Source: an uncultured bacterium (GTDB taxonomy: Bacteria > Patescibacteriota > Minisyncoccia > Phycocordibacterales > CAIZLB01). From it: a stretch of 40,249 bases of DNA. This document shows positions 1-40,249 of the stretch, one piece after another. The notes beneath the pieces are model-generated. The model was not told the origin of the DNA. It did no database searches and saw nothing but the letters and a program-made list of their open reading frames with translations. The DNA lies in contig CAIZLB010000028.1 of assembly GCA_903933735.1 (NCBI GenBank), forward strand, positions 1 through 40,249, in the 5' to 3' direction. Position 1 is the first letter of the stretch. Every line of letters begins with the position of its first letter. Position numbers and translations under genes: made by a program.

Positions 1-44
1 TACATAAAAAACACACAAGGGTTACTTGTATGTTTTCTATTTTT

Positions 45-67
45 TTTGTGGGCAAGGAGGGACTCGA
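45..67. repeat. Partial copy of tRNA-Leu 3' end (direct repeat with 189-211)
   Basis: The 23 bases at 45-67 are identical to 189-211, the 3' end of the tRNA-Leu gene (acceptor strand and part of the T arm, read on the minus strand). The copies are 144 bp apart. A duplicated tRNA 3' end is the usual scar of tyrosine-recombinase integration, so this may be an att remnant. No integrase is visible in the window. Confidence 0.7.
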
Positions 68-147
68 CCTCTACGAGGTCAGTAGGGGTTTTATATTTTC
101 TCAAACCCTACAGGTTCTCGAAAATATATAAAACCCTTTCGAGTCCC
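59..147. repeat. Imperfect long inverted repeat next to the tRNA-Leu copy
   Basis: GGGACTCGA at 59-67 is repeated inverted as TCGAGTCCC at 139-147. Inside, a GGGGTTTTATATTTT-like arm (about 85-100) faces AAAATATATAAAACCC (about 120-135). The left arm also holds a perfect small hairpin, GACCTC-TAC-GAGGTC (66-80). The whole could fold into one long stem. It may be a small palindromic element or the remains of a rearranged tRNA end. No open reading frame in it looks genuine. Confidence 0.5.
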
Positions 148-192
148 AAAAATCCTACGGATTTTTTAACTCTAGATTATCGTAACACTTTG

Positions 193-274
193 TGGGCAAG
201 GAGGGACTCGAACCCTCAATCCGTGAAGAACTAGTTCCTAAGACTAGCGCGTATACCAATTCCGCCACTTGCCC
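193..274 (-). tRNA. tRNA-Leu (anticodon TAG)
   Basis: Read on the minus strand, the acceptor stem GGGCAAG pairs with CTTGCCC. The anticodon stem is CTAGT/ACTAG around loop CTTAGGA, giving anticodon TAG. The T arm is GAGGG-TTCGAGT-CCCTC. There is a class II extra arm, as expected for leucine. CCA is not fully encoded; the discriminator A is followed by CA. Confidence 0.93.
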
Positions 275-287
275 AATTTTCTGTTTG

Positions 288-360
288 TCCGCCTAATAGG
301 ATTTGAACCTATGACCGTTCGCTTAAGAGGCGACTGCTCTACCAACTGAGCTATAGGCGG
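288..360 (-). tRNA. tRNA-Lys (anticodon CTT)
   Basis: On the minus strand the acceptor CCGCCTA pairs with TAGGCGG. The D arm is GCTCAGTTGGTAGAGC, the anticodon loop is CTCTTAA (anticodon CTT) and the T loop is TTCAAAT. It lies 13 bp upstream of tRNA-Leu on the same strand, so the tRNAs are probably cotranscribed. Confidence 0.92.
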
Positions 361-389
361 TTATATGTATTCCAATACTACCAAGCGTG

Positions 390-462
390 TGGACCCGAGG
401 GGATTCGAACTCCTGACCTCCTCAGTGCAAATGAGGCGCTCTACCAACTAAGCTACGGGCCC
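390..462 (-). tRNA. tRNA-Ala (anticodon TGC)
   Basis: On the minus strand the acceptor GGGCCCG pairs with CGGGTCC. The anticodon stem CCTCA/TGAGG encloses loop TTTGCAC (anticodon TGC) and the T loop is TTCGAAT. It is the first gene of the minus-strand tRNA cluster Ala-Lys-Leu and is divergent from the CDS at 554. Confidence 0.93.
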
Positions 463-553
463 AATAGCAATAATATACTATTTTTCAATAAATAAAGCAA
501 TACTTTATAATTTCTTTAAGTTTTCTTTATGTGTGTTTTGTTAAAATATTTGA

Positions 554-970
554 ATGAAAAATAAACAAACACAACAATCTGGATTTATAACATTATTCTT
601 TGTATTAGGAATATCCTTTACTTTTTTAACTTGGATATCCTTAAGTTCTGAGATGGTCTTTGAATATATACATATTAAGGGTTATTTTATGAAAAACAGA
701 GATTCATTAAACAACACAGTCTTATGTGCCGACAGCTTTGTAGAGAATTTTATAAACTCAAAATATAACCTTGATTTTGTTGAGGATGAGTACAGTTTCT
801 ACAGAGGTTTATCTTTTAAAGATGACTATATTTGTCAGATCAAGGGTATTAATGTTATTTATCAGGGTAATGGTCTTCATAAAATATTCTTTATATTAGA
901 TGATTTTAGCTTTGAATATGGCTTTGAATATGGCTTTGTAAAATATATAAAAACTTTAAATATACTTTAA
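554..970 (+). CDS. Pilin-like single-pass membrane protein, function unknown
   Basis: The protein has 138 residues. A short polar N-terminus with basic residues (MKNKQTQQSGF) precedes a hydrophobic helix at about residues 11-31. This layout resembles a prepilin or PilX-like minor pilin, although no canonical E5 follows the Gly-Phe junction. The rest is soluble and ends with a small repeat, FEYGFEYGF. It lies 54 bp upstream of a clear prepilin gene, which supports a pilus role by context. A TAAAAT -10 box (542-547) ends 6 nt before the ATG, so the mRNA is probably leaderless. Confidence 0.6.
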   Translation: MKNKQTQQSGFITLFFVLGISFTFLTWISLSSEMVFEYIHIKGYFMKNRDSLNNTVLCADSFVENFINSKYNLDFVEDEYSFYRGLSFKDDYICQIKGINVIYQGNGLHKIFFILDDFSFEYGFEYGFVKYIKTLNIL

Positions 971-1024
971 CCCCTTTTGTTTAATATATATCCATTATCA
1001 ATTAATTTAATTTAAAAAAACAAT

Positions 1025-1495
1025 ATGAAAACAAAACAAAACAAATCAAAAGGGTTCACGCTCATAGAGATATTAGTAGTTATAGGTATTATCGGTATAT
1101 TAGCAACTGTCGTCCTGGTAGCTGTTAATCCATCAAGGCAATTCAAACAGGCCAGAGATTCACAACGTGTAGCGAACGTTAACACTATATTAAATGCTCT
1201 GGGTCAAAATATTGCTGACCATCAAGGTAATCTGTTTTGTGACGGGGCAATAAGAACTCTATCTGAAGCCGATTTCCCTATAAGAACAGGCGATGCGATA
1301 GATAGTTTTGATATAGCTGATTGTATAGTACCTGAATACATACCAAAACTACCATATGATCCAAAAAGTGAAACTGCTCATTATGTAGATGAAGATGATT
1401 ATGACACTGGATATTCACTTCAGGTAGATGCTGGAGGAAGATTGACTGTTTCTGCTGGTGGTGAGATACAGCCAAATATATCTGTTACAAGGTGA
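1025..1495 (+). CDS. Type IV prepilin
   Basis: The protein has 156 residues. It carries the class III signal KSKGFTLIEILVVIGIIGIL: basic leader, Gly-Phe cleavage site, and Glu at position 5 of the mature protein. The hydrophobic N-terminal helix is followed by a globular domain with two cysteines about 46 residues apart that could form a disulfide, plus a PYDPK motif common in Gram-positive-like and CPR pilins. After cleavage by a prepilin peptidase it should polymerise into surface pili used for attachment or DNA uptake. DprA at 25 kb fits competence. No pilus assembly ATPase lies in the window. Confidence 0.85.
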   Translation: MKTKQNKSKGFTLIEILVVIGIIGILATVVLVAVNPSRQFKQARDSQRVANVNTILNALGQNIADHQGNLFCDGAIRTLSEADFPIRTGDAIDSFDIADCIVPEYIPKLPYDPKSETAHYVDEDDYDTGYSLQVDAGGRLTVSAGGEIQPNISVTR

Positions 1496-1539
1496 TAAAG
1501 CTTGAATTAATATTTTATTAATGTTATATTCTATACATT

Positions 1540-1662
1540 ATGAAATTATTATCATCACTTAAAAAGCAAGATCTTCGTCAAGGTGAATTTATTGTGCGTC
1601 GTGGAAAACATCTATATCGTATTAATAAGGCAAATCGTAAACGAAACGCAAAACAAGGGTAA
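1540..1662 (+). CDS. rpmJ: Ribosomal protein bL36
   Basis: This is a short gene of 40 codons. It starts MKLLSSLK, has the VRRGK-LYRIN core, and ends NAKQG, matching the cysteine-free (zinc-free, C-minus) bL36 type. It binds 23S rRNA in the large subunit near the peptidyl-transferase region. In most bacteria rpmJ lies directly before rpsM. Here a DUF192 gene and a regulator separate them. A terminator hairpin begins at its stop codon, so it appears to be its own transcription unit. Confidence 0.85.
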   Translation: MKLLSSLKKQDLRQGEFIVRRGKHLYRINKANRKRNAKQG

Positions 1663-1682
1663 AACCTTGTTTTTGTCTTTTA
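1650..1682 (+). terminator. Rho-independent terminator after rpmJ
   Basis: ACAAGG and CCTTGT form a stem around GTAAAA, followed by TTTTTGTCTTTT. The left arm overlaps the last codons of rpmJ. Confidence 0.75.
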
Positions 1683-1701
1683 TCTGGTATTATATAAGTA
1701 T

Positions 1702-2205
1702 ATGCGGTTAATGCTTACTTTTATAATAATATATACTTTAGTTTTTAATCATCAATACGGATTGTTAATAATAGATGCTGATAAGAACAGAACTACAAAT
1801 CTGGTAGTAAAGATAGCAGATAGTGAAGAGGAAAGGGTTAAGGGGTTATCTGGTAAAAAGTATCTATTACCTGGTTTTGCTATGCTATTTATATTAGATT
1901 CCCAGTCCAAGTCTGGTATATGGATGAATGATATGAATTTTCCTATAGATATCTATTGGTTTAAAAAAGGTCTAACCCTGGACAGTTATATAAAAGACAT
2001 AAAACCTGACACTTATCCAAATGTCTTTTATTCACAAGGTAATGTCTTATATGTCCTTGAAACTAATATTGGTGATATGGACAAATACAAAGACTTGTCC
2101 TTGACAAAAAACTTGACTATAAATTTGACTTATATCAACAAACATGATAAAAATATGGAACACATATGGCAAATACTTCAACACCTACTTTTTCATTCAA
2201 AGTGA
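1702..2205 (+). CDS. DUF192 family secreted protein
   Basis: The protein has 167 residues. An N-terminal hydrophobic helix (about residues 3-20) acts as signal or anchor. The DUF192 core follows: VKIADSEEERVKGLSGK, then FAMLFIL, then GIWMNDMNFPIDIYWF. DUF192 proteins are small beta-rich proteins of unknown biochemical role, often exported. The last 40 bases overlap the next gene in another frame, which suggests translational coupling. The -10 box TATTAT (1688-1693, extended by TGG) ends 8 nt before the ATG, so the transcript is probably leaderless. Confidence 0.75.
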   Translation: MRLMLTFIIIYTLVFNHQYGLLIIDADKNRTTNLVVKIADSEEERVKGLSGKKYLLPGFAMLFILDSQSKSGIWMNDMNFPIDIYWFKKGLTLDSYIKDIKPDTYPNVFYSQGNVLYVLETNIGDMDKYKDLSLTKNLTINLTYINKHDKNMEHIWQILQHLLFHSK

Positions 2206-3218
2206 AAAATGTAACTAAAAAATTATTATCAGCTATACCTGAGCGTTCAAGGGTTATTATTTCTCATCGTTTCGGTCTCGATAAAAACACTGAGAAGATG
2301 ACCTTAGAGGCTATTGGTGAAAATTATGACATAACAAGAGAGAGGGTTCGTCAAATAGAAGCTAATTCTATTATTACAATACGAAAGTCCCAGGTATTCA
2401 AAGAAGAGTCTAAAGTCTTTGAAGAATTGGCTTTATATATAAAAAAGATAGGGGGTCTTATTGCTGAACATGATCTATTGAATCATCTATCTCGTGACGA
2501 GTCCACTCAAAATCATTATCATTTTTTACTAATAATAGGTGATCAATTTAAAAAAGAGAAAGAAACAGAAGAATTTCATCATAGATGGCATGTTGATTCT
2601 GATCTGTCAAAGAAGATTCATGAAGCTCTGAAAAAGCTTTATGTCAATCTAGATGATAATTCATTGATACCTGAAAATGAGATGATTAAGTCTTTCATGG
2701 AGAACATAAAGGATATTTCAGAAGAATTGAAAAATGATGAAATATCAAAGAGATGGTTGCGTATATCTAAGCATATAGACAAAAATCCATTAGGTGAATG
2801 GGGTAAATCAGCATCAACCAACGTTAAAGTTAAAGGTATAAGGGATTATGCTTATCTTGCTATGAGAAAGCATGGTTCACCTGTACACTTTAAAGAGATA
2901 GCAAAACTGATACAAAATGTATTTGGTAAAAGAGCTCATGAGGCAACTACACACAATGAACTTATAAAAGATAATAGATTTGTTCTGGTAGGCCGTGGCT
3001 TATATGCTTTGGCTGAATGGGGATATGTTTCAGGGGTGGTAAAAGATGTCATTGTCAAGGTTTTGGGTAAATACGGTCCTATGACCAGGGAGGAGATATT
3101 TGATAAGGTTATGAAGGAAAGATATGTAAAGGAAAACACTATATTAGTAAACCTTCAAAACTCAAATGCCTTCAAAAAAGACTCTTCAGGCAAATATCAT
3201 GTAATAGCTGAAAAATAA
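2166..3218 (+). CDS. Sigma-region-4 / HARE-HTH transcription regulator
   Basis: The protein has 350 residues. Residues about 15-75 look like sigma-70 region 4, a helix-turn-helix with EAIGENYDITRERVRQIEANSI, the core that reads -35 boxes. Residues about 220-290 (IRDYAYLAMRKHGSPVHFKEIAKLI) and the C-terminus (about 295-345) look like winged-helix HARE-HTH domains, as in RNA polymerase delta subunits. There is no sigma region 2, so it cannot melt promoters alone. It is more likely a polymerase-associated or DNA-binding regulator. It sits directly before the ribosomal protein/rpoA operon and overlaps the DUF192 gene. Confidence 0.7.
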   Translation: MANTSTPTFSFKVKNVTKKLLSAIPERSRVIISHRFGLDKNTEKMTLEAIGENYDITRERVRQIEANSIITIRKSQVFKEESKVFEELALYIKKIGGLIAEHDLLNHLSRDESTQNHYHFLLIIGDQFKKEKETEEFHHRWHVDSDLSKKIHEALKKLYVNLDDNSLIPENEMIKSFMENIKDISEELKNDEISKRWLRISKHIDKNPLGEWGKSASTNVKVKGIRDYAYLAMRKHGSPVHFKEIAKLIQNVFGKRAHEATTHNELIKDNRFVLVGRGLYALAEWGYVSGVVKDVIVKVLGKYGPMTREEIFDKVMKERYVKENTILVNLQNSNAFKKDSSGKYHVIAEK

Positions 3219-3220
3219 AC

Positions 3221-3249
3221 TTGATTACAAATATTATTTGTGCTATGCT
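3221..3249 (+). promoter_or_regulatory. Promoter of the rpsM-rpsI operon
   Basis: TTGATT (3221-3226), 17 bp spacer, then TATGCT (3244-3249) with an extended TGC. It gives a leader of about 43 nt that is A/C-rich just before the rpsM ATG and has no Shine-Dalgarno sequence. Confidence 0.6.
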
Positions 3250-3298
3250 TTTCTTACTATTTATAAATTAATAAAATTCATCAAATTAAACAAATTAC

Positions 3299-3676
3299 AT
3301 GCGTATATTAGGTATCAATCTCAACGATAATCAAAGAATAGAAATGGCTTTGACAGCTGTTTTTGGTGTAGGACGTTCACGTGCTCACACTATATTAGAT
3401 AAGGCTGGTATAGATTATGGTAGAAAATCAAAAGATTTAACAACTGAAGAGGAGAACAAGGTTCGTCTTGAAGTTGAAGCTTTTAAACTGGAAGCTGATC
3501 TTAAAAGAGAAATAGGAACAAATATTAAAAGATTAAAAGATATCAAATGTTATAGAGGTGTTAGACACACAAAGAGATTACCTGTACGTGGACAAAGAAC
3601 AAAGTCAAATGCTCGTACTCTTAAGGGTGTAAAGAAAACTATGGGTTCTGGTAAGAAGAAAGAAACTAAAAAATAA
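3299..3676 (+). CDS. rpsM: Ribosomal protein uS13
   Basis: The protein has 125 residues and starts MRILGINLNDNQRIEMALT, then a helix-two-turn-helix with VFGVGRSRAHTIL. The C-terminus shows the family pattern YRGVRHTKRLPVRGQRTKSNARTLKG. It sits in the head of the 30S subunit and contacts P-site tRNA and the 50S bridges. It is the first gene of the operon and is followed 21 bp later by rpsK. Confidence 0.97.
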   Translation: MRILGINLNDNQRIEMALTAVFGVGRSRAHTILDKAGIDYGRKSKDLTTEEENKVRLEVEAFKLEADLKREIGTNIKRLKDIKCYRGVRHTKRLPVRGQRTKSNARTLKGVKKTMGSGKKKETKK

Positions 3677-3697
3677 AATAAATTAAAATAATTAATT

Positions 3698-4114
3698 ATG
3701 GCAAAAACAATAGTAAAAAAAACAGCTAAAGACGCTAAAGTCTCATCTAACAAATTGAGTAAGAAAAAGATGACTTATGCCATCTTGAATATTCAATCAA
3801 CTTATAACAACACAAAAGTTGTATTAACAGACGAAAAAGGAAATCCTGTAGTATCATCTTCATCAGGATCACTTGGGTTCAATGGTGCTAAAAAAGGTAC
3901 ACCATTTGCAGCCGCTAAGATCGGTGAAGTTCTTGCTGATAAAGCAATCATGATGGGTGTTAAAGAGATAGGGGTGGTTATCAAAGGAACAGGTTCAGGA
4001 CGTGAATCAGTGGTTAGATCTTTTATTGCTAAAGGTATAGCAATAGATACTATAAAAGATAGAACTCCTGTGCCTCACAATGGTCCAAAACCTAAAAAGC
4101 CAAGAAGAATATAA
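3698..4114 (+). CDS. rpsK: Ribosomal protein uS11
   Basis: The protein has 138 residues. A lysine-rich N-terminal extension (about 25 residues) precedes the uS11 core YAILNIQSTYNNTKVVLTD, then GSLGFNGAKKGTPFAA and GSGRESVVRSF. It ends DRTPVPHNGPKPKKPRRI, the usual uS11 ending. It forms part of the 30S platform. The order rpsM-rpsK-rpsD-rpoA is the conserved alpha-operon order. Confidence 0.97.
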   Translation: MAKTIVKKTAKDAKVSSNKLSKKKMTYAILNIQSTYNNTKVVLTDEKGNPVVSSSSGSLGFNGAKKGTPFAAAKIGEVLADKAIMMGVKEIGVVIKGTGSGRESVVRSFIAKGIAIDTIKDRTPVPHNGPKPKKPRRI

Positions 4115-4159
4115 TCTTACACATTTACATAACTATAATAATTAAAATATTAAACATAT

Positions 4160-4768
4160 ATGAAAATCGGTCCAAAATTTAAAATAGCGAAAAGATTAGG
4201 TGCTCCAATTTTTGAAAAAACTCAAACTCAAAAATTTAGAGTTAAGATGGAATCGGCACCAAAAGGTAAAAAAGGAAATAAGAATAAAAGTTCTTACGGT
4301 CTTCAACTTATAGAAAAACAAAAAGCTAGATTTACATATGGTATTACTGCCGGTCAGTTTGGAAAATATATAAAACAAGTCATCGATTCAAAAACAGTAC
4401 ATGCCCCTGAGGATTTATATAAAAAACTAGAAACAAGATTAGATAATGTTGTTTACAGACTAGGTTTGTCAAGCACAAGACGATTTGCGAGACAACTAGT
4501 TTCTCATGGTCATATACTGTTAAACGGAATCAAAACTACAATACCATCAGCTGTTGTTAAAGAAGGAGATGTTGTATCAGTTCGTGAGGGTAGTAAAAAA
4601 ACAAAAGCTTTTGCTGATGTTGCCGAAAGACAGAAAAGTCATAATATGCAAGATTGGTTATCATATGATACTGATAAGATGTCAGGAAAAGTATTAAAGA
4701 TGCCTACATTACAAGGACAGGACGTATTATTTGATTTAGGTCAAGTTATAGAGTTCTCAAAGAGATAA
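4160..4768 (+). CDS. rpsD: Ribosomal protein uS4
   Basis: The protein has 202 residues. The N-terminal part lacks the four-cysteine zinc motif (C-minus type). The S4 RNA-binding domain is visible from RLDNVVYRLGLSSTRRFARQLVSHGHILLNG onward. It is a 30S primary assembly protein and, in many bacteria, the translational autoregulator of this operon. The upstream gap is AT-rich with no Shine-Dalgarno sequence. Confidence 0.96.
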   Translation: MKIGPKFKIAKRLGAPIFEKTQTQKFRVKMESAPKGKKGNKNKSSYGLQLIEKQKARFTYGITAGQFGKYIKQVIDSKTVHAPEDLYKKLETRLDNVVYRLGLSSTRRFARQLVSHGHILLNGIKTTIPSAVVKEGDVVSVREGSKKTKAFADVAERQKSHNMQDWLSYDTDKMSGKVLKMPTLQGQDVLFDLGQVIEFSKR

Positions 4769-4821
4769 AATGAAATAATAATTATTAATTATTAATTTAA
4801 TAAAAACAAAAAACAAAAATT

Positions 4822-5799
4822 ATGAACACATCAATAGTATCACCGTCAAAACCTAAAATCATTAAAGAATCTGATAATAAAGGTAGTTATGAAATAGGTG
4901 GTTTATATCCAGGATATGGACATACATTAGGAAACTCACTTCGACGTATTATACTCTCATCTCTTCCAGGTGCTGCTATAACTTCTATAAAGATAGCCGG
5001 TATTCCACATGAATTTTCAACAATAAAAGGAGTAAAAGAAGATGTTATATCAATGATTTTGAATCTTAAGAAAGTAAAATTTTCTATAACTTCAGGAGAT
5101 GAAGTTGTTTTGACTTTAAAGAAAAAAGGTGTGGGTGATATTAAGGCTTCTGATATCGATGTTGCTGGTCAAGTCGAGATATTGACTCCTGATCAACATA
5201 TAGCAACTCTTACCGAGTCAGATGCTATATTACAGATGGAAATAACTCTATCAAATGGCATAGGATATGTATCTCGCGAAGTATTACAAAAAGAAAGAGT
5301 CCAAGTAGAGTCTATTGCTCTTGATGCTTCTTTTTCACCTATAGTTAATGTTTCTTATGATGTAGATCAGATGCGTGTTGGAGATAGAACTGATTTCAAC
5401 AGACTTGTTATAAACATAGAAACTGATGGATCTATAACTCCAAAAGAGGCTTTGGAAAAATCAATAGAAATAATGATATATCAATTGAAAGCTATCATAG
5501 ATTTCCAAGATGTTGAAGTTGTAAAAGAGGAAATAGAAAATAAAAAAGAAGAATCAAAAGATAGTGAAGAAGATAAGCTCGATAAAGATGTTTTGGATGA
5601 TGTTTTGAAAACACGTATAGAATCACTTGATATAAGTCAAAGAACTATAAATGCTCTGATAGAGGCAAATATCAGAACCATAGGCGGTCTAATCAGAAAG
5701 AAAGAGAAAGATTTGTTAGATGTTGATGGTATGGGTAAAAAAGGAATAGATGAATTAAAGGAAATATTAGCCAAATTTGATTTATCAATAAAAGAATAA
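4822..5799 (+). CDS. rpoA: RNA polymerase alpha subunit
   Basis: The protein has 325 residues. The N-terminal domain (about 1-230) has YPGYGHTLGNSLRRIILSSLPGAA, the alpha assembly motif, and GYVSREVLQKERVQVESIALDASFSPI. An acidic linker (about 235-260) leads to the C-terminal domain (about 265-322) with IESLDISQRTINALIEANI. That helix-hairpin-helix domain contacts UP elements and activators. The leader before the ATG is A/C-rich and free of G over the last 20 bases. Confidence 0.97.
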   Translation: MNTSIVSPSKPKIIKESDNKGSYEIGGLYPGYGHTLGNSLRRIILSSLPGAAITSIKIAGIPHEFSTIKGVKEDVISMILNLKKVKFSITSGDEVVLTLKKKGVGDIKASDIDVAGQVEILTPDQHIATLTESDAILQMEITLSNGIGYVSREVLQKERVQVESIALDASFSPIVNVSYDVDQMRVGDRTDFNRLVINIETDGSITPKEALEKSIEIMIYQLKAIIDFQDVEVVKEEIENKKEESKDSEEDKLDKDVLDDVLKTRIESLDISQRTINALIEANIRTIGGLIRKKEKDLLDVDGMGKKGIDELKEILAKFDLSIKE

Positions 5800-5841
5800 T
5801 AACTTGATTTTTAACAATATTTAAGATATATTTACAAGACT

Positions 5842-6192
5842 ATGAGACATCACAATGCAAACAGAAAATTTAATAGAGGTAGAAATCAGAGAAAAGCTTT
5901 GATCAGATCTTTGGTACGTGAATTATTCTTACATGGAAAGATTCAAACAACTCTAGCTAAAGCCAAAGAATCAGCTCCATATGCTGAGGATTTTATAACA
6001 AAAGCAAGAATCGATACTGTGGCCTCAAGACGTGATGTTGCAAAAAGGATGGCTAACAACGATATTGTAGGTAAACTCTTTAAAGAAATAGCACCAAAAT
6101 ACATAGGTAGAAATGGTGGATATACAAGGATTATTAAAACTGGCCCAAGACAAACAGATGGAGCTCTTATGGCTATTATAGAATTAGTATAA
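5842..6192 (+). CDS. rplQ: Ribosomal protein bL17
   Basis: The protein has 116 residues and starts MRHHNANRKFNRGRNQRKALIRSL, the bL17 signature, then HGKIQTTLAKAKE and a C-terminal GGYTRIIKTGPRQTDGA. It binds 23S rRNA near the peptide exit tunnel. It follows rpoA, as in most bacteria. Confidence 0.97.
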   Translation: MRHHNANRKFNRGRNQRKALIRSLVRELFLHGKIQTTLAKAKESAPYAEDFITKARIDTVASRRDVAKRMANNDIVGKLFKEIAPKYIGRNGGYTRIIKTGPRQTDGALMAIIELV

Positions 6193-6205
6193 TAAATATA
6201 AATAC

Positions 6206-6550
6206 ATGAAATATACAATAGATGCAACAAATAAAAGATTAGGAAATCTAGCACAAGAAGTGGCTAAAGTTCTTATGGGTAAAGATTCAGTAGATTTTGC
6301 TAAAAATACAATAGCTGATGTACAAGTTTTGATCGAGAATGCTGAAAAACTTGATATAACAGATAAAAAGAAAGATGAAAAATATTATCTTACTTACTCA
6401 GGCTTTCCTGGTGGACAAAAGAAAGAATTTTTAGGTCATCTTATAGAAAGAAAGGGTATAGAAGAAGCTATTGTTAGAGCTGTATCTCGTATGTTACCAA
6501 AAAACAAACTTAGAGACAGAATGCTTTTAAATATAGAAATAACAAAATAA
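6206..6550 (+). CDS. rplM: Ribosomal protein uL13
   Basis: The protein has 114 residues, shorter than the usual 140 or so. It has YTIDATNKRLGNLAQEVAKVLMGK, then YYLTYSGFPGG and AVSRMLPKNKLRDRML, all uL13 hallmarks. Trimmed ribosomal proteins are typical of Patescibacteria. It lies 6 bp upstream of rpsI and forms the usual L13-S9 pair. Confidence 0.95.
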   Translation: MKYTIDATNKRLGNLAQEVAKVLMGKDSVDFAKNTIADVQVLIENAEKLDITDKKKDEKYYLTYSGFPGGQKKEFLGHLIERKGIEEAIVRAVSRMLPKNKLRDRMLLNIEITK

Positions 6551-6556
6551 TCATAT

Positions 6557-6964
6557 ATGGCAACAAAATCAACATCAAAATATTATGAGGCGGTAGGTAG
6601 AAGAAAAACATCTTCTGCACGTGTACGTATCACTCCAGCTTCTAAAACTTCAGTTTTAGTTAATGAGAAAGATCATACAGAATATTTTAAAACTAAAGAA
6701 TTACAAAACTTATCTATAGAGTCACTTGTAAAAACTTTACCTGATAAATCATTCGAGATAACAGTTAAAGTTTCAGGTGGTGGTATAAACGGTCAAGCAG
6801 AGTCAGTAAGATTAGGTATTGCAAGAGCTCTTGAAGTATTTGACGGGGAACTTAGAGCCCCTCTTAAAAAAGAAGGATTCTTAACAAGAGATGGACGTGC
6901 TAAAGAAAGACGTAAATTCGGTCTTAAGAAAGCGAGAAAGAGTAAACAGTGGAGTAAGAGATAG
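6557..6964 (+). CDS. rpsI: Ribosomal protein uS9
   Basis: The protein has 135 residues with [17 protein letters not shown] at the start, [19 protein letters not shown] in the middle, and the conserved C-terminal tail [11 protein letters not shown] that touches P-site tRNA. It ends with TAG right after the canonical Lys-Arg end, which shows that TAG is a genuine stop codon here. It is the last gene of the operon. Confidence 0.97.
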
Positions 6965-6975
6965 TTATACAAAAA

Positions 6976-7005
6976 CTTCGTCAATTGGCGGGGTTTTTTG
7001 TTTTT
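6976..7005 (+). terminator. Terminator of the ribosomal operon
   Basis: CTTCGTC pairs with GGCGGGG (with G-T wobbles) around AATT, followed by TTTTTTGTTTTT. Confidence 0.7.
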
Positions 7006-7088
7006 CTTGAGTGTTTCTTCGGATTTTCTTTATCAGGACTTTATGTAGGTTTTGGTAAAATTCTTGAATCACGACAAACATAATCACA

Positions 7089-7481
7089 ATTAAAAAACTA
7101 GTATATGAATATTTCTATCTAGAAAAAGGTGAGTTAATCGCCAACTTTTTAGGGTTAGTATTTGTTTGTGAATTAGATAATAAAGATGTATATATCTCAA
7201 AAAGAGCATTAAAGCATTTTGTAGAGAGTAGGTCTGGAGAATCATTGGGGTGTGATGATGAGTATATTTTAAGTAGATTGTATTTAATTATAGATAATAT
7301 AGAAAATGTATTAACAAATTATGATTTATTTGAAAAAATGAATAACAGACTTTATTTATCTAAAGATTTTACTTTAAGTAATAGATTGATACCAATCATT
7401 AGAATAGTCATAGAAAATGTGGATAATCACTTTGAAATAGTAACTATGCATTATAAGAAAATTAAAAACACCACTGAATAA
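7089..7481 (+). CDS. Putative BECR-like nuclease, copy 1, non-ATG start
   Basis: The frame has 130 codons and is paralogous to 10741-11133 at the same length. No in-frame ATG precedes the conserved region. In both copies the alignable region begins ATT-AAA-AAA after an A/C-rich leader, so ATT may be the start; the next in-frame ATG (7245) would discard 52 conserved residues. Conserved features are ISKRALKHFVESRS (about 40-53) and DNHFEIVTMHYKK near the C-terminus. The Lys/Arg-His helix and the final F-x-x-V-T strand recall barnase/EndoU/colicin/RelE (BECR) nucleases. That assignment is my inference, not a clear match. An extended -10 box (TTGGTAAAAT) lies about 30 nt upstream. The 3' end overlaps the terminator of the convergent RNA at 7462-7620. 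Confidence 0.55.
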   Translation: MKKLVYEYFYLEKGELIANFLGLVFVCELDNKDVYISKRALKHFVESRSGESLGCDDEYILSRLYLIIDNIENVLTNYDLFEKMNNRLYLSKDFTLSNRLIPIIRIVIENVDNHFEIVTMHYKKIKNTTE

Positions 7482-7620
7482 TCAGTGATGAATTTAATTG
7501 TAGTCTGGGATGACGGCAGGGATCATTATAAATAATGAGAACATTTCATCCATAAGTACTAAGCCCTAGAGCAAAGTCCGCAGCAAGCCGATTGTTAATT
7601 TTCTGTCCTTCAGATTACGT
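7462..7620 (-). ncRNA. Structured RNA family, member 1
   Basis: This minus-strand transcript of about 157 nt has its own promoter and terminator. It begins near 7620 with ACGTAATCTGAAGGACAG. Helices I can pair: the closing stem AATCTG with CAGACT (one A-C mismatch); GGATGA with TCATCC; CGGC (in AATCGGC) with GCCG, which crosses the previous helix; and a TCATTAT/ATAATGA hairpin. It ends in an 8-bp stem (7470-7477 with 7482-7489) and a T-run (7464-7468) inside the 3' end of the convergent nuclease-like ORF. Members 2 (11.2 kb) and 3 (21.7 kb) share the same blocks. I cannot match it to a known family. Confidence 0.7.
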
Positions 7621-7625
7621 ATGTA

Positions 7626-7653
7626 ATTTTAGCAAAATATATTTTATTGTCAA
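7626..7653 (-). promoter_or_regulatory. Promoter of structured RNA member 1
   Basis: On the minus strand, TTGACA (7648-7653), 16 bp, then TAAAAT (7626-7631). The promoter of copy 2 (11268-11295) is base-for-base the same across both boxes and the spacer. Confidence 0.75.
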
Positions 7654-7771
7654 ATTTTTGTAAAAATAGCTCCCTATAAAAGCGAAAAAGTGCCTGACAC
7701 CGCTTAGGGCACAGGACCTTTTTCATCTATGAATACATGATATCATAGCATCAATAATAAATGCAAATTTT

Positions 7772-7848
7772 GCCAAAAGCAAAACCCTCGAACAATTTGT
7801 ACTTTGGACCACCTAGGCAGTCCTTCTTCGAGGGTCTAACTTGCTATG
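7772..7848 (-). ncRNA. Small hairpin RNA candidate upstream of grpE
   Basis: On the minus strand a promoter CTGACA (7876-7881)-16 bp-TAATAT (7854-7859) precedes a perfect 9-bp stem, ACCCTCGAA (7827-7835) with TTCGAGGGT (7784-7792). Inside is a GGAC/GTCC helix, and the stem is followed by TTTGCTTTT. The predicted RNA is about 75 nt. It could be a stand-alone small RNA. A further hairpin, GTGCC/GGCAC flanked by A5 and T5 runs, lies at 7685-7723. Confidence 0.5.
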
Positions 7849-7947
7849 TATATATATTAGCAAATTTAAAAATCATGTCAGATTTACCCCATAAAAAACC
7901 CCACTAGACAATGTAATTTTTCTTATTAAATGGTATTATATGGAAAT

Positions 7948-8631
7948 ATGAATAATGATAATAATGATCAAATAGATATCAATGAAAATAAAGAAAGCGA
8001 GATAAAGATAGATTTAGATGCCGATATCAACGACACTATAGATTTAGGTATTCCAAAGACTAAAAAACCTATAGACACAACAGTCGACACAGATATGCCA
8101 GAGACAGACGTTGATGAAGAGATAATCCTGGAAGACGAATCAGAAAATTCAAACAATACTATCAAAAAACTTAAAGATGAGATAAAACAACTTAAACAAG
8201 AAAAGATTGACCTTTTAACAAATTGGCAGAAAGATAAGGCTGATTTTATAAACGCTAGAAGAAGAGATGAAGAAACAAAGGCCGATGTTATCAAATTTTC
8301 AAATCAAATACTTATAAACGATCTTCTACCTATAATAGATGGTTATGAACAGGCTAAAACCCAATCAACCTGGACCGCCGTGGACGAAGCCTGGAGAAAG
8401 GGTATAGAATCTATCATAGATAAACTATATGCATCACTTCAAAAAGTTGGTGTAGAATCTTATGGAAAAGAGGGGGATGATTTTGATCCCAATATATATG
8501 AAGCTTTAGGACAAGAAAAGACTGATGATACTTCGAAAGACCATAAAGTGGCTATGATTATGCAGAAGGGTTATAAGTTGCATGATAAGGTTATAAGGGT
8601 CGCTTTGGTGAAAGTTTACACTCTTCAATAA
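7948..8631 (+). CDS. grpE: Nucleotide exchange factor GrpE
   Basis: The protein has about 227 residues from this start. An acidic, disordered N-terminus (about 1-70) leads to a long coiled coil (NTIKKLKDEIKQLKQEKIDLL) and the GrpE core with FIN-ARRR, LLPIIDGYEQA and GVESYGKEGDDFDPNIYEAL. It releases ADP from DnaK, whose gene follows. An ATG six codons earlier (7930) is in frame, but it overlaps the extended -10 TGG-TATTAT (7934-7939). The 7948 ATG, 8 nt after the box, is therefore the better start and implies a leaderless mRNA. No dnaJ or hrcA lies nearby. Confidence 0.9.
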   Translation: MNNDNNDQIDINENKESEIKIDLDADINDTIDLGIPKTKKPIDTTVDTDMPETDVDEEIILEDESENSNNTIKKLKDEIKQLKQEKIDLLTNWQKDKADFINARRRDEETKADVIKFSNQILINDLLPIIDGYEQAKTQSTWTAVDEAWRKGIESIIDKLYASLQKVGVESYGKEGDDFDPNIYEALGQEKTDDTSKDHKVAMIMQKGYKLHDKVIRVALVKVYTLQ

Positions 8632-8718
8632 CACTTGACAGGTCGTGTATAATAGATAGTACAGATTATCAATTATTATTAATAATTAATAAAATAAACA
8701 ATAAAAATAAACATAAAT

Positions 8719-10611
8719 ATGTCAAAAATATTAGGAATAGATCTTGGAACAACAAATTCAGCTATAGCTATTATGGAAGTAGGTGAGCCAAAGATATTGG
8801 AAAATGCAGAAGGTGCACGTACAACACCGTCTATCGTTGCTATATCTAAAACAGGTGAAAGGCTTGTCGGTTTACTTGCAAAAAGACAAGGTGTTACAAA
8901 CCCTAAAAATACAGTTTTTGGTATTAAAAGATTTATCGGTCACTCATTTGATGAGAATGCTGTGCAAAAAGATAAGGATACAGTTCCTTTTGTTATATCT
9001 AAAACAGATAACGGCGGTGTCGGTATAACCATGTCAGATAAGGTCTATACACCTGAAGAGATATCTGGAATGATACTTACAAAACTTAAAAATGATGCAG
9101 AGGCACGTATTGGTGAAAAGATAACAGAGGCGGTTATAACGGTTCCTGCATATTTTAATGATGCACAAAGACAGGCTACAAAAGATGCTGGTAAGATCGC
9201 AGGTCTTGATGTTAAACGTATTATAAATGAACCAACAGCAGCAGCTTTGGCTTATGGTTTCAACAAAAAAGCAGATGAGAAAATAGCTGTGTTTGATTTT
9301 GGAGGTGGAACTTTTGATATATCTATACTTGAAGTGGGTGCTGATATAGTTGAAGTAAAATCAACAGACGGAGACTCTCATCTTGGGGGTAAGGATATAG
9401 ATCAAAAGATTATACATTGGATAGCTGATGAATTTAAAAAAGAATCAGGTATAGATGTTAGAAACGACACTCTTGCACTACAGAGACTTGATGAAGCTGC
9501 AGAAAAAGCTAAGATAGAACTTTCATCTGCTGTTGATACAGAGATAAATATACCTTTCATAACTTCAGATGCATCAGGTCCAAAACACCTTGTCTTAAAG
9601 ATGACACGTGCAAAACTAGAAGAGATTGCTGATGAGTTTATAACTCGTGCAATACAGATAACAAAAAGAGCTATAGAAGCATCACCTTTTAAGATTGCTG
9701 ACATACAAGAAGTTATACTTGTTGGAGGACAAACTCGTATGCCAAAAATCAAAGAAGTTGTTAAAGAGCTTTTTGGTCGCGAACCAAATCAATCCATAAA
9801 CCCAGATGAGGTTGTAGCTCTAGGGGCTGCTATACAAGGAGGTATACTTGGTGGGGATGTGAAAGATATACTTCTTCTTGATGTTATTCCACTTTCACTT
9901 GGTATAGAGACTATGGGGGGTGTAGCTACACACCTTATAGAAAGGAACACAACTATACCAACATCACGTTCACAGGTATTCTCAACTGCTGCTGATAATC
10001 AAACATCAACTGAGATACATATAGTTCAAGGAGAAAGAGCTATGGCGACTGATAACAAGTCTCTCGGACGTTTCGTTCTTGATGGTATACCACCGGCACC
10101 ACGTGGTATCCCTCAGGTTGAAGTTACTTTTGATGTAGACGCTAACGGTATCTTGAATGTTAAAGCAAAAGATAAAGCTTCAGGAAAAGAGAATACTATT
10201 CGTATAGAAGCTTCTACAGGTCTATCAAAAGATGATATAGAGAAGATGAAAAAAGATGCCGAGATGCATGATGCTGATGATAAGAAGAAGAAAGAAGTTA
10301 TAGAGGTTAGAAACACCGCAGATCAGGCTATATACACCGCAGAAAAGAGTTTGAGAGAAAGTAAGGATAAACTCAGTGCTGAACTTGTATCTGCTGTAGA
10401 GACTAAAATAGGGGCTTTAAGACTATCTAAAGATAAAGATGATGTATCAGCTATTAAAACAGATACAGATGCATTATCGACAGAGTTGGCCAAGGTTTAT
10501 GATGAAGTTGCTAAGGCAAATCCGGCTGCTGATGCCACAACTGCAGAACCTACTCAAGCCCCTCATGAAGGTGGTGAGAATCCAGACATAAAGGATGCCG
10601 AGGTGAAGTAA
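8719..10611 (+). CDS. dnaK: Chaperone DnaK (Hsp70)
   Basis: The protein has 630 residues. The ATPase domain (about 1-380) shows [13 protein letters not shown], the phosphate loops and [12 protein letters not shown]. The substrate-binding domain follows with [17 protein letters not shown] and the C-terminal helical lid, ending in an acidic tail. It binds exposed hydrophobic peptides in the cytoplasm in an ATP cycle driven by DnaJ and GrpE. The 87-bp gap after grpE holds TTGACA (8635) and TATAAT, so dnaK may also have its own promoter. The leader is A-rich with almost no G. I see no CIRCE operator. Confidence 0.97.
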
Positions 10612-10639
10612 GGTTTATTTATAAATTTTAAAATAAAGA

Positions 10640-10682
10640 GCTAGTCAAAGATAATTCTGAGATTAGTTTTTTATTTTTTCTT
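10640..10682 (+). terminator. Terminator after dnaK
   Basis: CTAGTC and GATTAG form a 6-bp stem around a 14-nt loop, followed by TTTTTTATTTTTTC. Confidence 0.6.
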
Positions 10683-10740
10683 TACGAAAACTTTATACGG
10701 TGTTTGGTAAAATCTGTAAATTGATACAAAAATAAATACA

Positions 10741-11133
10741 ATTAAAAAATTGATAGATGAATACTTGCATCTTAAAAAAGGTGAATTAATTGCTGATTTT
10801 TTAGAGTTAATATTTGTATGTAAATTAAATGATAGGGATGTATGTATATCAAAGAGATCTTTAAAACACTTTGTAGAGAGTAGATCTGGCGAATTGCTTG
10901 AGTATAATAATGAATATATTTTAGAAAGACTCTATTTTATTATAGATAATATAAAAAATGTATTACATAACAGTGATTTTTATAAAGTGATTGAAAAGAG
11001 ATTTTATTACACTAAAGATTTCTTTTATCCTATACGACCATCAATTCGAATTGTTTTAGAAAGCATTAATGATCATTTCGAAATAGTTACAATGCATTAT
11101 AAAAAAACTAAAAACACTACCCAAAAAGAGTAG
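10741..11133 (+). CDS. Putative BECR-like nuclease, copy 2, non-ATG start
   Basis: The frame has 130 codons, the same length as the copy at 7089-7481, with clear identity through most of its length: KGELIA-F, ISKRSLKHFVESRSGE, EYILERLYFIIDNI and HFEIVTMHYKK. There is no ATG. Either the shared ATT (10741) or the TTG three codons later (10750) would start it. The upstream block (CTTTATAC, GGT, TTGGTAAAAT) is also shared with copy 1, so promoter, ORF and RNA were duplicated together. A weak start codon is common in toxin genes, but nothing here proves toxicity. The nuclease fold is inferred from a short motif pattern only. Confidence 0.55.
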   Translation: MKKLIDEYLHLKKGELIADFLELIFVCKLNDRDVCISKRSLKHFVESRSGELLEYNNEYILERLYFIIDNIKNVLHNSDFYKVIEKRFYYTKDFFYPIRPSIRIVLESINDHFEIVTMHYKKTKNTTQKE

Positions 11134-11263
11134 TGAATTTAGATATAATCTGGGATGACGGCGCGTTCACTAATATAAAATTAATGAGTGTATTTCATCC
11201 ATAAGTACTATTTTCATAGTCCGCAGCAAGCCGATTGGTTATTTTCTGTCCTTCAGATTACGT
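11101..11263 (-). ncRNA. Structured RNA family, member 2
   Basis: This is the minus-strand paralogue of 7462-7620. The first 45 or so transcribed bases are almost identical. The closing stem is perfect here (TAATCTG with CAGATTA). GGATGA/TCATCC and CGGC/GCCG are kept. The hairpin between them has different sequence (CACT with AGTG). The terminator stem CACTACT/GGTAGTG (11129-11135 with 11115-11121) also differs from copy 1 in sequence but not in shape, and is followed by TTTTTAGTTTTTTT. It lies inside the 3' end of the convergent nuclease-like ORF. Confidence 0.7.
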
Positions 11264-11267
11264 AAGT

Positions 11268-11295
11268 ATTTTAGCAAAATATATTTTATTGTCAA
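11268..11295 (-). promoter_or_regulatory. Promoter of structured RNA member 2
   Basis: On the minus strand, TTGACA (11290-11295), 16 bp, TAAAAT (11268-11273). It is identical to the promoter of member 1. Confidence 0.75.
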
Positions 11296-11797
11296 TAATC
11301 ACACAATAAATATTTTGTAATATCTATATATAGTTTTACGTATCTATATTTGTAAATGTACATTTAAATAAAATATAAATCATTACAGAAATTCGCATAA
11401 CAATTTCTAGAACAAGAAATAGTGCACATATGAAAGTTAAAAGGAATGAGTAATATGATTTCAAGACAATATAAACAGTATTGTTCACAGGTGGGTGTAA
11501 ATAAACTGAATCACCCCGTATGCAGATACACATATATATTCTTAACTCGAGATTAGGATATAGACGTAGCATATGTCGGATAACAGATGAAGGTTCTTCG
11601 TTAGTCCATGTCTTTATAGGTGGGCTTATAAAAATATCAAAAATAAAAACTGAGAGATACATCTTGATTGCGAGTAAAACTTATTCTCGTATTTCTGTAA
11701 TGGTTTGTATGAAAATTTTATTAATATTGTCAACATAAATCCGATTTTTTTGCTATTATAATAATAATTAACAATTAAATTAAATAAAAATAAATTT
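11296..11797. other. Intergenic region without a convincing gene
   Basis: About 500 bp. Short open frames exist on both strands (11520-11738 plus, 11336-11662 minus), but neither has a family motif or a normal start context. A minus-strand TTGACA lies near 11732. The A/T-rich stretch just before 11798 looks like the leader of the next gene. A stand-alone RNA cannot be excluded. Confidence 0.4.
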
Positions 11798-12613
11798 ATG
11801 GAAACAATTCCTTCATCGGAACAAATTATTAACGATAATGGTTCTATACCAGCAGGGGAGGTAGTTAAGTGTGGTAATTGTGATTATATCGGTCCAGCTT
11901 TAAATAATAGAAGCCTATGGGCTCAGATAGTCTCTTGGATACTTATTATAATAAGTCCTTTTATTACAATGCTTTATTATGTGATAAATCCAAAATATGT
12001 GTGTTCAAAATGTAAATCAAAATTTGTCAGTACAAAAGATGAAGATGGTGTATATAGGGGTCAAAGCAGTGCAGTCGCCGCTTTATTGTTTGTTATAATA
12101 GCTACACTTGTAAGTATAGCTATAGTTGGTATATTATCATCTATAGTCTTAGCTTCTCTAAGTGTTGCAAAGGAAAAAGGTAGGGTTGCTGCAGAAAAAG
12201 CAAATTCATCTCTAACTGCTACTACTACTGTATCCACTACTACAGTTATGACAAAAAATACAAAATCAGGTTTTGATACTTCAAAGAATCTATCTCAAGA
12301 TGATGTTCAAGCTGTCGTAGATTATGTTAAACGTAACAGTAAACTTCCAAAAGAGATTGATGAAAACACTACATGGTTAAGTGTCTCAGCTGATCAAGGT
12401 CTAGTTATTAAATATGAATATATGATTCAAGGTTTAGATGTAAGTGGTTTTAGTAGTAATTTTTTGAAAAACTTTATCCTGGAAGATGCTTGTTCTAATT
12501 CCGATGTTAAAGATGAATTATTAGATAAAGGTGTTGTTTTAAGATATAAATATTCTGTAAAAGATTCAACCAAGACTTTCGACTTCAATATAGATAAAAA
12601 TGACTGTAAATAG
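11798..12613 (+). CDS. Zinc-ribbon membrane protein, function unknown
   Basis: The protein has 271 residues. Two CxxC pairs (CGNC at about 24-27 and CSKC at about 69-72) form a likely zinc ribbon interrupted by a hydrophobic hairpin (about 44-62). A second hydrophobic segment (about 92-120, IVGILSSIVLASLSVAKEKGR) resembles a pilin-type helix with a following basic stretch. A Thr/Ser-rich linker and a C-terminal domain with two cysteines follow. I do not recognise the C-terminal domain. The leader is long, AT-rich and G-free. The gene ends in a bidirectional terminator. Confidence 0.6.
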   Translation: METIPSSEQIINDNGSIPAGEVVKCGNCDYIGPALNNRSLWAQIVSWILIIISPFITMLYYVINPKYVCSKCKSKFVSTKDEDGVYRGQSSAVAALLFVIIATLVSIAIVGILSSIVLASLSVAKEKGRVAAEKANSSLTATTTVSTTTVMTKNTKSGFDTSKNLSQDDVQAVVDYVKRNSKLPKEIDENTTWLSVSADQGLVIKYEYMIQGLDVSGFSSNFLKNFILEDACSNSDVKDELLDKGVVLRYKYSVKDSTKTFDFNIDKNDCK

Positions 12614-12632
12614 TAAAATATAAACAAAAGAC

Positions 12633-12670
12633 AACCCGGCAGTCATGAGAGATCTGCCGGGTTTTGTTTT
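12633..12670. terminator. Bidirectional terminator between convergent genes
   Basis: AACCCGGCAG (12633-12642) pairs with CTGCCGGGTT (12654-12663), a perfect 10-bp stem. TTGTTTT follows on the plus strand and TGTCTTTTG on the minus strand. It serves the genes ending at 12613 and 12697. Confidence 0.8.
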
Positions 12671-12686
12671 AATCTAATCGAGCACA

Positions 12687-12701
12687 GGTGACACTGTCAC
12701 C
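12687..12701. repeat. Perfect palindrome over a stop codon
   Basis: GGTGACACTGTCACC is a 7-bp inverted repeat with one central base. It contains the stop codon of the minus-strand gene, and GGTGAC recurs about 16 bp inside that gene. It may be a protein-binding site or part of the 3' UTR fold. Confidence 0.4.
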
Positions 12702-13521
12702 AAAGTAGTACCTTGTCACCAAACGGTGGTTGTGGACAACTTACATCAAGTCCTGAGGGGGTACCAAGGATGTATTCCCTCGCTGGATCGGAACAGTATT
12801 GACGGGGAAGTGTGAGTATTTTATCCAGCTCACACTGAGGCACGAGATGAGTGTGACATGTTAAGATGTGTAGGCAGGCTATACTGGGCCTATATGGACC
12901 TACTTCATAATAATCACGTGTAAATCCAGAAAAACTAACTCCGCAAGCACATCTATATGAAACACCTGTACGATGTTCCATTCGCCTAATCCAACCAACC
13001 TGATCCCATTTTGGGAGATTGGATGCCAATATCTCGGCAAACATGTCAACTTTCGGACACTTCTCATGAGGATCATAAATGCCTATATCCTGAGGAATAT
13101 CTATCATCAACAATTCATCGGGTTTTGTTGTGACATCGATGATTTTTGATCCTATTTTCAGAGCCAGTCTATTTTGCATGACTGACAACCATTCCCGGAC
13201 CGAATATTCATAACATGTACCAGTGTATGAGTTATTCTCGGTACTGAAATTGATAAGATAGTATCTCCTACCGTATAGGTCTTCGTTTCTGCGTGATGTA
13301 TATTCCTTATCGTCTTTGTCTCTATCTGTTTTATCTATACACACCATAGTCCATTCATTAGGATTGCGGGTGTTGAACTGTCTTCCTAGGGAAATAACTT
13401 GGCTGAGATAGATCAATCCTCGACCCGAGGTCATAGCTGATAATGGACTATGGTTTCCTCCAAGATCTGCTACCAATAGTTTATCGATCGAGGGTATTTG
13501 CCAAACAGGATACATTTTCAT
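12697..13521 (-). CDS. Hypothetical 274-aa protein with cysteine cluster
   Basis: I do not recognise this protein. It is soluble, with no signal or membrane helix, and starts MKMYPVWQIPSIDKLLVADLGG. The middle is rich in charged and aromatic residues. The C-terminal third has a CACG motif (about 196-199) and further Cys and His residues (CLHILTCHTH), which could bind metal. Codon use is more GC-rich than in neighbours. The start is preceded by a leader made almost only of A and C (AACCAACAACAACC) and a good promoter. It converges on the gene at 11798. Confidence 0.6.
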   Translation of the reverse strand: MKMYPVWQIPSIDKLLVADLGGNHSPLSAMTSGRGLIYLSQVISLGRQFNTRNPNEWTMVCIDKTDRDKDDKEYTSRRNEDLYGRRYYLINFSTENNSYTGTCYEYSVREWLSVMQNRLALKIGSKIIDVTTKPDELLMIDIPQDIGIYDPHEKCPKVDMFAEILASNLPKWDQVGWIRRMEHRTGVSYRCACGVSFSGFTRDYYEVGPYRPSIACLHILTCHTHLVPQCELDKILTLPRQYCSDPAREYILGTPSGLDVSCPQPPFGDKVLLW

Positions 13522-13553
13522 AGTTGTTGGTTGTTGTTGGTTCTAACTCTTAA

Positions 13554-13581
13554 AATCTACCATTTTTACCAAACTTGTCAA
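13554..13581 (-). promoter_or_regulatory. Promoter of the 12697-13521 gene
   Basis: On the minus strand, TTGACA (13576-13581), 16 bp, TAGATT (13554-13559). The predicted leader is about 25 nt, A/C-rich and without a Shine-Dalgarno sequence. Confidence 0.65.
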
Positions 13582-13630
13582 CAAAACTCTACCCCTCCCA
13601 AAACCCCCAAATCCATGCTAAAATATCATC

Positions 13631-15526
13631 ATGTGTGGCATATCTGGCTTTATAAATTATCAAGAAAAACAAGATCAAGGCCTATTAAAAAGATCTCTTG
13701 ATATCATAAATCATCGTGGACCAGATGAAGATGGTATGTTTTTTGATGACAGGTTTTCTATGGGTATGAGGCGATTATCCATCATAGATTTAGCTCATGG
13801 TCAACAACCTATATATAATGAAGATGAGACAGTCTCGGTTGTTTTCAACGGTGAGATTTATAATTATCTAGAACTTAAGACCGAACTTGAAGCTAAGGGT
13901 CATATATTCAAGACTAAAAGTGATACTGAGATATTAGTGCATGGTTTCGAAGAGTGGAGAGATGATTTACCTAAAAAACTTCGCGGTATGTTTGTGTTTT
14001 GTATCTTTGATAAAAAACACAATAAGTTGTTTATTGCCCGTGATCATTTTGGTATTAAGCCCTTATACTATCACCTAAGAGACAATAGGATAACAGCCTT
14101 TGCTTCAGAGATAAAATCTATACTTGAAGATAAAACTGTCAAGAGGGATGTCAATATCTCATATATCTATGACTATTCATCTTTTCAGTACAATCCTAAT
14201 CATGAGACATTTTTTAAAAATATATACAAACTTTCCCCAGGACATCATATAGAAATAAACTTAAATAATGGCGAATATAATATAGAAAAATATTGGCAAT
14301 GGAATTTTCATGAGGTAAGAGATACTGATTACAATAAATCACGTGATAATATAAAAAAAGTACTCAAAGATTCTGTAAAACATCATATGATAGCCGATGT
14401 ACCCGTAGCCTCTTTTTTGTCATCTGGTGTTGATTCGTCCATCATTGCTATGTTGGCTCAAGAGGAGATGAAGTCACAAGGTAAAACTTTAAAGACATTT
14501 ACTATAGGTTTTAAAGATCTAGATTCTGAGATAAAAGATGTTAAAGAATTTGCTGATTTTATAAAAACAGATCATAAAGAGATAGTCGTATCTTTCGATG
14601 ATTATTTTGAATCTTTAAAAAAATGCGTTTGGCATTTTGACGAACCTATTGCTGATCCTTCGGCTATATCTTTGTTTTTACTTTCACGTGAAGTTGCTAA
14701 AGAAGTTAAGGTTGTTATGTCAGGTGAAGGTGCTGATGAGATTTTTGGTGGCTACGGTATATATAAAGAACCTCATGACAAATACATAAAGCTCATATCA
14801 CTACAACCTATATGGTTTAAAAAATATTTCTTAAGACCGTTACTTGCGATTGTTAATTTTAATGTTAGATTATTTCCAACACTCTCAGGTTTTCCTGGTG
14901 TTAGTTTCTTTAATAGAGCTTTAACTCCTATTCGAGATAGATATATAGGTAATGCACATATTTTCAAAGAAATAGAAAAAGAAAGACTTTTCAAAAATTA
15001 TAAAATTCAAAATATGGTAGGTAAGCTTGATCTACAGGATCAGGATACATCTAAACTCTCAAAATCTGAATATATGCAATTTGTAGATATTCAAAACTGG
15101 ATGAGGGGGGATATATTACAAAAGGCGGATAAGATGACTATGGCTAACTCTCTAGAATTACGTGTGCCATTTCTAGATATAGAAGTTGCTAAAACTGCTT
15201 ATGGTCTTATAGATGATTGGAAATACAAGAATGGTACTACAAAACATATACTTCGTGATGCATTTGCAAAAGACATGCCAGAAAAAACAAACAAGAGACC
15301 AAAGCTCGGTTTTCCAACCCCTTGGCATGTATGGTTAAAGAAAGATCACAAGAGAGTTTTGAATATTATTATTGAAAATAAGCTGATACAAGATATTTGT
15401 AATATTAACTATGTAAAGAGTTTGTTTAAAGAACATAGATTGAATGATAAATTTGTCGGTAGAAGAATATTTACTTTATTAATGCTTGCCCTATGGTATA
15501 ATACTTTTATAGATGATAGTAAATAA
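13631..15526 (+). CDS. asnB: Asparagine synthase (glutamine-hydrolysing)
   Basis: The protein has 631 residues. It begins MCGISGF, with the catalytic Cys2 of a class II glutamine amidotransferase, and RGPDEDG, RLSIIDL and FNGEIYNY follow. The synthetase domain (about 220-600) has the ATP-binding PP-loop SSGVDSS and the motif SGEGADEIFGGY. It turns aspartate, glutamine and ATP into asparagine. In CPR genomes many AsnB-like proteins lie in cell-surface sugar loci, but no such neighbours are seen here. The extended -10 TGC-TAAAAT (13619-13624) ends 6 nt before the ATG, so the mRNA is probably leaderless. Confidence 0.93.
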   Translation: MCGISGFINYQEKQDQGLLKRSLDIINHRGPDEDGMFFDDRFSMGMRRLSIIDLAHGQQPIYNEDETVSVVFNGEIYNYLELKTELEAKGHIFKTKSDTEILVHGFEEWRDDLPKKLRGMFVFCIFDKKHNKLFIARDHFGIKPLYYHLRDNRITAFASEIKSILEDKTVKRDVNISYIYDYSSFQYNPNHETFFKNIYKLSPGHHIEINLNNGEYNIEKYWQWNFHEVRDTDYNKSRDNIKKVLKDSVKHHMIADVPVASFLSSGVDSSIIAMLAQEEMKSQGKTLKTFTIGFKDLDSEIKDVKEFADFIKTDHKEIVVSFDDYFESLKKCVWHFDEPIADPSAISLFLLSREVAKEVKVVMSGEGADEIFGGYGIYKEPHDKYIKLISLQPIWFKKYFLRPLLAIVNFNVRLFPTLSGFPGVSFFNRALTPIRDRYIGNAHIFKEIEKERLFKNYKIQNMVGKLDLQDQDTSKLSKSEYMQFVDIQNWMRGDILQKADKMTMANSLELRVPFLDIEVAKTAYGLIDDWKYKNGTTKHILRDAFAKDMPEKTNKRPKLGFPTPWHVWLKKDHKRVLNIIIENKLIQDICNINYVKSLFKEHRLNDKFVGRRIFTLLMLALWYNTFIDDSK

Positions 15527-15743
15527 TACATTTAAAAAAATATCAAAGAAGAAAGGGCAGGGTGGTTTTTTGGAATTGATTGTTATTATTCTTGTTGCAC
15601 TTATATTACTTAGATTTTTGGATATAGATATAAATGGCATATTGGCTAAGGGTTGGGTTAAGGAATTTATAGCTTATACAAAAGAGATGCTTGTATTGGT
15701 TTGGCAGGATTTAGTTTCTATTTTTAATGCGATAAGGGGTTAG
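15513..15743 (+). CDS. Small single-pass membrane protein
   Basis: The protein has 76 residues: a basic N-terminus (KKISKKKGQGG), one strong hydrophobic helix (about 20-39), then an amphipathic C-terminus. It starts 14 bp inside the end of asnB, so its translation is probably coupled to asnB. The KKKGQGGFLEL start is common in small CPR membrane proteins of unknown role. Confidence 0.65.
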   Translation: MIVNNTFKKISKKKGQGGFLELIVIILVALILLRFLDIDINGILAKGWVKEFIAYTKEMLVLVWQDLVSIFNAIRG

Positions 15744-15750
15744 ATATATA

Positions 15751-15790
15751 CAAAAGAAAAAGGGAACCGTATTTCAGGTTCCCGGCTTTT
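15751..15790. terminator. Bidirectional terminator
   Basis: GGGAACC (15762-15768) pairs with GGTTCCC (15777-15783). On the minus strand it is followed by TTTTTCTTTTG, making it the strong terminator of the 15817-16008 gene. On the plus strand GGCTTTT follows. Confidence 0.75.
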
Positions 15791-15816
15791 GATGGGAGGT
15801 GCGATGACTTCATCGC

Positions 15817-16008
15817 TTAGTCCTCATCGGGATCTAGGGTATCATCGGGGCATCCACGCTGTCCGTGGAGGGTTTTTGGTCTTGGTGTAGGGGTTGGGGT
15901 TGGCGCCATCTTCATCTTATCCGCCTCCACTTTCTCCATATTTATGAGCATCTTTCTAACCCATTCTGGCATGGAAGGTTCTGTTTTTTCGGTAGGGGTA
16001 GTGGTCAT
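15817..16008 (-). CDS. Small acidic protein with Pro-Thr repeat
   Basis: The protein has 63 residues and starts MTTTPTEKTEPSMPEWVRKML. A short amphipathic helix is followed by PTPTPTPRP and a strongly acidic tail (DDTLDPDED). There is no known domain. It has near-consensus promoter boxes and a strong terminator, so it is a monocistronic and probably abundant transcript. Its codons are richer in G and C than its neighbours. Confidence 0.6.
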   Translation of the reverse strand: MTTTPTEKTEPSMPEWVRKMLINMEKVEADKMKMAPTPTPTPRPKTLHGQRGCPDDTLDPDED

Positions 16009-16036
16009 GTGTTATTTTAGGTTCGCTGACTCCTGT

Positions 16037-16066
16037 ATTATACTACCTATAACTACTTATTGTCAA
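16037..16066 (-). promoter_or_regulatory. Strong promoter of the 15817-16008 gene
   Basis: On the minus strand, TTGACA (16061-16066), 18 bp, TATAAT (16037-16042). Both boxes are perfect consensus. The promoter sits across the 3' end of the dsbA-like gene. Confidence 0.75.
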
Positions 16067-16769
16067 TATATTTGACTATTTCCTCCACTGGTAATCCTCC
16101 TGTTATCTTTGTGTGATTTTCGATGACAAATGATGGGGTAGCTGTTATACCCAGATCAAGAGCATCTTGTTTATCCTGTGCTATCTGAGCAGGGTATTTT
16201 TCATTTGTTGATTCTGTGTATAGTTTATCATAATCTATACCTAGATCCATGATAGTCTTTTTTATAAAATCTTCCCTATCTTTTTTACCAAGTATAGCCC
16301 AACCGCTTTGTGTTTCAAGTATTTTTTTATGAACTTTTTCATATATCTCAGGACCAAATATTTGTGAAGCCAAAACTATACGTCCAACATCTATAGATGT
16401 TTGTCCATGTACTGGAAATATTTTTCTAGTGATTATGATATTGTCACCATATATGCTGAGTAGTTTATCGTTTATGTCTTCACCATTAGTCGCACAGGCA
16501 GGACATTCATAATCCATAAATTCTGTTATATTGATTTTGGTTGAAGTTGCTGTTGATGTTGCAACACTCACTCCTGTTATTTTTGGGTTTTCTGGTCTTG
16601 ATATTTTAGATTTATCAAGATCAAGTCCTGTGCTTATGTATTTTGAATAATCTCCTGGCTCTGTTGCACCCCCTTGGGTTTTAAAAAGTGTTATACCTCC
16701 AAATATTATCAAAGCAGTCAATGCTAAGATTCCGATTATTACTTTTGTTTCTGTTTTTATATTTTCCAT
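16053..16769 (-). CDS. DsbA-like thiol:disulfide oxidoreductase
   Basis: The protein has 238 residues. A single N-terminal membrane anchor (about 9-29) and a linker precede a thioredoxin-fold domain with the active site CPAC (89-92, in FMDYECPACATNG). The cis-proline loop TATPSFVIEN lies near the C-terminus. It should introduce or shuffle disulfides in exported proteins such as the pilins. It lies 12 bp downstream of the DsbB gene on the same strand, so the two form an oxidation pair. Confidence 0.88.
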   Translation of the reverse strand: MENIKTETKVIIGILALTALIIFGGITLFKTQGGATEPGDYSKYISTGLDLDKSKISRPENPKITGVSVATSTATSTKINITEFMDYECPACATNGEDINDKLLSIYGDNIIITRKIFPVHGQTSIDVGRIVLASQIFGPEIYEKVHKKILETQSGWAILGKKDREDFIKKTIMDLGIDYDKLYTESTNEKYPAQIAQDKQDALDLGITATPSFVIENHTKITGGLPVEEIVKYIDNK

Positions 16770-16781
16770 TTTTTTAATTGA

Positions 16782-17219
16782 TTATTTATTTAAATTTTTA
16801 TGTAAATTTCTTAGATAATTTCTGTTTATGATTGCAAGTATGATTATAATACTGAAACTTATAAGAGACAAGAAAGGTATATTAATAAAATTAAGATACT
16901 CTACATACTTACTTGTGCATGATATACCAGCACTACATACATCAACTTTTATTATACCCATATAAAACATATTGTGATAGAAAGCGATAATCCAACCTAG
17001 AGCTGATATGGGTATTATATATTGATATATTTTTACTTCTTTACGTAAACCAGCGATTATTATTATAGGAAATAGGGAATACATACATATTCTTTGATAC
17101 CAACATAAAACGCATGGTTCATAACCTTTTATGTCACTAAAGTAAAGGCTACCAAGTACGGCAACGGTAACTTGTATTAGTATTATGTACACAGCATTTT
17201 TTTGTATAAATTTGAGCAT
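16782..17219 (-). CDS. DsbB-like disulfide bond formation protein
   Basis: The protein has 145 residues and four predicted membrane helices. The first cysteine pair C36-V-L-C39 (EPCVLCWYQR) is the quinone-linked site. A second pair, C94 and C101, lies in the following loop. It reoxidises DsbA and passes electrons to membrane quinone. The -10 box TACAAT (17227-17232) ends 7 nt before the ATG, which predicts a leaderless dsbB-dsbA mRNA. Confidence 0.88.
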   Translation of the reverse strand: MLKFIQKNAVYIILIQVTVAVLGSLYFSDIKGYEPCVLCWYQRICMYSLFPIIIIAGLRKEVKIYQYIIPISALGWIIAFYHNMFYMGIIKVDVCSAGISCTSKYVEYLNFINIPFLSLISFSIIIILAIINRNYLRNLHKNLNK

Positions 17220-17256
17220 GCTTTATATTGTAATATAGTAATTGTGTATAATATAC

Positions 17257-17284
17257 TTGACTTTATTTTTGTATATTATAGTAT
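17257..17284 (+). promoter_or_regulatory. Promoter of the 17291-17438 RNA
   Basis: TTGACT (17257-17262), 16 bp, TAGTAT (17279-17284) on the plus strand. Confidence 0.6.
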
Positions 17285-17290
17285 ATATAT

Positions 17291-17438
17291 GTCAGTACCA
17301 GCCTAAAGGCATTTAAGACTTTTCCGCAGGGTTTGCGGCCATGGTTGGTGGTTGTAGAAAGTTTTCAACAGAGGCTTCGTCTTCATGGCGTTGGCGATCT
17401 ATCTGTTGAAGGTAATCTGCAACCACCTTCTTTTTTTT
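17291..17438 (+). ncRNA. Stand-alone structured RNA candidate
   Basis: About 148 nt between a promoter and a strong terminator, with no plausible ORF. Hairpins in order: GCC-TAAA-GGC (17301-17310); CCGCA/TGCGG (17324-17338); then a long hairpin whose base GGTGGTTG (17347-17354) pairs with CAACCACC (17420-17427) and whose upper part TTCAACAGA (17364-17372) pairs with TCTGTTGAA (17402-17410). It ends TTCTTTTTTTT. It faces the 3' end of the ZIP gene. I do not recognise the family. Confidence 0.65.
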
Positions 17439-17446
17439 ATCACTCT

Positions 17447-18139
17447 TTACTCTAAAGAGATTATAAAAACTATATACATAACACCTATAATCATGGCCAG
17501 AAGATTCTGGACCATGTGTTTTTTATTGTCACAATGAGCTTCAGGTAATATATCAGATGTAGAAACATATAAAAGTATACCAGCAAATATTCCAAACAGT
17601 ATACTCATGACTTTATCGGAAAAGATAAAATATGAACCTATAATTATACCAACTACTGGGGCAATAGAGTCAAGGAATAAAAGTTTCTTTGAATGACTTA
17701 ATGTAACAGTATTAAAACCGTCAGAAAAATCGTGGGCAATTACACCTATAGCAACTATAAGACCGAAGGCGGGGGATATGTTGTAAGCTAAACCTATAGC
17801 CATACCGTCTAACAATGAATGTAATATCAAGGCCCAGGCACCTATCTTTTTTGATGATATATGATCATGATGTTCATGTCCTTCCTCATGATGACTATGC
17901 AATGATAAAACTTTTTCCAATATATGAAATAGAACAAAGCCTGATATTACGGATAATAGGACGAATTGAGAATTATTCAACTCGACAACTTCAGGTATAA
18001 TCTCTAAGAATATTAAAGCCAATATTGTACCAGCTGTTAATCCTGAAAATACGTGGACAAATCTTTTGTATTTGAATGCTATATATCCACCAAACATGGT
18101 TGATAAAAAGGCGAATATTGCTATGTATGTTATTTGCAT
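17447..18139 (-). CDS. ZIP family metal transporter
   Basis: The protein has 230 residues and about seven to eight membrane helices. A His-rich cytoplasmic loop (HSHHEEGHEHHDH, about 81-93) precedes the metal-binding helices with H107-SLLDG and H136-DFSDG, the ZIP transport-site motifs. It should import zinc or a similar divalent metal. It overlaps the end of the CooC-like gene by 10 bp, so the two are cotranscribed. The nearby Fur-family regulator suggests control by metal level. Confidence 0.88.
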   Translation of the reverse strand: MQITYIAIFAFLSTMFGGYIAFKYKRFVHVFSGLTAGTILALIFLEIIPEVVELNNSQFVLLSVISGFVLFHILEKVLSLHSHHEEGHEHHDHISSKKIGAWALILHSLLDGMAIGLAYNISPAFGLIVAIGVIAHDFSDGFNTVTLSHSKKLLFLDSIAPVVGIIIGSYFIFSDKVMSILFGIFAGILLYVSTSDILPEAHCDNKKHMVQNLLAMIIGVMYIVFIISLE

Positions 18140-18954
18140 AATTTATTATTTTTAAATTTAATTTTACTTTGTTTAAGTCTATTATCTCCATTTGTTTCTA
18201 CATGTCTTTGAACATATTGAATCATTCTCTCTATATGTATATTATCAATATTTTCAGTAAAATGTATATAGTCTATAATATCACCATCTGATAATTCCCT
18301 TTTTATATAATCCAAGTCAGTATCATTTTTAACTTTGTTTACAATATAGGCAAAGGGTATATGATAATGATTTCTTAAAAGATTTGATATCTGTTTAGCT
18401 GCTTTTATGCCGTATAAAGTCGCTTCGACGACTATTATGGACATATCAAAACCTGTAGGTATGCCTGTGCCAACACTATCTACACCAGCTTTTTCGTCGA
18501 CAATTACGTATTCATTTTTATTGATTTTTAAAAGTGGTAAATATGCTTTTAAAAGAGCGCTTAATCCATGTGAACACATCTTATCATTTAATACATTTTC
18601 AGAATGAGGTCCAACTGCCATCAGATAAGTATTTTCTGATATTTTTTTACTATATTTTTTTGTAAATTCATCTAGAGGATTTAATGTGAATCTCATTATA
18701 TTGTCATCATTCAAAACCATGTCTGCATATAAAGTCTTTTCATTAAAATTTAAAACTTTTTTCATCAAAAATTTAGCATTGTCACCCAGATAATCTATAT
18801 CTGTATCAGGACTGAGATTATGAAGTAAATCCATATTATAGTCAGCATCTATTGCAAGTACAGTATTTTTTTGATCTTTACTCAAAAAATCTACAACTTT
18901 TGTTGCTAATGTTGATTTTCCTGATCCACCTTTTCCTAAAAAACCTATTATCAT
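18130..18954 (-). CDS. CooC/MinD-type ATPase
   Basis: The protein has 274 residues. It has the deviant Walker A loop GKGGSGKST near residue 7, DADYNMDLL as the A' region, and a later VDEKAGVD motif. This matches the CooC family, which helps insert nickel into carbon monoxide dehydrogenase. No CO dehydrogenase or other nickel enzyme is seen here. Given the overlap with a ZIP gene, a metallochaperone role is plausible. A TATAAT box (18974-18979) lies 19 nt upstream of the ATG. Confidence 0.75.
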   Translation of the reverse strand: MIIGFLGKGGSGKSTLATKVVDFLSKDQKNTVLAIDADYNMDLLHNLSPDTDIDYLGDNAKFLMKKVLNFNEKTLYADMVLNDDNIMRFTLNPLDEFTKKYSKKISENTYLMAVGPHSENVLNDKMCSHGLSALLKAYLPLLKINKNEYVIVDEKAGVDSVGTGIPTGFDMSIIVVEATLYGIKAAKQISNLLRNHYHIPFAYIVNKVKNDTDLDYIKRELSDGDIIDYIHFTENIDNIHIERMIQYVQRHVETNGDNRLKQSKIKFKNNKLCK

Positions 18955-18989
18955 GTATGTATAATTTATCTATATTATAATTGTGTATA

Positions 18990-19028
18990 AAAAATGGGGA
19001 AGGGTGCTTTTGGGCACCCAACCCCAAG
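18990..19028 (-). terminator. Terminator of the Cys-rich peptide gene
   Basis: On the minus strand GGGG-TT-GGGTGC pairs with GCACCC-TT-CCCC around CCAAAA, followed by ATTTTTT. It separates the small gene from the CooC-like gene. Confidence 0.8.
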
Positions 19029-19054
19029 AGGTGTAGGCTGTTTGGAGGTATTAA

Positions 19055-19171
19055 TTAACCTCCACAGCTACCGTCGCATTCTCCACCGGCACAACTGTGG
19101 TTGCCGACAGGCTTGTTGCAGCGGAGGCAGCGTCCGATGAGGGAGCTGATGATTTTACGGATGTATTTCAT
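19055..19171 (-). CDS. Small cysteine-rich peptide, possible metal binder
   Basis: The peptide has 38 residues from the ATG at 19171. A basic amphipathic start (MKYIRKIISSLIG) leads to six cysteines arranged C-x2-C, C-x5-C, C-x3-C in a Gly-rich tail (CAGGECDGSCGG). It resembles a miniature metallothionein or zinc knuckle. The frame stays open upstream to 19306 but would run through the operator and promoter, so the short form is better. The leader is A/C-rich. The promoter overlaps the palindromic boxes, so the Fur-family protein probably controls it. Confidence 0.65.
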   Translation of the reverse strand: MKYIRKIISSLIGRCLRCNKPVGNHSCAGGECDGSCGG

Positions 19172-19219
19172 GGGGGTATAGGTATATTTGGTTTGGTCTG
19201 TAACCCAAGCGCACACTGT

Positions 19220-19277
19220 ATGCAAATGAGTTGCATCTAATATAGCATATAAAATATTAAATGCAAATAGGTTGCAA
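19220..19277. promoter_or_regulatory. Two Fur/Zur-type operators and divergent promoter
   Basis: ATGCAAATGAGTTGCAT (19220-19236) is a perfect ATGCAA-N5-TTGCAT palindrome. A second copy, ATGCAAATAGGTTGCAA (19261-19277), differs at the last base of the second half-site. On the minus strand, -35 TTGCAT (19261-19266) lies inside box 2, a 16-bp spacer follows, then -10 TATATT (19239-19244), with the start near box 1. Binding to either box would block the Cys-rich peptide promoter. The Fur-family gene starts 36 bp further on, so autoregulation is likely. Confidence 0.65.
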
Positions 19278-19312
19278 TTGTGGATAACTGTTTTTTGTTG
19301 TATCATGTGATT

Positions 19313-19729
19313 ATGACAAGAGATATATCAGATATACTTAAAACAAATGGTTTTAAGATAACATCTACCAGATTGGCCATATTAAAGGTTTTTTCAAGTG
19401 ATTGTAAACCTATAAATGCTGAATATATACATGATAAATTAAAAAAAGAAAAAGTTAATATAGTGACTATATATAGAACTTTAATATCATTTGAAAATGC
19501 TGGAATAATAAAACGTGTCGATATGCAAAAAGATTCTGTATATTATGAACTGGCCGGACACCATCATCATCACATCATATGTACAGATTGTGGTATGGTT
19601 GAAAGTTTTGATGGTTGTGATTTGGACAATCTTTCAAAAGAAGTTTTAAAATCTTCAAATAATTTTAGTCTAATAAATAAACATTCTTTGGAATTATTTG
19701 GTCTTTGCAAAAAGTGTTGTAAAAATTAA
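19313..19729 (+). CDS. Fur-family metal-dependent regulator
   Basis: The protein has 138 residues from the ATG at 19313. An upstream in-frame ATG (19280) would add a poor extension. The winged helix (about 10-75) includes NIVTIYRTLISFENAGIIKRV. The dimerisation domain has GHHHHHIICTDCG, with the first CxxC, and ends LCKKCCKN with the second, giving a structural zinc site. The family includes Fur, Zur and PerR. The ZIP gene and Cys-rich peptide nearby favour a zinc sensor (Zur), but this is inference. Confidence 0.88.
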   Translation: MTRDISDILKTNGFKITSTRLAILKVFSSDCKPINAEYIHDKLKKEKVNIVTIYRTLISFENAGIIKRVDMQKDSVYYELAGHHHHHIICTDCGMVESFDGCDLDNLSKEVLKSSNNFSLINKHSLELFGLCKKCCKN

Positions 19730-20559
19730 TATTCCTTCATGTATAGACCCATAAATCTATCATGATCAAAAAAGGCGAGATTTCGAACACTATCTATCGC
19801 TAAACGTGTATGCATGTCTATGCGAGATCTCATCATGGTGTGTATATAATCACTACTATATTGTGCCCTCATCAAAAAAGTGGCTGGAGTGTATGTATTG
19901 TTTAACATATCATCGCACATGTTTTTGTCATCATTGGATAATTGTTCACTGATCAGATAATTTTTAAAAAATTCAAAAGTCTCTATGTGATTATTACTAT
20001 CTATCTTATTGCCCAAAAGCCAGATAATCATCAGGGGTATTATGGAATTATATACTGTTCTTTTGTAAGAATTATCACATAGATATTTGAAATGATAATG
20101 TATATCAGATATGGTTTTATTATCTAAATAATGACCATTTGTCATAATTGATAGATTATTTATGATATTAATCTTATCTTTATTATAATCTGTTAATTCA
20201 TATAGATCTTTAATAGATTTTTGGGATAATATATTGGCGATGGAAATATTTAAGTTTATATACTCTTTGTCTATTTTTCCATAACGTATATATTCGTATA
20301 ATGTATGAGATATATAAGATTGTAGGCTAATCTTACCCAATATAAATAATTCGTTCTGTAAATCGATGTTATTTTCATTTTCAAAACAACTTGAAAACCA
20401 ATATGGTAATAAACATATGGATTTTAATTTAGATCTATTTTTATTTATTTTTCCTAATATAAAATCAACACCTTTTTGTTCATATATGGAAAGTAAATTA
20501 TTTATAAATGATGAATAAATAGACTCGAATAATATTTCTTCATGGTTTTTTGATTGCAT
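19726..20559 (-). CDS. Hypothetical helical protein
   Basis: The protein has 277 residues. It is mostly alpha-helical, rich in Ile, Asn and Lys, with a few cysteines and no signal or membrane segment. I recognise no motif. It overlaps the end of the Fur-family gene by 4 bp in a tail-to-tail arrangement. TAATAT (20566-20571) ends 6 nt before the ATG, so a leaderless mRNA is likely. Confidence 0.6.
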   Translation of the reverse strand: MQSKNHEEILFESIYSSFINNLLSIYEQKGVDFILGKINKNRSKLKSICLLPYWFSSCFENENNIDLQNELFILGKISLQSYISHTLYEYIRYGKIDKEYINLNISIANILSQKSIKDLYELTDYNKDKINIINNLSIMTNGHYLDNKTISDIHYHFKYLCDNSYKRTVYNSIIPLMIIWLLGNKIDSNNHIETFEFFKNYLISEQLSNDDKNMCDDMLNNTYTPATFLMRAQYSSDYIHTMMRSRIDMHTRLAIDSVRNLAFFDHDRFMGLYMKEY

Positions 20560-20641
20560 GAAAATATATTAACAATATCAGCATAAAATTCTCATAAAGA
20601 AAATATCATTTTTTGCCGAAGAATATGTTAAGATTTAAAAT

Positions 20642-21604
20642 ATGTCACAATATTATAGCGACTCTATTTTTTGGATAGAGATAGAGAAAATAAAACCAAA
20701 TCCATATCAACCACGTCGAGATTTTGATCCTATTGCATTGCAAGATCTATCGGAATCTATTCGTATGTATGGACTATTGCAACCTATAACTGTAACACGT
20801 GTGGAGACGGTAAAAGAAGATGGTGGACTTGCTGTTCATTATGAGCTTATTTCAGGCGAGAGAAGAACTAGAGCTGCTAAACTTGCAGGTCTTACGCAGA
20901 TACCTTCTATTATAAGAGCTAAAGAGGAAGATGCTAGAACAAAACTAGAATTAGCTATCATAGAAAATATTCAAAGAGAGGATTTGAACGTGATAGATAG
21001 AGCTAAGGCTTTTCAACAGCTTGTGAAAGAGTTTGGTTTTAAACATGCTGAAGTGGCGCAGAAGATGAATAAAAGCCGTGAATATGTTACCAACAGTATG
21101 AGACTTTTGAGCCTGCCTGAACATATGTTGCAGGCCCTAGGTGAGAAGAGGATAACAGAAGGACATACAAGACCGCTTCTAATGCTTGTAGATAGGCCTG
21201 AGGAACAAGAAACTTTGTTTCAGGATATATTGGGTCGCAAGCTCAATGTGCGCGAGGCTGAGATGATTGCACGTCGTATTGCTAAAGATAGAGCTCGTAA
21301 AAAAGAAAAAGAATTGAATCCTGAGATCATAGAGTTTGAGCATAAGTTTAATGAAGTTTTGGGTACAAAGGTTCATATTGAGAGTAAGGAAAAGGGTGGT
21401 CAGATCACTATTGATTATTATGATCTTGTTGATCTTAAGAAGATATTGGACAAACTTCAAAACGAGCAGAGTGAAAAGTTGGATGAAGAGGAGAATATAA
21501 CTAGTGTTTTAGTAAATGATAATGGGGATGAGATTGTGATAACGAAAGAGGAAGATAAGGAGGAAGATCCGGATATATATAGTGTGATGAATTTTAGTGT
21601 GTAA
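20642..21604 (+). CDS. parB: ParB/Spo0J chromosome partition protein
   Basis: The protein has 320 residues. The N-terminal CTPase domain has KPNPYQPRRDF, then ELISGERRTRAAKLAG and the ENIQREDLNVIDRAKAFQ box. The HTH follows (KHAEVAQKMNKSREYVTNSMRLL). A linker and an acidic C-terminal part complete it. It loads on parS and spreads as a clamp. No parA lies beside it and I see no canonical parS (TGTTTCACGTGAAACA) in the window. Extended -10 TGT-TAAGAT (20629-20634) ends 7 nt before the ATG. Confidence 0.93.
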   Translation: MSQYYSDSIFWIEIEKIKPNPYQPRRDFDPIALQDLSESIRMYGLLQPITVTRVETVKEDGGLAVHYELISGERRTRAAKLAGLTQIPSIIRAKEEDARTKLELAIIENIQREDLNVIDRAKAFQQLVKEFGFKHAEVAQKMNKSREYVTNSMRLLSLPEHMLQALGEKRITEGHTRPLLMLVDRPEEQETLFQDILGRKLNVREAEMIARRIAKDRARKKEKELNPEIIEFEHKFNEVLGTKVHIESKEKGGQITIDYYDLVDLKKILDKLQNEQSEKLDEEENITSVLVNDNGDEIVITKEEDKEEDPDIYSVMNFSV

Positions 21605-21621
21605 TAGATTGTCATCTTGCT

Positions 21622-21760
21622 AAACATAAAACACCTCATAAAATGAGATGTTTTATTATCTGGATGGACGGTATCAACCTTTTCAGGTTCGAGTTCCATC
21701 ATAAGACCTGCCGTGGCGCACCGATTGTCTAAAGAGACATTTTCCACTGTTCAGATATGT
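21622..21760 (-). ncRNA. Structured RNA family, member 3
   Basis: This minus-strand RNA of about 135 nt is related to the RNAs at 7.5 and 11.2 kb. It has ATCTGAA, GAAAAT, AATCGG, CTTATG-ATGG-AA and CCGTCCATCCAGAT in the same order. The closing stem ATCTG/CAGAT is kept. The crossing helix is CGGT with ACCG here, against CGGC with GCCG in the others, a compensatory change. A local TGTCT/AGACA hairpin (21726-21739) and AACCT-GAAA-AGGTT (21676-21689) are also present. It ends in a terminator shared with parB. No nuclease-like ORF lies beside this copy. Confidence 0.65.
21628..21654. terminator. Bidirectional terminator between parB and the RNA
   Basis: AAAACA-C-CTCAT pairs with ATGAG-A-TGTTTT. 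T-rich tails follow on both strands. Confidence 0.75.
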
Positions 21761-21764
21761 TTAT

Positions 21765-21792
21765 ATGGTATCAAATTTTATTAAGGTGTCAA
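21765..21792 (-). promoter_or_regulatory. Promoter of structured RNA member 3
   Basis: On the minus strand, TTGACA (21787-21792), 16 bp, TACCAT (21765-21770) extended by TGA. The spacing equals that of members 1 and 2. The -35 region lies just beyond the topA stop codon. Confidence 0.65.
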
Positions 21793-21800
21793 ATGAAGGT

Positions 21801-23996
21801 TTACTTCTTCTCTTTCTTCTGAAACCCTCTAGGTTTCTTCGGTGTATTTAAGAGCTCCAATGCTTCATCCAGTGTTACTTTATAAACATCTTGAGTCTTG
21901 AGTGATCTAAAATCTCTCTCACAACCTACATATGGTCCAAAACGTCCTTTGTTCGCTATAACTTCTTTTCCATTGCCTGGATTGATACCAAGCACTCTGG
22001 GTAATGATAGATAAAGCAAAGCCTGTTCCATGGTTACATTGGTTAGATCAGATTCTTTTGGAATACTAGCCATGCGAGGTTTTTTATTTTCCTTAGTCTT
22101 CTCACCAAGTTGTACATAAGGACCAAAACGACCTGTCTTTACATATATAGGAAGGGAAGTTGTAGGATCTATTCCTATAGGTTCATCTGCTTTTATCTCA
22201 ACTCCATCTATAGTCAAAGCCCCGTCACATTCTGGAAAATTGGAACATGATAAGAACTTACCATTGCGTGAAAGTTTAACTATCATAGAGCCTTTACATT
22301 TTGGACATTTGAAATCAGAATGTCCGAGATCTGTTATCTTAGCACTGGTACTTTTTTCTTTTACTTCTTTTGAAAATGGTCCATAGAAATCTTTCAAAGT
22401 TTGTAGATACTTAACTTCACCGTTCGATATGAGATCGAGTTTGTCTTCCATCTCTGAGGTGAAAGAATCACTTATGTAGTTGGTAAAATTTTCTTCTAAG
22501 AAACTAGATACAACGTCTCCTGTGTCTGTTGGTTTTAAAGCGCGGCCAAGTTTCTCAACATATTGTCTGTCTTCAAGTGTTCGCATGATTGATGCGAAAG
22601 TCGAAGGACGTCCTATGCCTCTTTTATCAAGTTCTTTGATAAGTCCCGCTTCAGTGTATCGACTTGGTGGTTCTGTGAATTTTTCAATATTTTCTATAGA
22701 TACAAAGTTTATATCAGCACCTTTTTTAAGTGCTGGAACTGTGACATCTTCACCAGCTGATTCTGGGTCTGCTATAAGCCATCCATCAAAAAGTATACGA
22801 GATCCGTTTAGAGAAAATTCTGGAAAATTCTCTTTTTTATAATCCTTGATCGATGCAGTTATCTTAGTTCTAAGTGTTAAAGCATCAGACATCTGTGAAG
22901 ATAATGTTCTGTTGTGTATAAGTCTATAAAGTTTTTTCTCATCCTCTGCAAGACCTGCGTTTATCTTTTTTATATCAGATGGTCTTATAGCTTCATGGGC
23001 TTCTTGAGCGTTTTTAACTTTTGAAGCAAAGTTTTTTGTATCTAAGTATTTTTTATCATAATTTTTTGTTATAAATGCTGCAATCGAATCAAGAGCTTGT
23101 TTACTTAAACTTGTACTATCAGTTCTCATATATGTTATATGACCTTGCTCATATAGTTTTTGAGCTGCGCGCATAGTTCTTGATGGGGAAAATCCAAGGC
23201 GAGTTGAAGCGACTTGTTGAAGAGTTGATGTGATAAATGGGGCACGAGAAGCTCTTTTAACTTCAGTTTCGGTTATGTCTAATATGGTCCAGGTATTTTT
23301 ATTTTGCTCTGCTTTTTCTACTATAGTTTCTGCTCTTTTTTTATCTTTTATTTCTTCATTACATGTAAACTTGAGAATATCTTTTTTTGATTCTGATAGA
23401 TTTGCATATAAAACATAATAAGCTTCTGGTATGAAAGCACGTATTTCTCTTTCTCTCTCCATAACTATACGAAGTGCAGGGGATTGTACACGACCTGCTG
23501 ATAATCCATATCTTACTTTTTTCCAGATGAGTCCTGAGAGATCGTAACCCACAAGGCGGTCCAGAACGCGACGAGCTTCTTGGGCTCGAAACATATTCAT
23601 ATCTATTTTACGTGGATGGGCCATGGCATAGAGTACCGCTTCCTTGGTTATCTCGTTATAAGTGATACGTTTTGGATCTTTAAGCTGTAAAACCTCTTTA
23701 AGATGCCATGCGATAGCCTCTCCTTCACGGTCTGCATCTGGAGCCAGCCAGACATCGTCTACCTTATGAAGTGCTTGTTCAAGGTCATGTATAACCTTCT
23801 CCTTTCCTTTGGAAACTTCATAGTGGGGGATAAAACCACCTTCTATATCAACAGCCTTTTTGTTTGATTTTGGCAGGTCTCTAATGTGTCCCACGGATGA
23901 CATGACGATATAGTCAGAACCTAGGAATGCTTCCAGTTTCTTGATTTTTGAAGGTGACTCAACAATAACTAAATGTTTACTCATGCATATAGTCAT
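21801..23996 (-). CDS. topA: DNA topoisomerase I
   Basis: The protein has 731 residues. The TOPRIM domain starts at LVIVESPSKIKKLEAFLG and has the acidic triad in APDADREGEAIAWHL. The cleavage domain shows KVRYGLSAGRVQSPALR, and the catalytic tyrosine is in GHITYMRTDS. A four-cysteine zinc finger (CPKCKGSMIV...CSNFPEC) and two C-terminal TopA repeats (GRFGPYV) follow. It relaxes negative supercoils. The minus-strand box TATATA/TATAGT lies 5-7 nt before the first ATG (23996), and a second ATG (MSKHL) follows four codons on. Confidence 0.97.
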   Translation of the reverse strand: MTICMSKHLVIVESPSKIKKLEAFLGSDYIVMSSVGHIRDLPKSNKKAVDIEGGFIPHYEVSKGKEKVIHDLEQALHKVDDVWLAPDADREGEAIAWHLKEVLQLKDPKRITYNEITKEAVLYAMAHPRKIDMNMFRAQEARRVLDRLVGYDLSGLIWKKVRYGLSAGRVQSPALRIVMEREREIRAFIPEAYYVLYANLSESKKDILKFTCNEEIKDKKRAETIVEKAEQNKNTWTILDITETEVKRASRAPFITSTLQQVASTRLGFSPSRTMRAAQKLYEQGHITYMRTDSTSLSKQALDSIAAFITKNYDKKYLDTKNFASKVKNAQEAHEAIRPSDIKKINAGLAEDEKKLYRLIHNRTLSSQMSDALTLRTKITASIKDYKKENFPEFSLNGSRILFDGWLIADPESAGEDVTVPALKKGADINFVSIENIEKFTEPPSRYTEAGLIKELDKRGIGRPSTFASIMRTLEDRQYVEKLGRALKPTDTGDVVSSFLEENFTNYISDSFTSEMEDKLDLISNGEVKYLQTLKDFYGPFSKEVKEKSTSAKITDLGHSDFKCPKCKGSMIVKLSRNGKFLSCSNFPECDGALTIDGVEIKADEPIGIDPTTSLPIYVKTGRFGPYVQLGEKTKENKKPRMASIPKESDLTNVTMEQALLYLSLPRVLGINPGNGKEVIANKGRFGPYVGCERDFRSLKTQDVYKVTLDEALELLNTPKKPRGFQKKEKK

Positions 23997-24037
23997 AACA
24001 TACTATATATGTATATGGCAAATTGGGGATAAATATG

Positions 24038-24083
24038 TAAAAAAATTACCGTCCGCACCCCTTGTTGAAGGGGGTGCGAACGG
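24038..24083 (-). terminator. Very strong terminator of the 24.1-kb RNA
   Basis: CCGTTCGCACCCC pairs with GGGGTGCGGACGG (13 bp, one G-T), followed by TAATTTTTTT. Confidence 0.85.
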
Positions 24084-24196
24084 CTTGCGGACCGGCGTCT
24101 GCGACCTTATGGTCGGGAGTTTTCCCCCGAGGTCCTCAGATGTCCGCTGCGAGGCAGTCAATTGTATTTTTATTGTGGCTCTTGGCCATGTGCTAT
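24038..24196 (-). ncRNA. Structured RNA A, with 17-codon leaderless micro-ORF
   Basis: This minus-strand RNA of about 155 nt is much more GC-rich than its surroundings. GCGGAC (24142-24147) pairs with GTCCGC (24087-24092) and encloses a TCTG/CAGA helix and two hairpins, CGGGGG-AAAA-CTCCCG (24114-24129) and GACC-ATAA-GGTC (24103-24114), which share one boundary base. It ends in a 13-bp terminator. An ATG (24189), 7 nt after the -10 box, opens a 17-codon frame (MAKSHNKNTIDCLAADI) ending at 24136. It is either a leaderless micro-ORF or chance. The structure is not one I recognise. Confidence 0.65.
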
Positions 24197-24224
24197 ATAA
24201 TAGCACAATATGAAATTATGTCAA
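24197..24224 (-). promoter_or_regulatory. Promoter of RNA A
   Basis: On the minus strand, TTGACA (24219-24224), 16 bp, TATTAT (24197-24202). The block around the -35, AATCGCTTGACATAA, is repeated at the promoter of RNA B. Confidence 0.75.
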
Positions 24225-24231
24225 GCGATTG

Positions 24232-24592
24232 TAAAAAAAAACATCCCTCACCCCGACGATCTAGGCCTTTTGAGGGGCTTTGCAGGGTGAAGGAATAAGT
24301 TGTTCCATTCGATTGTTAGTCTGATCGATCAGAGGTCGGTAGAATGGTATTTACCAGTTGCTGATCGTCGCGAAATCCAATATCATCACTTTGATGTACA
24401 AACTTCGCGAAAGCGGGGTTTTCGAGAGCTAATTTATGTCATAGCGCCGGCTCTCTGGAATTAAGAGGCGCTTACAGAGACTGAATGTTCATAGGTTTGG
24501 GGTGTTGAGGTATTTGGTTCGTGTTGGTCGGCGTGGCGGGGGGGCTGAGTGTTCAAACTAGCCTGACCGCCGTCTGTTGATTTAAAACCGAC
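24232..24592 (-). ncRNA. Large structured RNA B with two H-type pseudoknots
   Basis: This minus-strand RNA of about 355 nt has its own promoter and terminator. Pseudoknot 1: 24424-24429 with 24450-24455 (GAGAGC/GCTCTC) crossed by 24443-24448 with 24467-24472 (AGCGCC/GGCGCT). Pseudoknot 2: 24305-24310 with 24342-24347 crossed by 24326-24332 with 24361-24367. Between them is a 7-bp stem, 24368-24374 with 24404-24410. A 5' domain has GGCGG/CCGCC. An A/C-rich, almost G-free stretch (24494-24530) leads to ATG and a six-codon frame, MNIQSL, that stops at pseudoknot 1. It lacks tRNA-like ends, so it is not ordinary tmRNA, and it has no RNase P signature. Confidence 0.65.
24240..24292 (-). terminator. 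Terminator of RNA B
   Basis: CTTCACCC (24285-24292) pairs with GGGTGAGG (24246-24253), followed by GATGTTTTTTTTT. A GCC/GGC hairpin lies inside. Confidence 0.65.
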
Positions 24593-24598
24593 TTAAGT

Positions 24599-24627
24599 AT
24601 AGTAGCATACCACTACCTTTATGTCAA
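24599..24627 (-). promoter_or_regulatory. Promoter of RNA B
   Basis: On the minus strand, TTGACA (24622-24627), 17 bp, TACTAT (24599-24604). The upstream flank matches the promoter of RNA A. Confidence 0.75.
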
Positions 24628-24649
24628 GCGATTATAAATCACCAAAAAT

Positions 24650-24691
24650 ATGCAAGAAAAGAGACCTGTCGGAGGGTTGCTCCGGCAGGTC
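24650..24691 (-). terminator. Terminator of the 24839-24979 transcript
   Basis: GACCTGCCGGAG pairs with CTCCGACAGGTC (12 bp, one wobble) around CAACC, followed by TCTTTTCTT. Confidence 0.8.
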
Positions 24692-24838
24692 CATGATGCA
24701 TATCCAAATTCTGTTAAAACACGATACATGGGCTATCGTGGAAGAATACCATTTATCTTTGCGCCCGGATTCTTCAAAGGCGCGTTTTAAATGAAGGCTT
24801 TCATGTCTTTCTGTATCAATGATGCGCAGCGGGCCTTG
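24692..24838 (-). other. Structured 3' UTR of the small gene
   Basis: Between the TAG stop and the terminator, the minus strand has a CACGATA/TATCGTG hairpin followed by TTTTAAC and a GCGCC/GGCGC hairpin. The frame of the small gene stays open past its TAG for about 68 codons. This may be chance or mark a longer ancestral gene. Confidence 0.4.
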
Positions 24839-24979
24839 CTACTGATTGTCGGCGATGTTGTTGTCGGCGGCGATGCAGATGACCGTCTTGGCTTTGGTCA
24901 ATTGCGTCGTGGTCGTGATGGCGATGATCGCTTTGGTGGTGTGGCCGCGGATTGGCGGCCGATTCGGTGCATTCGTCAT
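24839..24979 (-). CDS. Small Thr/Ala-rich protein
   Basis: The protein has 46 residues, MTNAPNRPPIRG then a Thr/Ile/Ala-rich middle (TTKAIIAITTTTQL) and an acidic end. There is no known domain. The evidence is a promoter, an A/C-rich leader (AACACAACACAAACCAG) like those of other short genes here, an ATG, and a strong downstream terminator. It is GC-rich compared with its surroundings. A longer frame on the opposite strand (24791-25075) and another on this strand are less likely because they lack such signals. Confidence 0.5.
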   Translation of the reverse strand: MTNAPNRPPIRGHTTKAIIAITTTTQLTKAKTVICIAADNNIADNQ

Positions 24980-25052
24980 ATGCTTGTCTGGTTTGTGTTG
25001 TGTTACTTAGGTCAGCACGTGATTCGTAAATCTCCAATGTGCTACATAAAAA

Positions 25053-25081
25053 ATATTACACCCAATAAAAAATAAATGCAA
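25053..25081 (-). promoter_or_regulatory. Promoter of the 24839-24979 gene
   Basis: On the minus strand, TTGCAT (25076-25081), 17 bp, TAATAT (25053-25058) with an upstream TG. It begins right after the dprA stop codon. The leader contains an AGCAC/GTGCT hairpin. Confidence 0.6.
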
Positions 25082-25777
25082 CTATTTTTTATAGATATCC
25101 ACACCATATACCATCGCCAATTGCATCAACATGCCTCTCAGTGTTTCTAGACTGATCATGATCTTCGCCCCTCTATCTATAAGATCATTTGTACCTTGTG
25201 AATTTCTTGAAAATATATTACCTGGCACACTCAAAACCTCACGATTATAATCAATAGCCAAGTTCGCTGTTATAAGTGTACCCGATTTTTCTTCAGCCTC
25301 AACAACTATAGTCATATGAGATAAACCAGCCATCAAACGATTCCTCACCGGAAAAGTCCAAAGACTGGACCGAGTCTGCGGCTCAAACTCATTCACCACA
25401 AGTCCTCCATGATCCAATATCTCATGTTTAAGATCAAGATGGGCTCTAGGATAGAAAAAATCATCATCTATACCGGATCCTGGTATAGCTATAGTCTTGA
25501 TATCATGTTTTATAGATAAAGTATGTACTAGCCCGTCTATACCATAAGCAGCACCAGACACTGTTATCACATTGAAATCTTTCAAGAACTCTATAATATG
25601 CTCTGTCACCTGTATACCATAAGGTGAAGCTTTTCTAGGTCCTACAATACATATATATAGATGCTTTTCTCGAAGTAGATCGATATCACCCTCATAAAAT
25701 AACCTTGTTGGTTTATCAGGTATATTGTTTATGAGCTCGTTTAGACTATTTATATTTTTTATTTCTTTTGTATTCAT
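25082..25777 (-). CDS. dprA: DNA-processing protein DprA (short form)
   Basis: The protein has 231 residues, only the Rossmann-like DprA core. It has YICIVGPRKASPYG, VSGAAYGIDGLVHTLSI, PGSGIDDDFFYPRAH and VVVEAEEKSGTLITA. The N-terminal SAM and C-terminal winged-helix domains of longer DprAs are missing. DprA binds incoming single-stranded DNA and loads RecA during transformation. With the type IV pilin this supports natural competence. A TATAAT box lies about 8 nt before the ATG. Confidence 0.92.
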   Translation of the reverse strand: MNTKEIKNINSLNELINNIPDKPTRLFYEGDIDLLREKHLYICIVGPRKASPYGIQVTEHIIEFLKDFNVITVSGAAYGIDGLVHTLSIKHDIKTIAIPGSGIDDDFFYPRAHLDLKHEILDHGGLVVNEFEPQTRSSLWTFPVRNRLMAGLSHMTIVVEAEEKSGTLITANLAIDYNREVLSVPGNIFSRNSQGTNDLIDRGAKIMISLETLRGMLMQLAMVYGVDIYKK

Positions 25778-25840
25778 ATAGGAAAATTATAGCTTTTCTG
25801 ATATGATATTTTTATAAAGAAATAATAAATAATAAACAAA

Positions 25841-27115
25841 ATGTTAGACATCAAATTCATTCGAGAACATAAGGATTTTATAAAAGAAGCTGCTAGAAAA
25901 AAAAGAATTTCTTTCGATGTTGAGGCTTTAGTCGACATCGACGAGAAAAGAAAATCCATCTTAACTAGTATAGAAAACAAAAAAGCTGAGCAGAACAAGT
26001 GCAGTCTTTTTATTGCCAATCCTCAGCACTTGGGTTCCTCTTATCAAAAACAAGAACTTATAGAGAAAATGACCGTTTTAAAGACTGAGATGAAAAAAGA
26101 GGAGGAAGAATTGACTGAAGTTATGAAAGTTTGGCATGATCTTATGTTGCAAGTTCCAAACATTCCAGACATGTCTGTGCCTGAAGGCGAAAGCGAGAAT
26201 GATAATCAAGAACTTCGCACATGGGGCGATATACCGGCTTTTTCATTTACACCTAAAAATCATATAGAGCTTTGCGAGATGTATGATCTTGCTGACTTTG
26301 AAAGAGGGGCAAAGATTTCTGGATTTCGTGGATATGTATTAAAAGGTGCAGGAGCCCAACTTGAATTCGCTGTATGGCAATATGTTATGAATTTTATGGT
26401 AAATAGGGGGTATAATCCTATGATAGTGCCATCTCTCGTTCGTCGTGAGACTTTGATGGGTACAGGTTATCTTCCACAAGGTGAGGATGATCTCTATAAG
26501 ACTCAAGATGATGAATATCTTGCAGGTACAGGAGAAGTGGCAACTATGAGTTATTATGCAGGTGAAGTGTTGGATAAAAAAGATTTACCAAAAAAGATGG
26601 TTGCCTTCTCACCATGTTTTAGAAGAGAGGCGGGAAGTCATAGTCGTGATACAAAAGGGCTTATACGTGTACATGAATTTTTCAAACTTGAACAAGTTAT
26701 ACTTTGTGAAGCCAGTCATACTTTATCTGTTGATTTTCATGAAGAGCTTTTAAAAAATACAGAAGATATTATGCAAGAGCTTGGTATACCCTATAGAGTT
26801 ATACTTATGTGTACAGCTGACATTGGTTTAGGTCATGTCAAAAAATACGACATAGAAGCCTGGGTACCAAGTCAAAATACCTACAGAGAAACTCATAGTG
26901 CCTCATATTTTCATGATTTTCAGGCCAGAAGATTGAATATCAGATATAAAGATGATGAGGGGAAATTGCGTTTCGTTCATTCACTTAACAACACAGCTAT
27001 CGCTACACCTCGTGTACTCGTAGCAATATTAGAAAATTATCAACAAGAAGACGGATCTATAAAGATTCCTGACGTTTTAAAACCATACATGAATGGCATT
27101 GAAATCATCAAATAA
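25841..27115 (+). CDS. serS: Seryl-tRNA synthetase
   Basis: The protein has 424 residues and starts MLDIKFIREHKDFIKEAARKK. The N-terminal long antiparallel coiled coil (about 27-105) that grips the tRNA-Ser variable arm is followed by the class II core. Motif 2 is FRREAGSHSRDTKGLIRVHEFFKLE and motif 3 is NNTAIATPRVLVAILENY. The 5' leader is AT-rich and G-free. It overlaps the following ftsQ-like gene by 23 bp. Confidence 0.97.
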   Translation: MLDIKFIREHKDFIKEAARKKRISFDVEALVDIDEKRKSILTSIENKKAEQNKCSLFIANPQHLGSSYQKQELIEKMTVLKTEMKKEEEELTEVMKVWHDLMLQVPNIPDMSVPEGESENDNQELRTWGDIPAFSFTPKNHIELCEMYDLADFERGAKISGFRGYVLKGAGAQLEFAVWQYVMNFMVNRGYNPMIVPSLVRRETLMGTGYLPQGEDDLYKTQDDEYLAGTGEVATMSYYAGEVLDKKDLPKKMVAFSPCFRREAGSHSRDTKGLIRVHEFFKLEQVILCEASHTLSVDFHEELLKNTEDIMQELGIPYRVILMCTADIGLGHVKKYDIEAWVPSQNTYRETHSASYFHDFQARRLNIRYKDDEGKLRFVHSLNNTAIATPRVLVAILENYQQEDGSIKIPDVLKPYMNGIEIIK

Positions 27116-27833
27116 AAAGCATAAATTCTTTTTTAGATTAATCTCAATATTATTATTGATTGGTATTCTGTTTTTGCTGTATTGGTTTGTCTATGGAAAT
27201 TTTTGGAAAATAAACAGCATAGAGATAGTTGATGCAAAACATACTGATGTTGAATTATTAAAGACTGATGTTTATAACATCTCTCAAACTAAAAAGTTTT
27301 TAATTATTCCCAATAATCATATATTGTTCTTATCTAAAAAACAGATAATGGATCATATTATGAATACTTATCCATCAGTGGAGAATGTCGTTGTGGATAA
27401 AACTAAAGATAGAGATATTATCATAAATATAAAAGATAGAATGCCTATGGGTGTTTGGTGTGATGAAAATTGTTTTTTCTTTGATGATGAAGGCATTCTT
27501 TTTAAAAAGAGTTTTGATTTTACTGGAGCTGTATTTACTACATGGACTACTGTGGCTAGCAGTAGTTTAAAGTTTTATGATAAAACTTTATGTCTTGACA
27601 TATGTGTTGACAAAAAGTTTGTTGGTTTCTTAAGTAAGAATAGAATAAAAAAAGTATCTATGAGTGGGGATGATTTTAAGATGGATACAGAATATGGTTT
27701 TTATATAAAATCTTTAAATAATGCAAGTACAACTATGCGAAATCTGAGTCTTTTCAATAATGAATATAAAGGGGATTTGAAGGCTTTGGAATATGTTGAT
27801 GTGAGGTTTGGAGATAAGATTTTTTATAAATAG
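27093..27833 (+). CDS. FtsQ/DivIB-like POTRA protein
   Basis: The protein has 246 residues. A basic cytoplasmic start and one membrane helix (about 13-33) lead to a POTRA-like domain (INSIEIVDAKHTDVELLKTDVYNI...) and a beta domain with VENVVVDKTKDRDIIINIKDRMPMGVW and DDEGILF. This order matches FtsQ/DivIB, which links cell-wall synthesis to division. It starts inside serS, so translation is probably coupled. Confidence 0.75.
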   Translation: MALKSSNKKHKFFFRLISILLLIGILFLLYWFVYGNFWKINSIEIVDAKHTDVELLKTDVYNISQTKKFLIIPNNHILFLSKKQIMDHIMNTYPSVENVVVDKTKDRDIIINIKDRMPMGVWCDENCFFFDDEGILFKKSFDFTGAVFTTWTTVASSSLKFYDKTLCLDICVDKKFVGFLSKNRIKKVSMSGDDFKMDTEYGFYIKSLNNASTTMRNLSLFNNEYKGDLKALEYVDVRFGDKIFYK

Positions 27834-27836
27834 AAA

Positions 27837-27909
27837 GCCTCGCTAGCTCAGTTGGTAGAGCAGTACACTCGTAAAGTACAGGTCACAAGTTCGATTCTTG
27901 TGCGAGGCT
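27837..27909 (+). tRNA. tRNA-Thr (anticodon CGT)
   Basis: The acceptor GCCTCGC pairs with GCGAGGC. The D arm is GCTCAGTTGGTAGAGC, the anticodon loop is CTCGTAA (anticodon CGT) and the T arm is ACAAG-TTCGATT-CTTGT. It starts 3 bp after the ftsQ-like gene. CCA is not encoded. Confidence 0.93.
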
Positions 27910-27934
27910 CATAATAAAATGATACAATTAATTC

Positions 27935-28624
27935 ATGCAAGAAAATATAAAAAATAATCATACATTATTAATAGGAACTTTAGCATCTGCTGTAGTCTTG
28001 ATATTTTCACTGGTATTTTTGATATCAGCAAAGTCTTTTTCAGATCAAGGTTCATATATTGAGGTTAAAGGCTCATCGGAAAGAATAGTTAAAGCCGATG
28101 TAGCTATTTGGAATTTATCATTTGATATAAAATCCAATGATATAGATGAATTATATTCTAATATAGAGTCATCAACTGCTATTATAAATAAATTCTTAAA
28201 AGATAAAGGTTTTGAAGATGCTGAGATCAATATTGCTCCTGTAAGTATTTATCAAAATTCTTATAAAGATGCATTATATCTCTATAATTCAACTACTAGA
28301 TTATCTGTCTATACTAACAAAGTTGATTTAGTTAAAACAGCATCAAAAGATACTTTGAATCTTATCAAGAAGGGTGTGGCCTTGAATATGAATGATATCA
28401 ATTTTGAATTTTCTGATATAAATAGTGTTAAACCTGCGATGTTAGCTGAAAGTATTAAAAATGCAAAAGATACAGCTAAGGGATTTGCTAAAGAATCAGG
28501 TTCGGGACTTGGATCAGCTGTTAGAGGAAATCAGGGTGTTTTTGATATAACAGAAAAAGATCCAGGATCACCTGAATATAAAAAGATCAGAGTGGTTTCT
28601 ACTTTGAGGTTCTTGTTAAAATAG
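27935..28624 (+). CDS. SIMPL/DUF541 family protein
   Basis: The protein has 229 residues. An N-terminal membrane anchor (about 9-30) precedes the SIMPL domain, with YIEVKGSSERIVKADVAIWNLSF, then FLKDKGFEDAEINIAPVSI and a C-terminal AKDTAKGFAKESGSGLG and VVSTLRFLL. The family forms periplasmic or surface rings and its role is not settled. Extended -10 TGA-TACAAT (27923-27928) ends 6 nt before the ATG. Confidence 0.82.
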   Translation: MQENIKNNHTLLIGTLASAVVLIFSLVFLISAKSFSDQGSYIEVKGSSERIVKADVAIWNLSFDIKSNDIDELYSNIESSTAIINKFLKDKGFEDAEINIAPVSIYQNSYKDALYLYNSTTRLSVYTNKVDLVKTASKDTLNLIKKGVALNMNDINFEFSDINSVKPAMLAESIKNAKDTAKGFAKESGSGLGSAVRGNQGVFDITEKDPGSPEYKKIRVVSTLRFLLK

Positions 28625-28625
28625 A

Positions 28626-28654
28626 TTTACACGGAGATTGTTTTGTGGTATTTT
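28626..28654 (+). promoter_or_regulatory. Promoter of the 28680 gene
   Basis: TTTACA (28626-28631), 17 bp, TATTTT (28649-28654). The leader of about 19 nt is A/C-rich near the ATG. Confidence 0.45.
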
Positions 28655-28679
28655 GTGATTGTTAAGCACTACCAAAAAT

Positions 28680-29045
28680 ATGACAAATTCAACTCTTGCC
28701 ACCGTTCTTATTTCCGAATATCAGGTTCAGGTTAGCCTGGCTATGATATTGTCGTTTGTATTCTTTGCATTGATTGCATGTCTTGTTAAATATAGAAGTT
28801 TAGTGTATATGAGACTTGTTTATGCTCTGACTATTATCTTTGTATTGATTCCTCTTGTATATATAGCTAAATTGACAGGTGATACAGTTACATATGTTAT
28901 TGGTACCTTCTTCGTCGCATGTACTGCTGGTAATATATTGTTTATAAGACCGAGCTTTGTGAAGAGTAATTTTATGTATATTGTCCCAGTAATGATTGTG
29001 TTGATTTTCGTATACTGGGCGCAGGCGATGTATAGGTTTGCCTGA
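28680..29045 (+). CDS. Small four-helix membrane protein
   Basis: The protein has 121 residues from the ATG at 28680. The frame is open from a TTG at 28659, but the ATG after the leader ACTACCAAAAAT is better. Hydrophobic segments lie at about 18-35, 45-62, 68-85 and 96-115. There is no known motif. The next element is a strong terminator, so it is monocistronic. Confidence 0.6.
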   Translation: MTNSTLATVLISEYQVQVSLAMILSFVFFALIACLVKYRSLVYMRLVYALTIIFVLIPLVYIAKLTGDTVTYVIGTFFVACTAGNILFIRPSFVKSNFMYIVPVMIVLIFVYWAQAMYRFA

Positions 29046-29060
29046 TTGATGGTTTTCTAT

Positions 29061-29096
29061 TGTGCCGGTCCAGGAGGGATCGGCACTTTTTTATTG
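29061..29096 (+). terminator. Terminator before tRNA-Glu
   Basis: GTGCCG pairs with CGGCAC around GTCCAGGAGGGAT, followed by TTTTTTATT. Confidence 0.8.
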
Positions 29097-29124
29097 GTTA
29101 AGTTTATGTTATATTTTGAGTTAT

Positions 29125-29199
29125 GGCCCTATCGTCTAACGGTTAGGACAGCAGGTTCTCAATCTGCTAATCGGAGTTCGATTCTCCGTGGGGTCACCA
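29125..29199 (+). tRNA. tRNA-Glu (anticodon CTC)
   Basis: The acceptor GGCCCTA pairs with TGGGGTC with G-T wobbles. The anticodon stem GCAGG/TCTGC encloses TTCTCAA (anticodon CTC). The T arm is CGGAG-TTCGATT-CTCCG. CCA is encoded, unlike the other tRNAs here. The bases after it begin a repeat found again at 30 and 31.4 kb. Confidence 0.9.
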
Positions 29200-29230
29200 T
29201 TTAGAGAGTGAGTGAAAGTGTTCGAGAAGG
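29192..29230. repeat. tRNA-end-linked repeat, copy 1
   Basis: The site runs from the tRNA-Glu 3' end (GGTCACCATTTAGAGAG) to GAAAGTGTTCGAGAAGG (29214-29230). The last 17 bases recur with one change at 30014-30030. The first part recurs at 30103-30120 and 31356-31372. Confidence 0.6.
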
Positions 29231-29254
29231 ATAAATCTGGTATAGTAAATATAT

Positions 29255-30040
29255 ATGAATAATTTATCATTAGAAAATGTAAGTTCCTTAACGAATAATG
29301 AACTTGTCACCAGAATGGATGAAATTATCAATTCCGGTCAATTATCTGAAAGAGGTAACAAGATTCTACAACTAGAAGTCTCCAATATGATGAATACTGA
29401 GAAAGTTAAGAATTGGTCAAACGATTTTCAGAGAAAAATTGCATACAAAACTTTTCAAACTCTTTGGCAATTAAGGGTTTCTGAGTTCAAGCCAATTATT
29501 GATCATGGTCTTCCCGGAGATAAAGATGTCCAAAAACAATTTGATTGGCTTACTAATTATCAGTGGGTAATTATATCTAGTCGAATTGTTTTTGAATGTT
29601 TAAGAGATTTAATATATATGATTGACAAAGGAAAACCTCTTGAGGGAGGTAAAACTAAAAAAATTAAATCATGGTTAAAAGAAGAAAATAATAATTTTAA
29701 ACCGCTAGCAATTTTACTAGTTAGAGGATTAAAATTTTCTAGACTAAAAAGGGAGCCAGAGATTCATAATAATTCAAACTATTCAAATAAGTTATTGTCT
29801 CTTTCTGTTGCAGAAATTGATAATTCTGTATTTAGTCTTACTAAATATATTAAACAATATTGGGGAGATATCTTGAAAATGGCTGATGGTCAAAACTTCG
29901 GTGGTTACCCTGTTTTTAGAGATGAATTTGATGATAAAGAGTGGTATCAATTAATAAAAGAAGGTGATATAAATAAAATAAACAATAAAATTGATGAGAT
30001 GTTTGAAATAGTAGAAAGTGCTCGAGAAGGGTCAGACTAA
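29255..30040 (+). CDS. Hypothetical protein, possible HEPN-like fold
   Basis: The protein has 261 residues, mostly helical and charged, without a membrane segment. Near residue 165 it has R-E-P-E-I-H, an R-x4-H pattern like the catalytic motif of HEPN ribonucleases, preceded by a long helix. That is a weak clue only. The last residues (ESAREG) are encoded by a copy of the repeat at 29214-29230, so the gene fills an 800-bp repeat-bounded cassette. TATAGT (29241-29246) ends 8 nt before the ATG. Confidence 0.5.
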   Translation: MNNLSLENVSSLTNNELVTRMDEIINSGQLSERGNKILQLEVSNMMNTEKVKNWSNDFQRKIAYKTFQTLWQLRVSEFKPIIDHGLPGDKDVQKQFDWLTNYQWVIISSRIVFECLRDLIYMIDKGKPLEGGKTKKIKSWLKEENNNFKPLAILLVRGLKFSRLKREPEIHNNSNYSNKLLSLSVAEIDNSVFSLTKYIKQYWGDILKMADGQNFGGYPVFRDEFDDKEWYQLIKEGDINKINNKIDEMFEIVESAREGSD

Positions 30041-30142
30041 TTCTTAAATCTTGTTCAAAATGACATTACAGGGTATAACTGACCACAGTTCGAGCCCGAG
30101 AAGGTTCACCAAAAAGAGAGCTAGTTCGAGCACTCGAGAAGG
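30014..30142. repeat. tRNA-end-linked repeat, copy 2 (compound)
   Basis: Three related sites: GAAAGTGCTCGAGAAGG (30014-30030, inside the ORF end), GTTCGAGCCCGAGAAGG (30088-30104) and GTTCGAGCACTCGAGAAGG (30124-30142). The last is preceded by GGTTCACC-AAAAAGAGAG, like the tRNA-Glu 3' end. The TTCGAG-CTCGAG core is an inverted repeat. Confidence 0.6.
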
Positions 30143-30185
30143 GTTAATGGTAAATCCTATATAATTATTGTATATTATATTTATT

Positions 30186-30824
30186 ATGAATAGATATTCA
30201 GACATAATAATGACTATATTCATCTCGGTCGCTCTAATAACCTTATCTGTGTTATCTTTAGATAAAGAAATATTGTCATCTAATTTTATTTTAATCTCCT
30301 CATTAATAGCGATATTTCATGGTATATCTATGAAAATTGCAGATTTATTAGATGAACACGGCATGAAATCATTCAAAGGATCGGCCATATATTATGGTAT
30401 TTTATGGGGTGGTTTTGCATCCTTGTGGGTTATTGTAGATATACATCTTGCAAATGCTATTTTAGCTACTGTACTAGCCTTTCTGATAAGAATGAGGTTG
30501 GATTATAGAAATCATGCTATAGCAGCTGCTATGGTGATTATTACTTTTATATCTGTATCAAGTATAATACCTAGCGAATTTATTTTACTGTTTTCTGGAT
30601 TTACACTGTTGGGATTAATAAAAGATCATTTAGGTGAAAGAAAGATAGCAAATAAAATATTTTATTATATAAGTGAATTTGCATCATATAGTATAATCAC
30701 GTCTTTTGTTTATTCTATTATCTTGGGAAATTGGATTGTATTTATTGCTGTTACTTTATCAACTGTATCTTACGGTTTTGTTAAATTTTATTTTCATAAA
30801 TGGGGGTATTGTAAAATAATTTAA
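30186..30824 (+). CDS. Multi-pass membrane protein, function unknown
   Basis: The protein has 213 residues from the ATG at 30186; the frame is open a few codons earlier from a TTG. About six hydrophobic helices span most of its length, with one short polar stretch, DLLDEHGMKSFKGS. No motif is recognised. TATTAT (30173-30178) ends 7 nt before the ATG, which decides the start. It is followed 4 bp later by the next gene. Confidence 0.6.
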   Translation: MNRYSDIIMTIFISVALITLSVLSLDKEILSSNFILISSLIAIFHGISMKIADLLDEHGMKSFKGSAIYYGILWGGFASLWVIVDIHLANAILATVLAFLIRMRLDYRNHAIAAAMVIITFISVSSIIPSEFILLFSGFTLLGLIKDHLGERKIANKIFYYISEFASYSIITSFVYSIILGNWIVFIAVTLSTVSYGFVKFYFHKWGYCKII

Positions 30825-30828
30825 TTAT

Positions 30829-31251
30829 ATGTATCTACAAATCTTTATACCAACGATACTTGCCATACTTGCCTATATTTTAGGTAGATTTCGTGATAAT
30901 AATAAGCAAATTTTTGATAAAAAATTAGAGATTTATTCAAACATTGTCATTGAAATAAGCCAACATAGATACCTTAAATTTTCTAATCAAACAGAAAGTG
31001 ATGATTTGTTAATAAGATTATTTGCACCAGTAAGGTTGATTGGTGGTGATAGTGTTGTTGATGAAATTCGAGAGTATTTTTCACTTGTCTGTGAATATTT
31101 TAATTCAGTTGACGATAAAACAAAAAAACAAATAATAAATAAAATATCAAAAAGTGCAATGGATCTTGAGCAGTTAATGAGAAAAGATCTTGGAAAGAAA
31201 AGGGTTTTAACAAAAATGGAAATATTTTTTCACAATATGATTAAAAAATAA
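30829..31251 (+). CDS. Membrane-anchored helical protein
   Basis: The protein has 140 residues: one N-terminal helix (about 4-20), then a charged helical domain (FDKKLEIYSNIVIEIS). This anchor-plus-helices plan is common in small accessory proteins of genomic islands. No family is recognised. It is probably cotranscribed with 30186-30824, and both lie in one repeat-bounded cassette. Confidence 0.55.
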   Translation: MYLQIFIPTILAILAYILGRFRDNNKQIFDKKLEIYSNIVIEISQHRYLKFSNQTESDDLLIRLFAPVRLIGGDSVVDEIREYFSLVCEYFNSVDDKTKKQIINKISKSAMDLEQLMRKDLGKKRVLTKMEIFFHNMIKK

Positions 31252-31355
31252 TTTTATTATTTTTTAATCACTCTCGAGAAAGGTCGATTAAATATCGAAA
31301 AATCACTAAAAACAACCTTACCCAGTAATGAACCGCTTGGTTATATCCCTCAAGG

Positions 31356-31393
31356 GCTCACATTTTAGAGAGGTGGTTCGAGCCCTCGAGAAG
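31356..31393. repeat. tRNA-end-linked repeat, copy 3
   Basis: CTCACATTTTAGAGAG followed by GTTCGAGCCCTCGAGAAG (31376-31393). It matches copies 1 and 2. Upstream (31272-31281) is one more CTCGAGAAAG half-site. Confidence 0.6.
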
Positions 31394-31450
31394 ACTTATA
31401 TAAGTAATCCCGCTATATATTTTATTATTTAATGTGGTATAGTATAGGGC

Positions 31451-31765
31451 ATGAAAATAATTTCTAGTATAATTCTATTTATTGGATTAATTATGGTTTT
31501 CACCCCTGTATATTCCTTTTTCGGAGGTGATCCATTAGGTGGTGGATATTTTACTTTATTTATTGGTCTACCTTTGATTTTGATTGGATTAACTTTATTC
31601 TTTAGTATAGTCTCATCACTCTTAATTTTTGTTGGAATTATAATATATTGGATTGGTCAGATATACTCTTTAACAGCAATTATTGTGATTGGATTAATAA
31701 TTTTATCTATAGGATTATTGTATGGCATAAGTCAGGGTGTATATAAAATAATTAAAAATCATTAA
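31451..31765 (+). CDS. Small hydrophobic membrane protein
   Basis: The protein has 104 residues and is nearly all hydrophobic: about three to four helices with a short GGDPLGGGY loop after the first. The family is unknown. Extended -10 TGG-TATAGT (31438-31443) ends 7 nt before the ATG. Confidence 0.55.
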   Translation: MKIISSIILFIGLIMVFTPVYSFFGGDPLGGGYFTLFIGLPLILIGLTLFFSIVSSLLIFVGIIIYWIGQIYSLTAIIVIGLIILSIGLLYGISQGVYKIIKNH

Positions 31766-31804
31766 GAACAACTTTATCTGATAATATAATGATATAATCA
31801 CTGC

Positions 31805-32029
31805 ATGTTTACCACTATCCTATCATCACTTGGAATCATAGTCTCAATTGCAATAGCTCACTATTTCTACTACCATCTATCTATAGACGAAATTGTTGAA
31901 AAAAGGGGATTCCTTTTTTATATCGCTTTGATCATCGGGGTGTTTGTCATATATATCACTATCATGTATCTCAAGTTCGAATTTCAGAATCCTCGTAGTT
32001 TGGTACTAGTATTGGAGAGATTGGTTTAA
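31805..32029 (+). CDS. Small two-helix membrane protein
   Basis: The protein has 74 residues with two hydrophobic helices (about 3-22 and 37-58). TATAAT (31793-31798) ends 6 nt before the ATG, predicting a leaderless mRNA. It lies 12 bp upstream of the acyl-carrier-like gene. Confidence 0.55.
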   Translation: MFTTILSSLGIIVSIAIAHYFYYHLSIDEIVEKRGFLFYIALIIGVFVIYITIMYLKFEFQNPRSLVLVLERLV

Positions 32030-32041
32030 TAATATAAACAC

Positions 32042-32308
32042 ATGACAGATCAAGAAATAGAAAATAAAATATACGAAATAATATCTTATGAGTCAGGTAT
32101 ACCTATTGATTCTTTGAATCATGATATTAACTTTGAGAATGATTTAGATGATACAGTCTTAGTAGAACTTGTTATGGCTATTGAAGATGCAGGTATTGTT
32201 GAAACTGAATTTGATGATAATGATGTTATGGATAAGGCAAAAACAATTGGTGAATTTATAGACTTGGTTAAATCCATGAGGAGAACAGAAGGAAGGTCTA
32301 AAAATTAG
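32042..32308 (+). CDS. Acyl-carrier-protein-like protein lacking the attachment serine
   Basis: The protein has 88 residues and aligns along its whole length with acyl carrier proteins: helix 1 (EIENKIYEIISYESGI), the loop IDSLNHDINFENDL, helix 2 VELVMAIED, and the final helix (AKTIGEFIDLVKSM). In ACP the phosphopantetheine serine sits in D-S-L just before helix 2. Here that place reads D-D-T-V-L, with Asp at the serine position. It therefore cannot carry a prosthetic group in the usual way. It may be a structural or regulatory ACP fold. No fatty-acid genes are nearby. Confidence 0.7.
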   Translation: MTDQEIENKIYEIISYESGIPIDSLNHDINFENDLDDTVLVELVMAIEDAGIVETEFDDNDVMDKAKTIGEFIDLVKSMRRTEGRSKN

Positions 32309-32354
32309 TGCTGGCATCAATTGTGTGTATAAACAGTTATGATATAATGACTTT

Positions 32355-32753
32355 ATGCGTTTTATAAAATTTTACTTTCTACTTAACATTGTAATCTCTG
32401 TAGTTAGTATGGTAGATTTCCTTATATTAGGTAGTGCACTTAGTGTTCTCGTAGGTACGCTGGAATTAATAAATTTAATCTTTACTGTTGTCGCAGTGTT
32501 TAAAATTCGTAAATTAAAACTATCAAATATGACAAAATTATTTCCCATATTTGTCATTCTACTCACATTATTTATAATAATATTAACCGTGATATTTGCA
32601 GGTGGTGCTTATGAACTTGCTAGTAATGGATCAAGTATTCAAAAAGCTGTGCTCGCCACCCCTTATTGGATTTTGATATTGGATCAAGTAACATATTTTA
32701 TTTTTATGATTTGGGCAATTAATATATTTTGGAAGCTTAAAAGAATCTATTAA
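32355..32753 (+). CDS. Four-helix membrane protein
   Basis: The protein has 132 residues with hydrophobic segments at about 8-25, 27-48, 62-84 and 104-125. No motif is recognised. TATAAT (32343-32348) ends 6 nt before the ATG. The next gene follows after 6 bp. Confidence 0.55.
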   Translation: MRFIKFYFLLNIVISVVSMVDFLILGSALSVLVGTLELINLIFTVVAVFKIRKLKLSNMTKLFPIFVILLTLFIIILTVIFAGGAYELASNGSSIQKAVLATPYWILILDQVTYFIFMIWAINIFWKLKRIY

Positions 32754-32759
32754 TAAAAA

Positions 32760-33152
32760 ATGAATCATATTTACTTCTATAAAATCATAAAATTTATATA
32801 TTGGTCTAGTCCAATTTTGAAACTAATTTCAAACACAAAGGATGCTATTTCAGATGGTTATGATGAGAGATTTATAACAGACCCTGGTCACACCAGAATC
32901 AAAATATATGACAAAGTTGTAATAAGCCTCAGCTGGATCGTCACTTTATTCATTGTAATTCCCAGCAGTATTCATTATATGGGAATGTATTCAAATAATT
33001 ATGTTTTTGTCACTGCTGTGATATTTTTTCCTTATATTGCCAATGTTTGGATAACAGTTTTACTATATGCTAATTCTATTGTTCTTTCTGTTTATAACAA
33101 TAATAGAAAGAATATAATTTGTAGGATAAACAAAAAAGAAGGCGTTTGGTAG
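32760..33152 (+). CDS. Membrane protein, function unknown
   Basis: The protein has 130 residues. A soluble first part (NTKDAISDGYDERFITDPGHTRIK) is followed by about two helices (about 55-75 and 80-110) and a basic tail. It is probably cotranscribed with 32355-32753. Confidence 0.5.
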   Translation: MNHIYFYKIIKFIYWSSPILKLISNTKDAISDGYDERFITDPGHTRIKIYDKVVISLSWIVTLFIVIPSSIHYMGMYSNNYVFVTAVIFFPYIANVWITVLLYANSIVLSVYNNNRKNIICRINKKEGVW

Positions 33153-33319
33153 TTTGTTTGTACGTCAATACTTGTTTTATTTTAATTATAAAAACATGCT
33201 ATATTAACCCTATATGTCAACAATAATCAAAAAATACTCCCTGAATGGTTTGATACTATACAGTCAGGGCAGAAAAATATGAACTTAGATTAGCTGATTG
33301 ATATGATATAATACCCAAT
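33153..33319. other. Intergenic gap
   Basis: 167 bp, AT-rich. I see no gene. The end holds TATAAT (33307-33312), the -10 of the next gene. Confidence 0.4.
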
Positions 33320-33841
33320 ATGAACATCAGGCTCTCTGATTATATAAAAGCTATATTTGTCATTATGATCACTTGGTATTTTATCTATTGTCTAAGATCA
33401 TTGGAAAATTTTCACATTGTAACTATTGTGAATTTGATAATACATGAAGCGGGTCATTCTATCTTATTATTTTTTGGACAATTTATACAAGTGTTAGGAG
33501 GTTCATTATTTCAAGTTTTTGTACCGCTTATTTTTGCGGTTTACTTTTTTATAAGAGAGGATATTTACTCTTCTGGTATTATATTACTATGGGTAGGTGA
33601 GAGTGTCATCGAAGTTTCTAGATATGCAAGTGATGCCACCCTGATGCAATTACCATTACTTGGAGGGGATAATGTTATACATGATTGGAATTGGTTGCTG
33701 TCTTATACTAATCTTCTTCAACACACTTCACTGATAGCTTCTATTATATTTACGGTTGGAGTGTTGATTATGATAGGGGGTTTTATGGTGGCTTTTGGCT
33801 CTATTGTGCGTAGGGTTTATAGGAGAGGTATAAATATCTAA
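33320..33841 (+). CDS. HEAGH membrane protein, M50-like metalloprotease candidate
   Basis: The protein has 173 residues and about four to five helices. A hydrophobic segment carries HEAGH (about residues 42-46, in NLIIHEAGHSILLFFG), the zinc motif HExxH placed inside a membrane helix as in site-2 proteases. A later GGDNVIHDWNWLL could supply another ligand. The typical PDZ domain and NPDG motif are absent. It may cleave membrane-bound substrates, by inference. TATAAT ends 7 nt before the ATG. Confidence 0.65.
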   Translation: MNIRLSDYIKAIFVIMITWYFIYCLRSLENFHIVTIVNLIIHEAGHSILLFFGQFIQVLGGSLFQVFVPLIFAVYFFIREDIYSSGIILLWVGESVIEVSRYASDATLMQLPLLGGDNVIHDWNWLLSYTNLLQHTSLIASIIFTVGVLIMIGGFMVAFGSIVRRVYRRGINI

Positions 33842-33888
33842 AATATTCGCTTCTTATATCCATAAAAAATATATGTTATCATTTAACC

Positions 33889-34137
33889 ATGAATAAAGAA
33901 TCTAACCCTAGTCACCAAGAAAGAAAAGAGAGGTTAATCACTAGCCTAGATAGTAAAATCGATTTTGTTAAATCTTTGCACAGTTTTATATTGAGTTTGG
34001 ACGATGAAAGAAATACAATCGAGGCTAGTGATTTACAGATAAATCTATGGGATATGTTGGAAGCTCATATTGGAGAAGTTGAAGGTTTGATAGATGGTTT
34101 TGAAAAGGTCAAAAGAGAAAGAGATTTGAAAATATAG
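33889..34137 (+). CDS. Upstream half of a possibly split gene
   Basis: The protein has 82 residues, helical and charged, with no known domain. It ends in TAG (34135-34137). The frame then stays open, without another stop, into the next ORF (34165-35289). Both parts have similar Lys/Glu-rich composition. TATCAT (33877-33882) ends 6 nt before this ATG, while the second ORF has no such box. This may be one gene broken by an amber codon. Confidence 0.5.
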   Translation: MNKESNPSHQERKERLITSLDSKIDFVKSLHSFILSLDDERNTIEASDLQINLWDMLEAHIGEVEGLIDGFEKVKRERDLKI

Positions 34138-34164
34138 AAAAACACAGAAGAAGTTAGTTTTAGA

Positions 34165-35289
34165 TTGGCTTGGCCAAAAGAAAAGAGAGAAAGATCTGCT
34201 GAACATAGAAAGTTGGTAGAAGATTATGAAGTTGAGATTGGTGAAATAGAGAAAGATCCAGAAGTTTTATATATAAAACAACTTATTGATTACGTTACTT
34301 ATTTAAAAAATCTGAGAAAAGATCGTGATGAGTATAAAAAGATTTATGATGAAGAAGGTGGTGTCTTTAAGAAAGATGGATTGCTTGCCAAAAAGATCAG
34401 TAATTTTTTGCTTGAAAGATACAAAACTGCACCTAAAGGACCAAAACAGGGTAATCTTGGAAATGCAAATTATGTTAATTATATTAAAGATGTTAAATTT
34501 AAAGGCTTAGCTACTGTTGTTGTTTTCAAAAGTAATGCACGTTCAAGATTAAGAGACTTTAATTATTTGGGAGGTAGAAGTTATGGAAAAAGTTCTATAT
34601 ACTTTTGCTTTGATGACGATATAGATGGTCAAATCGATCAACATGAATATAATCATACTTTATTTGGTGCACATGTTGATCATACTATAGTTTATCGTCA
34701 GAAATTTATCGGAAATATACATAGTATGTTACAAAAAGATGATTTGGGTGATTTATTAAAAGTTGCGGCCGGAAATATGGGTAAGGAAGAAGTGGATAAA
34801 AGTAAAATGGTTAATAGATATATTTCCACATATTATAAAAAATTAATGGGGGAGATTTTTGCAGATTTAAGCAATATATTTAACAATCAACTTGCTGATG
34901 GTTTTTATGGACATTTTGATAGTAGTATAGGGGATCTTAAGAGATATCATAATATTAACATTAAAGACGATGCTACCAAAAAGATGATTAATGAGTCTTA
35001 TAGAAAACTTATGAGTAATCTTAATAGATATGTGGGTGAATTGGCAAAATTAGTTTATTGTTCAAATGCTTTAAATGTAAATGAAGAAACTATGGCAGCT
35101 TTTTTGGTATTGAGTGGAGACACAAGAAAGACATTGAGGTATTTGGTAGAAAAATTTGGAGAGGCTAAGATGCATGAAGTTTTGGAAGGTTTTGATGATA
35201 CAAAAGATAAGATACATAAAAGTAATATTGATAAGGAATTAAGTAAGATATTGAATGGGACAGATGGTGATTCAACAGAAGAGGAATAA
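34165..35289 (+). CDS. Putative HExxH zinc metalloprotease, possibly the downstream part of 33889
   Basis: The protein has 374 residues if it starts at the TTG at 34165; there is no ATG or ribosome site there. The centre has H-E-Y-N-H (about 164-168, in QHEYNHTLFGAH), an HExxH zinc motif, and further on GEIFADLS, whose Glu could be the third ligand as in gluzincins. The N-terminus is charged and helical. There is no signal peptide. It is in the same frame as the 82-residue ORF upstream, separated only by TAG and nine codons. Confidence 0.5.
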   Translation: MAWPKEKRERSAEHRKLVEDYEVEIGEIEKDPEVLYIKQLIDYVTYLKNLRKDRDEYKKIYDEEGGVFKKDGLLAKKISNFLLERYKTAPKGPKQGNLGNANYVNYIKDVKFKGLATVVVFKSNARSRLRDFNYLGGRSYGKSSIYFCFDDDIDGQIDQHEYNHTLFGAHVDHTIVYRQKFIGNIHSMLQKDDLGDLLKVAAGNMGKEEVDKSKMVNRYISTYYKKLMGEIFADLSNIFNNQLADGFYGHFDSSIGDLKRYHNINIKDDATKKMINESYRKLMSNLNRYVGELAKLVYCSNALNVNEETMAAFLVLSGDTRKTLRYLVEKFGEAKMHEVLEGFDDTKDKIHKSNIDKELSKILNGTDGDSTEEE

Positions 35290-35292
35290 TTT

Positions 35293-36231
35293 TTAATTTT
35301 CTCTATTTTTTACTATCTTTTTTACACGTTCGTTTATTCGTTCATAGTTATTTTCATGATCCTTTGCAGCGGCTGTAAAAGCTTCTTCTCTAAGTGGTTT
35401 TTCGATAATCTTATGAGCCTCATGCTCTAACGTTCCCTCCTTGTCATACAACTTCAAATATTCTTCGCGAAAGTCAGTATTTGATGTAACGGATATATAT
35501 AATGTCTTGGCATAGTCTATAGCTGCTCTTGCATAACTTGTCACAGGCTTTTCATGGAATTGTTTTGCGTGAGCCATTTCAGCAATAAAATCTTCAGAAA
35601 AATCTAGCGCCATGGTGTCAGCAGCTAAGTTAATGGTATTGGTTATTGAATTATAGTATGACGCACGGTGTCGTCCTTCTATAAACCAACGAATGTTTGG
35701 ACTTCCATAATCTTTTTCAAACTTCCATAAAACATCATGTAAGTTTTTCATAAAAAAATTAGAATTAATTACTTCTAGAAACATATCCATTCGTGAATTA
35801 TATAAACCTTGATCCTTATTTTTTTTATTGAATTCTGTGAATTCAACCATGGACCATGTGTCCATATTTTCAGGAATTGAAATATCACCTTCACTACAAA
35901 TCTTTATAGTAATTTTTTTACAAATAAGTAATTTTTCTTTTTCTGTAAAAGATTCTTTTCCACAAAGAAGATTTAAAATATGTTCCGTCTCTTTATCTGA
36001 GTGGGTAAAACTATCTCCTTCTTGTTCGACTCTGTTTCTATGTTGATATACGTGATTAATAATAAGTCCTAGAGTTGTGGCAGCGATACTCATAGATAAA
36101 GCTTTTAAGAATTTTCCCCTTTTTTTAGGCTTTTGTATTTCAATGTCACCCGATAAATCTTTTTCAATTGCATCAGAAAAACCCTCGATAGGTAATTGTT
36201 CGATTGTTGATTCAGGGTTAAATTTTTCCAT
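35293..36231 (-). CDS. Membrane-anchored hypothetical protein
   Basis: The protein has 312 residues. A long acidic cytoplasmic start (about 1-33) leads to one membrane helix (about 42-60) and a soluble domain. Near residue 220 it reads FIAEMAHAKQFH, where Glu-x-x-His and a following Gln recall a degenerate metallopeptidase helix. This is only suggestive. It faces the HExxH gene tail to tail, 3 bp apart. The -10 TATAAT (36238-36243) ends 6 nt before the ATG. Confidence 0.55.
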   Translation of the reverse strand: MEKFNPESTIEQLPIEGFSDAIEKDLSGDIEIQKPKKRGKFLKALSMSIAATTLGLIINHVYQHRNRVEQEGDSFTHSDKETEHILNLLCGKESFTEKEKLLICKKITIKICSEGDISIPENMDTWSMVEFTEFNKKNKDQGLYNSRMDMFLEVINSNFFMKNLHDVLWKFEKDYGSPNIRWFIEGRHRASYYNSITNTINLAADTMALDFSEDFIAEMAHAKQFHEKPVTSYARAAIDYAKTLYISVTSNTDFREEYLKLYDKEGTLEHEAHKIIEKPLREEAFTAAAKDHENNYERINERVKKIVKNREN

Positions 36232-36375
36232 GGGTGTATTATATCATTTTTTTATAATTAGAAAATATAAAGATTTAAAATATGTTCAAGATGAGAATCA
36301 ATTAAGGGTTAATGATTATAGATCAAGTAATGAGTTGTTGTCTAAGTTTTTGGATTATGTGGTAAAATAAATTAT

Positions 36376-37368
36376 ATGCAAAATAATCAAAAAGGTTCTA
36401 CAACTTTAATATTGACAATAACTACACTATTGATTATTGCTGCGGGGGTATATGTTTACACAAAATATTATTCAAAATCAGAATCCGAAAAAGTATTCGA
36501 AACTAATCAGATCCAAGATAAAAAAATATTAAAAATTGAAGATATTGTTGGGGTATGGCAGAAATCTCCTGTAATAGCAGCTGGTTGGGATGAGAGATAT
36601 CAGTTTTTTGTATCAGGTAAATATAATCATAGGCCTTCGCAAATGGTTTGTGATTCTTCAGATAGGGGAGATTCTGGACATTGGAAAATAAATAATGATA
36701 ATAGTATAGAATTAAATATTGTCCAAAAAATATTTGTTGATGAGAAACAAATAACACCTGATGATTTTGGTGGTTGTGGTACACCAAATATTATTAACAA
36801 GGTATCTCTAGATAAAATAGTTATTGTCGATGAATGTGCAGGAGTAAAAAGTAATCCCGAGTCATTAACCTGTATGATATTAGATGGGGTTGAATATTAT
36901 AGGATGTCGAAAGATCCAAAAAATAATATGGATTCTGAGCTTGATAATGAACCGAATTTATCAGTCACATCTACACAACAAGAAATAATAAAAGATGGAA
37001 ATCATTTTGTTTTTGTAAAAGATATATATAGTAATGAAGGTAATCTATATATGGTTTTTGATAAAATAGAGTTAATTAATGGAGGTCACCGAATATCAAA
37101 TACTAATCCATTACTTAGAACTCTGCCGATAGCTGAAGATACGAATATAGAATTAGATTCAAATTCAGGTTCTGGACTTGAATTGAAAAAATTTACAACC
37201 GATGAACTTTGGCAATATATTCAAAAATATACTATTCTAGAAAAAGAGGGTAAATATGTGGATCATAAAACTTTATATACAGATTTTCTGCATCGAGATG
37301 AAACTATATTGATCACTGTAAAAAATGGAATCGTTACAGAAATAAGATTTTGGTGGTTTGCTGGATAA
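36376..37368 (+). CDS. Anchored secreted protein with lipocalin-like segment
   Basis: The protein has 330 residues. An N-terminal helix (about 9-28) anchors it, and a linker follows. Residues about 53-180 have the pattern DIVGVWQKSP...YQFFVSGKY, as in small lipocalin-like or DUF domains, with four cysteines. The rest is beta-rich and unknown. TAAAAT (36363-36368) ends 7 nt before the ATG. Confidence 0.55.
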   Translation: MQNNQKGSTTLILTITTLLIIAAGVYVYTKYYSKSESEKVFETNQIQDKKILKIEDIVGVWQKSPVIAAGWDERYQFFVSGKYNHRPSQMVCDSSDRGDSGHWKINNDNSIELNIVQKIFVDEKQITPDDFGGCGTPNIINKVSLDKIVIVDECAGVKSNPESLTCMILDGVEYYRMSKDPKNNMDSELDNEPNLSVTSTQQEIIKDGNHFVFVKDIYSNEGNLYMVFDKIELINGGHRISNTNPLLRTLPIAEDTNIELDSNSGSGLELKKFTTDELWQYIQKYTILEKEGKYVDHKTLYTDFLHRDETILITVKNGIVTEIRFWWFAG

Positions 37369-37401
37369 AATAATTTTTAGTTTATTTGCTATAATAAACC
37401 C

Positions 37402-38361
37402 ATGAAAAAAATAACACTCTATACCTTTAGTTTATTATTAACCATATTAGCCGGTCTATTACTAATATTATTACCAATGGATGAAGTTTATTCTTCTATG
37501 CTCTTAGCCACTGCTCTTATGATATTGTCATGTATACTACGTTCTGTATCCAAAGATTCAAACAAGAAGGCCTGGGATCTTATTGTTTTATTTGCAGTTA
37601 TAATTCCCGTCATCTCTGTAAGATTATTTTCTCCGATGACTATGTTTTTTGTCTCATATGATCAGACTTTTATTAAGATTATTGCAGGTATAATAATATT
37701 CATCTCAATAATTCAACTAATAATTCCTATAAGAGATCAAAAAAATATCGACAGACTAAAAGATATTAAAAATAATAGAATCTTATTTTTGGTATCACTT
37801 ATCTTAACCGTCTTAACTTTTTTTGGTCTCGACATATATGGAAAAAAGATAGATATATATAATACACTTTCATCAACTGAAAGAGTGTATCTATATAGTT
37901 ACAGAAAATATTCTCCCGAGGTAATAGAAACTGCTTTTAAAGATATTGAAAATGGTAATGGTCAGATTGAGTTTAAAATGGCTATAGAATATTTTGGAAA
38001 AATGCCAAATATGAATGATGTTGATAAAAAGAGATTACATGGTGTTTTATTTTCAAAAACAGTAAATGAGGTTGGTTTTGAAACTCAGATAAGTTTGATG
38101 ATAAAGCTTGATCCAGAGCGTACTATCGATATTCTTGAGGATTTGACTTTGGATAGTAGTTTTAATATTAGATTGGAAGTGCTTGGATTCTTGGGAAGGA
38201 TAGTGGGGGATAATCCAGGATTGAAAGATAAGGCGTGCGTTGTTGGCAAGAAAGTCTATCAGATGGCAAAAGATCAGACAGCTAAAGATGAGTCTGGGTT
38301 GATAAGGTTAGATTTTAAGAATTATGGAGGGGGTTTTAGGGAGTTGTGTGGGATAGAGTAG
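37402..38361 (+). CDS. Membrane protein with helical repeat C-terminus
   Basis: The protein has 319 residues. About five hydrophobic helices lie in the first 150. The soluble C-terminus has short helical pairs that could be HEAT-like (AFKDIENGNGQIEFKMAIEYFGKM; RTIDILEDLTLDSSFNIRLEVLGFLG). No family is recognised. TATAAT (37390-37395) ends 6 nt before the ATG. Confidence 0.5.
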   Translation: MKKITLYTFSLLLTILAGLLLILLPMDEVYSSMLLATALMILSCILRSVSKDSNKKAWDLIVLFAVIIPVISVRLFSPMTMFFVSYDQTFIKIIAGIIIFISIIQLIIPIRDQKNIDRLKDIKNNRILFLVSLILTVLTFFGLDIYGKKIDIYNTLSSTERVYLYSYRKYSPEVIETAFKDIENGNGQIEFKMAIEYFGKMPNMNDVDKKRLHGVLFSKTVNEVGFETQISLMIKLDPERTIDILEDLTLDSSFNIRLEVLGFLGRIVGDNPGLKDKACVVGKKVYQMAKDQTAKDESGLIRLDFKNYGGGFRELCGIE

Positions 38362-38400
38362 TGATGGATTTAAATTAAATATCTTGCTAATATAAATAAT

Positions 38401-39210
38401 ATGCCCAATAAAACCAATTCGATATTTGATCTAGAATCACAAGAGATTGTAAAGAAAATAGTAAAACTATTTTTTAATAATGTAAAAGGTAAAACTCCTG
38501 ATGTTACTAATCAAAATCAAAACCATGATGGAAGAAAGGGTCACTGGTTAGAAACTCAGATGGGTATAAAACATAATTCAAACAATGATGCAGATATTTA
38601 TGGTTATGAGATGAAAAACAAAACCACCAGTAAAACGACTTTTGGAGACTGGTCTGCTGATTACTACATATATAAAGATGAAAAATATTTTCCTAAAGAC
38701 AGGTCTATTGTCAATAGAGATAAATTTATGACAATTTTTGGAGGTCCAAGTACAGAATACGAGGGTCGATATTCTTGGTCTGGAAAATGTGCTCCAAAGG
38801 TTAAGAAATATAACGATGTCGGTCAAACACTGATTGTTGATAAAAATAAAAACATATTAGCTCTATATTCATATTCAAAAGATATGAGAAAAGATAAAAA
38901 TAAAATAATACCAAAAAAAATGCAGATTGATGGTTTGATATTGGCTAGATGGGATATGCTGTCTATAAAAAACAAACTCGAGAGAAAATTTAATAAAAGA
39001 GGATGGTTCAAATGTGAAATGGATAAAAAGATTAATATCTACATGAGTATAGTTTTTGGAGGACCTATAAAATTTTCTTCTTGGATCAGAGGAGTGGAAA
39101 ATGGATTAATTTATTTTGATTCAGGGATGCATATTGGTAACATAAGACCATATTCAAACTGGAGAGCTGATAATAAATACTGGGAATCTCTCATTGTGGC
39201 TAGGTATTAA
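38401..39210 (+). CDS. Type II restriction endonuclease, probably CCNGG-type
   Basis: The protein has 269 residues. Early on it has HWLETQMGI, then a likely PD-(D/E)xK core with DADIYGYEMKNKT (Asp, then Glu-x-Lys). The overall pattern resembles the LlaMI/ScrFI group, but I cannot confirm this by search. It would cut unmethylated DNA at the site protected by the methylase that converges on it 3 bp downstream. TAATAT (38388-38393) ends 7 nt before the ATG. Confidence 0.7.
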   Translation: MPNKTNSIFDLESQEIVKKIVKLFFNNVKGKTPDVTNQNQNHDGRKGHWLETQMGIKHNSNNDADIYGYEMKNKTTSKTTFGDWSADYYIYKDEKYFPKDRSIVNRDKFMTIFGGPSTEYEGRYSWSGKCAPKVKKYNDVGQTLIVDKNKNILALYSYSKDMRKDKNKIIPKKMQIDGLILARWDMLSIKNKLERKFNKRGWFKCEMDKKINIYMSIVFGGPIKFSSWIRGVENGLIYFDSGMHIGNIRPYSNWRADNKYWESLIVARY

Positions 39211-39213
39211 AGT

Positions 39214-40248
39214 TTATTTTTTATATTTTCCGATGGAATTATTTGGTATTTTATCTAATGTTTTCATAATTTGTTTTGCTAAAGCTTCTATCACTGGGAC
39301 TGTGACACTATTACCAAATTGTTTATAAGCTTTATTGTCACTTACTGGAATTATGAAATCTTCAGGAAAGCCTTGTAGTCTCGCCGCCTCTCTGGGAGTT
39401 ACCTTTCTAGGATTTTTATTTTCTTGTTTTATCATTATCTCTGATCCATCTTTATAATATCTGGCGGATATTGTACTTGTATATTCTGAATTTTTATCAA
39501 ACATAGAGTATCCAAAACCATTACCTTTTTCTTTATGCATTAATTTTCGTCTCTGATGTCCCGCCCATAATTTATCTGATATTGTATATTTTGGATCAAC
39601 TTTTTTTTCCAATATATCCCATACTTTTGTTTGGATTTTGGGTTCTATGGGAAAAGTAAAATCGACGTCATCTTTAAAGGCTATTATGTATATTCTTGAT
39701 CTATTCTGGGGTACTCCAAAATCTTTAGCATTTAATATTTTATACGATACCTTATAGCCAAGATTTTCTATAGTCTTTAATATAACTTTTAATGTATTAC
39801 CTTTATCATGTCCTGCTAAATTTCTAACATTTTCTAAAAAGACCACAGATGGTTTGTGATACTCTATTATTCTAGCTATGTCAAAAAATAAAGTTCCTCT
39901 AGTATCTTTAAATCCTTTTTTAAATCCAGCTTGAGAGAAAGGTTGACAAGGGAATCCTGCTAAAAGCATATCAAAATTAGGTATTTCTTCTGGCTTTATT
40001 TTTGTTATGTCTCCGTATGGTATTTCATTAAAATTAGTGGCATATGTTTTTTGAGCAGCTTCGTCCCACTCAGAAGTGAAAACACATTCTCCTCCAGCGC
40101 TTTCAAACCCTAATCTTATTCCTCCTATGCCTGCAAATAGATCTATAAATTTGAATTTACTACTTTTTTTACTTTTTTTGACTTTAGGTATGTCAAAAAA
40201 GCTTATAGGCGTATGTATTTTTGTTTTTAATTGATTTTTATTTGTCAT
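39214..40248 (-). CDS. DNA cytosine-5 methyltransferase
   Basis: The protein has 344 residues. It has motif I FIDLFAGIGGIRLGFESAG, motif IV with the catalytic cysteine in GFPCQPFSQAG, motif VI ENVRNL, motif VIII QNRSRIYII, and motifs IX-X (TPREAARLQGFPEDF, FGNSVTVPV). The target domain contains KGNGFGYSMF and TISARYYKDGSEIMI, very close to Dcm-type enzymes that read CCWGG or CCNGG. The ATG is one base from the window edge, so a longer start upstream is possible. Confidence 0.92.
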   Translation of the reverse strand: MTNKNQLKTKIHTPISFFDIPKVKKSKKSSKFKFIDLFAGIGGIRLGFESAGGECVFTSEWDEAAQKTYATNFNEIPYGDITKIKPEEIPNFDMLLAGFPCQPFSQAGFKKGFKDTRGTLFFDIARIIEYHKPSVVFLENVRNLAGHDKGNTLKVILKTIENLGYKVSYKILNAKDFGVPQNRSRIYIIAFKDDVDFTFPIEPKIQTKVWDILEKKVDPKYTISDKLWAGHQRRKLMHKEKGNGFGYSMFDKNSEYTSTISARYYKDGSEIMIKQENKNPRKVTPREAARLQGFPEDFIIPVSDNKAYKQFGNSVTVPVIEALAKQIMKTLDKIPNNSIGKYKK

Positions 40249-40249
40249 A

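Follow-up and report, generated by a model that had tools for sequence, protein, structure and literature searches.

Several families of large non-coding bacterial RNAs, including ROOL, GOLLD, OLE, and raiA, were defined by conserved structure. To our knowledge, few non-coding RNAs have been described from candidate-phyla bacteria. Here, we describe an RNA unit, RNA1, in a 40,249-nt stretch of DNA, hereafter the window, which is contig 28 of a 0.82-Mb genome assembled in 57 contigs. The genome is a candidate-phyla MAG, Nomurabacteria/Parcubacteria-like, and its TopA is 88% identical to those of its two nearest named relatives, a Nomurabacteria and a Parcubacteria MAG. We find that a small, free-standing, and strongly folded RNA gene probably lies between dprA and topA.

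Results

In the window, dprA (25082–25777, minus strand) and topA (21801–23996, minus strand) are separated by a 1,085-bp spacer, and the same gene order is repeated in the large majority of relatives for which the topA neighbourhood is available. In this genus, DprA is without the C-terminal winged-helix extension that the dprA-topA spacers of other families show. The minus strand of the spacer holds three small units in succession, and RNA1, a minus-strand unit of ~355 nt, is the middle one. Its promoter (24627–24599) consists of TTGACA (24627–24622), a 17-nt spacer, and an extended –10 box, TGcTACTAT, from which the transcript would be expected to start near 24592. Its intrinsic terminator (24294–24233) has a 12-bp stem with a side hairpin (24294–24244) followed by a T9 run to 24233, and this segment folds at –22.4 kcal/mol. 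The promoter and terminator that a preliminary description had placed around an RNA of this length are thus both present. G+C content is 42–50% across most of the unit, as compared with 31–42% in most neighbouring coding windows.

The promoter style of RNA1 also precedes a conserved RNA of ~250 nt at four loci in other genomes (L002, L003, L004, and L006, at G001:C1:23420, G008:C7, G013:C18, and G005:C1, respectively), none of which gives an Rfam match at the gathering threshold. The terminal stem of this RNA (AAATCTCTAAGC...GCTTAGAGATTTAAA) is long, its core reads GGACGTTCTGGTGCGGGC..., and its shape is 6S-like; it has only the promoter in common with RNA1.

Taken as a whole, RNA1 folds at –95.7 kcal/mol, with a z-score of –3.4 against dinucleotide shuffles, and 0 of 100 shuffles folded as well. 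In the predicted layout, a hairpin domain at the 5′ end is followed by an A/C-rich linker that stays unpaired, then by a multibranched 3′ domain and the terminator. In the 5′ domain (24527–24592, –22.9 kcal/mol), a GUCGGU...GCCGAC helix surrounds GGCGG/CCGCC and a hairpin inside it, and the linker covers 24493–24526. Downstream, two candidate H-type pseudoknots (24424–24472 and 24305–24367) flank a long near-perfect hairpin, UCGCGAAGUU...GAUUUCGCGA (24368–24410). Structure prediction from a single sequence is weak or no evidence of functional structure (PMC8250186).

The two pairs of perfect crossing helices reported in the preliminary description are exact in the sequence and have H-type order. 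In pseudoknot 1, helix S1 (AGCGCC/GGCGCU, 24472–24467 with 24448–24443) crosses helix S2 (GAGAGC/GCUCUC, 24455–24450 with 24429–24424) with loops of 11, 1, and 13; in pseudoknot 2, CGAUCAG/CUGAUCG (24367–24361 with 24332–24326) crosses CCAUUC/GAAUGG (24347–24342 with 24310–24305) with loops of 13, 9, and 15. Each pair thus has, at the level of sequence only, the two crossing helices and permissible loops of an H-type pseudoknot. When all crossing pairs of perfect helices in RNA1 were listed exhaustively and ranked by stacking energy, pair 1 was the strongest (–26.8 kcal/mol) and pair 2 ranked third (–22.1 kcal/mol). As controls, we used 400 dinucleotide-preserving shuffles and 220 segments of the window having the length of RNA1. 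The best single pair was equalled in 0.75% of the shuffles, and two disjoint pairs as strong as those of RNA1 were found in 0.25% of the shuffles and in 0 of the 220 segments. Some two disjoint H-type pairs, of whatever strength, are present in 10% of the segments, real sequence being richer in them than shuffles. Nested folds would compete with both pseudoknots: the first S2 strand of pseudoknot 1 can extend S1 into a nested hairpin of –11.7 kcal/mol, and GAAUG (24310–24306) in the 3′ strand of S2 of pseudoknot 2 can pair with CAUUC (24487–24483), closing the whole 3′ domain. We consider both pseudoknots plausible. The promoter, the helix-pair statistics, and the fold z-score together support the earlier view that a promoter and a terminator enclose a structured RNA that is self-contained.

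Searches for relatives of RNA1 by blastn covered the 60 nearest genomes, 397 genomes of the order, and 384 of the class, including both congeners (G001 and G002), and no relative was found; the matches were only 15–54 nt long, and those near the promoter reflect promoter similarity. A covariance model built from the 3′ core of RNA1, as a single sequence, recovered only RNA1 itself in 99 genomes (a hit in G021 at E 0.94 is at chance level). Phages and plasmids yielded one 39-bp chance match, and three exact-pattern scans of viral contigs yielded nothing. Such searches can detect RNAs of this kind: for a 167-nt RNA of the same window, they returned a copy in G002 at 81% and a paralogue at 77%. 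In the collections searched, RNA1 occurs only in this species, with no homologue from which covariation could be read.

The preliminary description had also proposed comparing the topA-dprA spacers of related genomes. The spacers of both congeners do contain small promoter-terminator units, but none is orthologous to RNA1 (over 15 comparisons, its lowest p was 0.007, which is not significant), and the pseudoknots are therefore without evolutionary support. Homology links unit 2 of G001 and unit 1 of G002 (z 11.3). RNA2 (24039–24224, minus strand), which lies between RNA1 and topA, shows a short, weak similarity to the topA-proximal unit 2 of G001 (z 3.7). RNA2 has a promoter at 24224–24197 with a perfect inverted repeat, TGTGCTA-TTATA-TAGCACA, across the –10 box, a leaderless-type 17-codon ATG frame at 24189, a terminator at 24084–24039, and a fold z-score of about –5.5. 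The upstream unit (24660–25080, minus strand) holds a 46-aa ATG frame (24979–24839) and a terminator-like hairpin (24660–24690). This frame has no Pfam or PHROG match; it has an A/C-rich leader and, in an AT-rich genome, strongly GC-rich codons, rich in Thr, Ala, and Ile. We conclude that the turnover of small promoter-terminator units is fast in the dprA-topA spacer and that RNA1 is one among them.

We hold with moderate confidence that RNA1 is a lineage-specific, self-contained structured sRNA unit, most likely trans-acting and sRNA-like; it has its own promoter and terminator and a fold more stable than shuffles, as is asked of an orphan structured sRNA. Its transcription would be driven by a strong sigma70-type promoter and ended by the intrinsic terminator, and its 3′ domain could fold into several branches and two H-type pseudoknots. 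The folded 3′ domain and the terminator would protect the RNA, and the unpaired A/C-rich linker would offer an accessible contact surface for a ribosome or an mRNA partner. Action in trans, as is the way of many lineage-specific sRNAs, is a guess at how it might work. In a second reading, RNA1 is fast-turnover DNA of the spacer, transient or without function, in which a promoter and a terminator have arisen by chance and which is well folded because it happens to be richer in G+C. RNA1 is wholly absent from the congeners and from every genome searched, and the units upstream and downstream of it are likewise lineage-specific, as this reading would have it. However, a near-consensus extended promoter and a long T9 terminator exactly frame the fold, and the fold excess was measured with dinucleotide composition controlled, so we regard spacer DNA as a rather unlikely explanation.

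We also considered whether RNA1 is translated. Five ATGs in RNA1 open frames of 6, 2, 11, 15, and 7 codons. The first of these lengths belongs to ATG-N15-TAA (24492–24472, MNIQSL*), which had been described as stopping at a pseudoknot strand. The frame exists, codons 3–6 double as the 5′ strand of the predicted closing helix, and the TAA shares one base (24472) with helix S1 of pseudoknot 1, but it is ordinary among frames of 15 codons or fewer and is at chance level. The leader is another matter: the 40 nt upstream of ATG 24492 are 85% A+C, a value attained at 0.05% of window positions and the highest among the 41 starts listed. Leadered genes of this genome have A/C-rich, G-poor leaders, many other genes being leaderless, and the earlier comparison with the leaders of real genes was sound. 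Of the suggestion that RNA1 encodes a leader peptide or is a translated regulatory RNA, what stands is this leader alone; the frame is of chance-level length, no homologue shows conservation, and the leader peptide is unproven. By inspection, CACCCC in the linker could pair with GGGGUG in the terminator, as might be expected of an attenuator upstream of a regulated gene, but the unit that follows carries a promoter of its own. An open stretch in frame, HKLALENPAFAKFVHQSDDIGFRDDQQLVNTILPTSDRSD, looks protein-like, but no relative of it was found in Pfam, PHROG, or plasmids, and we rejected a decayed gene.

In a third reading, RNA1 is the mRNA of a small protein, with its A/C-rich leader acting as the ribosome entry, free of a Shine-Dalgarno (SD) sequence, that this genome employs, its product being MNIQSL or that of a 31-aa TTG frame (24556–24461) and the rest a stable 3′ UTR. 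The leader composition matches that of leadered genes here, the upstream spacer unit has the same kind of leader before its 46-aa frame, and a congener's spacer unit carries an 8-codon ATG frame. Against this, the frame lengths are those of chance, Pfam and PHROG yielded no relative for any of the frames tested, and no homologue offers codon-level conservation, which makes a small-protein mRNA distinctly improbable. We think it very improbable indeed that RNA1 is a translation-gated switch, a sensor of ribosome activity without a tRNA-like domain. In such a switch, which is coherent as a hypothetical mechanism, a ribosome could enter at the SD-less, A/C-rich linker, translate MNIQSL through six codons that form one strand of the helix closing the 3′ domain, and halt at the foot of pseudoknot 1; at the TAA, it would remodel pseudoknot 1 and release GAAUG for pseudoknot 2.

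RNA1 has no match in Rfam at the gathering threshold and none credible at E ≤ 10, where a relaxed scan returned only SNORD102, CRISPR-DR27, and cow-rumen-3 at chance level (E 1.5–5.6); the Rfam search proposed earlier thus gave no family that would impose another fold. The models of ROOL, OLE, GOLLD, and raiA gave no match. RNase P class A, of which a genome has one copy, was rejected: its model does not match RNA1, and the best match in the genome lies at contig 14, 11094–11470 (88.9 bits, where the gathering score is 100). As the preliminary description had stated, there is no tRNA-like end: ARAGORN and Rfam find no tRNA-like acceptor/T arm joining two ends within 24232–24627. The tmRNAs of both congeners are canonical (118–129 bits with the same covariance model) and lie at another locus, and tmRNA was likewise rejected. 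The flank of a congener's tmRNA corresponds in this genome to a site on contig 41, whose end is 0.3 kb away, and the congener's next gene is absent from this assembly; the tmRNA of this genome is therefore most likely in an assembly gap. The length of RNA1 (~360 nt), its ORF, and its candidate pseudoknots might suggest a known large RNA that has diverged, such as tmRNA or RNase P, but this reading has next to no probability and is refuted within the sensitivity of the models used.

The window also holds two members of one structured RNA family, at 7653–7464 and 11295–11110 (minus strand), with their own promoter and terminator and absent from Rfam. A small promoter-terminator unit at 7881–7770 (minus strand), AGCAAGTTAGACCCTCGAAGAAGGACTGCC...TTCGAGGGTTTTGC, adjoins the copy at 7653. 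The core of the family is GACAGAAAAU..AAUCGGCUUGCUGCGGAC-hairpin-GUACUnAU-GGAUGAA..GCCGUCAUCC, and an invariant CGGC/GCCG pairing is a candidate pseudoknot. Searches with a model built from six members gave five copies in this genome (the two above and C52:22457–22578, C22:8274–8382, and C48:7235–7350) and others at G010:C31:3612–3715, G058:C8:120777–120886, G291:C3:49235–49342, and G184:C35:3623–3728; these copies span four families of the order, and the two weakest matches look like chance. With the copy at G002:C12:10546–10710, the total is ten loci in six genomes. Covariation is strong: 14 of 18 pairs have changed on both sides, and cells with two-sided change number 39, as compared with 16.5 in shuffles and 4–11 when the structure is slid along, counts that lean towards the model because the alignment was fitted to it.

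Genes of one protein family of 130–150 aa converge tail-to-tail on the RNA at nine of the ten loci, and at the tenth only a C-terminal remnant of the gene appears to be left. The family has the motif ISRRSLKHFVESR ... EICSIHF and no Pfam match. Its members in the window, of 136–137 aa (10720–11130 and 7071–7478, plus strand), are paralogues with 63% identity and no PDB match, conserved at S-[RK]2-x-[LI]-KH-x-VE-x-R and EI-x-[ST]-x-H-[FY]. AlphaFold predicts helices followed by a beta sheet at low confidence (pLDDT 54). The genes appear to have no ATG, GTG, or TTG start, the frame opening with ATT, ATC, or ACA, which suggests unusual starts or decay. The RNA and its convergent protein are a candidate toxin-antitoxin-like RNA-protein pair in Paceibacteria-type genomes.

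Discussion

The recurring, quickly replaced units of the dprA-topA spacer suggest a flux of lineage-specific RNAs even in genomes of 0.8 Mb. As a lead, the covariation-supported RNA/protein pair is stronger than RNA1. If the six-codon frame were translated, RNA1 would be a translation-sensing RNA of unusual simplicity.

Set beside described systems, RNA1 resembles tmRNA (RF00023) in size, in having several pseudoknots, here candidates, and in a short ORF that stops where a pseudoknot begins; unlike tmRNA, it has neither a tRNA-like domain nor a model match, and the tmRNA of the congeners is a separate gene. It is like ROOL, GOLLD, OLE, and raiA in its non-coding, multi-helix character and its putative pseudoknots, but it has no Rfam match or any conservation. 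RNA1 is also comparable to the orphan intergenic sRNA units, with which it shares an independent promoter, an intrinsic terminator, a structured body within the range of 100–400 nt, the absence of a conserved ORF, and rapid turnover, whereas it exceeds most of them in size, contains two candidate pseudoknots, and has an ATG preceded by a long linker that is A/C-rich and predicted to be unpaired.
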